A stretch of DNA of 64,000 nt from Ustilaginoidea virens. Its lineage: Eukaryota; Ascomycota; Sordariomycetes; Hypocreales; Clavicipitaceae. The notes beneath the pieces are model-generated. The model was not told where the DNA came from. It ran no database searches and saw only the letters and a program-made list of their open reading frames with translations. Within the stretch, counting starts at the first letter, position 1. Each line of letters starts with the position of its first letter. The stretch is from contig NC_057318.1 in assembly GCF_000687475.1 (NCBI RefSeq), positions 2,046,001-2,110,000 of the forward strand, given 5' to 3'. Positions 1 through 64,000 of the stretch are shown piece by piece. The position numbers were made by a program, and so were the translations under genes.

Positions 1-1337
1 GTCTAGTGCTATAAGCCTGTCTTATAATATCCTATTGCCTATTCGCTATGGGGCAAAATCGAGACTAAGCCGGATAGGGTCCCTAGTAGTTAAAGCAGTA
101 CTCTCTTTTATTACTAATAATACTAGGGCAGTCTTTATCTCTATTAGGGTATTTCTCTGCGCTACACTATCCGCATCGAGGGGTCTCTATATAGTAATTC
201 GCAATATATCCGAATTTGAAGCATTAATAGCACTATCTTAGGTAGATAGTTTCATCGTATAGTTCAGCCTTAAAGATTTCTACTTAGTAGATAACTCTAG
301 TCTTATAAAGTTGGTTTACTACTTCTACATTAATTACTCTAATAATTAGGGGGGCTCTTATTGCTTCTTTATAGGGTTTCCTTATAGCAACTCTACTAAT
401 GCCGGGGCTATTAGCTTAGGTTAGGTTCAATTTAATATCTTCAATAGAGATATTCTTAGAGAATTAAATAGGAAATCCTTTAATAATAATACTAAAGGTA
501 TAGATATTCGGTATAGCTCCTATACCGAATGCGAAAAAGATCTAAGTGGTTTCTATAGTAAAACGGGATGCGGCTTCTGCGAAGGTAATAACTATATCTC
601 CGCTATAGAGTCGGCAAGCAGTAATAGCATTAATACCTCTAGTAGTAATATTTACCGCTTTTATAATCTCGATAGGGGTTCTCTATCGTAGGTTCTTAGC
701 AATACTATCTCCTTTAATTATTATTTCATAGTAGATTCTTAGCGGTATAGATAGGGTGGTCGGTTTAGGTAGTATAGTCGTTAGTATGCCTTTAGTAGTA
801 ATGCTAGCCTAGGTCGTTCTAAAGGGGGTCTTTAAGGCAAAAGCTTTATTTATAGCGCTCTCTACTACTTTTTCCAAATTATCAGTCGTAATAAGGTTCG
901 AGTTTGGGTTTAAAGCAAAATTAATTCGGTTAATACGTTTAATGCTGTCGACTAGGCTGGTAATAGTATTCCATATATTTCCCAGTATAGCTACTAGGAC
1001 GTAATCTGCGATCTTTTAGTAATACTATTTAAGCAATTCGGTTTCTTCTCGGGTTCCTGCATTAGTTTATGCGATATTGCCGCTAATTCGTCTGTAATTA
1101 TTATTAATAATAGTGATACGGTGGTTATAGTGACTCGACTCGAGTCCACCCCTATTTCCTCCGTCTAAGTCTATAATTTCCGCCGCCTCGACCGCGCCTT
1201 CCTCCTAGTGCCGATGCGCCATCAGTAGATAGGGTAAGATAAGGTAAGGAATTAATTTAGCAACTTTTTAACTATTTTAAGGGTGTATTCGCGCTGGTAC
1301 CGAGGTGCGGGCGAAATCGCGAAAAGTTTTTTCTCTA
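1..1337 (-). mobile_element. LINE 0, 5' part, Tad/I-like non-LTR retrotransposon
   Basis: This is the 5' portion of a minus-strand LINE whose 3' part lies outside the window. Its 5' terminus at about 1310-1337 carries, on the minus strand, the TTTCGCGATTTCGCCCGCACC-type leader that also ends LINEs A to E, here in a diverged form. The body corresponds to the gag-like ORF1 and is full of TAG/TAA stops. It interrupts the 3' region of gypsy-2, whose sequence resumes at about 1338. The upstream zinc-knuckle part and the reverse transcriptase are not in view. It is more diverged from LINEs A-E than they are from each other, so it may be a third subfamily. Confidence 0.7.
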
Positions 1338-1489
1338 TTAAGGGAGGGGCATACTAGCGCCGATATTATTATTATTTTTTTTAATTTAAAGGGTATTTAG
1401 AATTTTTTTTTTTTTTAGGTAAGCGTTCGGCGTTATTTACTAATCTAATAGACCCTATTTTGGGACCTAGCTAGGCCTATTATAAATCC

Positions 1490-1672
1490 TAATATCCCCC
1501 TATTTAGCCTTAAATATTTCTTATATAGTAGTATTTTTAAAGTTTTCTAGGGGTTCCTATATTAGTAAATCGTACCCTTTCTACTTTATAAATATATTAT
1601 ACTTCTATCCTTAGCCTTATATATTCTTCGCTATAAATATTTCCTTAACTTTATACTCTTTATATAGGTTCG
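1490..1672 (-). pseudogene. Chromodomain of gypsy-2 integrase (relic)
   Basis: The minus strand matches gypsy-1 30425-30600, where the frame reads EYKVKEIL then K-GYN then EPLENFKDI. This is the chromodomain pattern of an E-x-V-E-x-I-L start, an aromatic cage strand and W-x-P-x-x-N-L. The fold binds methylated H3K9 in chromoviruses and directs integration to heterochromatin. The frame is broken by RIP stops. Confidence 0.7.
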
Positions 1673-3516
1673 TAAAGTCTTAGGGGAGGATAAATAAAGA
1701 CCTAGGTTATATATTGGTTATTACTTAATTAGGTAATAGATTAAAAACAGCTTATTCGATTAGGTTAATATAAAAAACCGAATAGATGCCTTATAGGATA
1801 TTAAGCTAGATATTAAGCGGTAATAAGATAGTAATAATAGTATATTTAGTAGAGACCTAATCGAGCTTTTTATATAGGCGGTTCATTTTAATATTCCGGA
1901 GGTTTAATTATACCTAATTACTAACCTAAAAACGTTCGGCTAGGTATTATAAATAATTAGTAGTATCTTACTATTATTATTATATAAAGGCGATAGTAGC
2001 TTAGGCTAATTCCTATCTCTCTTTAAGGTTACTAAAAAAAAAGGCTATATACCCCTTTAGGGTAATTAAGCTTAAGGTTACCTCTAAAGGTAGAGTAATA
2101 ATCGGAATATTAAACCTATTAAGTAGCTAGTTTAGGCTAAACCTAATAATAAATAATATCTAATTATTTAACGCGAGTTAAAATACCGCAAGATGGTATA
2201 GCTAATCGTATTAATTAAAGGAAATTATAATATAGAGGACTGCCTATACCTCTTAGTTTATTCGCTTTATACCGCTATTGGTTTAAGGGTGGTATACTAT
2301 TAATAGAAGTTGCTTAGTCCCGACTAATTTATATAGTATAGACTGAAATTAGCCTATCTAGTCTGAACCTCGATTGCTAATAATCTTCTTAGGGAAGCTA
2401 TAGAAGCGCTATTAGTACTATTAGAAGTATTTTATATAATCTTCTGCTTTTATTAAGTATATAGCCTTAACCTGGATATACTTCAATAAGCGGTCTGTAA
2501 TTACTATAAGAAATCGTGGGTTGGAGGTATTATAGGTAGGAAAATCGGTTATAAAGTCGACTAATATCTATAACTAAAAACGGTTTATAATCGTTAGTAA
2601 TTATAGTAGGCCCTGTCGCAATTAGCAGCTCTTATATACTCTATAGTATTAGTAATTCTAAATATATTTTGCTACTTTAGACGATATATTATTAAAGTAA
2701 TAATCCTATCGCAATAGTTAGAAGGTAGTATTTTTCCCTAGGTGGCCTGCTATAGGCGAGTTATAATAGCGTTAGATCACTATAGTAGTTAAGGGTTTAA
2801 ATAATAGAAGCTATACCTATGCCTGGTAAAGGAGTATATTATATGTATTTAGGGTATAGTTAGTAATTTATTCTTATATTACCACTTCTACTAAAAATCG
2901 TTATTCCCTATTTATAATTGCCGTCTATTAGGCCTAATATATATTATTTTTAGATATCGCTTAATTTTAAATAGCTTAAAGGTAAGAATCGGTAAAGATA
3001 TATAGGCTATAAGATAAGGTGGTCTTTAGGGCTAAAGTTAATCTTATTTTGCCTTCTATTTTATCTATATTAAGTGCTAAAATAGATAGCGGTTTTAAGA
3101 TCTAGCCGATTTATAGTTTTACCTTATCTGCCTTTTATTCCTATCGAAAAAGCGCATTAAGGTATTAGGCTTATAATCCTAGCCTATATTAAAGATAGAA
3201 GTTAAAAAGCGCTAAAGTTTTAGCCTATTAGGCTTATCGCTTAGATATTTCTTATAATCGGGCGAAGTACTTTAGGTTTTTATAGTCGATAAGGATAATA
3301 AAGGAGGAGGCTATTAAATAGAGTTCTACTAATTATGCCTTAAGGCAAAAGATAATAGTAAGGAATTCCTTATTATATATAATATAGTTCTATTCTGTAT
3401 CTAATAAGTAAGCGGAATAATATATAATAGGGTAAAATATACTATCCTCCTTAACCTATAATAGATAGTTATTAAGGGCCGTACTAAAACTATTTGCCTT
3501 AAGGACTATCTCTTTA

Positions 3517-3530
3517 TTAGGGTCCTATTA
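3517..3530. repeat. Target-site duplication of LINE A (left copy)
   Basis: TTAGGGTCCTATTA occurs here and at 10122-10135, exactly flanking LINE A. The uninterrupted site is seen in gypsy-1 near 21057-21073 in reverse complement, which confirms that LINE A landed in a gypsy-2 RNase H region. Confidence 0.9.
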
Positions 3531-4231
3531 TTATTAAATTACTCTAGGGGGCTATTCTAAGCTAGAAATGCCTATCTAGTACTCTGGCAAATAATCCGGA
3601 AGGGAAAAACCTAAGGTCTGGGGGGAAAACCCTTCCTACTAATATAATTATAACGACTAGGGAGTCGGGCCCCCTAGGGGGCCGATGGGTTTCCGGCATA
3701 TAGGAAAGGTAGGTGCGCTATCGCTTAGGATTATACCTAGCGGTAGTGCTAGGAAGAGTGCGAGAGCGATCTAGAGAAAGTAGGTCTAGAAAAAAGTAGG
3801 TTTAGTATCTATAGGGGAGAGGTAGCCTTAGGTCGGTATGCTATAAATCGAAAGTAAAATGGGGGTTATATAAGCGGGGCAGCGCTAGCTGCATAGCACG
3901 CGCGCCGGCTGCACGGTATATATATTACGTGGGGCTATTGGAGTAAGAGTGAGGGAATTTTCTATTATTGGGGCTATATCGGCGGCAAATCGGCTATAGG
4001 GGGGGTGCTTAGTAGAAGGCAAATGGTATCGGGTTAGGGGTTAGGGTAAGCTAAGTATAAAGAGAGAGTATAGGGGCCTCTAATTAGACGAAAATATAAA
4101 GGTATAGGTATCCCCCGATTTTTTAATCCCTTTTTCTTCCTTTCTGTATAGCTATTATTTTTTCTATATATAATCCCTTTAAGCCTTATTCTCTAGCGCT
4201 ATAGGGATAACGCTAACCCGTGCGGTAGGGC

Positions 4232-4345
4232 GGTAATATTAGTAATAGCATTAGTATTAGCAATAGCGGCAGTAGTAGTATTAGCAGCAGTAATAGCAGC
4301 AGCAGCAATAGCTATAGCAATAGTAATAATAATAATAGTAGTAGT
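4232..4345 (+). repeat. Degenerate CAG/AGC trinucleotide tract
   Basis: A run of AGC, AGT, CAG, TAG, AAT and TAA triplets lies near the LINE A 3' end. In the frame that continues into the antisense reading frame it reads CAG/CAA mixed with TAG/TAA. That is what RIP would make of a poly-glutamine (CAG)n tract. Equivalent tracts sit at the same place in LINEs B, D and E. Confidence 0.8.
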
Positions 4346-5060
4346 ATGCCGAAAAAGTCGGTATCTTTAGATAAAAGGGTGGGTACTACCCGCTCCTATT
4401 ATACTAGTGCTACTAACCCTTTATTACTAGCTTAGCAAGCTATAAGGTTGGCCCTATAATCTTTACCTAATACAAGCTAAAGACCCTAAATATTATTACT
4501 ACTCTTAATAAGGTAAAATTTAACTAATCGAACCCTAATCTAATTAGCATTCGAATAATAGTAATATAGTATAGTACCGTATAGGGCCTAGGGCGGTATA
4601 TTTTATATATACTACGGTAGGGAAGACCTATTAACTCTTTAAATAGACTCCTAAGAACTAAGAGTCTATTTATACCCTCCTAAATGCCTAAAAGGTATTA
4701 GCCATAGGGGGGGAGGTATATATAAGGTGCGGGGACTATATAGGATAGGTGTTAATATAGATAGGTCGATAACTATTATGCCCTTTAGTTAAGGGCGTGG
4801 TAAGTATCGATTGCCTATAGTAGGGGGAAGGTAGCGGCGGTAGCAATAATAGTAAGGGGGAGTATCGCTCCTAAGGTGACCTAAGAGGCGCTAAACCTTA
4901 AGGAGCGTAAGGTAGGAGTATTAGAGGGTATCTAGGCCGCCTTAGAGCTATTTATCTCTTAGGGGCAAAAGAGGGCGGTAGAGGGGGAGGGGGAGAGGGG
5001 GGAGAGGGAGGGGGGGCTACTATAGGGGCCGGCGGGGGAGGGGGAAGGGGGGGGAAAAGG
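4240..5060 (+). pseudogene. Antisense reading frame in LINE A 3' region (unidentified)
   Basis: This frame lies on the strand opposite to ORF2, with codons starting at positions equal to 1 modulo 3. It begins in the triplet tract and then reads YAEKVGIF-RQKGGYY, taking TAA as a RIP product of CAA. A VDNYYAL motif follows near 4765, an Ala/Val linker near 4831-4855, then IAPKVT and NLKERKV at 4867-4911, then an acidic Glu/Gly/Arg tail in the G-tract. LINE B aligns to it at the protein level in the same frame (AQAVSDI-QKGKYR, VDNYKAL, SAPRVT, NLKERKV). A further open stretch in another frame (LELIKAVEAKDLVYK, 5240 onward) overlaps the ORF2 C-terminus. I do not recognise the product. A shadow of an unseen sense frame remains possible. 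Confidence 0.5.
4975..5060 (+). repeat. G-rich tract with quadruplex potential
   Basis: About 85 bases are almost pure G and A, with many runs of 3-8 G. Equivalent tracts occur in LINE B (15045-15135), LINE D (50811-50890) and, as C on the plus strand, in LINE E (47083-47175). GG and GA contexts are not RIP targets, so such tracts survive. In sense LINE RNA the tract is C-rich. Confidence 0.8.
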
Positions 5061-5199
5061 GGCTCTAATATTAATATTATAGCTTTAGAGTAGCTAAAAA
5101 TTAATTATATTTATCTGCCTACTATATCTCCTCTCTCCTATATTGGAATATTATTATTAGATATTAGGGGCGGTATTAGGCGGTTAGGGTTGGCTTAAT

Positions 5200-7170
5200 G
5201 CCTCTATAGGGGTAGATCGCTAAAGCGATTAGGCGAGTTAGAACTAATTAAAGCGGTCGAGGCTAAAGATCTAGTATATAAGTTAGCGGGTAAGGCTTAG
5301 TTTATTAAGGGCAATAGAAATCCCTTAGTAGTCTCGGAAGAGGCTTAGGCCGGTCCTATATAGCTATTAGCGCTATCGTTTATATTTTAGGCAAGAGAGG
5401 ATTAGATAATAATAGTCTTTAGGAGCCTTTCTATATCGGTAGAGAGGTAAGGGTATAATAAGGACTTAGCGTTAGTAGAGGAAGGAGTTTAATCTAATCT
5501 TTTCTATATAAAGCTAGGTAAATATAGCCGATTTATATTTAAAGAGGCTATTATAGAGCTGAATTATTATAGCTAAAGAATAGAAGTCTAAGGCCCTTTC
5601 TACCGCTATAGGCCTATATCGCCGCCGTTTTGCTCTTATAGCGGCTTAGTATTTAGACTACCTAATAAGCCACTCTTTTGCCAGGTATTCCTCGGCTATT
5701 AGCTACTATAAGTCGAGTTCTAAGAATAGGATATATATCTAGGGTCCTTTATAATTATTCTACTAATAGCATTAGAGTATTACTATTATTATAATAGAGG
5801 CGTAATTAATTCGCTTAGCTATCCTAATCTTTATTATCCTTTCTAAAAATCGCTAATAGATATAGTTTAGGTATAAATTAATAGGTGGTATAGCTGCCTT
5901 AATTTTAAAGATATCTATCGGTATAGCCTTAAAGGCCTTAATAATAATTTAAAGGCAAGATAATTATTCTATAGTTAGTAATTTTACGATACCTTTCGCT
6001 ATCCTACTAGGGGCAATAGGGGTATACTATACTCTTACGCTAAAGGCGATAGTAGTGTAAATAACCTATATATAGACTAATCGGGCCTCCCTATATTAAT
6101 ATCCCTATATAAAGGCCGCTATCGCTATAAGGGCAAATCGCTACCGCTTAAGCTTTTTAGCTATTTTTATGCGGTATTTATACTACTAAAGTTTTTAGTG
6201 GATTTTAACCCTTAGGAAATAAGCATATTGCTTTAGCTAAATCGTTATAGTCCCGAGTCGGACTAGCGTCTTATCTACCTTATAGGCATATATAAAATAG
6301 ATAAGCTTACTTTTTCCTAAATTAAAATTAAGCCTAGCTTATTTAAACCACTTATTATAGATCGTCTATGCCTTTTCGAGTAGGGTTTAGGTCTCCCCTA
6401 TACTCCTCCTATATACTATAATATTAGTATTATCTATAAACCCTAGGGTAATAATAGAGGCTACCTCTTTAAGCCTTTTATAAAGTAATATAATATAGAC
6501 TAAGAAGAGGATAAGGGAAAAGGGGGACCCTTATAAGACCCTAGTAGTAATAGGTAAGTTATTAGTTAATTTACCCTTAAAATAAATTCGCGTTATATAA
6601 GAGTCGGTAAAGCCGCAGACCTATACTATAATCTATAATAGCAATCCTTTTTCTAAAAGTAGGTAGGTAAATTAAATATAGTTTACTATATTAAAGGCTA
6701 TAGATATATTAAGCTAGAGGAGCGAAGCGATCCTACCGTAATATTATACTATACAAACTATTTCTATAAGAGTACTAAGGGCTATATCTATAGAATAATT
6801 AGCTCTATTTCCTATCTAAAGGTCTAAAAGTAGGTTACCCTCCTTAAAGGCAGTAGTAAGCTAGTGCACTATTATAGCTTTTAGGACTTTATTAGTTAGG
6901 TTAAGTAAAGATATTAGTTTCTAGCCTCTTACTTTAGAGTATTCCTCTAGTTTCTTTCCTAGCTTTTTTAATACGACTATATAGGCCTCCCGGAACTAAG
7001 CCGGGTAATGCCTAATATAGTAAAACTTATTAAGAAGGTAGGTAAAAGTTATAATTAAAAAGGGGCTATATACCTTAAGGAATCCTATAAATAGCCTATC
7101 TAGTCTAAGGGCTTTCTAGCTAGCTATATAGTAAAGGGCGGTATAGACCTCTTTATATATAAATCTTTTA
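5200..7170 (-). pseudogene. LINE A ORF2: reverse transcriptase and C-terminal region
   Basis: On the minus strand, GSPLS-ILFL-YI and then G-FIDN-TNIIV (6416-6446) mark the palm of a non-LTR reverse transcriptase. The FIDN is a RIP-damaged F-A-D-D catalytic box. Upstream is the region equivalent to the LINE fingers, and downstream the KGIAK- and AYK-type region that follows RT in fungal LINEs. The enzyme would copy its own RNA at a nicked target (target-primed reverse transcription). Stops and the lost aspartates rule out activity. No RNase H domain was recognised. Confidence 0.8.
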
Positions 7171-7649
7171 TACGGCGGGAACTTTATATTAGCGAATTAA
7201 GGGAAGGTCGGGTCTAGTATATTTTTAAATATTATATAAGACTAAAGGAAGAAATATTAAGTAAGGACTTATACTTTATCGCTATATATAGTTACTAAAG
7301 GGTGGCTAAGGCTGGTATATTCGAGTGGTAGGATCTCCCTAAACTTGGGGGGGAGGCCGCTATATAGTCTGGCCTATTATTCTAGGGACTAGAAGTCTAT
7401 ATTTTATATTATAGCTTTCTTTAATGCCTCTCTCTAAAAGTATTATCGCTCTTTTTATACGATTTAGGTTTAGGTAGCTCCTATATTTTAGGCGGCCTTA
7501 TAGTTTTCGGGGGTATAGCATACTACCTACTTCCAATATACTTTTTTCGTAGCGATAATAGCTATTTTTATATGGTTATTCTACTATAGTTCTATAGCGG
7601 GGGCTCTAGGGGTTTTCTTTAGGGCTATAATATCTGCAATTTCTTAAAG

Positions 7650-8690
7650 TTAGTAAGTAAGCCATTTAGTATATATATCTATTTTTTTAGGGGAGCTAAA
7701 TAGGGCCGCAGTAGCGGTAGGCATAAGGCGGTTTTTAGCTTCTACCTAAGCGAGGTATCGGTCGAGGGATTTCTAGCTATTTTTCAGGTAGGCTTTAGCG
7801 GCTTATAGGTTGCCGGTATCGATATAGATAAGCTATAGGATATAGTCAGACCTAGCGAGGTCTATATTACTAAGGTACTTAATAGTGAGGTCTTATATAA
7901 CCTAGGTATAGTCTATAATACTATTTTTTTTACTTAGCGCTTACCGTATAATTTTGCTATAGGGGGTCGCTAGGCTAAGTTTCTATTATATTGTAAGGTT
8001 AAAGAGGGTATTAATACTAAGTAAGGTTCTATCTAAGCTATCCTATAAAGGATAGTATATATTAAAGTCCCTAACGAATGCGCTTTAGGGTTAGGGCAGG
8101 AGCCTTATAAGATCTATAAGGGGGGTAGTTTAATTATATTTATAACCTAGGGAGTAGATAGAATAAATATCGGTTTTAATAAGGCAGACCTTATACTAGT
8201 TAGGTCCTTTCTTAGTAGTCTATATGCCGGGACTATACCGCTTATAAATATATATTGCCATTTATCTATTATAGGCTACTAATATATATTTACTAAGGCT
8301 TAGGCTCGGTAGGGCGCGGCTAGGTATAGTAGGTTTTTAGATTATTATAATATCGGGTTCGCTTTAGTAGTAAAGCGCTATTTATATAAAGGAGGTTTTC
8401 TTCTATATATTCTAATAGAGGACTAATATTATGCAGATAGGCGTATAAAGGTCGGTAGCGGCGGTATATCGGTGGTTATAGTAAAGGCAGAGGTTAAGGC
8501 TAGAGTAGGTATAGGCTTTAGGGCCGATAGGGTCCTAATCTATCCTAATATTAGGACCGGTTATAAAAATGCAGTAAGGGTATAATTTAGTCTAGTATTA
8601 AATATTCCTTTAGAGATAGAGCCCCCTCGGCTAAAGCAGCAGCTATATTTATATAAGGAGGATCCTTTTAAGATAATATATTCAATCGGT
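7650..8690 (-). pseudogene. LINE A ORF2: apurinic-like endonuclease domain
   Basis: At about 8040-8075 the minus strand reads R-DFN-IYYPL-D, a worn form of the G-D-F-N-x-H-H-P-L-W motif of LINE endonucleases. This domain nicks the target DNA to start insertion. The same motif is at 44063 in LINE E, 40270 in LINE B, 53880 in LINE D and 57240 in LINE C. Frames are interrupted by stops. Confidence 0.7.
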
Positions 8691-8799
8691 TCCCTTAGGG
8701 GTAAAATACTAGCTACTTTATATCGGTTTAGTTCCGCGATAGGAATAGCATTTATAGATATTATAGGAGGCGCTATAAAGAGCCTAGATCGGCTAGTAT

Positions 8800-9960
8800 A
8801 AGAATTCCTAGCTAACTCCTATTGCTTATTTAAGGTTCTATAGAGGTAGGACTATACCGGGTATAGGCCTTTATAGTTAAGGCATAACTCTCTTTATCTA
8901 TAGGAGACTATTAAGCAGGCCTACTCCCCTTCTAAGTGCCTTTCCATACTATATTGGCTATACCGCAGGGCTACTATACAGTAGGCCGCGATATATCCAA
9001 ACTTAAAGTAGTTATAGCACTATTTAGGGTGTAGGGCATTATTATAAGGTTCAGCTTTAAATATCTCTGCCTAGTAGATAATACTAGACTTATAGAGCTT
9101 ATTAGCGAGGTCGATAGAGTTTATGCCTATAATTAGGGGCGTATATATAATAGTCCTATATAGGCGGCGGGGGGAGGCTCTAATAAAGCCTTCTCTATTT
9201 GCTTTAGTAAGGTTTTAATAGATTTCTTTAGTTACGATATTTACTATATAGCTAGTAGGGAAATTCTTAATAATAAGACTAAATAAGCATTAGTTTAGTT
9301 CTACCTCTTATCTAAAAGCGGGTCGGACCTAAGTCGTATCGGCGATAAGACTTTTTACTACTTCTTCTATAAAGGTAACGATAGTATCGCCGCTATATAG
9401 CCTATATGCCATAATCGCGGTATTCCTAGTGGTAGCTCTATTAACGGTATCTACAATTTCGACTGGTATTTAGTTGCGTAGGACCTTACTAATACTATTG
9501 CCTTTAATTAAAATTTCCCTATAGATATATAGCGGGACCGGAAGGGGGGCGACGGTATATTAGGGTGGTATAGCAGCAGTAGTATATCCTTATGCCGCGA
9601 TATTTGCCTAGGTAGTAGCCGGCGCCTATTTTAGGATATTTTAGAGGGCTGATTTAATAGCTTTTTCGATAGTCTTTAAAATTATATTAGTAAGGGTGCT
9701 AATAGGGTCTAGGGTAGCTTTACCGTAGGCCGTATCGGCTATAGTTTTTATGATTTTTTGCATTTATCTTAGTATTACTAGGGGGATATAATCCTAAAGC
9801 TCTTTTATCGATTCTTTAATTATAATAGTAGTAGATCGCTTCCGCTCTTAAGTAGGCTCGGTTTCGGTCTAGTTATACTGTATACTATTTGCGATCGTAA
9901 TAGTAGGGTTATAGCAGCTATATATAATGCCGCCCTTATTCCCTCCGTCGATATCTATTA
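8800..9960 (-). pseudogene. LINE A ORF1: gag-like RNA-binding protein
   Basis: The minus strand at about 9060-9000 reads CYNYFKF-GYIAAYC, a CX2CX4HX4C zinc knuckle with C and H changed to Y. A second Cys cluster follows. Such ORF1 proteins coat LINE RNA. The likely start lies in the conserved leader near 9960, but no ATG is conserved between copies, so the true start is unknown. Confidence 0.7.
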
Positions 9961-10079
9961 CTTTATTCGCGCCCGCTACGCCCACTCCCTAGACGCAATA
10001 CGCTATAGGCGAGGGGGGTAAATAGACGAGAGGAAGCGATTAGGATTATCAGAATTGATTTTAGAGGCGGTTCCGTGCC

Positions 10080-10121
10080 GCTACCTAGGTGCGGGCGAAA
10101 TCGCGAAAAATTTTTACTATT
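10080..10121 (-). promoter_or_regulatory. LINE A 5' terminus and internal leader
   Basis: The 5' end carries the sequence GGTGCGGGCGAAATCGCGAAA (plus reading), shared by every LINE in the window and followed outward by a run of T. LINEs of this type carry an internal promoter at the 5' end. The extreme conservation of this box among RIP-damaged copies makes it a candidate, but function is inferred only from position. Confidence 0.5.
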
Positions 10122-13017
10122 TTAGGGTCCTATTAAGTAAGAACTAAAAATAATATAAAGCACTATTTAAGTATTTAAAATGCCGCCTCTTCTTTATTTA
10201 ACTATTAGAATAGGACTCCTTTCTTTATTAACCTAACTAAAAGGTCGATAAAGTAAAAAAAATCTAAAATAAAATTACAGTAGAAGTTAGTAAAACTAAA
10301 GAAATTATAAATGCCTTTTAATTTCGTAGGTGCTTTCTAGTTCTAAATAGCTTTAATCTTTTCGGGGTCTAAATAGATTTCCTTTTTAGCCGTTATAATA
10401 TATCCTAGGTATTAAACCTTCTTTATTGCGAAGTCGCACTTATTAAGATCTAAGTTTAAGCCAGCCTTTTATAATCATTAAAGGACTTCTTTAACGCGCC
10501 CTATATAGTCTGCCTTTAATCCCCTAGTATAGATTAAAACGTTATTAAGATAGGTAATTATAAAATCTCCTAGTATATTTCCTAAGGCCTTATTAATATA
10601 TTTCTAAAAGGTCGTAGGGGCCTTAGTTAGGCTAAATAGCGTAATAAGCTATTTAAATAGTCCGAATTATATATAGAATACAGTTAAGTGCTTATCGCCC
10701 TCTATAATATGTATCTTATAAAACGCTATGCGTATATTAACCTTGGTAAACTATTTTGCTTAAGATAGGGATCGTAAGGTCTTTTTAATTAAAGGGAAGA
10801 GGTATCGGTCTTAAATTATAATCTTATTAAGGGCTTAATAGTTAATATAAAAATACTACCTACTATTCCCCTTTCTAGCTAATAGGATTAATACTACTAC
10901 CGATAAAGAGCTTATATAGATTTATCCTTTATCTATTAAGTTAATTATTTATCTTTAAACTTTAAGTAATTAGTCTCGTAGTATATTATATAATAGGCCC
11001 TAAGGTAAGTCTAGCTAACTCTTATCCTTAGTCTTTTTAAGCTAGATATAGTAGTTTAATATACCTTAGTGTAAAGGGAGACTAAAAGCCTTCTCTTTAT
11101 TAAAAAGGTTGGTAAATTCCTATAATTCCTTTAGGAGTACCTATAGCTCCTATAATTATAGGGTAGAGTTTTAATAATGTAGAAGCATAATATAGAAGAT
11201 ATATATTATCTCCTATAAGCTTATTATAATAAAAGAGGTCGATTGGTCCCTAGAGTATTTTGCCTATTTTAGTATACTATAGAAGATTAAGCTAAAGATA
11301 TTTACTATAGTTAGGCCCTATTATCTTCTTATTAATTCTTTAATAATAAAGCTACCTACTAATCCAATCTTTAATTAGTACTGCTTCGCCTATAGTATAA
11401 TATTATAATACTCTATCTAAAGCATCCTAAGGAAAATATCGCAAGTAAGGCCTAGGATAATATAAAGTATAATTATAAATAGCTATCTATCGATATCGAT
11501 CGCTATATAGATGATATAAGTAATAGAGGAATATATTACTTTATATTCTCCTAAATGGCTTTAAATATCTACTATTATTCCGATTTCCCTATATTATAGT
11601 AGGCGGATAGGTTAAAGGCCTAACTATTATACTATCTTTTCGCTTATAGTACTATAGTAGTTATATCCTAAGTTGATTAAGGTATTAATAAAGGTATAAG
11701 ATTTATATAAGATCAGTACTAAAAAAGGGTATTTATCTATTTATTTTACGATCTTCTTTAACTCTTTTTATAATTAGGCTAGGGTCTATATATATATTTT
11801 AAGCCCTTTAATAAAACTAAATTTAAAGGCTATTCTTTTTCTTAATCTTTATTACTACTTTCGACCTTTATAATTTATAAGTTAAGCGAGGCCACTTTAG
11901 TTGTATTAGGTTAGATTACTAATAGTAAGTAATATATAAACGTTTAGTATTTAGAAGAGCTATACTAAAGATAGAGACCTTTCTTTTTACGATCTTTATA
12001 TTATTCTTTAAAGACCTATATTGCTTTAAATATATACTAATTACCCTTTAAATCTAGCTTATTAATACCTAATATTTATATATCGCCCTTAAAATCCTAG
12101 GCGTAGGTTAGTTAGGAATAGGCTAAGCCCGGTTAATGGTTAATAATTAGGCTAATCTTAATATCGATAGCAATTTATCGGTAATAGTCTACCGCTAAAT
12201 AGTAATCATAATAGGAGACCCTAAGGCTAATAATCTTATTAGCTATATAAGCGTTAAGTGCCGATTAGAGATATTTTAGCTTAACCTTTTTAGGCTAATT
12301 AAGACCGTTAATAAATGCAAATTTTTCTTTAAATTATATAAAGAAGGCGGCAAAAGGCTCCTTTAGGCCTTAGCGCAAAAAGTACTTAAGCTTAATAATA
12401 GCGCGATCCTATTAGTATAGGTCCTTAAAGAGATATTAGAGGTATTTAAAGAACTTTATTATATTATAATCGTAAGCTTTATTATTTTTAAAGAAGGCTG
12501 TAACCTATAATTAGACTATAGACGATAGGTTCTAAAAAATAAATATTTATTAAGTCTTCTTATCTCTAATAAAATCCCTATTGACCTTAAGCTTATATTA
12601 TATAAAGGTCCGCTAGGCTATAAATATAGCCTTCCTGCTATTAAAAGGGTCCCCTATCGGGATCGGTTTACGCTTTAGCTAGGTATCCTAAGCAGTAGGG
12701 AGGGGGGCATTATATTATACGACTAAGGCTAATTAGGTAGCGTTTTAGGAGCTATTTAACTAGCTCGCGAGAAAGGCCTATAGCGAGGCGGTAACAGCAG
12801 CAAGGTATTATGCGTTAGTATATATCTACGCCTCTATCTATTGTAACCCTATTATAAATTGCTTTACTTGGGTATATATATTATATCGGGGGTGTTATAG
12901 CTTTAGGTTCTCTCTACTTGGTTCTCTAGGTATATTTATCTCGATATCTTATATAGCTTGCATTATTAGCTCTATAATATGAGGTTATAATAGTAAGGCT
13001 AAGAGAGTCTATTTAAA
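10122..13017 (-). mobile_element. Gypsy-2 chromovirus, 5' half (gag, protease, RT)
   Basis: This is the reverse complement of gypsy-1 from 18176 to about 21070. From right to left come the primer-binding site (13006-13016), gag (about 12700-11850), aspartic protease (about 11700-11550) and reverse transcriptase (about 11400-10150). The element was split by LINE A at 10121. Reading frames are heavily stopped by TAA/TAG. Confidence 0.85.
13006..13016 (-). promoter_or_regulatory. Self-priming primer-binding site of gypsy-2
   Basis: The minus strand here reads TTAAATAGACT directly inside the LTR edge. It is complementary to AGTCTATTTAA expected inside the LTR. In this copy the LTR side (13068-13078) has decayed to AATCTATTTAA through one G-to-A change. 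See gypsy-1 and gypsy-3 for intact pairs. Confidence 0.65.
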
Positions 13018-13269
13018 TATAAAGGACCGGCCCTAGGGCTACTATAAATAGGTATCGAATAAATATATTAAATAGATTAAAGAGGAAAGAGAGAGGACCC
13101 GAATAGGGGCTTTTTGGATGCCTATTTATCCCTATATGGTATAGGTCGGGGTCCTGGTGTAGTCCTGTGACCCCGTGCTATTAACCTATCTGACCCTGCC
13201 TAGGCTAGGCATGGGCGCAGCCCGAGTCCTAGCCATATTGTGGCGCGGGCGTAGCCCGAGCCCGTTATA
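13018..13269 (-). repeat. 5' LTR of gypsy-2
   Basis: This LTR of 252 bp is on the minus strand and homologous to the gypsy-1 LTRs. It begins (minus) with a worn TGTTACGGGCTCGGGC and ends with ..CCTTTATA, a RIP form of ..CA. It retains the paired CGGGC-GCCCG hairpins. To its right LINE C sequence starts at once, so gypsy-2 inserted into LINE C. The partner LTR is outside the window or lost. Confidence 0.8.
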
Positions 13270-13749
13270 CTTAATTACTTTACTATTAGTTATACCAGTT
13301 TTTTACTAATCTTTCTTTAGCCAAAAGCTAATAGGGGTTAAAGTCGGGAAATAGGATATAAGCTAAAGGTCTTTAGTTACCCTTCCTTTATTAGCATTAA
13401 AATATTACCGCTACTACTATTAATATATAATTAATCCTATCGGTTATACCTATTTTAGCTATTCTTTTAAGGAACCGTTAGTAGATATAGTTAAGATAGA
13501 GGTTAATTAGAGGTATAACCGCTTTAGTCTTAAGGGTATCTAGTAGTATAGCCTTAAAGGCCTTAATAATTATATAGAGACAGGCTAACTATTCTATAGC
13601 TAGGGATTTTATAATACTTTTTGCTATCCCTCTAGGGGCGATAAGGATATACTATACCTTTACGCTAAAGGCGATAGAGGTTTAAATAACCTATATATAG
13701 ATTAGACATGCTTCCTAATATTAGCAGCTTTAGGTAGAGGCTGCTATTA
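13270..13749 (-). mobile_element. LINE C fragment (ORF2 region after RT)
   Basis: This minus-strand segment is collinear with 15760-16220 of LINE B, the region downstream of the RT palm (KGIAK, AYKA-type). It continues at 48657 after a 35 kb insertion. The last 16 bases (13734-13749, GTAGAGGCTGCTATTA) are duplicated at 48657-48672, the target site of LINE B. Confidence 0.8.
13734..13749. repeat. Target-site duplication of LINE B (left copy)
   Basis: GTAGAGGCTGCTATTA is repeated exactly at 48657-48672. The two copies bracket LINE B together with all of its nested insertions, about 34.9 kb apart. Confidence 0.9.
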
Positions 13750-14299
13750 TTATTATTATTAAATTACGCTAGAGGCTATTTAGAGCTAAATAACCTATCT
13801 AGTACTTCTATAAAGATAATTCGGAAAAGAAAAACCTAATAGCCGGGAGGAAAACCTTTCCTATATTCTTAATTACTGCTTTTTGTCGCCCTGCAGCGGG
13901 GGCGGCGGGTATCTAGTGCATAAGAGAGTAGGGTATATAACCACTTAGGATTATATCTAGCGGTATTATATAGGAAGAGTGTAAGTAAGAAGTCTTAGAA
14001 TATCGGGTCTGAATCAGTAGTCTTATCGGATAAGAAGTAAAGGGAGGGTAAAGCCAGGGGGGGTAGGGCTAGTAGCGCGCTTGCAATAGGCATATTCTCG
14101 CCAGGCGCGCATCTATAGTAGCCCGGGCGCTTCTCGGTATATATTAATTTTTTAGTCGGAAGAGAAAGTAAGCTAACTCTAAAGGTAGAAATAGGCGGCC
14201 TTAGGCACTACATTAGTATATAGGTTAGCAATACCCCCCGATTTAGTGCCTTTTCTTCTTTTCTTCTTTTCCTCTATAGCGCTAATTTTAAAGTATATA

Positions 14300-15250
14300 A
14301 TAACCCCTTTATCGCGGTATAGAGCCGGTACTAACCCTATTAGTAGAATAGCAGCAGTAGTAGCAATAATAGCAGCAGCAATAATAATAATAATAAGAAT
14401 AATAGTAGTAAGAATAAAGATGCTTAAGCGGTTAGCGATATTAAATAAAAGGGTAAGTATAGATCTTACGCGCGGTAGAACCGCAGCTAATCCTTATATA
14501 ATAGCCTGGCGAACTATATATATAGCCTTATAGGCTATATCTAATGCGCTTAAAGAATCCTAAGTATAGATACCGCAGCTAATAAGGTATAGATTAGGTT
14601 ATACCCGCTTTTTAGCGAGGCTAATATAGGCAGGGACTAATACGGCCTACTATTTTTATACTTTAGCGGGTAAAATATATATACCCTTAGAAAGGACCCC
14701 TAAGAACCGGGTCCTAATATAAAAACTCCTAGATATATAAGAGACTATTACTAGGGGGATAAAGGTGCATTTTCGATTTATATATAGCATAGGTTACCAG
14801 CTAATTATCTTTACCTTTAGGTAGATAACTATAAGGCCCTCTAGTAGAGGGCTAAATAGGCGTCTGCCTTTCGGGGGTATAATTAGGCGGCAGTAGTAGC
14901 AGTAGTAGTAGCGGTAGGGGGCCTTAGCGCTCCTAGGGTAACCTAAAAGTTATTAAACCTTAAAGAAAGAAAGGTTTTTACCTTAGAACGATAGGCCTAC
15001 GCTTAAAAGGATATTACTATATTATTATAGGTTTTCCTAGCCTAAGAGGGGGGGGAGGGGGCTTTAAAAGGGGAATAGACTAAAGATAATAGGGATAAAG
15101 GGGGGAGGGTAATAAAAAAAATAAAAAGGGGGAAAAGAAAGAGGATACCCCTAATACTAAAATAATAACTATCGACTAATTTTAGCCTATAAGGCCTAAA
15201 AGATTTACTTATTCTTAAGGCTCTTTATTCTTATTACGGGATTACTATAA
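14300..15250 (+). pseudogene. Antisense reading frame in LINE B 3' region (unidentified)
   Basis: This is the best-preserved copy of the antisense frame, with codons at positions equal to 1 modulo 3. After a Ser/Asn-rich start (14347-14410) it runs for about 280 codons. Motifs in order are QKGKYRSYARQ, NSLANYIYSL, NKV-IRLYP, SGQNIYTLRKDP, a VDNYKAL box near 14821, an Ala/Val linker, SAPRVT, NLKERKV near 14955-14980, then basic KKIKRGKRKR near 15115. In-frame stops are TAG or TAA only. Copies A and D share the VDNY-AL, ERKV and Q-K-G-x-Y motifs at the same spacing. I do not recognise the family. Helix-rich composition with a basic tail would suit a nucleic-acid-binding protein, but that is inference. 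Confidence 0.55.
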
Positions 15251-17214
15251 ATATTATATAGGGGCTATATAGGGGTATTTAGTAGCTCCTTTATCTATAT
15301 TATATTAGAGGGATTAAGTAAGCTAGAATTAATTAAATCGATTAATATTAAATATTTAGCAGGCGATTATCTATATAAGGTATAATTTATTAAGTGCGAT
15401 AGATATACTATATCGGTCGCGAAATAGGCTAAAGCTAAGACTAGATCTAAGGAGTATACGCTTTTATCTATAGTATTTTAGGCAGGAGAGGATAATATAA
15501 TAGAGGTCTTTTAGGCCTTCCTTATAGTAGTAAAGAGGTAATAGTACTAAGGGTACTTATTAGAGGCAGAAAAAGGAGTTAAAGTCGATTTTTTCTATAT
15601 AGAGTTAGGTAAGTATTGCCAATTTATACTTTTATAGGCCTTTATATAATTAAGTTATTTTTGCTATAGATTAGAAATCTAGTGCCTTTTCAGCCGCTAG
15701 AGTTCTATACTAAAGGCATCTTGCCTTTACTATTGCCTAATTGCTTTATTATCGGTTATATTAGTCTTTTATTAATTGCTTTTTAGCTAAAAGCTAGCTA
15801 AGGTTAGGATTAAAAAATAGTATATAGGCTAAGGGTCTTTAGTAGCCTTTCCTTTATTAGTATCGAAGTATTACCGCTACCGCTATTAATATGTAGTTAA
15901 TCCTATTAGTTATACCTATTTTATCTATTCTTTTTAGGAACTGCTAGCGGATATAATTAAAATAGAGGTTAATTAGGGGCATAACTGCTTTAATCTCAAG
16001 GGTATTTAGCGGTATAGCCTTAAAGGCCTTAGTAATTATATAAAAGCAGGCTGATTATTCTATAGCTAAGGATTTCGCGATACTTTTTGCTACCCCTTTA
16101 AGGGTAATAAGGGTATATTATACCCTTACGCCGAAGGCTATAAAGGTCTAGATAACCTATATATAGACTAAGCATACTTTCCGGTATTAGCAGCCCTAGG
16201 TTAAGGCCGCTATTACCATAAATGCGAATTACTACCGCTTAAATTTCTTTACGATTTTAATATAGTATTCCCTCTATTTTAGCTTATAGTAGATTTCGAC
16301 TCTTAGGAATTTAGTATATTACTTCGGCTAGATTATTACGGTCTTAAGCTCTACCTTAGTTTTATCTGCCTTATATACATAGGTAAAGTAGATAAGCTTA
16401 CTTTTGCTAGGGTTAAAATTAAATCCGGCTTACTTAGACTAGCTATTATAAATAAACTATACTTTCTTAAGTAGCACCCTTACCTCCTCTATATCTCTCC
16501 TATAGGCTATAATGTTTATATTATCGGTAAAGCTAAGTATAATAGTTAAAGCTACCTTTTGCAGCCTCTTATAGAGTAATATAATATAAATAAGGAAGAG
16601 GATAAAAGAGAAGGGGGGACCCTTATAATACGCCAGCGGTAATCGGCAGTTTATCTATAAGCTATCCCTCGAAGTAGATTTATATTATTCGTAAGTCGGT
16701 AAAGCCGTATATTTATACTATAAGCTATAGCAGAAGCCCTTTACTAAGAAGTAGGTAGATAAAGCGGGTATAGTTAATTATATTAAATGCTGCTAATATA
16801 TTTAGTTAGAGGAGTAAGGCGATCCTACTATAGTGCTAAATCGTATATATAATCTCAACTAGTATGCTTAGTGCTATATTAGTTAACTGGGTTGCCTTAT
16901 TACCTAATTAAAGGTCTAGGAGGAGGTTACCCTCTTTAAGGGCAATAGTAAGCCGCCTCGCAATTATAACTTTTATAACCTTCCCTATTAGATTAAGTAG
17001 CGATATTAATCTTTATCCTCCTGCCTTTTAATATTCCTTAGGCCTTTTCCTAGGCTTCTATAGTACTACTACTTTAGCCTCTTAGAATTAAGCCAGATAA
17101 TACCTAATATAGTATATTTCGTTAAAGAGGTATATAAGGGTTTAAACGAGTAGAGGGCTATATACTTTAAGGAATCCTACTAGGAGCCTATCGGGGCCTA
17201 ATGCTTTTTAGCCT

Positions 17215-17219
17215 GCTAT
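17215..17219. repeat. Target-site duplication of copia X (left)
   Basis: GCTAT lies immediately before the left LTR and again at 39343-39347 immediately after the right LTR. Confidence 0.85.
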
Positions 17220-17560
17220 TGTTGATACAAACTCAGGGTACCCAGATATACGTAGGGTCGCGCGCGTAGTATCGTATACCGTAAGGTCACTAAGTAAAGG
17301 ATTTATTGACTTTACTAATAACTGACTATCTAAAAGAAAAGAAAGGAAGCAGAAGAGGGTAATTATACGATATAGCCTTTTTGTGCGTGCCGTGGTCACG
17401 TGCATCGGCGCAGTCGGGCCGGGCTGCCCGCGTACCCTACCGGGCTTAGGGGTAAAGGGGCAAAAGTAGCCATATCGTATATAACGGGTGTGCGCGGCAC
17501 ATTCATTGTAATGTGCCCAATTGGTGCCCAATTGGGCACCTTGCGATAGCGATTCTAATA
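17220..17560 (-). repeat. 3' LTR of copia X
   Basis: This is a 341 bp LTR running TGTTGATACAAACTC...TA in plus reading, paired with 39002-39342. The two copies differ almost only by C/T and G/A. The left copy holds the perfect palindrome GGTGCCCAATTGGGCACC at 17523-17540, which is eroded in the right copy. The LTR is clearly richer in GC than its surroundings. Confidence 0.9.
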
Positions 17561-17933
17561 CTAGCAGCTTCTCTTTTTATAGAAGCAAACATCGGAATCG
17601 CTAGGATATAAGGCGCACACATAGAAAGAAAAGTGCGGCGCGGTCTCGGCAGGTTATACCGCCGATAACGCCATCGCGCCGCGCGGCCGGCTTGTATAGC
17701 CTTATACTGTATAGCAGCCAGTATATTGAATATCGCAGCCAAAACAAAAGGACAAAAAGGGGCGGCAGTAAACATAAGAAAAACGGCCGCATTAAACACA
17801 GTATTAAATATAGGAAAATCCACACACTTGCCATATATAATATCATTAATACCTTCTAAATGCAATTAGATATTAACCGGCCTCTTTACCCACCCTTCCA
17901 TACGTATAACAGCCCTATTTTAATCGACGAAGG
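17561..17933 (-). pseudogene. Copia X pol C-terminus, 3' UTR and polypurine tract
   Basis: On the minus strand, the frame entering from 32775 (..NKALKTF) continues here as VD-NRAVIRMEGWVKRPVN and ends at a TAA near 17869. This is the conserved end of a fungal copia polyprotein. The remaining 300 bases to the LTR are 3' untranslated. A purine run (ATAAAAAGAGAAG, minus, 17568-17580) next to the LTR is the likely plus-strand primer. Open frames of 81-120 codons here are fortuitous. Confidence 0.75.
17929..17933. repeat. Target-site duplication of gypsy-1 (left)
   Basis: GAAGG precedes the left LTR and recurs at 32770-32774 after the right LTR. Removing the insertion rejoins the copia X pol frame. 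Confidence 0.85.
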
Positions 17934-18062
17934 TGTTACGGGCTCGGGCTATGCCCGCGCCATAATGTGGCTAGGACTCGGGCTGCGCCCGCGATTAGCC
18001 TCAGGAGTATCGGCACGGGGTCACGAGGGCTCGCTAAGGACTCGGCCCGTACTATGTACGGG

Positions 18063-18070
18063 CATAAATA
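18063..18070 (+). promoter_or_regulatory. TATA-like box in gypsy-1 5' LTR
   Basis: CATAAATA here corresponds to TATAAATA at 32657-32664 in the right LTR. It lies about 50 bp upstream of the inferred start of R (18115), a sensible distance for a fungal promoter. Confidence 0.6.
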
Positions 18071-18114
18071 GGCTATTTAGAGGCCCCTATTCGGGCCCTC
18101 TCTCTTTCCTCTTT

Positions 18115-18125
18115 AGTCTATTTAA
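18115..18125 (+). promoter_or_regulatory. Inferred RNA start and self-primer of gypsy-1
   Basis: AGTCTATTTAA is exactly complementary to TTAAATAGACT at 18177-18187. In Tf1/sushi-type elements the first 11 nt of the mRNA fold back on the primer-binding site and are cleaved to prime reverse transcription. The 11-nt match and its place after a TATA box fit that scheme. Confidence 0.65.
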
Positions 18126-18176
18126 TATATTTATTCGATGCCTATTCGCAGTAGCCCTAGGGCCAATCCTTTACAT

Positions 18177-18187
18177 TTAAATAGACT
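18177..18187 (+). promoter_or_regulatory. Primer-binding site of gypsy-1 (self-priming)
   Basis: TTAAATAGACT begins one base after the LTR end and pairs with LTR bases 18115-18125. No tRNA 3'-end complement (TGG...) is seen at this position. Gypsy-3 shows a different but again perfectly matched pair. Confidence 0.7.
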
Positions 18188-18510
18188 CTCTCAGCCTTAC
18201 TGTTATAACCTTATATTATAGAGCTAATGATATAGGCTATATAAGATATCGAGATAAGTATACCTGGAGAACCGAGTGGAGAGAACCTAAAGCTATAATA
18301 CCCCCGACGTAATATATATACCTAAGTAGAGCAGCTTGCAGTAAGATTATAGTAGATAGAGGCGCAGGCAGACTAACGCGCAGCACCTTACTGCTATTAC
18401 TGCCTTACTATAGACCTTTCTTGCGAACTAGTTAAATAGCTCCTAAAACGCTATTTAACCGGCTCTAGTCGTATAATAGAATGCCCCCCTTTTTACTACT
18501 TAGGATACCT

Positions 18511-19400
18511 AGCTAAAGCGTAAGCCGATCCTAATAGGGGACCCCTTTAATAGCAAAAAGGCTATATTTATAGCCTAGCGGACCTTTATGCAATATAAGC
18601 TTAAGGTCGATAGAGAGTTTATTAAAAACGAGAAGACTTAATAGATATTTATCTTCTAGAACCTTTCGTCTATAGTCTAATTATAGGTCGCGGCCTTCTT
18701 TAAAAATAGTACGGCTTACGATTATAATATAATAAGGTTCTTTAAATATCTTTAATATCTCTTTAAGGACCTATATTAGTAGGATCGCACTATTATTAAG
18801 CTTAAGTACTCTTTATGCTAAGGCCCGAAGGAATCTTTTGCCGCCTTTTTCGTTTAATTTAAAAAAAAACTTATGCTTATTAGCGGTTTCGGTTGGCCTA
18901 AGGAAATTAAACTAAAATACCTCCGATTAGTGCTTAATGCTTATATAGCTAATAAGATTATCGGTCTTAGGGTCTCCTATTATAATTACTATTTAGCGGT
19001 AGATTGCTACCGATAAATTGCTATCGATATCGAGACTAGCCTAACTATTAACTACTAATCGGGCTCGGCCTATTTCTGATTAATATATGCCTAGGATTCT
19101 AAGGGCGATATATAAATATTAGGTATTAATAAGCTAGACTCGAAGGGTAATTAGTATACTCCTAAGGCAATATAGGTCTCTAAAAAACAATATAAAGATC
19201 GTAAGAAGAAAGGCCTCTACCTTTAGTATAGCTCTCCTAAATATTAGATATTTATATATTACCTGCTATTAGTAATCCGACCCGATATAGCTAAGGTAGC
19301 CTTACTTAATTTATAAATCGTAGAAATTAAAAGTAGTAATAAAGATTAAGAAAAAGAATAGCTTTTAAATTTAGTCTTATTAGAAGGCTTAAAATATATA
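18511..19400 (+). pseudogene. Gypsy-1 gag (capsid) relic
   Basis: After a leader of about 330 bp the frame reads G-DPF-NSKKAIF, YKLKVDREFI and later RLVLNAYIANKIIGLRVSYY. Gypsy-2 and gypsy-3 repeat this pattern (GEPFNGKKAIF, YKLEID at 62660-62740). Position between primer site and protease identifies it as gag. No zinc knuckle was seen. About one codon in ten is a RIP-type stop. Confidence 0.65.
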
Positions 19401-19760
19401 TATAGACCCCGGCCTAATTATAGAAGGAATTAAAGGAGATTATAGAACGAATAAATAGATACCCCTTTTTAGTACCAATCTTATATAAATCCTATACCTT
19501 TATTAATACTTTAATCGACTTAGGATATAACTACTATAGCGCTATAAGCGAAAAAATAGTATAATAGTTAGGCTTCTAACCTATCCGCTTATTATAATAT
19601 AGGGAAATCGGAATAGCAGTAGATATTTAAAGCCGTTTAGGAGAACGTAAAGTAATATATTCCTCTATTACCTATATCGTCTATATAGCGATTAATATCG
19701 ATAGATAGCTATTTATAGTTATACTTTATATTATCCCGGGCTTTATATGCGATATTATCT
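19400..19760 (+). pseudogene. Gypsy-1 aspartic protease relic
   Basis: TLIDLGYNYYSAIS (about 19503-19545) stands where LIDSGC is expected. Gypsy-3 has LIDSSCDYYSVIS at about 63700. The D-S-G active site is thus damaged in both. The enzyme would process the gag-pol polyprotein. Confidence 0.65.
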
Positions 19761-19999
19761 TTAGGATACCTTAGATAGAGTACTATAATATTATATTATA
19801 GGCGAAGTATTACTAATTAAAAATTGGATTGGTAGGTAGCTTTATTATTAAAGAATCGATAAAAAAATAATAGGGTCTAATCGTAATAAATATCTTTAGC
19901 TTAATCTTTTATAATATACTAAAGCGAGTAAAATACTCTAGGGATTAGTCGACTTCTTTTATAGCGATAAGCTTATAGGAGATAATATATATTTTTTGC

Positions 20000-21000
20000 A
20001 TTATACTACTACCTTATTAAGACTCTACCTTACGATTATAAGAGCTATAGGTGCTTCTAATAGAATTATAGGAATTTATTAACCTTTTCGATAAGGAGAA
20101 GGCTTTTAGTCTCCCTCTGCACTAGGGTATATTAGACTACTATATCTAACTTAAAAAGACTATAGATAAGAGCTAACCAGACTTACCTTAGGGCCTATTA
20201 TATAATATACTATAAGACTAGTTACTTAAGGTTTAAAAATAAATAATTAACCTAATAAATAAAGGATAGATTTAAGCGAGCTTTTTATTAGTAGTAGTAT
20301 TAATCTTACTAGCTAAAAAGGGGAATAGTAGATAGCAGTTTTATATTAACTATTAGGCCCTTAATAAGATTACGGTTTAAGATTAATACCCCCTCCCTTT
20401 AATTAAAGAGACCTTACGATCCCTCTCTTAAGCAAAATAGTTTACTAAAGTTAATATATATATAATATTCTATAAGATATATATTGCAAAAAGCGATAAA
20501 TATTTGACCGTATTTTATATACGATTTAGACTATTTAAATAGCTTATTATGCTATTTAGTCTAACTAGGGCCTTTACGACCTTTTAAAAATATATTAATA
20601 GGGCCTTAGGGAATACACTAGGAGACTTTATAACTACCTACTTTAATAATATTTTAATCTATACTAAGGGATTAAGGGCGGACTATATAGGGCGTATTAA
20701 AGAAGTCTTTTAACGATTATAAAAGGCCGGCTTAAATTTAGATCTTAATAAGTGCGACTTTATAGTAAAAAAGGTCTGGTACCTAAGATATATCGTAATA
20801 GCTAGAAAGGAAATCCATTTAGACCCTAAAAAGATTAAAGCTATTTAAAACTAGGAAGCACCTACGAAATTAAAAAGCATTTATAGTTTCCTTAGTTTTA
20901 TTAACTTCTACTGCGATTTTATCCTAGACTTCTTTTGCTTTATCGACCCTTTAATTAGGTTAATAAAGAAAGGGGTCTTATTCTAATAATTAAATAAAGA
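20000..21000 (+). pseudogene. Gypsy-1 reverse transcriptase relic
   Basis: The catalytic box reads YFNN-ILIYT at 20639-20650, a double D-to-N form of Y-L-D-D. Downstream come the KCDF and W-YLRYIV region, then SFLSFINFYCDFI and LIRLIKKGVLF, the usual gypsy RT thumb and connection. Both catalytic aspartates are lost, so the product would be dead even without the stops. Confidence 0.85.
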
Positions 21001-21059
21001 AGAGGCGGTATTTTAAGCGCTTAAATAGTATTTTATATTGTCTCTAGTTCTCGCCTAAT

Positions 21060-21450
21060 AGGACCCTAATAAAGAGATAGTCCTTAAGGTAGATAGCTCT
21101 AATATAGTATTCGGTGGCTATCTATTATAGATTAGAGAGGATAGTATATTCTATCCTATTGTATACTATTCCGCTTGCTTATTAGATATAGAACGAAACT
21201 ATACTATATATAATAAGGAACTTTTTGCTATTATCTTTTGCCTTAAAGCGTAATTAGTAGAATTTTATTTAGTAGCCTCCCCTTTTACTATCTTTACTAA
21301 CTATAAGAACCTAAAATACTTTACTTAGCTATAAGAAATATCTAAGCGATAAGCCTAATAGGCTAAAACTTTAGCGCTTTTTAACTTTTATCTTTAGTAT
21401 AAGCCTAGGTTATAAGCCTAATGCCCTAATACGCTTTCTTAGTAGGAATA
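21060..21450 (+). pseudogene. Gypsy-1 RNase H relic
   Basis: VLKVDSSNIVFGGYLL, then PIVYYSACLLDIERNY and YNKELFAIIFCLK match the gypsy RNase H pattern of V-x-T-D-A-S, the S-R-K-L strand and the N-Y-x-x-x-x-x-E-L-L-A-I helix. It removes the RNA template. The LINE A target site in gypsy-2 corresponds to bases near 21060. Confidence 0.8.
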
Positions 21451-21779
21451 AGAGGCAAATAGGGTAGAGCTATAAATCGGCTAAATCTTAAAACCGCTAT
21501 CTATTTTAGCTCTCGATATAGATAAGATAGAAAGCGAGAAGATACTAACTTCGGCCCTAAAGACCACCCTACCCTGCGGTTTATATATCTTCGCCGATTC
21601 CCACCTTTAAACTATCTAGGACTAAGCGATATCTAAAGATAATATATATCGGGCCTAATAAATAGTAATTGCGAATAGGGAATAACGATTTCTAATAGAG
21701 GCAGCGATATAAGAATAAATTGCTAATTATACCCTAAATGCATATAGTATACTCTTTTACCGGGCATAGGTATAACTCC

Positions 21780-22636
21780 TATTATTTAAGCCCCTAACTA
21801 CTATAGTAATCTAATATTGCTATAACTTACCTATTGCGGGCCACTTAGGGAAAAATACTACCTTCTAATTATTATAATAAGATTATTACTTCGATAATAT
21901 ATCGTTTAAGGTAGTAAGATATATTCGGAATTGCCGATACTATAAGGTGTATAAGAGCTATTAATTGCGCTAGGGCTTGCTGTAACTACTATTAATCGTA
22001 GACCGCTTTTGGTTGCAGATATCGGTTGATTTTATAACTAACCTTCCTGCCCGTAATATATCTAACCCGCGATTCCTTATAGTGATAATAGACCGCCTAT
22101 TAAAATATATCTAGCTAGAAGCTATATACTTAATAAAAGCAGAAGACTATATAAAGCGGTTCTAATAGTGCTGGTAGCGCTTTTATAGTTTTCCTAAAGA
22201 GATTATTAGTAATCGAGGTTCGGATTAGGTAGGCTAATTTTAGTTTATACTTTATAAATTAGCTGGGATTAAGCAATTTCTTTCTATAGCGTACTATCCC
22301 CAAACCGATAGTGGTATAGAGCGAATAAACCAAAAGGTATAAGCAGTCCTTTGTATTATAGTTTCCTTTAATTAGTACGATTAGCTAAACTATCTTGCGG
22401 TATATTAACTCGCATTAAATAACCGGATATTATCTATTACCGGGTTTAGCCTAAACCGGCTATTTAATGGGTTTGATATTCCGATTATCGCCCTGCCCCT
22501 AGAGGTAACCTTAAGCTTAATTACCCCGAAGGGGCATATAGTTCTCTTTTTTAGTAACCTTAAAGAGGGATAAGAATTAGCCTAGGCTGCTATCGCCTTC
22601 GTATAGGAACGATAGTAAGATACCACTAACCGTTTA
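21780..22636 (+). pseudogene. Gypsy-1 integrase, zinc-binding and catalytic core
   Basis: CYNLPIAGHLGKNTTF and then the CRYYK region give the H2C2 finger. VDFITNLP (about 22025), FLIVIIDRLLKYI and IISNRGSD (about 22205) give the core with D-D-E surroundings, where S-D-R-G has become S-N-R-G. It is followed by AYYPQTDSGIERINQ. The frame is split by copia-1 at 22637 and resumes at 30139. Confidence 0.85.
22632..22636. repeat. Target-site duplication of copia-1 (left)
   Basis: GTTTA occurs here and at 30139-30143. The uninterrupted site is readable in gypsy-2 near 1960. Confidence 0.85.
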
Positions 22637-23411
22637 TATTAAAATCCTATAGTAGCCTACTAGGCTGCTAGCCTTATGCCCTACTGGCCTACTAACCTTC
22701 TGGCCCTTATACCGCCTCTTAGACTTATGGTAGTATTACCTTAGGCCTTTGCCTTTTACCTTAAGGATTTTCAGTGGATTATTTACTGTATATTAAGTAA
22801 GGTAGGCCTTATTGAAAAAGGTGTGGCATTGCTAAATTAGCGTGGTTGCCTACTAGCGTAGTGGCGGCCTACTAGCGTGGTGTGGCATTGCTAAATTAGC
22901 GTGGTGGCCTACTAGCGTGGTGGCTAGTCCACTAGTGTGGTGGTTAGTCACTAGCGTGGTGGCTAGTTACTAGTGCGGTAACTAGTTACCAGTGCGGTGG
23001 TTAGGGTGGTTGAAAAGGCCCGATATAGTGGGGCTGCTAACGTATTATATATGTGGCAAAGCGAGCATTACGGGGAGCTTTCTTACTGGCTACCTTGGAT
23101 GCCTGGGCCTATCCCTTCTTCGTATATATATAGGATAGCTTTCCCCCTTCTTTCTAGATAGTAGAAGGGTAGCACAATCGAGTCTGTTAATACACTATAT
23201 GCCTCTTAACTCCCACCTTCCCTGCGTTTCTAATTATCTTATATTTGCCTTACCTTTACACTTGCCCTGCTTTATAGCACTTGTATAGTCTTAGGACTTA
23301 GTGAAAAATCTAGTATTTATACTAAGATTAGTTTATAGGTCGCAGATAGTCTTATGCTATCTAGCTAGCTAGTAAGGCTCTGCTTTTATAGTGACCTTGA
23401 GAATTGCAATA
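22637..23411 (+). repeat. 5' LTR of copia-1
   Basis: This 775 bp LTR is paired with 29364-30138. It begins TATTAAAATCC where the right copy has TGTTCAAATCC, a RIP pair of changes, and ends GAATTGCAATA. It contains GTGGTGGC-TACTAGC tandem repeats at about 22826-23010. Confidence 0.92.
22826..23010 (+). repeat. Tandem repeats inside the copia-1 LTR
   Basis: Imperfect units of 18-25 bases of the form TAGCGTGGTGGC(C/T)TACTAG repeat about eight times. The same array is present at 29553-29738 in the right LTR. CpG-containing units are better kept than the flanks. Confidence 0.75.
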
Positions 23412-23426
23412 GGTTATGAGCCCGGG
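23412..23426 (+). promoter_or_regulatory. Copia-1 primer-binding site (half tRNA-iMet)
   Basis: GGTTATGAGCCCGGG directly follows the LTR. It is complementary to the anticodon arm of eukaryotic initiator tRNA-Met (CAT anticodon within GGGCTCATAACC), not to a tRNA 3' end. Ty1/copia members such as copia itself use this cleaved half-tRNA primer. Confidence 0.75.
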
Positions 23427-23549
23427 TTTTTACTTTTTTATTTTTACCCTACCTTTTTGTATTTACCCCTTGGTCTCTTTTGCTTATTAGTACTACTAAT
23501 ATAGCTATCCTTTGGTATCTTCGGCTTACCCTTATTAACTTTAGCTTAC

Positions 23550-23960
23550 CTATTATCACCTTTGGCTTACCCTTTGTTACCTACGGCATTACCCTGCGGC
23601 AATCAACGGCGTACCTAACGGCAACTTACGGCGTAACCTTACGGCACTTTTAGCGTAACCTTACGTTATTTTCGGAGTAACCTACGGCACCTATAGATTT
23701 TATAGTGTGATATCTACCACACTATATTACTGTATAATACCTTTACACCTAGTGCACGATACCTACTGTACTGTACGGCACCTGTTATACTCTTCCACTT
23801 ATAGCACCTTTGGTACGGCACTTACAGCACGTTTTATATTTCGGCACCTACGGCACCCAGGCACTTACGGTACTTATATTACGGCACCTACGGCACCTAC
23901 GGCACCTACGGCACCTACGGCACTTACGGCACCTTTATATTACGGCACCTATAAGCACCT
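23550..23960 (+). repeat. CACCTACGG minisatellite in copia-1 leader
   Basis: The untranslated leader holds degenerate ACGGCAC/ACGGCGTAACCTT units. These resolve at about 23880-23945 into near-perfect 9-mer tandem copies of CACCTACGG. Unlike most of the window it keeps many CpA sites. Open frames across it (80-87 codons) are by-products of the repeat. Confidence 0.85.
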
Positions 23961-24061
23961 TGAATACTAACGCTATAATACGGACTTGCACAACGCCTAC
24001 GGCATCCGTGCTTTTAAGACTTACCGTTATACTCTGCGGTTACATTTTATAGTAGGCTACT

Positions 24062-24200
24062 AACTACTATATATACTGGCTATCCGGCTAGTTATTCGAC
24101 TATTTTACCGGCTATTTTACCAGTTACTCGACTATTTTACTAGCTATCTAACTAGTTATTCGACTATTTTGCTAGCTATTTAAGCTATTCAGCCAGTTAT
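24062..24200 (+). repeat. Second tandem repeat in copia-1 leader
   Basis: Units close to GGCTATTTTACCAGTTACTC and CGACTATTTT repeat six or seven times between the minisatellite and the first coding ATG at 24264. Confidence 0.7.
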
Positions 24201-25539
24201 TCCTCTGTAATTATAACTATCGGCACCATTTTTTAACGGATTTTTAAACCCTTTTTGCCTACTATGGTAAAGTCAGGATCCTATAAGGTCCCTAAATCCG
24301 ATACTAAGGCTAATATTAATGCATAACTACAGCTAGATATGGACGATATGAAGTCCCAAATGAATTTACTAACTGACCTTATATAGGGCCTAATTAGTAG
24401 GCAAAATAACGACACCCAGCCTAACCAGGCTACTAATAAGAAGCCTACTAAAGCCACTAAAGCTAGACCTTCTACTAAGACGACTACCACTAAGGATGAT
24501 AATGATAAGGCTAACATTATAGAAATTGACTAACCTTCTACCCCTATAAAATATAAGGGTAAAGAGCCTATTTATATAACGCCACTAATAACTATCACTA
24601 ACCAAATTAGTAATAGGGCTATTAAAGAATTAGCTAAGACTGCCAACCGCTTTAAGAGTCTCAGAAGCTAAAAAGCCCCTATAATTTCGACTAGTGGAAG
24701 CAGGCCCTTACTATATATCTTCGAGCCTTTAAAATAGCTAACTTTATTAACGACCCCTCTATAGTAAGGCATTTTAATAAGTCTGAGCAGGCACTTTTAC
24801 TACTAATGCTAAAGAATAGCTATAGTGAAGAAGCTATAGAGGCTATAGACTGGTGTAATAACCTAGAGGAAGCCTACCTTCTATTAGTAGCCTAGTACTG
24901 CGACTTACTAGAAGTACAGCAGGCACACTTATACCCTACCTTTTACACCCTTACTTTTACCGGTTATAAAGGCACTTTGGAGGCTTTTAATAGCGAATTT
25001 AATAGCTATATTTCTCGCCTTAGAATCTTAGGTTTTAAGATCGACTCTTTCGACTAAATTAACCAGTATCTATGGGCTATAGAGGGGGTATTTACCCGCT
25101 GGACGGAACGTTAATGCTCTATGATTACGGCTTATAGCGCCCAGGGTGTTATTAATAGCAGCAAATTTAACCTCTAGTATTTTATGGTTAACCTACTAGA
25201 AGAATAGCATTCTAAAGGGTCTAATAAGGTAGCTACTAATAATAACCCCAAGCAGCTTAAGGCTTCTAAGGACTCTAAGAATAAAGGGTCTACTAATACC
25301 GCTTCTACTAATAATAGCAAGAATAATTCTACTAATAATAGGAAAAAGAAGTAGTAATAGAAGAAGAAACAGGACTTTAGCAGCAATCAGCAAGATATCG
25401 AGGCCTTTATTATAGGCAATTATAATACCTAGGATACTAATATATCCTATTCCTTTTTTTCTACCACTATATCTACTGAAAACCAGCCCTTAGCTATAAG
25501 CTATAGTGCTAAATTAGGCGGTAGGACCCTTAAGAATGC

Positions 25540-25700
25540 CCTCCTTTATAATACAGGCTCTACTTATTATATTGTTAATGATAAGAAGCATTTTACCACT
25601 TTTCACCACTTTGAGAAGAATAATAAGCTGGTAATTACTACTGGTGGTGGCCCTATTTCCCCTACTGGTTGGGGCATAGTACGATTTACTATTCTATAGG
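25540..25700 (+). pseudogene. Copia-1 protease active site
   Basis: ALLYNTGSTYYIVNDKKHF carries N-T-G-S where D-T-G-S is required, a single G-to-A change. The flanking strands are otherwise typical of copia proteases. Confidence 0.8.
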
Positions 25701-26214
25701 GTATTAATCCTACCAAATGGGGTATTATAGAGCTTAAGAATGCACTATATATTCCTACCTTGGATATTAATATCATTAGCGGTGTAAAGCACTATGCCGC
25801 TAAAGGGGTACTAATTAAAAATCAGCTTTGGTCAGTAAGCCGTAAATGTATCGGCATTTTTAACTTTGAAAAATACGGCTTTTTCCTTCCACAGAAAGGA
25901 ATAGATACACCATTACTACATTAACCTTGCAGCTATTATACTGTTACTAATAGTATAACAGTAGAGGTCCCTAGCCCTACTAACCCTACTGATTATAGTG
26001 ATCCTAAGGATACTACTATTACCCCTATTCTTACTACTACAACTAGTAAGGAACCTGTAGAGGCTACTAGCCCTACTACCAACTCTCCCGCTATTACGAC
26101 TAGCGAAGAGCCCGCTATTACGACTAGCGAAAATCCCGTAATAGCTACTAGCCCTACTCCTGCCCCTATAGCTGCTGATACAGAATATCAGAAGCTATTA
26201 CAGTTAGCCGGCAT

Positions 26215-26910
26215 TTAGTATATACGGCTAGGGCATATAGGTATTCAGCTACTTAAAAAGACCTATGCTAATACCCCTAGTCTGCCTAACCTTAATAAGG
26301 TTAAAGATGCTGATTTTCGCTGCCTAGCTTATATCTAGGCTAAGAAGGTTAGAAGACCTTCTAAGGATGCAATACCTAATCCAGCTAAATACCTAGATAT
26401 TATAGAAGGTAATACTTTTGCTATATCACCTATGTTATATAACAAACGACCTGTTGTCCTTATATTAGTAGACAGAAAATCCCGATTCCGCTGGCTTTAC
26501 TTACTGCCTAATAGGGAAGGCACTATTGTTTTTAAAGCATTATAGAGCTTTATACAGAGCCTATAGGTCAGATATAGTAAAACGCCTATTGAATTCCACT
26601 ATAATAGTGGAAATAAAATCAATAAAATGCTTAATAATTGGCTTATTGAATAGGGTATAGCTTTTAATACCTCTTGCCCCTATATTCACGAATAAAACGG
26701 CCTAGCTGAGCGTTCTATTAGGGTTATAGCTAATAGGCTATATGCTACTATGGCCTGGTTAAGGCTACCATCTAACCTCTGGTCTACTGTAATTACTAGC
26801 GTTATTATGCTAGTAAATATAATAGCTATTACTAATAGACCTTCTAGCCCTTATTAGGAGCTACTAAAGGATTACGACCAAATAATACCGGAATACTACC
26901 CTGACCTTAT
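26215..26910 (+). pseudogene. Copia-1 integrase relic
   Basis: YIRLGHIGIQLLKKTY is the worn zinc-binding start. VLILVDRKSRFRWLYLLP holds the first catalytic D. FHYNSGN has N at the second D. NGLAERSIRVI keeps the third residue E in its copia context. The enzyme would insert the cDNA, making the 5 bp duplication seen. Confidence 0.85.
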
Positions 26911-27699
26911 TAACCTTAGGGCTATTGGAGCAGCTATTGAGGTGCTTATACCACACGAAAAGCGTATAAAAAGCCGCAAATTAGCGCCCTATACCGAGTC
27001 TAGTAGGCTCCTTACCACTTTAGGTAATAATACCTACCTAGTCTACCTTCTAAAGAAGAAGGTTATTACTAAAATAACCTTTATTACCTTTATCCACCAA
27101 AATAAAGGTATAGGCCCTATTTCCAGTGGCTTAAAAGGAGACTTTCATAAAGGGCAAAATACAGGTTTAGAGGGGGTATCTAGCAGAGAACCTGCTATTT
27201 TACTAGATGACTTGGAAAGCATCCCTGACCCTACTAACCTTACTAACATTAATAATACTAATGTTATTCTAGATAACCTAAAAAGCGTCCCAGACCCTAC
27301 TAATCTTACTAGTATTACTAATACTAATGCTACTATAGATTACCGTACTATACTATAGTCCCCGGCTACTGTAAAGGATAACCTTATAGATATCCTTACT
27401 AGCCTTACTCCTGCCGACCTTGCTGGCCCTACTGGCCCTGCTGGCCCTACTATACCTACTAGCCCTACCGACCCTATTAGCCCTACCGACTTATTCCCTC
27501 AGGAAGGTAATACCTTATACCACCTAATATGGGATTCCTACTATGCAGCTAAGCATAAGCTAGCTAAAAAGGCCCCTAATAGTACGCCTAATAGCTGGAA
27601 GGATATACTATAATATCCTAAAAAAGAAAAAGACCTTTGGATAAAGGCACTATTTAAGGAATTTAAGCAGCTTTTAGATACTAAAGTCTTCTAATTTAT

Positions 27700-28420
27700 T
27701 CCTAAGTCTAGCATTCCTATTAATAGGAAAATTATACGCAATAGGCCTATTTTTCGGGTTAAAAAGGATGCTAATAATCAGCCTATAAAATATAAGGCTA
27801 GATTAATAGTAAAGGGCTTTATATAAGTCGAAGGAAAGGATTTTCAGTATACCTATGCTTCTACCTCTATCCTACCCACCTAGAGGGTTATACTGGCTTT
27901 AGCAGCTAGTAATAATTAGGAAATAGAGTAAATCAACTTTATAGGTGCCTTCCTAAATAGCGAACTTTCTGAGATTATTTATATAGATATTCCTAATAGA
28001 TTCCTTAAATTTACGGAAAGTCTATTAACTAATAGCGATAGCAAGCTTTAGTCTAATATTTAACAACAATAGCTACTAAATTTACTTAAAGAAGCCGGCT
28101 TTAATCCCTCTATTAAGCAAGCTATTTTACTAAAGAAGGCCCTATATAGGCTAAAATAAGCACCCCGCGAATGGCAATACTGGCTAAAAGACCTGATTTC
28201 TAGTGAAGGTTTTTTACCTTTAGCTTCTAATACTGCCGTCTTTTATAATAAGCAAACTAGCACCTTTATCGTTACTTATATTAACGATTACCTATTAATT
28301 AGTCCAAATATAACTTATATTAACTAGCTAAAAAGGAAATTTCATAAGGTCTATACTATAGAAGACCGCGGTCTGGCTTCCTTTTTCCTAAGCATATAAA
28401 TTATACGAAATAGGAAGGAA
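27700..28420 (+). pseudogene. Copia-1 reverse transcriptase relic
   Basis: KARLIVKGFI and FIGAFLNSEL mark the fingers and palm. The catalytic box YIND-YLLI at 28277-28288 is a worn Y-V-D-D. The ALYRLK-type strand (28140-28165) precedes it. All of this is in the same frame as the protease. Confidence 0.85.
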
Positions 28421-28599
28421 GGTTTATTATGGCTACACCAAGCCCAATTTATAGCAGAGGTCTTAGCTAAATTCAGCTTATAGGATATTAAACCTTAGCT
28501 TATTCCACTTTAACCAGGGATTCTAAATAAATCTAGTGGAAAAGACCTTAGCCTTATTAATCAGAGCCTTTATTAGAGCCTTACTAGCACTATAATATG

Positions 28600-29250
28600 G
28601 CTTATAATAATAACTAGACCCGACCTAGTATTTCCTACTCAATACCTCTCTCGGTTTATGTCTAAGGCAACTAATATGCATCTAAATACTACAAAAGGCA
28701 GCTTTAGCTACCTTAAAGGCACTAAGAACCTAGCTATTTGCTTTAGTACTACTAAAAGCAACTAACAGCCTATTATAACCGCTTATTCTAATAGCGATTT
28801 TACTAGCTATAAAGAAACCTCTAAATCTACTAAAGGCTTCCTTACTACTATTAATAGTAGTCCTATTAGCTAGTGTTTTAAGCGAGCCTCTTTAGTAATC
28901 CTATCTACTTTAGAAACTGAATCAGATGCATTACTTAAGATTATCCGTAAGGTACAGTAGCTTTCTAACCTTTATAAAAAGCTAGAAATTAATATTTTAC
29001 ACCCTATACTGCTATACTGCAATAATTAGGGCTCTATCTCGAATTCTAATAACCCTAATTAGCATGCTCGCACTAAGTATACTCTATTAAAATTCCGGTA
29101 TATTAGAGAGCAAGCCTAGCTGGGCTTAGTTAAAATAACCTATTTACCTACTAATAGTATGCCTACTAACGGTCTTACTAAGCTACTGCCGGGCCCTAAA
29201 TTTACTAGGTTCCGCGAGTTACTAGGTCTTAGGGCCTACTAACTTATACT
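28600..29250 (+). pseudogene. Copia-1 RNase H relic
   Basis: AYSNSDF-TSYKETSKSTKGF, VILSTLETESDALL and the NPN-HARTKY/IRE segments reproduce the copia RNase H domain. The first catalytic D (S-D-A-D-W in relatives) is worn to S-N-S-D. The polyprotein ends near 29240 (LGLRAY). Confidence 0.8.
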
Positions 29251-29355
29251 AATATATTTTTACTAAGGTTTTTCCTATGTTTTTCCTTAGCACTTTTTAC
29301 TGCATTTTCTTTCCTTATCCTTTATACGATTAGCTTATTACTATAGTAGCTAATC

Positions 29356-29363
29356 AGAGGGGG
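29356..29363 (+). promoter_or_regulatory. Copia-1 polypurine tract
   Basis: AGAGGGGG abuts the 3' LTR, the standard position for plus-strand DNA priming. Confidence 0.8.
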
Positions 29364-30138
29364 TGTTCAAATCCTATAGTAGCCTACTAGGCTGCTAGTC
29401 TTATGCCCTACTGGCCTACTAACCTTCTGGCCCTTATACCGCCTCTTGGACTTATAGTAGTATTACCTTAGGCTTTTGCCTTTTACCTTAAGGATTTTCA
29501 GTAGATTATTTACTGTATATCAAGTAAGGTAGGCCTTATTGAAAAAGGTGTGGCATTGCTAAATTAGCGTGGTTGCCTACTAGCGTAGTGGCGGCCTACT
29601 AGCGTGGTGTGGCATTGCTAAATTAGCGTGGTGGCCTACTAGCGTGGTGGCTAATCTACTAGTATGGTGGTTAGTCACTAGCGTGGTGGCTAATTACTAG
29701 TGCGGTGACTAGTTACTAGTGCGGTGGTTAGGGTGGTTGAAAAGGCCCGATATAGTAGGGCTGCTGATGTATTATATACGTGGCAAAGCGAGCATTACGG
29801 GGAGCTTTCTTACTGGCTACCTTAGATGCCTAGGCCCACCCCTTCTTCGTGTATATATAGGATAGCTTTCCCCCTTCTTTCTAGATAGTAGAAGGGTAGC
29901 ATAATCGAGTCTATTAATGCACTATATGCCTCTTAACTCCTACCTTCCCTGCGTTTCTAGTTATCTTATATTTGCCTTACCTTTACACTTGCCCTGCTTT
30001 ATAGCACTTGTATAGTCTTAGGACTTAGTGAAAAATCTAGTATTTATACTAAGATTAGTTTATAGGTCGCAGACAGTCTTATGCTATCTAGCTAGCTAGT
30101 AAGGCTCTGCTTTTATAGTGACCTTGAGAATTGCAATA
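29364..30138 (+). repeat. 3' LTR of copia-1
   Basis: This 775 bp copy of the 5' LTR keeps the original TG start (TGTTCAAATCC). It differs from its partner at scattered sites, nearly all C/T or G/A. It is followed by the GTTTA duplication. Confidence 0.92.
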
Positions 30139-30143
30139 GTTTA
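30139..30143. repeat. Target-site duplication of copia-1 (right)
   Basis: GTTTA here matches 22632-22636. Confidence 0.85.
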
Positions 30144-30620
30144 TAATGCCTAGCCGAATACTTTTAGGTCGACGACTAGGTATAATTAAACCTCTAGAAT
30201 ATTAAAACGAACCGCTTATATAAAAAGCTCGATTAGGTCTCTACTAAATATACTATTATTATTATCCTGTTACTGCTTAATATCTAGCTCGATATCCTAT
30301 AGGGTATCTATCTGGTTTTCTATATTAACCTAATCGAATAGGCTGCTTTTAATCCGCTACCTAGTTAGGTAATAACCGATATATGATTTAGGCCTTTACT
30401 TATCCTCCCCTAAGACTCTATAAACCCATACGAAGAATATAAGGTTAAAGAGATACTTATAGCGAAGAACGTATAGGGTTAAAGACGGAAATATAATATA
30501 CTCGTAAAGTAGAAAGGGTATAATTTACCGATATAGGAACCCCTAGAAAACTTTAAGGATATTACCGCATAAGAAATATTTGAGGCTAAATAGGGGGATA
30601 TTAGGACTTATAATAGGCCT
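30139..30620 (+). pseudogene. Gypsy-1 integrase C-terminus with chromodomain
   Basis: Gypsy-1 integrase resumes after copia-1. At about 30425-30600 the frame reads EYKVKEILI, then K-GYNLPI-EPLENFKDI and EIFEAK, a chromodomain with its E-x-V-E-x-I-L and EPLENL-type signatures. Chromodomains tether chromovirus integrase to H3K9-methylated nucleosomes. That would explain why the elements pile up in heterochromatin-like DNA, though this is inference. A-rich sequence follows at 30670-30730. Confidence 0.8.
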
Positions 30621-30822
30621 AGCCGGGTCCTAAAATGGGGTCTATTAGACCGGTAAATAACGCTAAATGCCTACTACTACAAAAAATAAAATAAAATAAT
30701 AAAAATATGCCTAAAAAAAAAAACATAATATAATAAACTAAACCGGGGCCGATATAGGCTTAACCCTAATATGCCCCTTTTTAAGGCTACTCTTTATCTC
30801 CCTAAGCCTCTTTTTATTCTTA

Positions 30823-31238
30823 TAGTAATACGTAGGCCGGTAGCGGTAGGGGTTTTCGCGGGATAGGGCGTTTATATAGGCTATATATTAGACGGGGATA
30901 ATTCCCTATATGTCTATAATATAATAGAATTTGTGGGATACTATAAGGCGAATATAGCGGGGGTGCACTAGGAGATAATAAGACCTTTTAACGAGATAGG
31001 GCCAGATGATATAGTATTTATAGCGGCGGCTGTAATAAAGACGGCGAGGGCGTAGGGGGCTATAAAGCGGGGTCTGCCTACTACTGCGGGGGTTATACTA
31101 GATAACCTTACGCTGGCGGCGGCAGAGCCTCCGCGTAATATTAGCTGCTTTAGTCATACGATGGTTCCCCCTTTGTGTAATATGCGGGGAGGGTGGGCCG
31201 AGATAGAGGCAGGGGCAATCGGGAATATTAAGCTCTAA
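30823..31238 (+). pseudogene. Plus-strand extra reading frame of gypsy-1 (unidentified)
   Basis: About 138 codons lie between the chromodomain and the 3' LTR with only three internal stops, each TAG. It reads LDGDNSLYVYNIIEFVGYY, then RPFNEIGPDDIVFIAAAVIK, then RGGWAEIEAGAIGNIKL and TAA (31236-31238). It has fewer stops than any other gypsy-1 frame, and base composition is richer in GC. The opposite strand of the same codons also has few stops, so the coding strand is not certain. I do not recognise a family. Confidence 0.4.
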
Positions 31239-31239
31239 C

Positions 31240-32028
31240 CTAGTACTACTCCATCCTGGCATAATATTCCCAGGCTTCTACTTATGTCTCCCTTATAATA
31301 TTCAGAATAGGAGTAAGATCTATAATAGACCTAGCCTAGCGCCGCGAGGGCGTTAACGCTATAGATACAGTAGAAACTATATTAGTAGTATCTTTTGGCC
31401 TAAACGCCAAACGCGGGGCGCTAGGGGCCACCTATTCGGCAGTAAAAGTACGATACTATTGATTATTTAAAGCCCGAAACTCGGGGGTAAGGATAGCGGT
31501 ATATACTTTTTGCGTATTTGTCTTAGGATGAGCGGGCTTTACGATAGCCCTCCCCTCCTTTACTACTTTAATCTAGCTGCATAAAATGCGTTATAGTATA
31601 GGGTTCCCCGCGAGATACTAATTAAGCTATACGCAAGATGCGTAAGAATTAGCGCAGCTTTTATACCTTTTGGCTCTTCTATAATATTTATATATAGGTA
31701 ATTCTCTAGTCGATTATATACGCTTAGTATATCTATTATATAGAAACTTTTTGTTTTTTATATATTAATACTCTTTATCTAAGGAGTCCCCCTCTAGAAG
31801 ATAATCGCTAGCAGCACAGTATAGCTTCTAGGGACGAGTAGGGCTTAATCCCTCTTTAGTAAAGGCACTTCTAGTAGCAGATAAAGATATATTCGGGCTC
31901 TAAATAGGGTTAGTATAAGACGCTCGCGATAGAGGTAGGGACTTAAAACTTACTAATAGGCTTCACGATAGGCTAGACCGGGTCTTGCTATAAAAGGAGT
32001 TAGCAGCCAATTACAATAGAGATAAAAT
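31240..32028 (-). pseudogene. Antisense reading frame of gypsy-1, 263 codons (unidentified)
   Basis: On the strand opposite to pol, one frame runs 263 codons with about fifteen internal stops, nearly all TAG/TAA. Segments in order include SPNISLSATRSAFTKEGLSP, YCAASDYLLEGDSLDKEY, ELPIYKYYRRAKRYKSC, VVKEGRAIVKPAHPKTNTQK, APRLAFRPKDTTNIVSTVS and IDLTPILNIIRET. Its end is one base from the end of the plus-strand frame 30823-31238, so the two converge tail to tail. The plus strand of this stretch is full of stops. Some plant Ty3/gypsy lineages carry antisense ORFs here; a fungal one is not known to me. It could be a captured host gene. Confidence 0.5.
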
Positions 32029-32508
32029 TCAGTAAAGAATACTAATACAAGCGGGATAAAAATAATACTTCAACCGATTAGTATATAATACAGGCTTAAT
32101 ATAGGATAAAACTTATAATAATAGAGACCTTTAATGCTTATTGATAGCCTTAATAAGAAGAAGGGAAGAAGGAAAAGAGCCCTAATGAGGAAAAATAAAG
32201 ACTATAGGGAGATTTCCAGCCGGTAGCTAGCGAAAATTTTTTTATAATATTCCTAGCTGTATTGGTCAACCTCTAGCTAGCGGTGCGACGATAAACTTCT
32301 ATATGCTTCTACTATACTATTCCCAATTGATGACTATACGACTCCTATTAATTATATAGCTATATCTACTACGGTTATAGACAAATCCTTCCTATACCTG
32401 GTAATTGGCCTATATACGGATTTGAGGATATCGCGATATAGTAATCGGCGATATAATTGGTCTTTAGCGGAGGATTAATTAATAATAGAAGGCGATTTTT
32501 CCGATTTT

Positions 32509-32527
32509 AAGGCGGAGAAGGGGGGTA
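32509..32527 (+). promoter_or_regulatory. Gypsy-1 polypurine tract
   Basis: AAGGCGGAGAAGGGGGGTA abuts the 3' LTR. It is the expected plus-strand primer and confirms the right LTR border. Confidence 0.8.
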
Positions 32528-32769
32528 TATTACGGGCTCGGGCTATGCCCGCGCTATAATATGGCTAGGATTCTAGCTACGCCTGCGATTAGCCTCAGGA
32601 GTATTAGTATAGGGTCATAAGGGCTCGCTAAGGATTCGGCCTATGCTATATATGGGTATAAATAGGCTACTTAGAGGCCCCTATTCGGGCCCTCTCTTTT
32701 TCCTCTTTAGTCTATTTAATATATTCATTCGACGCCTATTCGCAGTAGCCCTAGGGCTAGTCCTTTATA
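32528..32769 (+). repeat. 3' LTR of gypsy-1
   Basis: This 242 bp LTR begins TATTACGGG (TG to TA) and ends CTTTATA (CA to TA), paired with 17934-18175. It keeps TATAAATA at 32657-32664 and AGTCTATTTAA at 32709-32719. GAAGG follows at 32770. Confidence 0.92.
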
Positions 32770-32774
32770 GAAGG
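32770..32774. repeat. Target-site duplication of gypsy-1 (right)
   Basis: GAAGG here matches 17929-17933. Confidence 0.85.
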
Positions 32775-35700
32775 TCTTAAGGGCTTTATTAGGCGTTCCC
32801 TTAGTTATTATATCGGCGAGGTTATTATTCCTATTAATCTAGCGAATCTTATAGATTTCCCGGCGCTCGTATAACTATCATAAGGCTATAATATCTATTA
32901 TAAGCCTCTTCTCTTTCGTAATGCCTAGCTTAACTAGGCATTCGTATAACGAAAAAGAGTCTATATATATAACAGTAGGGATCTTCGGCAATCCCAGCCT
33001 ATTAGTAATCATATTGAGGGTCATGCCTATCGCGTATGCAATATCGACCCCTTATACCATACTATACAGCTCCGAAGCGAGTGCGCTATATATCACACGC
33101 TTACTTTTTATAGAGCTATAAGTGATAATATTACCGGTCAGTAGGAAAGCATTATCTATAGAGTTATCCTCTTTATTCCCTAGCATAATAATATAGCCAA
33201 TCTAGGAGCTCAAATCTTTATTATTAGTAAAGGATCCATTAACAAATACAAAAAGTTTGGCTATAGTAAGGGCCAGATTGATATATCGTAAACCATAATC
33301 CTAATTATCAAGCTGCCATTAAAGGCGCTTATTCAACCTCGCAATATCGTTATGGTTAGGCTATTAGTATTATGCTGCAATAGATAGGTTAAAAGACGCC
33401 TCGGGCTAGTAGACCGTAGCCACATAAGCACCATAAGCATATTACTCAATATAGTTATGCTAGGCCGTAGGCGTATTCTTATCGATGGTCGTAATCTTCT
33501 TACTTTAACCTTTCTAGCATAACGTTATTATGCTATCGGTAGTGGCCGTCAGTATATACCTATTAAATATTAGGGATACAGTTAGCGATAGCCTTATCTT
33601 AGGCTTAGCGCTAAAGCCTGCCTTAGTAAGCTCTAATTCCTCCCGTTAGAAGAAAGCATTATTACTTAGTCTAAGGGTATCATAAGTCTGTATACCTACG
33701 ATACTAAAGCATAAGGCATCGCCAGTATAATCAGGAGCATTAGTAGGGTTAGTATCGTTATTACCGGCGGATATCAGCAAATAGGGGTCATAGGTTGATA
33801 TAGTCATATCTAACTTCTCACGATAGTGCCAGAAATATATTGCCTACCAGTAGGTGCCTGCCTTAGCTATTCCGTATAGTAGCTTCACCACTTCTATAAT
33901 CGTATTATTGGGGTATTAATACACTATCTGCTTAGGTAGCCTAGCGATAATCGATTTATTAAGGGTAGTAGATAACTATACGTAAGCCTATATGATATTA
34001 TATATCCAGAGGAATAATCCGTAAGAGCATTATAGTAATAGGGCTAATAATATAAGTAACCATTAACTAGCTTATTAGATTGTGGGGGACTAAGTCAATA
34101 TAAATTACTTCTCGTTATTACTATAACCTTATATTATAAGCCTAGACTTCTCGTATAGGGCATTTATACCTTTGCCTTTGATTTCTCGTATTATACGTAA
34201 GTTGAATAGACGCTAGGTTCCATATTGACCGATATTAAAGGTAACGAATCTAAATACATTATAAGCTTATAGTGCTTCTATCTTTATACAGTCAGACTAC
34301 TCGAAAGGGGCTCTAGGGGTTATAATCTTCCCTTCCCGGCGTAATTAGCTAATAAGCTATAGGTCGGCTTACTCTTTTGCGGTTAGGAAAGAGGTATTAA
34401 TAACGGTATTAAAAGCGATAGCATTAATAAAAGCCTCTTCTTACTCTTTATTAATTATAACGTCGGATACCACCCTTACTAGTAATAGTAATAGTAATAC
34501 TAGCTGTAACGCCGGTATCCTAGCTGGGTTAGGGTTAAAGGTTAGCGATAATAATATCTCGGCTATAGGTAGCATCGCGGCTAGAGGTGCGGCTGCAGCC
34601 GGTATCCTAACTTCTAGCCTGCTAAGGCGGGCCGGGCTTTCAGTATAAACGATATCTTCAGGATTATTAGCAGCAAAATCGCTATTAAGGTCGTGGTTAT
34701 AAGGCTTAACGACCGTTGACTAGAACTTAACTAGGCTATATGGCATTTATATAATATAGGTCTCACTATTAAGGCTGATTAGCTGGTACAGCCTATACTA
34801 TCTACCTTTTTCTCTTTATATCTATATATCTAACTATAGGGGTAGTCGGTAGATAGGCCGCATATTTAGGCCGTTCTATTAGGCGAGGGTATCGCGAACT
34901 TATCGCTTAGCGAGGCATTTCCTAGCTTCATTAGTGGCCTTTCGTAACGTTAAAGCGCATTATAATACAAATAGGCTAGGGGGTAAGTTATCCATAAGTT
35001 AGGGATATGCCCCAAAGACTAATAATATAAATACTAGGCCGTTAAGCCTAGCAGAATTATTAACGGCTTTAATAGCTAGCTATAATTTCTATTCCCTTAT
35101 TAATAGATCGCCTACTTCTTTATTGACAATAGTATAGGCTCTGCGTAACGGGGCATAATATCTCTCGACTTTACTAATGCTATAGTAGGCTTCAATAGGA
35201 ATTTCATCCATATTAATAGATAGAAGCTGGGCATTATAACGGAATTTAGCGGAAGTAAAGTTTAGTCTAGCATTATAGACTATCCAATCCGGTAGGCCAA
35301 AATAAGTATTAATCCAGTATTCCTTAAGTGCATTCTAAATATCTCGGGCCTTCTATCTTTAAGGGTTAAAGAACCTAGCTGCCTAAAAGCTTATTATAGC
35401 ATCTATAATATATAATACCGGCCGATTATCAATATATAGGATATTAATGATAATTTTATAATTAAACTAGCTAGTATCGTTATCCTTAAGGGTGAATTTA
35501 AATCGGCTAGGTGCCTTTACATTCATCTAGCATTAGTAGCATATATAGGTAATCTTCTCGATAATATTGCAGTTAATATTATCATTATACCCGGCCCATT
35601 AAAGCAATTTAGTAAGCCTATTAATAGAGGGGTGCCCAAATCGACGATAAAGTTAACAGATTTCTTATAATAATAAATAGAAAGCTATAGTATTTATAGC

Positions 35701-38640
35701 ATTAAGAGTCCATTATAGATATCCCTATTTCCTAATAATAGGGACCTTAATATCCCTTTAGATTAATAGGTTATCAATATTATCTAGCTTTACGCCTATC
35801 CTATCTATATCCGTAATAGAATATAGAAAGGGGGTACCGCTATTAAGAATATAGAAGAGGATATTACCAAATATTATCGGGATATTTAATATACTAGAAG
35901 ATATGGCGGAGCCTACGCTAAAGTTTACTATATGCTTCTTATCAATTGTCTTAATAGTTAAAGTCTTTATTAATCTCATTAAGGCCTTTACTTAACCTAG
36001 GCCTACTATTAATAGGCCGGAGGCGCCAGTATCCGGTAGGATTCCGCAGAAGGTATAATCGCTATAATATTCTTCTTTTAGAAAGATAGAATTATAGCTT
36101 AATAAAGGCATTCAGAAGGGGTCAATTTGCAGGAAGGCATATCGGCATAATTCATCCTATAGGGCTTACAATATTACGATAAATAAAGAAGGTGATAATT
36201 CTATTTATATAGGGGCTAGAAAGTACTAAGTGGCTATAATTTATAGTATAATAGCATTCTCTGCATCCCATTATGCATTCCCTGCCATTATAACTTCAAT
36301 ATCTTTAATAATATTATTAAAATCAGCATCTTTAAGGCCTTACGCAGGCCCCTTATATTCCTATAGGAAAATACAGAATTTCTTATTATTAGAGGCGGTA
36401 TAGTTAGAACGGTTCTTCAGCCATCATACCTTTAATTCTTATTACTCTTTATCAGTATAATTAAATAACCAATATCCTAATTTATTACAAATAAAGCAAC
36501 ATCTTTAACAGGGCCTAGCTAGAAAGGCACGACTTTATTATTACCGTTAATACTACTAATATAGGCCAAATCGGCGTTAAGGGCATTAATACCGATTATT
36601 AAATTGACTATATCTACAGTCCATAAACAATACTATATTATTATCAATATCTTCAACATCCTAATATTATTAAGCTTATTATTATTAAAGGAATTAATAC
36701 TATTAAGTTATATAGGTAGTCTTATAAATAGAAAGGGATCGCTATAGGTCAGCAGCAAGGCCTTCGAATATAGGGGCATAATAATATAAAGCCTAGCTAC
36801 ATTTAAGAGTATCCCTTACAGCATTAAGTACTTACCGATAAAGCTCTATATCAGCTATAAAGGGCGGAAAAAGACCACAATATAGGCGTTAAAGTTCCTT
36901 TAATAAGATATTAAGGCATTCTAGCTTTAACTTATCGGGATATTTCGCGATAGTTAATTAGAGTGTTATTCTATTCTAATAGTATAAATAGAATTACTCT
37001 ATACTCTTATTTTCGAAATAGCTCTTAACTTTATAGACTATATTGTTAAAAATAAGGATATCGCGAATATATTCGATATTATTAAAGTAATAGGTCTTAG
37101 TATTGCTAATAAGTATAATTTAGAAGACTCTAGCGAATATATTATTGGGTAATCCTAATAGGCAGCACTTACTCTTAAAAGATATAACCTTTAGTATAAA
37201 GAAATTATCTATTTTACCGCTATATCTATCCTCTATACGATAGCTATATAAAAGGTTAGATATCTTCTTCAATATATCATTAAACCTAATTAGGGAATAA
37301 TCTTCTTAGCTAAACCCTTATTAGGTATAATCTTCTTAGGGGTATTCTAGAGGGTATTCTAGAACGGCTTATCGGTAGCCTTACGGTAGGCTGGCGAAAT
37401 CTCTGGTAAGATTATCCTATAACCCAGGTCGGGCCAGGTTTATCGGTACTCCTATTAAAACTATCTATTTATCGGCCTAAGTAAGCCGATATTAATAGGA
37501 AGGGCTAGATACCATACCTATTTTTAGCATTATCAGATAAGGCGTTTAGGCCCGATATCTAGTATTATAGGCGGTATTAGCGGTATTAGCTTAGGGGGTA
37601 TTATCATCAGGGTCCTCTATTAAAGGAAGCACATCATTAGGGCCTATAACCCGACCTCTATTAGGCATACTATAACCTTAAGGGGCATTAAGGTAGCCGC
37701 CTCGGCTAGCCCAACTAAAGGTATAATCCCTAAAGCGATATATTTAATCGGGTCGGTCTTATAGGCTATAATCATCAGCCGTTATATATTATTATTAATA
37801 ACAAGAGCTCTCCCCTATTTCGAATAGCAGCCTATTATAAATAGGCATCTTCCCTTTTAGTTACTAAGACTAGCCCCTATCTTCTTCTTCTTCTTCAATA
37901 GGGGCAAAAGCAAAAGCATAAGGCTTCTTTAATATAGAGGGGGGGACGATAGGAGGTTACTATAACTATAATCGTGCCATTAGTATTATAAAATCCCTTA
38001 GCGTTAATAGGGCTTATAAGTGCCATAGCGAGAGCCTTAGCGAGGGTATTCGCACAACCATTATAGGTGCTCATAATAATAATAATTATCGTAATAGGGG
38101 CCTTATGCATATATATAAGGGCATATTTTAAAGCCTTTATATCTCTTGCTCGGTATTACCGATAGGTAGTAAGGCTTCCTTAGTAGGATTAAGCCAAGAT
38201 AGCAATATACTACAAGCAAATTGCCGGGTTATTTCCTCTTAAGGCCATTATAGGTTTTATTATTATTAAAGGCATTCAAAGAGGGTTAGTATTATTAGGG
38301 AACCTAATGCTCCAATATATACGCCGCATTCCTATAATATTAAACAGAACTACTGTAAAACCTAAACGTTAATACAGCAGAATAGGGCTTTATTCTACTT
38401 ACTATAATCCTCGCGGAATTATTTCTAGAGATTATTATCCAGATAGGTATTTTCCTTATAGGTATCTATAAGGAAGACGATACGGTTATATAGCTATATA
38501 TTTATAGTATTATTAGGGTCGATAGGCTCTATCGCATTAAGCTAATTATCGTTAAAGAGTAAGGCGAATCATTATATCCTCTCAGGTAGCTCTTATAGTT
38601 ATTATAATATTAATAATGATAAGGCTATAATATTAAGATA
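32775..38640 (-). pseudogene. Copia X gag-pol polyprotein (relic)
   Basis: Read on the minus strand from right to left, this is a Ty1/copia polyprotein. Gag lies at about 38600-37400, a CCHC knuckle worn to CFICNKLGYWLFNY near 36460-36500, and the protease DTGASGLLIVGLG near 36020. Integrase, with a GHPSINRLTKLL finger, lies at about 35660-34900. RT lies at about 34200-33600 (KSRLII-GYSNNEK, FILT-SPTI, worn box YTGD near 33735). RNase H at about 33250-32775 shows VIYIDSFSLYECLVKLGITK, KEKRLIIDIIAL and NNLADIITKGTPNKALKTF. The 73-codon frame at 35758-35979 is a surviving in-frame piece. The final codons lie at 17869-17933 beyond gypsy-1. Confidence 0.88.
35758..36045 (-). pseudogene. Copia X protease with intact DTGA
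   Basis: The minus strand reads LPDTGASGLLIVGLGQ and then a stretch of 73 codons without a stop. D-T-G-A is the catalytic signature, and here it has escaped RIP. The open stretch is part of the polyprotein, not a separate gene. Confidence 0.8.
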
Positions 38641-39001
38641 AGGGTTTAAAGGGGGGAGGGGGGGGATATATTGCAAGGAGTATAAGGGTCCCTTTTGCAG
38701 GGAGTATAAAATTCAAAAGGGGCTTTTAACCGTAATAATAAAAGAAAAAAAGAATAGGAAAAGGTCACAAATCATTCTTCCTAGATACTAAAGATATCTT
38801 TAAGTATCGTAATATTCAGTATATTTTATTCTTCCTCGTAATAAATAAAAGAAAGGAGAGGTTATAAATCGTTCTCCCTCTAGTTAGCATAACCGAGAAA
38901 GCTTAACTACCTCTTCGAAATCAATATCTTACTGATCTATAATACACTATTCTTTGCGGGATGTAATTATCCTATAAGTGGTAGTTATCACTACTGATTG
39001 G

Positions 39002-39342
39002 TATTAATATAAACTCGGGGTACCTAATTATATATAGGGTCGCGCGCGTGGTATCGTGTACCGTAAGGTCACTAAGTAAAGAATTTATTGACTTTACTAA
39101 TAACTGACTATCTAAAAGGAAAGAAAGGAAGCAAAAGAGGGTAATTACACGATATGGCCTTTTTGTACGTGCCGTGGTCACGTGCATTGGCGCAGTCGGG
39201 CCGGGCTGCCCGCGTGCCCTACCGGGCTTAGGGGTAAAAGGGCAAAAGTAGCCACATCGTATGCAACGGGTATGCGCGGCATATTCGTCGCAATGTGCCC
39301 AATTGGTACCTAATTAGGCACTTTGCGACAGCGATTCCGACA
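39002..39342 (-). repeat. 5' LTR of copia X
   Basis: This 341 bp LTR is paired with 17220-17560. The palindrome of the left copy has become GGTACCTAATTAGGCACT here, with changes at TG, CA and CC sites that illustrate RIP. Internal sequence to its left holds the leader and gag start. I could not match its primer-binding site to a tRNA. Confidence 0.9.
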
Positions 39343-39347
39343 GCTAT
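39343..39347. repeat. Target-site duplication of copia X (right)
   Basis: GCTAT here matches 17215-17219. Joining across restores LINE B collinearity with LINE C at 56320. Confidence 0.85.
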
Positions 39348-42073
39348 ATTACATAATACGGTATATACTTTTTTATAGGTAAAGGAGTCTATAGGGGGGA
39401 ATATAGTAATAGTAAGCTAGGGGAATATTAGGTTAGGGATATTATTATAAGTAGCCTAAGAGGTAGGGAAGAACTATTAGGCGAGTACTTATACCTTCTC
39501 TTTATACATTATTGCTTTTAGGCTTAAATTGCTTTGTTTTAGTAGTGGGATTTCTCTTAATTTAGGCGGGAGGCTACTATATAGGTAGGCCTATTTCTCT
39601 AGAGACTATAGGTTAGCATTTTAAGTAGTTACTTTATTAAGGGCTTCTTACTATAATTAGCATTATTCCTTTTAGATAATATAGGACTAAATCGCTCCTA
39701 CTTCTTAAGTAGCATTAAGGTTCTCCAGGGTATAATATACTACTTATTTTCAGTAGGCCTTTTTTACTACTATTTAGGCTATCTTAGCGCGGGAGTTCCA
39801 CTTAGGCTTTATATCGGGAGCTTTAGGTGCCCTCTTTAGTGCTATAATATCGGCGATACTTTAGAATTAACCGGTAAGCTATTCGGTATATATATCTATC
39901 TTAGCGGGGGAGCGGAGTAGGGCCCTAGCGTAATAGGTAGTAAGCCTATTTTTTGCTTTAGCTTAGGTAAGGTATTAATTAAAGGACTTCTAGCTATTCT
40001 TTAAAAGGGGGGCTTTTATATAGTAATTGCTAATCTCGATATATATAAGCTAAGGGATATAATTAGACCCAATAAAGTCGGCATTTTTAAGATATTTAAC
40101 TTTAATATCCGGTATAACCTATATATAGTCGATAGTACTACTTCTCTTTTTAGGAGTCCTTTTTGTTATTTTACTATAAAGGGTAGCTAGCTTAAGCTGC
40201 TATTATATTATAAGTTTAAAAAGAGTATTAATACTAAATAAGGTTCGGTCTAGGCTATTTTAAAGAGGGTAATATATATTAAAATCCCTAATAAAGGCAC
40301 TATAGGGGCAGGATAGGAGCTTAGTAAGTATAGTAAGGGGGGTTATCTAATTTAACTTATAGCTTAAGGAGTAGATAGAGTAGATATCGGTATATAGTAG
40401 GGAAATCTTATACTAATCGGTTCCTTTATTGCTAGACTATATGCCGGGCCTATACTACTTATAGATATATATTGCTATTCTCCTACTATAGGCTATTAAT
40501 ATATATCTTCTAAGGCTGGGATTTAGCGGGGCCTATTTAGGCGCGGTAGGTTTTTAGATCGCTATAATATTAGGCTTGCACTAGTAATAAAGTGCTAGTC
40601 TTATAAGGGTAGTTTTCTTCTATATATTCTAATAAAGGACTATTATTATATAGATAGTCGTAAAAGGGTTAATAGCAGCAGCATATTAGAAGTGGCTATA
40701 GGTTAGACGTCTAGGGTAGGCGCGGTCGCATTAAGGTCTTATATAGGGGCGGCTTAGAGGAAAATAGTAATACTATTATCGGCTTTAATATAAAAGATCC
40801 TATTAATATTTCCGATTAGGCAGCCTTATTTCTAAAGGGAGGGCTTATATAGGGGAAATCTATTAGCTATACGGCGGCAGCCTTAATCCGCGATTAAGAT
40901 AGCATTAGTATCTAATACTATATATAAGGCGAAAAGCCTCAGTCTATCACTATAAGAATTTCTAGCTTTTTCCTATTATTTATTCGCTACCTTATAGAGG
41001 CAGGACTATACCAAGTAAAATCTATAATAGTTAAGGTAGGATTTATATTAATTCTATATAATAGCTAGATAGCTTTAATTGCTTTCCAGGTAGTATTTAG
41101 AGCCGTACTAGCTGTAGTAGGCTACTACTATATAGTACGCAGCAATATAGCCGAATTTAAAGCAATTATAATATTAGCAAAGATATATAGTATCGTTATA
41201 GGGTTCGGCTTTAAATATCTCTATTTAGTATATAATGCCGGCTTTATAGAGTTTATTTATAAGATTAATAGAGTCTACCCCTATAATTAGGGGCGCCTAT
41301 ATTATAGTCCCCCTAAGGCAGTAAGGGGAAACCCTAATAAAGCCCTCTCTATTAGCTTTAATAAGATTTAATTAGATATCCTCTATCGCAGTATTTATAG
41401 TATAATAGGTTAGGAAGCTTTTAATAATAATACTAAATAAGTATTAGTTAGGTTCTGCCTTTTAGCTGAAAGTAGGGTATACTTAAATTGTATCTATAGT
41501 ATACTTTACTTTTTCTTTTTTAAAAGTAATAATTGTATTACTACTATGAGCCTATAGGCTGTAATTGCTACTCCCTCGGCGGTAGCCTTATTAATTGCAT
41601 TAACGATTTTAATTAGGGTACAGTTCTAGAGAATTTCGCTAATAGTATTTCCTTTAATAAAGACTTTATAGTAGATATAAGGGGGCACTATAAGGGGAGC
41701 TAAATTACATTAGGGTAATATAGCAGCTGTAAGTCCTTATGCCGCGATAGATACCTATATAGTAGGGGCTATGGAAGTTTTTAAGAGATTCTATATAGCC
41801 TTATTAACTATAGTCTCGATTGTCTATATAAGGGTTCTAATAGGGGTGTAGATATTGCTTAGGTCGGCCTCTCGCCGGGTAGTCTTTACTATAAAGTTTA
41901 TAGCCCCTTACACTCTTCCTAGCACCGCTAGGGGAATATAGTCTTATAGCTCTTTTATAAAATCTGCAATAATATCGGCTACTAATTGCTTCTGCCTTTA
42001 GGCAGGTTCAGTTTTAGTCTAGTTATATTGTATACTATTCGCAATTGTAGTATTAAGGTTATAGCGGCTATAT

Positions 42074-42088
42074 AATATACCGCCCCTA
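42074..42088. repeat. Target-site duplication of LINE E (left copy)
   Basis: AATATACCGCCCCTA recurs at 48459-48473. The boundary with the (TAA)n tail is ambiguous by one or two bases. Confidence 0.85.
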
Positions 42089-42203
42089 AAAAACTTTCGC
42101 GATTTCGCCCGCACCCAGGTAGCGGCACGGAACCGCCTCTAAAATTAATTCTAACATTCTTAATCGCTTTTTCTCGTCCGTTTATCCCCCTTACCTATAG
42201 CGT

Positions 42204-43400
42204 ATCGCGTCTAAGGAGTAGGCATGGTAGGCGCGGACAAAGTAATAGATATCGATAGAGGGAATAAAGGCGGTATAGCATACAGCCGCCATAACCCTAA
42301 TACTACGATTGCGAATAGCATATAGTATAACTAGACCGAGACCGAACCTGCCTAGGGGCAGAAGCGACTAATAGCCGATATTATTATAGATTTCATAAAA
42401 GAGCTTTAGGACTATATTCCCCTAGCGGTATTAAGAAAAGTGCGAGAGGCTATAAACTTTATAGTAGAGACTGCCCGGTAAGAGGCCGACCTAGGTAATA
42501 TCTATACCCCTATTAGAACCCTTATATAGATAATCAAGACCGCAATCAATAAGGCTATATAAAATCTCCTAAAACCTACTATAGCCCCTGCTATATAGGT
42601 ATTTATCGCTATATAAGGACTCGCAGCCGCTATACCACCCTAATATAGCCCAGCTCCCCTTACGGTACCCCCCCATATCTACCGCAAAATCCTTATTAAA
42701 GGAAACACTATTAGTAAAATCCTCTAAAACTATACCCTAATCAAAATTATTAATATAATTAATAGGGCCACCGCCGAGGGAGTAGTAATTACAGCCCGCA
42801 GGCTCTATAATAGTAATACGATCGTTACCTTTAAAAAAGAAAAAGCAAAATATACTATAGATACAATCTAGGTATACCCTACCTTCGGCTAAAAGGCAGA
42901 ACCCAACCGATACTTATTTAGTATTATTATTAAAAGCTTCCCGACCTACTATACTGCAAATGCTATAATAGAGGACATCTAGTCGAACCTAACTAAGGCT
43001 AATAGAGAGGGCTTTACTAAGGTCTCCCTTTATTGCCCTAGGGGGACTATAATATAGGCGCCCCTAATTATAGGGGTAAACTCTATCGACCTTATAAATA
43101 AGCTTTATAAAGCTAGCATTATATACTAAGCGGAGATATTTAAAGCCGAACCCTATAATAATGCTATATACCCTTACTAATGCTATAATTGCTTTAAATT
43201 TAGCCATATCGCTGCATACTATATAGCAGCAGCCTACTGCAGCCGGTGCGGATCCAAATGCTACCTAGATAGCAATTAAAGCTGTCTAACTACTATATAA
43301 AACTAATGCAAATCCTGCCTCAACTACTATAGATCCTATCCAGTATGGTCCTGCCTTTATAAAGTAGTGAATAAATAATAGGAAAAAGCTAGAAATTCCT
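42204..43400 (+). pseudogene. LINE E ORF1: gag-like protein with zinc knuckles
   Basis: The frame (positions equal to 2 modulo 3) runs from the leader through an ATG at 42224 to about 43390. That ATG is not conserved in copies A and D, so the start is uncertain. CYNCFKFSHIAAYY at 43181 is a CX2CX4HX4C knuckle with the last C worn to Y. YCSRCGSKCYLDSN and CKSCLNYYRSYPVWSC follow, the three-knuckle array usual for fungal Tad-type ORF1. Fewer than thirty RIP stops interrupt it. It would package LINE RNA. Confidence 0.75.
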
Positions 43401-43679
43401 ATAGCGATAGACCGAGGCTCTTCGCCTTGCATATAGTATCAGACGCTAATACTATCTTAATCGCAGATTAAGGCTACTATTGCGTAGCTAGCGGATCTCC
43501 CTTATATAAGCCCTCCCCCTAGAAACGAGACCGACCGATAAGAAATATTAATAGGACCCCCTATATTAAAGCCGATAGTAGTATTACCGCTTTCCTCCGA
43601 GCCGCCCCTACATAAGACTATAGTGCGATTACGCCTGCCCTAGATGCCTAACCTATAGCTACCTCTAATATACCGCTAC

Positions 43680-44400
43680 TACTAACCCCCTTGCGACTAT
43701 CTATATAATAATAGTCTTCTACTAGAATATATAGAAGAAAACTACCTTCGTAAGATTAACATTCTATTATTAGCGCGAGCCTAATATTATAGCAATCTAA
43801 GAACCTACTGCGCCCGGTCGGACCCCGCCGAGCCCTAGCCTTAGAAGATATATATTAGCAGCATATAGCGGGAGAATAGTAATATATATCTATAAGCGGT
43901 ATAGGCCCGGCATATAGTCTAGCAATAAAGGGACCGACTAATATAAGATTTCCTTATTAAGCACTAATATCTATTCTATCTACTCCTTAGGCTATAAGCT
44001 AAACTAGATAACCCCCTTTACCGCACTTATTAAGCTCCTACCCCGCTTTTATAGTGCCTTTATTAGAGACTTTAATATATATTACCCTCTTTAGGATAGC
44101 CTAGACCGGACCTCACTTAATATTAATACTCTCTTTAAACTTACGATATAATAGTAGCTCGGGCTAATTACTCCTCGCGGCGAGGTAATAAAAAGGGCCC
44201 TAAGAAAGAGAAGTAGTACTATCGATTATATATAGGTCATACTAGATATTACAATTAAATATCTTAGAAATGCTAACCTTATTAGGTCTAATTATATCCC
44301 TTAACTTATATATATCGAGACTGATAACCATTATATAAAAGCCCCCCCTTTAAAGAATAGCTAAAAGTCCCTCGACTAATACCTCGCCTAAGCTAAAATA
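43680..44400 (+). pseudogene. LINE E ORF2: endonuclease relic
   Basis: AFIRDFNIYYPL-DS at about 44055-44095 is a worn G-D-F-N-x-H-H-P-L-W motif. It stands between ORF1 and RT, as expected for the apurinic-type endonuclease that nicks the target. Confidence 0.7.
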
Positions 44401-44999
44401 AAAAACCGACTTACTACCTATTACGCTAAAGCCCCGCTCCGCTCCCCCGCTAAAATAGATATATACGCTAAATAGCTTATTAGCTAACTCTAGAGTATCG
44501 CCGATATTACGGCACTAAAGAGGGCACCTAAAGCTCCCGGTGTAGAACCTTAGTGGAACCCTGGCGCTAAAATAGCCTAAATAGCAGTAAAAAAGGCCTA
44601 CCGAAAATAGGCAGTACGCTATACCCTAGAGAACCTTAGCGCCGCCTAAGAAGTAGGAGCGATCTAGTCCTATATTATTTAAGAGGAATAGCGCCAATTA
44701 TAGCAAAAGGCCTTTAATAAAGCAACCATCTAAAATACCGACCTATAGTCCCTAGAGAAATAGGCTCGCCTATATAATAGCCTCCCGCCTGAATTAAAAA
44801 AGATCCCCCCGCTAAAATAAAGCAGCCTAAGCCCAAAGGCAATAATATATAAAGAAAAGGCATAAGTACTCGCCTAATAGTTCTTCCCTACCTCCTAAGC
44901 TACTTATAACAATATCCCTAACCTAATATTCCCCTAGCTTACTACTACTATATTCCCTTCTATAGACTCCTTTACCTATAAAAAGGTATATACTGCATT

Positions 45000-47000
45000 A
45001 CGCAATATAATAGGCTAGAAAGCATTAGGCCCTAATAAGCTCCCAGTAGGATTCCTTAAAGTATATAGCCCCCTACTCGTTCAAATCCTTATATACCTCC
45101 TCAACAAAATATACTATATTAGGTATTACCTGGCTTAGTTCCGGGAGGCTAGAATAGTAGTACTATAGAAGCCTAGGAAGAGGCCTAAAAAATACTTAAA
45201 GGCAGGAAGATAGAAACTAATATTATTACTTAATCTAATAGGAAAGGTTATAAAAGCTATAGTCGTAAGGCGGCTTACCGCCGCCCTTAAAAAGGGCAAC
45301 CTCCTCCTAGATCTTCAAATAGATAATAAGGCTAACCAATTAACCAATATAGTATTAAGTATACTAATAGAGATTATTCGTATAACCTAGCACTATAGTG
45401 GGATCGCCTTGCTTCTTCAACTAGATATATTAACAGTATTTAATATAATTAACTATACCTGCCTTATCTACCTACTCTTTAATAAAGGGCTCCCGCCATA
45501 GCTTATAGTATAAGTATATAGCTTTACTAATTCGCAAATAGTATAAATCCACTTTAAGGGATAATTTATAAAAAAATTGCCGATTACTGCTAGGGTACTA
45601 TAAGGGTCCCCCCTCTCCTTTATCCTCTTCCTTATCTATATTATACCGCTCTATAAAAGGCTATAAAAGGTAGCCTTAACTATTATACTAAGCTTTACTA
45701 ACGATATAAATATTATAGCCTATAAGAGAGATATAAAGGAGATAAAAGCGCTACTTAAGAAAGTATGGCTTATCTATAATAGCTAGTCTAAATAAGCTAA
45801 ACTTAACTTTAACCCTAGTAAAAGTAAGCTTATCTACTTTACCTATATATATAAAGTAGACGAGACTAAAATATAGCTTAAGACTATAATAATCTAGCTA
45901 AAATAGTATATTAAATTCCTAAGAGTCGAAATCTACTATAAGCTAAAATAGTAGGAATACCGTATTAAGATCGCAAAAAAACTTAAGCGGTAGTAACTTA
46001 CGCTTACGGTAATAGCGGCCTTAACTTAGGGTTATTAATACTAGGAAGTACGCCTAGTCTATACGCAGGTTATCCAGACCTCTATTGCCTTTAGCGTAAG
46101 GGTATAGTATACCCCTACCGCCCCTAGAGGGGTAGTAAAAGGCATCGCAAAATCCCTAGCTATAAAATAATCAGCCTATTTCTATATAATTACTAAAGCC
46201 TATAAGGCTATACTACTAAATACCCTTAAGACTGAAGCGGCTATGCCCCTAATTAACTTCTATCTCAATTATATCTACTAGTAGTTCCTTAAAAAAATAG
46301 ATAAAACGGGCATAACCGATAGGATTAACCGTATATTAATAACGGTAGCGGTAATACTTTAATGCTAATAAAAGAAAGGTTACTAAAGACTTTTAGCCTA
46401 TATACTATTCCCCGATCCTAATTTTAGCTAGCTTTTAGCCGAAGAGTAACTAATAAAAGACTAGTATAACTAATAGTAGAATAACTAAGCAGTAGTAAAG
46501 GTGAAACGCTCCCGGTATAGGACCCTAGTAGCCGAGAGGGTATTAGACTTCTAATCTATAGCGAAAATAACCTAACTATATAAAGGTCTATAGAAGTATA
46601 AATTGGTAATACTTACCTAACTCTATATAGAAAAAATCGGCCTTAACTTTTTCTTCTGCCTCTAATGAGTTCCCTTAGTATTATTACCTTTCTACTATTA
46701 TAGGGAAGGCCTAGAAGACCTTTACTATATTATCCTCTCTTACCTGAAGTACTACAGGCAAAGGTATATACTCCTTAGGTTTAGTCCTAGCCTTAGCCTA
46801 CTTTACGACCGATTCGGTATATCTATTATACTAGATAAACTATACTTTATATAGAAGATCGCTTGCTAGATACTTAATATTAATTAACTTAATTAATTCT
46901 AGCTTGCTTAATCCCTTTAAGCTAGTATAGCTAAAGGCGCCACTAATCACCCCTATATAGCCCCTATATAATATTTATAGTAATCCCATAATAGGAATAA
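45000..47000 (+). pseudogene. LINE E ORF2: reverse transcriptase and C-terminus
   Basis: The frame shows GLPP at about 45490, GSPLSFILFLIYIIPLYKRL at 45605-45665 and the catalytic box SFTND-INII at about 45692-45718 (worn F-A-D-D). APRGVVKGIAKSLAI and ITKAYKA follow at 46110-46220. It closes with a LN-F-LA segment near 46880-46905. No RNase H was seen between RT and C-terminus. The end overlaps the antisense frame on the other strand. Confidence 0.8.
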
Positions 47001-47990
47001 AAAGCATTAGGAATAAGTAAATCTCTTAGGCCTTATAGGCCGAAATTAGTTAATAGTTATTATATTAGCAATAGGGGTATTCTCCCCCCCCTCCCCCCCC
47101 TTGCCCTCCTTACCGCTCTCCCCCCCCTTATCCCTAGTTTGCCCCCCCTCTAAAGCCCCCTCCCCTCCCTCCTAGGCTAGGAAAACCTATAATAATATAG
47201 CGATATCCTCTTAAGTATAGGCTTATCGTTCTAAGATAAGGACCTTCCTCTCTTCGAGGTCTAATATCTTCTAGATTGCCCTAGGAGCGCTAAGGCCCCC
47301 TACCGCTGCTACTGCCGCTACTACTGCTGCCTAGCTATACCCCTAAGAAGCAGACGCCTATTTAGCCCTCTACTAAAAGGCCTTATAGTTATCTACCTAA
47401 AGCCAAAGATAGTTAGCCGGTAACCTATACTATATACGAATCGAAAACGCACCTCTATCCCCCCGGCAATAGTCTCTTATGCATCTAAGAGTTTTTAAAT
47501 TAGGACCCGGTTCCTAGGGGTCCTCTCTAGGGGTATATATATCTTGCCTATAAAGGCGTAAAGATAGTAGGCCGCTCTAGTCCCTACCTATATTAGCCTC
47601 GCTAGAGAGCGGGTATAACCCGGCCTATACCTTATTAACTGCGGCATTAATACTTAGGATCCTCCGAGCGTATTAAATATAGCTCATATAGCTATATATA
47701 TAGTTCTCCGGGCTATTATATAAAAGTTAGTAGCGGTTCTGCAGTGCGTAAGACCTATACTCACCCCCTTATCTAGTATTGCCGACCGTTTAGGCATTAT
47801 TGCTTCTACTACTACTATTCTTATTCTTATTATTATTGTTATAGCTGTTACTATTGCTATCGTTACTACTACTGCTGTTCTGCTAATAGGGTCAGTATCG
47901 GCCCTATACTGCGATAGAGGGGTTATTATATACCTTAGAATTAGCGCTATAAAGGAAAAGAAGAAAAAGAAGAAAAAGTATTAAATTAGG
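46940..47990 (-). pseudogene. Antisense reading frame in LINE E 3' region (unidentified)
   Basis: This is the minus-strand counterpart of the frames in LINEs A, B and D. Motifs include VDNYKAF, ASAS-GYS, an Ala/Val linker, LSAPRAI, LDLEERKVLILER and AYT-EDIAILL-VFLA, then an acidic or G-rich stretch. A triplet tract (47806-47880) lies at its start. Conservation of LDLEERKV against NLKERKV in A and B is at the amino-acid level despite RIP. Product unknown. Confidence 0.5.
47083..47175 (+). repeat. C-rich tract in LINE E 3' region
   Basis: Runs of 6-9 C separated by T or short spacers form the sense-strand equivalent of the G-tracts in LINEs A, B and D. The minus strand could form G-quadruplexes. 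Confidence 0.8.
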
Positions 47991-48458
47991 GGCATTATAA
48001 ACCTATATACTAATATAATGCCTAAGGCTAGCCGCTCCTATCTTTAAATCCGGCTCACTTTTGCCTATACACTATAGATTAATACGCTCGAAACGCATCT
48101 AGGCCCCTATAGGCGCGCACCCGATAAGAACATTATTAACCTTACCCCCTTAACCTCACCTTCCCCTCACTTCGTACCTAATAGTACTCTAACCTAGGCC
48201 CGACACTCCCGGAACTTATACTCGCACTCTTCCCAAGCAATACCGCTAAATATAGTCCTAAGCGGTTGCGCACCCTACTCTTTCATGCACCGGATACCCG
48301 CCGCCTCTACTGCAGGGCGATATAAAGCAGAAGTCAAGACTGTAGGAAGGGTTTTCCTCCTGGCTACCGGGTTTTTCCTTTCCAAATCATCTCTATAGAA
48401 GTACTAGATAGGTTATTTAGCTCTAAAATAGCCTCTAGCGTAATTTAATAATAATAAT

Positions 48459-48656
48459 AATATACCGCCCCTATTCCCTCTATCGATATCTATTACTTTA
48501 TCCGCGCCTGCTGCGCCTACTCCCTAAATGCGATACGCTATAGGTGAGGGGGGTAAATAGATAAGAAAAAGCGATTAGAAATATTAGAATTGATTTTAGA
48601 GGCGGTTTTATGCCGCTACCTAGGTGCGGGCGAAATCGCGAAAGTTTTTATTTATA
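48459..48656 (-). mobile_element. LINE B, 5' terminal segment
   Basis: This is the last 198 bp of LINE B, including the GGTGCGGGCGAAATCGCGAAA end, separated from the rest by LINE E. It includes the start of the ORF1 region. The LINE B target duplication follows at 48657. Confidence 0.85.
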
Positions 48657-49319
48657 GTAGAGGCTGCTATTACTATAAGTATAAGTCGTTACCGCTTAAG
48701 TTTCCTTACGATCTTAATATAGTATTCCCTCTATTTTAGCTTATAATAGATTTCGACCCCTAAGAATCTAGCATACTATTTCGGCTATATTATAGCGGTC
48801 TTAAGCAATTTTAGGGTCTTATCTACTTTATATACATAAGTAAAGTAGATAAGCTCGCTTTTACTAAGGTTAAAATTTAGTCTTATTTGCTTAGATTAAC
48901 TATTATAGATAGCCTATGCTTTCTCGAATAGCGCCTTAGTTTCTCCTATATCTCTCCTATAGGCTATAATATTAGTATCGTTAGTAAAGCCTAGCGTAAT
49001 AGTTAATATAACCTCCTATAGTCTTTTATAAAATAGTATAATATAGACGAGGAAGAGGATAAAGGAGAGAAGGGACCCTTAAGGGACCCTAATAGTAATT
49101 AGTAGTTTATCTATAAATTGCCCCTTAAAGTAGATTTGCGCTAATTGCGAATCGGTAAAGCTATATACCTATACCGCTAGCTATAGTAAGAGCCCTTTTT
49201 TTAGTAGTAGATAGATAAAGCGGGTATAATTAATTATATTGAATGCAGCTAAGATATTTAATTAAAATAGTAAGGCGATCCTACTATAGTGCTAGGTTAT
49301 ATATATAATTTCGGCTAAT
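48657..49319 (-). mobile_element. LINE C, middle fragment (RT palm)
   Basis: This is a continuation of LINE C between the LINE B and LINE D insertions. The minus strand holds GFTND-TNII near 48968-48990, the worn catalytic box, and LFLVYI upstream. The last 16 bases (49304-49319, TATAATTTCGGCTAAT) are the LINE D target site, repeated at 55955-55970. Confidence 0.85.
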
Positions 49320-50029
49320 TATTATTAAATTACTCTAGGGGGCTATTCTAAGCTAGAAATGCCTATCTAGTACTCTAGTAGATAATCCGGAAGAGAAAAA
49401 CCCGAGGACCGGGGGGAAAACCCTTCCTACTAGTACAATTATAACAATTAGGAAGTCGGGCCCCTAGGGGGGCCGACGGGTTTCCAGCATATAGGAAGGG
49501 TAGGTATACTACCGCTTAAGATCGTACCTAGCGGTAGTACTAAGAGGAGTGCAAAAGCGATCTAAAAGAATTAGGTCTAGATAAAGGTAGGTCTAATATC
49601 TATAGGAGAGAGGTGGTCTTAAGTCGGTATACTATAAATCGAAAGTAAAATAGAGGTTATATAGGCAGGATAGCGCCGGCTGTATAATATAAGCGCTAGC
49701 TGCGCGGCATATATATTATACGGGGGCATTAGAGTAAGAGTAAGGGAATTTTCTATTATTAGGGCCATATCGGCGGCGGATCGGCTATAGGGGGGGTGCT
49801 TAGTAAAAGGCAAATAGTATTAAATCGGGGGTTAGGGTAAGCTAAATATAAAGAGAGGGCGTAAAGGCCTTTAGTCTAGTAAGGATATAAAAGTATAAAT
49901 GCCCCCCGACTTTTTAATCCCTTTTTCTTCCTTTCTATAAGGCTATTATTTTTTCTATATATAATCTCCTTAAGCCCTATTTTCTAGCACTATAGGGGCG
50001 ATACTAACCTATATGGTAGGGCGGTAATA

Positions 50030-50880
50030 ATAGCAATAGCAGTAGCATTAGCGATAGCAGCAGTAATAGCAATAGCAATAGTAATAGCGGCAGCATTAGT
50101 ATTAGCAGTAAAAGCAATAGCAGTAGTAATAGCAGCAGCTATAGCAGTAGCAATAATAATAATAATAGTAGTATGCCGAAAAAGTTAGTATCTTTAGATA
50201 AAGGGGTAGGTACTATCTGCTCCTACTATACTAGTATTACTAATCTGTTTTTATTAGCCTGGCGAGCTATAGGAATAGCGTTACGATCCTTATTTAATAT
50301 AGGCTAAAGACCCCGACTATTAATACTATTTTTAGTAAGGTAGGACCTAATTAATTGACCTTTAATCTAACCGATATTTAAACGATAGTAATACGGTATA
50401 ATACCATATAGGGCCTAAGGCGGTATATTTCGTATATACTATAGTAGGGAAGACCTATCGATCTTTTAAATAGACTCCTAAGAATTAAGAGTTTATTTAT
50501 ACCCTTTTAGGTACTTAAGAGATATTAGCCGCGGGGGGGGAGGTATATATAAAGTGTAGGGGCTATATAGGGTGGGTACTAATATAGATAGGTCGATAAT
50601 TATTACGCCTTTTAGTTAAAGGTATAGTAGGTATTAACTGCTTACAATAGGGGGAAAGTAGTAATAATAGCAATAGTAGTAAAAGGGAGTATTACTTCTA
50701 GGGTGACTTAAGAGGCGCTAGACCTTAAGGAGTATAAGGTAGAGGCATTAGAGGGCATTTAGGCCGTATTAAAGCTATTTATCTCTTAGGGGTAGAAAAG
50801 GGCGGTAGAGGGGGAGGGGGAGAGGGGGAAGAGGGAGGGGGGGCTACTATAGGGGCCGGTAGGGGAGGGGGAGGGGGGGG
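50030..50880 (+). pseudogene. Antisense reading frame in LINE D 3' region (unidentified)
   Basis: This is collinear with the LINE A frame. VDNYYAF, then YNRGKV, SRVT-EAL, LDLKEYKVEALEG and KRAVEGEGERGKRE are readable in one frame with RIP stops between. The first part lies in a degenerate CAG/AGC tract. The subfamily A/D version ends in an acidic Glu/Gly tail where B/E have a different tail. Confidence 0.5.
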
Positions 50881-51049
50881 AAGAGGGGGGCTTTAATATT
50901 AATATTATAACTTTAGAGTAATAAAAAAATAATTGTATTTATCTGCCTACTATATCTCCTCTCTTTTGTATTAAGTTATTACTATTAGATATTAGGGGCG
51001 GTATTAAGTAATTAGGATCGATCTAGGGCTTTTATAGGGGCGGGTTATT

Positions 51050-54000
51050 AAAGTAATTAGGTAAGTTAGAATTAATTAAAATAGTTAAGGCTAAGGATCT
51101 AGTATATAAGTTAGTAAGCAAGGCTTAGCTTATTTAGGGCGATAAAGATCTTTTAGCGGTTTTTAAAAAGGCTTAGGCCGGTTTTATATAGCTATTAGTG
51201 CTATCGTCTATATTTCGGGTAGGAAAAGATTAGGTAATAATAGTCTTTAGGAGCCTCCCTATATTAATAGAGAGGTAAAAGTATAATAGGGACTTAATAT
51301 TAATAAAAAAAGGAGTTTAGTCTAATTTTTTTTATATAAAGCTAGGTAAATACAGCCGATTTATATTTAAGGAGGCTATTATAAAGCTTAATTAATATAG
51401 CTATAGATTAGAAGTCTAGGGCCCTCTCTACCGCTATAGGCCTATATTGCTGCCGTCTTGCTTTTATAGTAGCTTAATATTTAGATTACTTAGTAAATTA
51501 CTCTCTTACTAGGTATTCTTTAGCTATTAGCTATTATAGGTTAAGTTCTAAGAATAGGATATATATCTAAGGTTCTTTATAATTACTCTACTAATAGTAT
51601 TAAAGTATTACTACTACTATAATAGAGGTATAATTAATTTATTTAGCTATTTTAGTCTTTACTATCCTTTCTAAAAATCGCTAGTAGATATAATTTAGGT
51701 ATAAATTAATAGGTAGTATAGCTATTTCAATCTTAAGGATATCTATCGGTATAGCTTTAAAGGCCTTAATAATAATTTAAAAGCAAAATAATTATTCTAT
51801 AGTTAGTGATTTTATAATACCTTTTACTATCTTACTAGGGGCGGTAGGGGTATACTATACTCTTATACTAAAAGCGATAGTAGTATAAATAACCTATATA
51901 TAGACTAATTAAGCCTCCCGATATTAATATCTTTATATAGAGGCCGCTATCGCTATAAGGGCGAGTTGCTACTACTTAAGTTTTTTAGCTATTTTTGTAT
52001 GGTATTTATGCTATTAAAGTTTATAGTAGATTTTAACCCTTAAGAAATAGGTATACTACTTTAGCTAAATTATTACAATTCTAAATCGGATTAGTATTTT
52101 ATCTACCTTATAGGCATATATAAAATAGATAAGCTTACTCTTCTTTAAATTAAAATTAAGCCTAGCTTATTTAGACTATTTATTTTAGATTATTTATACT
52201 TTTTTAAGTAGGGCCTAGGTCTCCCCTATACTCCTCCTATATACTATAATATTAGTATTATTTATAAATCCTAGGGTAATAATAGAGGCTACTTCCTTAA
52301 GCCTTTTATAAAGTAGTATAATATAAACTAAAAAGAGGATAAAAGAGAGGGGGGACCCTTATAGGACCTTAGCGGTAATAAATAGGTTATTAGTTAATTT
52401 GCCTTTAAAATAGATTCACGCTATATAAGAGTCGGTAAAGATATAAATCTATACTGTAATCTATAGTAGTAGTCCCTTTTTTAAAAGTAGGTAGGTAAAT
52501 CGAATATAATTTACTATATTAAAGGCTATAGATATATTAAGCTAAAGGAGGAAAGCGATTCTACTATAGTATTATATCGTATAAACTATTTCTATAAGAG
52601 TATTAAAGGCTATATCTATAAAGCGATTAGCTTTATTTCCTATCTAAAGGTTAGAGAGTAAATTGCCCTCTTTAAAGGTAGCGGTAAGCTAATATACTAT
52701 TATAGCTTTTAGGACTTTATCGGTTAGGTTAAATAAAGATATCGGTCCTTAGTCTCCTACTTTAGAGTATTCCTTTAGTTTTTTTCCTAGCTTTTTTAGT
52801 ATAATTATATAGGCCTCCTAAAATTAGGCTAAGTAGTACCTAATACGGTAGGACTTATTAAGGAGGTGGGTAAAAGCTATAATTAGGGGGGGGCTATACG
52901 CCTTAAGGAATCTTATAGGTAGCCTATTTAGTCTAAAGGCCTTTTAATTAGCTATATAGTAAAGGGTGGTATAGACCTTTTTGTATATAAATCTTTTATA
53001 TAGTAAAAACTTTATATTAGTAAGTTAGGGGAAGGTTAGGTCTAATATATCTTTAAATATTATATAGGATTAAAGGAAGAAATATTAAGTAAAAACCTAT
53101 GCTTTTTTATTATATATAGTTGCTAAAGGGTGGCTAGGGCTAGTATACTTAAGTAATAGGATCTCTATAGACTTAAGAGGGAGGCTGCTATATAATTTAG
53201 CCTATCGTTCTAGGGAATAAAGGTCTATATTCTATATTATAGCTTTCCTTAATATTTCTCTTTAAGAATATTATTACTCTTTTTATACGATTTGGATTTA
53301 AATAGCTTTTACGTCTTAAGTAGCCCTATAGTTTTTAGGGGTATAGTATACTACCTACTTTTAGTATGCTTTCTTTGCGGCAATAATAGCTATTTTTATA
53401 TAGTTATTCTACTATAGTTTTATAGTAGGGGCTCTAGGGGTTTTCTTTAGGGCCGTAATATCTATAATCTCTTAGAGTTAGTAAGTAAGCTATTTAGTAT
53501 ATATATCTATTTCTTTAGGGGAGCTAAGCGGGACTATAGTAGCAATAGGCATAAGGCGGTTTTTAGCTTCTGCCTAAGTAAGATATTAGTTAAAAGATTT
53601 CTAGCTATTTTTTAGGGGGGCTTTAGCGGCTTATAGGTTGCTAATATTAATATAGATAAGCTATAGGATATAATCAGACCCGGCAAAGTCTATACTACTA
53701 AAGTACTTAATAGTAAGGTCTTATATGACCTAGGCGTAGTCTATAGTACTATTTCTTTTACTTAGCATTTACTATATGATTTCGCTATAGGGGGTCGTAA
53801 GGTTAAGTCTCTATTATATTATAAGGTTAAAGAGAGTATTAATACTAAGTAAGGTTCTATTTAGGCTATTCTATAGGGGATAATATATATTAAAGTCCCT
53901 AATAAATATACTTTAGGGTTAGGGCGGAAGCCTTATAAGGTCTATAAGGGGGGTAGTCTACTTATATTTATAGCCTAAGGAGTAGATAAAGTAAATATTA

Positions 54001-55800
54001 GTTTTAAGGAGACAGACTTTATACTAATTAGGTCCTTTTTCGGTAGTCTATATGCCAGGGCTATACCGCTTATAGATATATATTACCGCTCGTCTGCTAT
54101 AGGCTGCTAATATATACTTACTAAAGCTTAGGCTTAGTGGGGCTCGGCTAGGCGTAATAGGTTCTTAAATCGCTATAATATTAGGTTCGCTTTAGTAATA
54201 AAGTACTATTCATATAAGAGAGGTTTTCTTTTATATATTTTAGTAGAGGACTAATATTATACAGATAGGCGTATAGGGGTTAGTAGTAGTAGTATATTAG
54301 TAGTTACGGTAGAAGCAGAAGTTAAGGCTAAGGCAGGTATAAGCTCTAGGGCCGATAGGGTCTTAGTCTATCCTAATATTAAGACCGGTTATAAGAATAT
54401 AGTAAAGGTATAGTTTAGCCTAATATTAAATACTCCTCTAAAGATAGAGCCCCTTTAGCTTAGTCTAAAGCGGCGGCTATATTTATATAGGGAGGATCCT
54501 CTTAATATAATATACTTAATAGGTTCCCTTAGAGGTAAGGTATTAGCTATTTGGTATTGGTTCTATTCTGCAATAGGAGTAGTATTTATAGATATTATAA
54601 GGGGCGCTATAAAGAGCTTAGGTTAGCTAATATAAGAATTCTTAATAGACTTTTACTACTTATTCGAAGTTCTATAAAGGCAGGATTATATTAGGTATAA
54701 GCCTTTATAATTAAAATATAACTTTTTTTATCTATAGGAGACTATTAGGTAGGCTTATTCCCTTTTTAGGTGCTTTTCCGCGCTATATCGGCTGTACTAT
54801 AGGGCCGCTATATAATAGGCCGCGATATATCTAAACTTAAAGCAGTTATAATACTATTTGAGGTATAGGGCGTTATTATAAGGTTCAGCTTTAAATATTT
54901 TTACTTAATAAATAGTACTAGATTTATAGAGCTTATTAGTAAGGTCGATAGAGTTTATGCCTATAATTAGGGGCGCCTATATAGTAGTCCTATATAAGCG
55001 GCAGGGGGAGGCTCTAATAAAGCCTTCTCTATTCGCTTTAGTAAGGTTTCGGCAGATTTTTTTAGTTGCAATATTCGCTATATGGCTAGTAGGGAAATTC
55101 TTAATAATAAGACTAAATAAGCATTAGTTTAATTCTGCCTTTTGCCTAAAGGCAGGTCGGACCTAGGTCGTATTAGCAATAAGACTTTTTACTACTTCTT
55201 CTATAAAGGTAATAATAATATCGCCGCTATATAGCCTATATATTGCAACTATGGTATTCCTAGTGGCAGCTCTATTAACGGTATCTATAATTTTAATTAG
55301 TATTTAGTTGCATAAGACCTTGCTAATACTATTGCCTTTAATTAAAATTTCCCTATAGATATATAGTGGGACCGGAAGGGGAGCGATAGTATATTAGGGT
55401 AGTATAGCAGTAGCAGTATATCTTTATACCGCGATATTTGCCTAGGTAGTAGCCGGCGCCTATTTTAGGATATCCTAGAGGGCCGATTTAATAGCTTTTT
55501 TAATAGTCTTTAAAATTATATTAGTAAAAGTGCTAATAGGGTCTAAGGTGGCCTTACTATAGGCCGTATCGGCTATAGTTTCTATAATTTTTCGTATTTA
55601 TCCTAGTACTACTAGAGGGATATAATCCTAAAGCTCTTTTATCGATTCTTTAATTATAATAGTAGTAGGTTGCTTCTGCTTTTAGGCAGGTTCGGTCTTA
55701 GTCTGGTTATCTTACATGCTATTCGCGATCGTAGTAGTAGGGTTATAGCGGCTGTATATAATGCCGCCCCTATTCCCTCTATCGATATCTATTACTTTAT
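51050..55800 (-). pseudogene. LINE D ORF2 and ORF1 relics
   Basis: From right to left on the minus strand: ORF1 (about 55800-54650), endonuclease (about 54500-53450), reverse transcriptase (about 53000-51700) and ORF2 C-terminus (to about 51050). Worn GSPLS-ILFL and F-x-D/N-N boxes lie near 52240-52360. No frame of more than about 60 codons survives. Confidence 0.75.
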
Positions 55801-55954
55801 TTGCGCCTGCTATACCTACTCTTTAGATGCGATGCACTATAGGCAAGGGGGGTAAACGGACGAGAGAAAGCGATTAGGATTATTAGAATTGATTTTAGAG
55901 GCGGTTCTATGCCACTACCTAGGTGCGGGCGAAATCGCGAAAGTTTTTTTTTTT

Positions 55955-55970
55955 TATAATTTCGGCTAAT
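55955..55970. repeat. Target-site duplication of LINE D (right copy)
   Basis: TATAATTTCGGCTAAT here matches 49304-49319 exactly. Confidence 0.9.
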
Positions 55971-58900
55971 ATGCTTAGTACTGCATTGGTTAAATAATTT
56001 ACCCTATTGTCTATTTAAAGGTCTAAAAAGAAATTACTCTCTTTAAGAGTAATAATAAGCTATCGCGCGACTATAGCTTTTATAACCTTTCCTATTAAGT
56101 TAAATAATAATATTAGTCTTTATCCTCCTGCCTTAAAGTATTCTTTTAGCTTTTTCTATAATTTCTATAGAACTACTACTTTAGCCTCCTAGTATTAAGC
56201 CGAATAATACCCAATATAGTATATCTCGTTTAGGAGGTATATAAAAGTAATAATAAGTAGAGGGCTATATACTTTAAAGAATCTTACTAAAAGTCTATTA
56301 GGGCCTAATGCTTTCTAGTTTACTATATTGCGTAGTGTGATATATATCTCTTTATAAGTAAAAGAGTTGGTAGGGGGGAATATAATATTAGCGAGCTAGG
56401 GGAATATTAAATTAAGAATATTATTATAAGTAGCCTATAAGGTAAGGAAGAATTATTTAGTAAAGATTTATACCTTTTCTTTATATATTATTGCCTTTAG
56501 GCCTGGGCTGCTTTATTCTAGTAGGGAGATTTCTCTTAATTTAGGCGGGAGGCTATTATACAGGCAGGCCTATTTCTTTAGGGACTATAGATCGGCATTC
56601 TAGGCGGTGGCTTTATTAAGGGCTTTTCGCTATAATTAGCGCTATTCCTCCTATATAATATGGGATTAAGTTACTCCTACTTCTTAAGCAGTATTAAGAT
56701 TCTCTAGGGTATAATATGCTACCTATTTTTAGTAGGCCTTTTTTACTACTATTTAGGCTATCTTAGCGCGGGAGTTCTATTATAGCTCTATATTAGGAGC
56801 TTTAAGTGCCTTTTTTAGTGCCGCAATATCGGCTATATTTTAAAGTTAGCCTATAAGCTATTTAACGTATGCATCTATTTTAATAGGGGAATAAAATAGG
56901 GCTTTAGTATAATAAGTAGTAAATCGGTTTTTTGCTTTAGCTTAAGCGAGGTAATAGTTAAAGGACTTCTAGCTATTCTTTAAAGGGGGGGCTTTTATAT
57001 AATAGTTGCTAATCTCGATATATATAAGCTAGGGGATATAGTCGGATCCTATAAGGTCGGTATTTCTAAGATATTCGACTATAATATTTTATATAACCTA
57101 TATATAGTTAATTATGCTATTTCTCTTCCTAGGGGCCCTCTTTATTACCTTGTTATAAGGGGTGGCTAGCCTAAGCCGCTATTAGGTCATAAGTTTAAAA
57201 AGGGTATTAATACTAAGCGAAGTCTAATCTAGATTATCCTAGAGAGGGTAATATATATTAAAGTCCCTAATAAAGGTACTATAGGGGCAGGGTAGGAGCT
57301 TAGTAAGCATAATTAAAAGGGTTATCTAGTTTAGCTTATAGCTTAAAAAGTAGATAGAGTAAATATTAATATATAGAAGGGAAATCCTATATTAATCTAG
57401 TCCCTTATCGCTAGACTATATACTAGGTCTATACTACTTATAGATATATATTACTGCTCTCCTGCTATATAATACTAATATATATCTTCTAAGGCTAGGG
57501 CTTAGCGGGGCCTATTTAGGCGCGGTAGGTTCTTAAATTGCTATAATATTAGGCTCGTACTAATAGTAAAATACTAATCTTATAAAAGTAGTTTTCTTCT
57601 ATATATTCTAATATAAGACTATTATTATATAGATAATTGCATAGGGGTCAGTAGCAGTAGTATATTTAAGGTAGCTATAGGTTAAGCGCTAGGGATAGGC
57701 GCGATCGCATTATAGTCTTAGGCAGGAGTGGCTTAAAGGAAAGCGGTAATACTACTTCCGGCTCTAATATAGGGGGTCTTATTAATACTTCTGACCGGAT
57801 AGCTTTATTCCAAAAAAGAGGGCTTATATAGGGGAGACCCACTAGCTATATAGTATCGGCTTTAGTCTGCAATAGGGATAATATTTACGGCTAATACAAT
57901 ATATAAGGCAAAAAGCCTTAGTCTCTTACTATAGGAATTTCTAGCGTTTTCCTATTACTTATTCGCTACTTTATAGAGGCGGGACTATATTAGGTAAGAT
58001 CTATAGCAATTAAGGCAGGATTTGCATTAGTTCTATATAATAGCTAGGCAGCTTTAGTTACTATCCGGGTAGTATTTAGAGCCGTACCGGCTATAGTAGG
58101 CTGCTACTATATAATACGCAGCAATATAGCCTAATTTAAAGCAATTATAGTATTACTAGAGGTATATTATATTATTATAAGGTTCGGCTTCGAATATCTC
58201 TACTTAGTATATAATACTAGCCTTATAAAGCTTATTTATAAGATCAATAGAGTCTACCCTTATAATTAGGGGCGTTTATATTATAGTCCCCTTAAGGTAG
58301 TAAAGGGAGACTTTAGTAAAGCCCTCTCTATTAGCTTTAATAAAATTTGACTAGATATCTTCTACTATAGTATTCGCAGTATAATAAATTAGGAAGCTTT
58401 TAATAATAATACTAAATAATTATCGGTTAAGTTCCGCTTTTTAGCTAAAGGCAGGGTATACCTAAGTCGTATCTATAGTATACTTTACTTTTTCCTCTTT
58501 AAAGGTAATAATTATATTGCTACTATAGAGCCTATAGGCCGCAATCGCTACTTCTTTAGCGGTAGCCTTATTAATTATATTAACGATTTCGATTAGGATA
58601 CAATTTTAGAGGATTTTACTAATAGTATTTCCTTTAATAAGGACCTTATAGTAGATATAGGGGGGTATTACGAAGGAAGCTAAGCTAGATTAGGGTGGTA
58701 CGGCAGTAGTAAGTCCTTATATAGTAATAAATGCCTATATAGTAGGGGCTATAGCGGTCTTTAGGAGGTTCTATATCGCCTTATTAACTATGGTTTTAAT
58801 TATTTGTATAAGAGTTCTAATAGGGGTATAGATATTACCTAGGTCGGTCTTTTATTGGGCGGTCTCTACTATAACGTTTATAGCCTCTTATACTCTTCCT

Positions 58901-59245
58901 AATACTACTAGAGGAATATAGTCCTATAGCTTATTTATAAAATCTGCAATAATATCGGCTATTAATCGCTTCCGCCCCTAGGCAGGTTCGGTCTCGGTCT
59001 GGTTATACTATATGCTAATCGCGATTATAGTATTGAGGTTGTGGCGGCTATATGCTATACCGCCCCTATTCCTTCTATTGATATCTATTACTTTATTTGC
59101 ACCTATTGCGCCTACTCCCTAGATGCGATACGCTATAGGTAAAGGGGGTAAATAGATGAGAAAAAGCGATTGGAAATATTAGAATTAATTTTAGAGGCGG
59201 TTTTATGCCGCTACCTAGGTGCGGGCGAAATCGCGAAAGTTTTTT
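55955..59245 (-). mobile_element. LINE C, 5' portion
   Basis: This is the 5' half of LINE C, the host of LINEs B and D and of gypsy-2. From right to left come the 5' end (59210-59245, same leader as other LINEs), ORF1 (about 59170-57950), endonuclease (motif near 57240) and the start of RT (to 55955). Its 3' end would lie left of gypsy-2, outside the window. It is collinear with LINE B 39343-42088. Confidence 0.85.
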
Positions 59246-59372
59246 TATATATAAGTACTGAATACTTAATACTTTTTTCAATCTGATGATATGGCGATGC
59301 GTAAGAATTATTGGCGATAAATATCTAAAAATAATAAAATAAAATAATAATAAATAATTTCATTCTGATATA
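59246..59372 (-). repeat. 3' LTR fragment of copia Y
   Basis: On the minus strand a GGGGGG tract (59373-59378) is followed by TATATCAGAATG, which fits a polypurine tract and an LTR start with TG changed to TA. LINE C cuts the LTR after about 127 bases. The partner LTR is not in view, so the call rests on position. Confidence 0.5.
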
Positions 59373-59379
59373 CCCCCCT

Positions 59380-62033
59380 AGATAGGCTAGGATATAGCTT
59401 TTTCTAGCTAGTTGGTATTACTTTCGTTATCTTTTATTTTTTATACTAGGTCCTTAATATCTATTAAGCCTAGTTGGTTACAGAAGGTAGTAAATCGTTG
59501 ACCTATAAGAGCCTTTATAAGCTCATCCGCTACTATATTATTAGTAGGGATATAAGTCAGGTCGAATAAACCCTACTAATAAGCCTATCGCAGCCAGCTA
59601 TTATGGATATCAATATGCTTTAATACAGTATTAATATGGGGCATTATTGTTATTACTAGGCGTATAGCTTATAGGTTATCGCACTCAATAGTAACCTTAT
59701 GATCAAGCTTAAGTCCTAGTTGTTCTATGAGACGGGTTATAGATATAGTGGTCTTAACAGTTGACGATAGTACTAGTAACTCTGCTTCGGTAGAAGATAT
59801 AGTAACAGTGTGTTATTTAGCGGCTTCCTAACCAATAGGTCTGCTAAATAGGCTAAAGAAAGAGCTTTAGGTAGACTTCCGGGTCTTTTTATTATCGGTA
59901 AAAGCAGCATTAGAAGATATTAATAGCTCTCTAGTAGACAATTACTACTAGATATTATCACTTAGTTGTTATTATATAGTAGTATATTGAATAGCTAAGT
60001 AAAGTGTGATATAGAGGTATATTGTGACCCCTATAGCTAGTAGGTAATAGTAAGGGGAAGGGTTATATAGATATTCTGAAAGACGGGATACTACCATAGT
60101 AGTATTAGGTCGGGTCATAGTGGTTAGGTAATTTATAGAACCCATAAGCTTTTAGTATTAATATATCTCGTGTGCTGTAGCGATATCAGTATATTTATTA
60201 AGAGGCTGTTCTAGGATTGGCTAGTTTTTGTGTGTAATATTTCTTCCTTTTAAGAAGTCATGTGTCAGCTTTTCTATATAAGAGTCTTACAATAGCTAGG
60301 TCTTAGTAGGCCGATACCGTATAATTTGGATACTTAGGAACCATTTTAGAGTACCAAGGTCCTTTATTTTATAGGCTACTTTTAATTTATTGACGAGGGA
60401 TTCTACTTTAGGACGATTCTTTAGTTGAAATAGTACTACTATATCGTGCACAAAATAATAGACTACTACAGTGGTAGTAATTATAATGTAAGGGTCTTTT
60501 ATAATAAGAGTAAGATTGAGGGATATAAGGGTTGATAAAAGTTCTTATTGCTTAAGGTAAGGGGACCTGCGAAGACTATATAAGGCGCGCTATAATAATA
60601 GTGCCTATCCAGGTCTTTTAAATCTATCTAGATATTCGATATAGACGACTTCGTCCTATAGGCTATTAGTAAAGGCTGATACAGCATCTATTTATATAGT
60701 ATCAAGGTCGAAGTTTATCATAATAGCTACTAAGATTCGGAAAGATTTAGCAGTTAGTATAGCGGCATAGGTCTCTTTATCACTATAAGATTAGAGATCA
60801 CTATGCTACAAATTCGGGCTTTAAATTTAGTGAGAAAGCCGTATTTATCACACTTATATTTAAACACCCACGTAAGTGGTATAGGCTTATAATTATTAGG
60901 AAGGTCTAATAGTTAGGCAGGCTTAAAGGTTCCTTTATTTTAGTTATTATAGAATTTGCTCTTTGCAGCCTCTTTAAATTCTAGTTTGAAATAGTAACCT
61001 TTTAGGTCTTTCCAAAACCTTAGTTTAGGCGGTAAGCATAATTAGTATAGGCGTTCCTTAGTGCCTAGAAAAAAACTGCTAATAAAAGCCGTACTGGAAG
61101 TATTCTTACTAGCCAGCCTAGCTAACCTTCATAGTATAAGATTACTACTAGTCTTAATACTTGCTTCAGAAGGATATATATCAGAAGGATATATAGAAGC
61201 TAGGGTAGGTAGTTAGACTATAAGATATTGTTGATTACTAGGAACAGCTTATTTACTAGTAGGTATAGAAGTCGAAGGTAAGGTTGGGCTAGGTATAATA
61301 GGCTGGGTAGTAGGAATAGGTATAATAGTAGTAGAAGAGTAAAATATATAGAGCTCGTCTATATCTTTATATTTAGATATATTATTGATATATTGTGGTA
61401 ATTGTATTTCAAGTCGTTGCGGTATAGCGGCGGATTTACTACTATAATAACTATTTTCATTAAAGGTAATATTGCGAATTCGTCGTACTTCATAAGGGTT
61501 GGGAATCTATATACGATAGATATTAATAGAATCGTAACCTACTAAATATCCTATTTTAGCGTGTAATACTAGCTTTAATTCTCGTCGATTAGTGCCTTTT
61601 AATGCTATTATTATCAATAGATAGGCCTTATAACTGTAAGCCTTAAGGAATGATATAGAAGGCCTAGGGTCGGTACAATATCAGGTATCCCTAGCATTAT
61701 TAGCCAGCTAGGAATGAAGTTGTTAATATGGTATAATCCACTGAAGGCCTTATTGTGGTATGCAATTATTTAAGAAGGTTATGGCTTTCTATAACTCCGG
61801 CTATAGGTCTTGAGGTAGGTTAGCAGCTAGTCGTAAGGTCCTAACTTTAGTCCCTATAATACCCCTTAAGCGTTTAGCTAGGCCGTTTTAGGCTAAGGTA
61901 TAAGGCGCTATAACTTTATCCTCTATACCTAAGGATGTCTTCCAATTATAGTATTATTGCTAGAAAGTAGGGTCGTTATCGCGATAAATAATAGAAATAG
62001 TAAGGTTCCACTAGCGCTATAAATAGTTATTAA
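59380..62033 (-). pseudogene. Copia Y polyprotein (integrase, RT, RNase H relic)
   Basis: From right to left on the minus strand: integrase core (about 62020-61500, YRDNDPTF, then NGLAKRLRGIIG with catalytic E worn to K), the KGTNRREL/VGYDS segment, RT (about 61100-60050, with YYFVHDIVVL near 60450 where Y-V-D-D is expected), and RNase H (about 59900-59440). The RNase H shows VTISSTEAELLVLSSTVKT, VTIECDN and NNIVADELIKAL. It is a third, distinct Ty1/copia family. Gypsy-3 truncates it on the right and LINE C on the left. Confidence 0.82.
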
Positions 62034-62284
62034 TATTACGGACTCGGGCTATGCCCGTGTCATGGATCGACTGAGGCTCGGGCTGCGTCCGTGCCTAGTC
62101 CGGAACGGATATAAGGTAGACGCGCGGGCCTATAGGGCAATATTAGGGTTCTAGCCCGCGCCACACATGGATGTATATAGACTGCGGAAGAGACCCGATT
62201 CGGGCTCTTCTCCCTTCCTCCTTAGTTTTATTAATATATCCGATTAACGCCTATTCGCAGTCGCCCTAAGGCCAGTCTGTCACA
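62034..62284 (+). repeat. 5' LTR of gypsy-3
   Basis: This 251 bp LTR is related to but clearly distinct from the gypsy-1 LTR. It starts TATTACGGACTCGGGC and ends TCTGTCACA. It keeps the two CGGGC hairpins and a post-TATA hairpin (GAAGAG..CCCG-ATT-CGGG..TCTTC). The 3' LTR is beyond the window, so the duplication (possibly ATTAA, 62029-62033) cannot be tested. Confidence 0.82.
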
Positions 62285-62296
62285 ATTAATAAAACT
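62285..62296 (+). promoter_or_regulatory. Primer-binding site of gypsy-3 (self-priming)
   Basis: ATTAATAAAACT starts at the first base after the LTR. It is perfectly complementary over 12 nt to AGTTTTATTAAT inside the LTR at 62224-62235. Both halves differ from gypsy-1, yet pairing is kept. Confidence 0.72.
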
Positions 62297-64000
62297 CTTT
62301 CAACCTTTATTATTATATTATATACAACTGCCGATAATAGATATAGGGCCCTTACAGAATACTATAGGTTTAAACGACGCCTAATGTAGCTCCGCTTATC
62401 AATAGGCCGCTTAATAGGAGTCAATTACTAATACTATAGAAGTCCTCAATACGAGGTTCTAAGAATAGCTATCCTAAAGTCAAAAGAGCGAGCGTTAGAT
62501 ACACACTTAAGCCGAATAAACCAAGCATTAGATATAGGCTCTTATCGACCAAATGCAATAACAATTATCGTTAGCCCCTGTAATAACCCCTAACCGGTCT
62601 TAGACTAACTCTATCCTAATCCTAGAGGAAACATAATTTAGGTATAAGCCGATACTAATCGGGGAACCCTTTAACGGTAAAAAGGCTATATTTACCGTAT
62701 AGAAGACCTTTATAGAGTATAAATTAGAGATCGATTAGGACTTTATTGGTAATAATAAGACCTAATAGATATTTATCTACTAGAACCTTTCGGCTATAGT
62801 CTAATCTTAAGTCGCGGCATTTTTCGATAATAGTATAGCCTTCTATTACCGCCCTATAGCCTTTTTTAACTACCTATAGCGACTCTTTAAGGACTTATAT
62901 CGGGAGGAATATATAATTAGTAAGCTTAAGTATACCCTCCGCTAGGCGTTAAAAGAACCCTTTTCTACCTTTTTTATATGCTTTAAAGAGAAATTAATAT
63001 TAGCAGGGGGGCTTAGGTAGCCTAAGTTAGTTAAATTAAAAATACTCTAATTTGCCTTTAACCTTTATATATCGGATAAGATTATCGGCCTAAGGGTCTC
63101 CCATAAAGACTATAAGGCAGCTATTATATAGTATCGTGAAATCGCTATCGACCTAAAGATAAATCTTACCGTAAAATACTATATAGATCCTTCCTAGGAT
63201 TATAACAATAATGCCTAGGATCTGCAAATAACCGCTCGGGATAAGGATAGTAATATGCTAATAATAGGCGTCTATAAGCTAGGTTTAAAAGGCAAGCGAA
63301 AGTCATCTAATAAGAGGGCAATATAGGTTTTAAGGGAAATCCTTAAGAAGTGCTATTAGAAGTCGCTTTATACCTAATATAGGAATGCCGGCTATAAAAT
63401 GCCGGAATATAAGCTAAGGCCGGCCCGGCCTCTATAGGAGATAACTATAGCTTCTATAGACCTAAAGACCGTAGAAGCCTTATAAATCGTTAAGCTTAGA
63501 GATAGTAATAATAGTAATACTTAGGGAAAAGACTAGCCTTTAAGCTAAATCTTGCGAAAAGGCTTAAAAAACGCACCTAGCCTATAGCTATGCTATAATA
63601 GGACTATAATATAAAGGAGATTAATAATATTAAGAACTATATAGATAGATACCCCTTTTTAGTCCTAATATTATATAATAATTTTACCTTTATCGATACC
63701 CTAATTGATTCTAGCTGTGACTACTATAGTGTAATAAGCGAAAGAACTATCTAAAGGTTAAGACTCTAGCCTATCTATTTACTATCCTATAGAAAGCTTA
63801 GGACTATAGTAAATATAAAAAGCCGATCGGAGGAGTAATATATTACCCCCTTAATTACTTATACTATTTATATTGATATCGATATCGATAGATAGCTATT
63901 AGCCGTAATGCTATATATTGTCCTAGGCCTAACCTACGATATTATCCTAAGGTTGCCTTAAATAGAGTACTATAATATCGAACTATAGGCGAAGCGGCAC
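62285..64000 (+). mobile_element. Gypsy-3 chromovirus, 5' part (gag, protease start)
   Basis: This is the internal region of a plus-strand chromovirus cut by the window end. Gag reads GEPFNGKKAIF, YKLEID-DFIGNNKT, LYISDKIIGLRVSHKDY at about 62660-63120. The protease motif LIDSSCDYYSVISER lies at about 63700 (D-S-G worn to D-S-S). It is a different subfamily from gypsy-1 and gypsy-2. Confidence 0.82.

Follow-up and report, generated by a model that had tools for sequence, protein, structure and literature searches.

Non-LTR elements are usually described as carrying one or two sense ORFs. In the primate LINE-1 an antisense frame, ORF0, lies in the 5' UTR; it is short and primate-specific and can splice into flanking host exons. 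Among retroviruses, HTLV-1 encodes a regulatory protein, HBZ, on its antisense strand. Retroviral antisense genes such as HBZ are named in PMC11963269, where plant Retand LTR elements are described as carrying antisense ORFs between pol and the 3' LTR, with a TRP28 domain in 97% of the clusters, and the extra ORFs of retroelements are reviewed in PMC7264820. It has been suggested that the antisense ORFs of Retand, Grande and RIRE2 elements bind DNA or regulate the element (PMC11963269, PMC7264820). For the Tad1-LINE-rich genome of the fungus Blumeria hordei, spliced antisense TE transcripts are described as lncRNAs that do not seem to encode meaningful peptides (PMC10648671).

Antisense extra genes of retroelements are thus already known, and what is unusual here is a spliced one in a fungal LINE. 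The comparison of the copies of a LINE within a 64-kb stretch of DNA (the window) and elsewhere in the host genome points to a conserved, element-borne, spliced antisense gene, a reading to which we give a probability of about 0.87. It resembles ORF0 in being an antisense ORF in a LINE, but it lies at the 3' end and not in the 5' UTR, comprises ~200 codons and has internal introns. The likeness to HBZ is by description only: both are antisense in a retroelement and the element class differs. As in Retand, Grande and RIRE2 elements, an extra gene lies antisense to the polymerase, between pol and the 3' end, in most or many family copies (PMC11963269, PMC7264820). However, those are plant LTR elements, mostly with TRP28, and the word 'intron' is absent from both texts, whereas here a fungal LINE is the carrier, three introns interrupt the gene model, and the predicted product, with its six-cysteine cluster, matches no Pfam family, TRP28 included. 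In contrast to the Blumeria lncRNAs, exons 2 and 3 of the predicted gene appear to be under strong protein-level selection here. Within the open-licence literature our searches turned up no spliced antisense gene for a protein in a LINE; as most subscription journals lie outside it, this is weak evidence of absence.

The window is a heavily RIPped region with nested LINE copies in a host genome of 37.2 Mb and 8 contigs. Relative to expectation the dinucleotide frequencies in the window are 0.34 for CpA, 0.30 for TpG and 1.65 for TpA. The LINE, which we take to be Tad1-like from the look of the C-terminus of ORF2 and from RIP as a fungal trait (the term serves as a name only), lies on the minus strand according to the orientation of the reverse transcriptase (RT) in copies A and B. 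The stretch 14300-15250 is thus opposite to the LINE's genes, as the earlier note had stated. The following features define the sense strand and the 3' end of the element:

6297..6914, minus strand: RT of LINE A, which shows the sense strand (PF00078, E 4.5e-4, 20.4 bits, under Pfam's cut-off of 29.6)
about 17033-16611, minus strand: RT of LINE B (weak Pfam match of 19 bits, under Pfam's cut-off, in a RIPped copy)
15176..17219, minus strand: sense-strand remnant of ORF2 of LINE B (frame, four-fold-site and transversion tests, alignment to a relative)
13745..14419, no strand assigned: LINE 3' end, with the (TAA)n sense tail at ~13745-13760 followed by ~660 nt up to the antisense ATG, in which any promoter and leader of the antisense gene would have to lie

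The matches in copies A and B are weak, and the orientation is much clearer in a relative from the same genome, L001 (C3:1952923-1956681). Read in one frame with X at stops, L001 matched PF14529 (E 1.3e-11), PF03372 (E 7.2e-8) and PF00078 (E 1.2e-34), all over the cut-offs, and it aligns to LINE A across residues 2-1079. Endonuclease and reverse transcriptase are thus found in one ORF, as in a LINE. The 3' end, too, is that of a LINE: it has no LTR and carries the microsatellite (TAA)n tail, beyond which the flanks differ in the copies compared. A protein search with ORF2 returned three LINE ORF2 proteins of 1183-1334 aa (E 3.7e-24 to 1.7e-10), which carry endonuclease, RT and RNase H domains. 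On the frames of the LINE copies themselves, the Pfam matches passing E 0.01 were RT only, plus RNase H in a flanking relic. An RNase H-like domain of reverse transcriptase (PF17919, E 3.5e-7) lies at window positions ~3336-3530 on the minus strand, just past the 3' end of LINE A.

When we compared one B-type with five A-type copies, a strong third-position transversion excess was observed in one frame across ~15.02-16.28 kb. The four-fold-site strand test pointed to the minus strand for this interval (p 0.025 versus 0.96 for plus), and the frame agrees with that of the RT of copy A, so that we assign it to ORF2. The transversion excess and the best z in the ORF2 frame also mark ~15180-15250 as sense-strand ORF2 coding. 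A second ORF2 fragment adjoins copy B: 13272-13726 and 15738-16192 repeat each other at a distance of 2466 bp, and another LINE copy may have served as the insertion site of B. Elsewhere in the window the direct repeats 22639-22938 and 29366-29665 are 97% identical, lie 6.7 kb apart and have tandem-repeat content; they are possibly the LTRs of a younger LTR element, and a 166-codon open stretch (26858-27358) lies between them.

Opposite to ORF2, between its stop and the (TAA)n tail, the predicted antisense gene consists of four exons on the plus strand in the B copy (14420-15179), with counterparts in A, D and E:

14420..14452, plus strand: exon 1 of B, 33 nt, with the ATG at 14420 (alignment to the little-RIPped relative L069)
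14453..14504, plus strand: intron 1 of B, 52 nt, GTAAGT...GCTAAT...TAG (alignment to L069; GT and AG in 60/60 copies)
14505..14586, plus strand: exon 2 of B, 82 nt, first half of the cysteine cluster (three Cys positions, Tyr here)
14587..14633, plus strand: intron 2 of B, 47 nt (72 nt in A-type copies)
14634..14764, plus strand: exon 3 of B, 131 nt, second half of the cysteine cluster (three Cys positions, Tyr here)
14765..14820, plus strand: intron 3 of B, 56 nt (49 nt in A-type copies)
14821..15179, plus strand: exon 4 of B, with the VDNY-AL box, an Ala/Val linker, L-x-E-R-K-V and a low-complexity tail; stop TAA at 15177-15179
4346..5187, plus strand: A copy, exons 4346-4378, 4431-4512, 4585-4715 and 4765 to ~5187 (end of exon 4 approximate)
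50173..51015, plus strand: D copy, exons 50173-50205, 50258-50339, 50412-50542 and 50592 to ~51015 (end of exon 4 approximate)
47046..47797, minus strand: E copy, exons 47797-47765, 47712-47631, 47583-47453 and 47396 to ~47046

In B the reading frames are those of 14420 for exon 1, 14505 for exon 2, 14636 for exon 3 and 14821 for exon 4, and exon 4 contains a 1-nt slip near 15097. In front of the start codon all four copies show a CAG/CAA-type repeat (TAG/TAA after RIP; 14340-14419, 4237-4340, 50019-50173 and 47810-47876), which is probably leader sequence. Its indels among B-type copies are multiples of three, save one 1-nt deletion in a single copy at 14432, inside exon 1.

The gene model was read from relatives that suffered little from RIP. 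L001 has a GC content of 0.594 and a TpA/ApT ratio of 1.05, and largely escaped RIP bar about eight in-frame stops in ORF2. Its extension L069 covers the whole 3' region (together G000:C3:1951300-1956681) and exposes the antisense gene and ORF2 side by side in the same genome as the window. In L069 the predicted gene runs from an ATG through 33 nt, an intron of 52, 82 nt, an intron of 47, 131 nt, an intron of 57 and 360 nt ending in TAG. The exons sum to 606 nt, a multiple of three, and the introns read GTGAGT...GCTGAC...TAG, GTATAG...GCTGAC...CAG and GTGCGT...GCTGAC...TAG. Two in-frame TAG codons occur in exon 4 of this copy. The predicted gene ends on CTAG, a palindrome whose opposite strand supplies the ORF2 stop; in copy B of the window the ORF2 stop TAG (15176-15178) overlaps the antisense stop TAA (15177-15179). 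The L001/L069 copy, with GC between ~0.57 and 0.68, adjoins an AT-rich, RIPped flank with a GC content of 0.35, and either arrived after RIP had last acted or was spared by it. Two further relatives were used in the comparisons below: L071 (C4:2978800), which is also little RIPped, and L072 (C2:1081930), an A-type copy with the 72-nt intron 2. L071 is a rearranged relic: at ~440-600 exon 4 is interrupted soon after its start, and an inverted piece of the same exon follows.

We then mapped the exon/intron boundaries across the genome. Of the candidates, 40 of 230 B-type and 40 of 176 A-type were scored, and the best 30 of each, including the window's own copy, were taken as loci. All boundaries could be mapped in all 60 copies. 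Exons 1-3 measure 33/82/131 nt in 28/30 B-type and 30/30 A-type copies, the two exceptions having an exon 1 of 32 nt and an exon 3 of 129 nt, respectively. The introns measure 52/47/56 nt in all B-type and 52/72/49 nt in all A-type copies. The differences of 25 and 7 nt are not multiples of three, and the frame therefore tolerates them only if the introns are spliced out. For donors 1-3 we observed GT in 30, 27 and 22 of 30 B-type and in 30, 22 and 27 of 30 A-type copies, the remainder being AT; for acceptors 1-3 we observed AG in 30, 26 and 29 (B) and in 30, 24 and 28 (A), the remainder being AA. The start codon is ATG in 25/30 B-type and 20/30 A-type copies and ATA in the others. Every departure at a splice site or start in the 60 copies is a G-to-A change, the change made by RIP. 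It counts against the model that all six splice sites are intact in just 16/30 copies of either type.

The antisense gene belongs to the LINE unit in both subfamilies. We compiled 131 exon-3 matches out of 150 listed (154 matches; 150 of 183 candidates scored), excluding 18 matches to exon 2 and one partial match. At least 97 of the 131 have an ORF2 end on the opposite strand at a distance of 466-528 nt, in convergent orientation, and none of the 131 listed has a same-strand ORF2 end within 200-1200 nt; for 34 there is no ORF2 partner among the matches listed. Conversely, a gene partner was found for at least 97 of 149 ORF2 ends, taken from 150 listed matches (150 of 263 ORF2 candidates scored). 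In all 29 A-type comparisons homology extends past the gene and stops in the region of the (TAA)n tail. The same holds for 16 of 29 B-type comparisons; by the criterion used, the other 13 stop earlier, ten of them near 14.1 kb. In the distant LINE L007 we found no trace of the gene within 1057 nt (score 341; 40 shuffles averaged 320 and reached at most 362).

In a rival reading the gene is a captured passenger, that is, a host gene swept up in antisense orientation by read-through which now hitchhikes, selection having acted on the host copies. Gene transduction by retroelements has been described (PMC7264820). A diverged relative, L070 (G000:C1:5584500-5585000), has the same cysteine cluster and exon-2/3 junction with longer, unrelated introns, and no ORF2 end lies nearby among the matches listed, so that relatives of the gene occur in a different setting. 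L070 is a candidate host gene or ancestor; it suggests a wider gene family and a possible source of the LINE's copy, the opposite direction being possible as well. However, a passenger is expected to decay between rounds of transposition, whereas both subfamilies keep the gene: the lengths of exons 1-3 are fixed in 58/60 copies, and dN/dS is 0.14 between L069 (B-type) and L072 (A-type). The corresponding values are 0.05 for L069-L071 and 0.18 for L071-L072, all three being rough as synonymous sites are near saturation. We regard the passenger as unlikely.

At the codon level, support for the spliced antisense gene is strong in exons 2 and 3. Between L069 and L071 the differences at codon positions 1, 2 and 3 (over exons 1-3 and as much of the beginning of exon 4 as could be aligned) amount to 13/96, 15/95 and 50/94, and the transversions among them to 5, 4 and 22. 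In the 71 codons compared, 60 residues are identical for L069-L071, 44 for L069-L072 and 42 for L071-L072. Between L069 and L071 the spliced frame of exons 2-3 has a pN/pS of 0.13. The two remaining plus frames have 2.62 and 1.51, two of the minus frames 2.06 and 1.89, and the mirror frame, i.e. the minus frame which shares its third positions with the spliced frame, has 0.39. The comparison of L069 with L072 gave 0.32 for the spliced frame, 1.18 and 1.52 for the remaining plus frames, 1.41 and 1.74 for the same two minus frames and 0.61 for the mirror frame. A and B were compared by transversions, which RIP cannot make: in exons 2-3 these affect 20/67 third positions compared to 16/141 first and second positions. 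Exon 1, with only 33 nt, shows 2, 0 and 2 of 11 for the three positions, and in the tested part of exon 4 there is no third-position excess between A and B (6/56, 5/57 and 6/57 for positions 1, 2 and 3). The evidence for purifying selection on the protein is thus strong in exons 2-3 but no more than moderate in exon 4. Once the gene is read as spliced, there is strong support for the claim of the earlier note that two diverged subfamilies retain an antisense protein, with pN/pS of 0.13 and 0.32, fixed exon lengths alongside differing intron lengths, and conserved splice sites.

The introns behave less simply. Between A and B they show 9/46, 4/41 and 12/49 transversions. Between L069 (1282-1651) and L071 (51-420) they differ at 13/52, 7/47 and 11/56 positions (15-25%), compared to 50/94 (53%) at third positions. 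They look more constrained than synonymous sites, simple neutral drift is no explanation for this, and the observation counts against the gene model. Together with the lack of codon periodicity in exon 4 and with the spliced antisense lncRNAs of Blumeria hordei TEs (PMC10648671), it would fit a non-coding spliced antisense lncRNA acting on the LINE in a regulatory role, through RNA interference or transcription interference, the frame being incidental. Such an RNA would carry no coding constraint, yet in exons 2-3 the spliced pN/pS is 0.13 as against 1.5-2.6 in four other frames, and six cysteines stand at identical spacing (CX2CX10CX9CX2CX6C) in L069, the A-type L072 and the diverged L070. 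We therefore consider a purely non-coding transcript very improbable.

A minus-strand origin of the signal, with ORF2 or other sense-strand coding covering the stretch and the antisense similarity as its shadow, has even less in its favour. The mirror minus frame does rank second-lowest in pN/pS (0.39 and 0.61), and in L069 a minus frame stays open some way past the ORF2 stop. The earlier note had named a convincing sense-strand domain over the stretch as a finding that would refute its reading; ORF2 indeed occupies ~15180-15250 and continues beyond, but not the region of the antisense gene, as ORF2 stops where that gene ends (L069, window B), and for L069-L071 the minus frames of exons 2-3 reach pN/pS values of 0.39, 1.89 and 2.06 against 0.13 for the spliced plus frame. 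This origin is hardly credible.

What remains is the form in which the antisense protein had been proposed, about 280 codons in one frame. We scored the similarity of each frame against a shuffle of the differences, with 60 random A x B pairs per block. The single antisense frame of the earlier note was the best frame in 14792-15100 (z 2.08), but in 14417-14792 it fell below chance (mean z -0.65) and was beaten by another plus frame (z 2.29). The frame with the best z switches between the blocks, which suggests a frame change: splicing shifts the frame between exons, and the single frame is right only for exon 4. One continuous frame from a Q-K-G-x-Y start to a basic B tail thus deserves practically no weight, since, exon 4 apart, it crosses introns, meets stops in L069, owes its tail to the slip and is contrary to the behaviour of the exon and intron lengths. 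The Q-K-G-x-Y start is exon 1 and intron 1 read in the wrong frame, and the basic tail KKIKRGKRKR is an artefact of the 1-nt slip near 15097: of the remaining B-type copies (29), 17 are longer there by 1 nt, 9 are shorter by 8 nt, which gives the same frame, and 3 show neither change. The tail is acidic in L069 and mixed, Gly/Glu-rich in E. A homologous plus-sense protein is nonetheless shared by A, B, D and E, in which the VDNY-AL/AF box, the Ala/Val linker and L-x-E-[RY]-K-V are all present; VDNY-AL and L-x-E-R-K-V do form part of exon 4, where the protein-level evidence is weaker. Several other tests did not separate the frames. No single transversion phase dominates between A and B across 14.42-15.0 kb, the four-fold-site strand test gave nothing clear for the same interval, and transversions within one family are too few to read a phase. 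Counts of fixed stops in six frames over 30 B-type and 30 A-type copies did not discriminate between frames because RIP is saturated.

For the spliced gene, the sequences support a model of four exons and three short introns of fungal type, common to two diverged subfamilies, with exons 2-3 apparently under purifying selection and, in L069 and window B, an end on the palindrome that also ends ORF2. The predicted product in L069 has ~201 residues. A short N-terminus is followed by the six cysteines, VDDYKAL and a linker rich in Ala; a charged stretch containing LDLEERKV then precedes the acidic tail, which is rich in Gly, Glu and Asp. Five of the six cysteines are kept in L071. In the window the cysteine positions read Tyr in 6/6 cases in B and 5/6 in E, which hides the cluster from a reading of the window only. 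In the Zn2Cys6 binuclear cluster of fungal proteins six cysteines bind two zinc ions, and the first half is CX2CX6C. The predicted protein is similar in having six cysteines in two halves, each with CX2C, the second half being CX2CX6C, but its first half is CX2CX10C and no match to PF00172 was listed. No Pfam match of any kind was listed for the spliced product at E 10 (filters drop most matches above 0.1), the protein collection gave no match at E 10 (its coverage of spliced fungal proteins is uncertain), and matches to the PDB were at chance level (best E 0.11). Judged by its pattern, the six-cysteine cluster makes nucleic-acid binding plausible; the RNA-binding, silencing-suppressor and second-strand roles put forward in the earlier note are speculative.

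We propose that, besides its sense genes, the LINE has an antisense transcription unit that converges on ORF2 and lies in the interval separating the stop of ORF2 from the (TAA)n tail. A promoter within the ~660 nt at the LINE 3' end, between the tail and the ATG, would drive an antisense transcript, which would be spliced and translated into a protein of ~200 residues. Its six cysteines would bind zinc, and after them a charged and probably helical stretch would lead into the acidic tail. The introns would outlast rounds of retrotransposition, because the sense RNA of the LINE shows the splice sites only as their reverse complement. The unit may have begun as a convergent neighbour gene that the LINE took up when its transcript read through (3' transduction); such an origin would account for the orientation and the introns as well as for the tail-to-tail layout. 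That the protein is a nucleic-acid- or chromatin-binding accessory factor, helping or regulating the element in transcription, target choice or silencing, is a tentative suggestion that we would sooner doubt than assert. In the fullest version of this scheme a LINE would have its own intron-bearing antisense gene for a cysteine-cluster regulator, and the two opposed units would meet at a shared palindromic stop. The introns would persist as copying is limited to the sense RNA, and the regulator would govern how the element is expressed or targeted, or how it evades silencing. We give the whole scheme somewhat less than even odds.

For the reading of RIPped DNA the locus carries a warning: a frame that is open after RIP need not be the coding one, since RIP turns CAR codons into stops and Cys codons into Tyr. 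The three introns are predicted exactly and are directly testable with RNA. The proposed arrangement would provide a clean logic for an intron-bearing gene living inside a retroelement, and an antisense gene with introns that is under selection in two subfamilies suggests that the element needs, or needed, an accessory protein.
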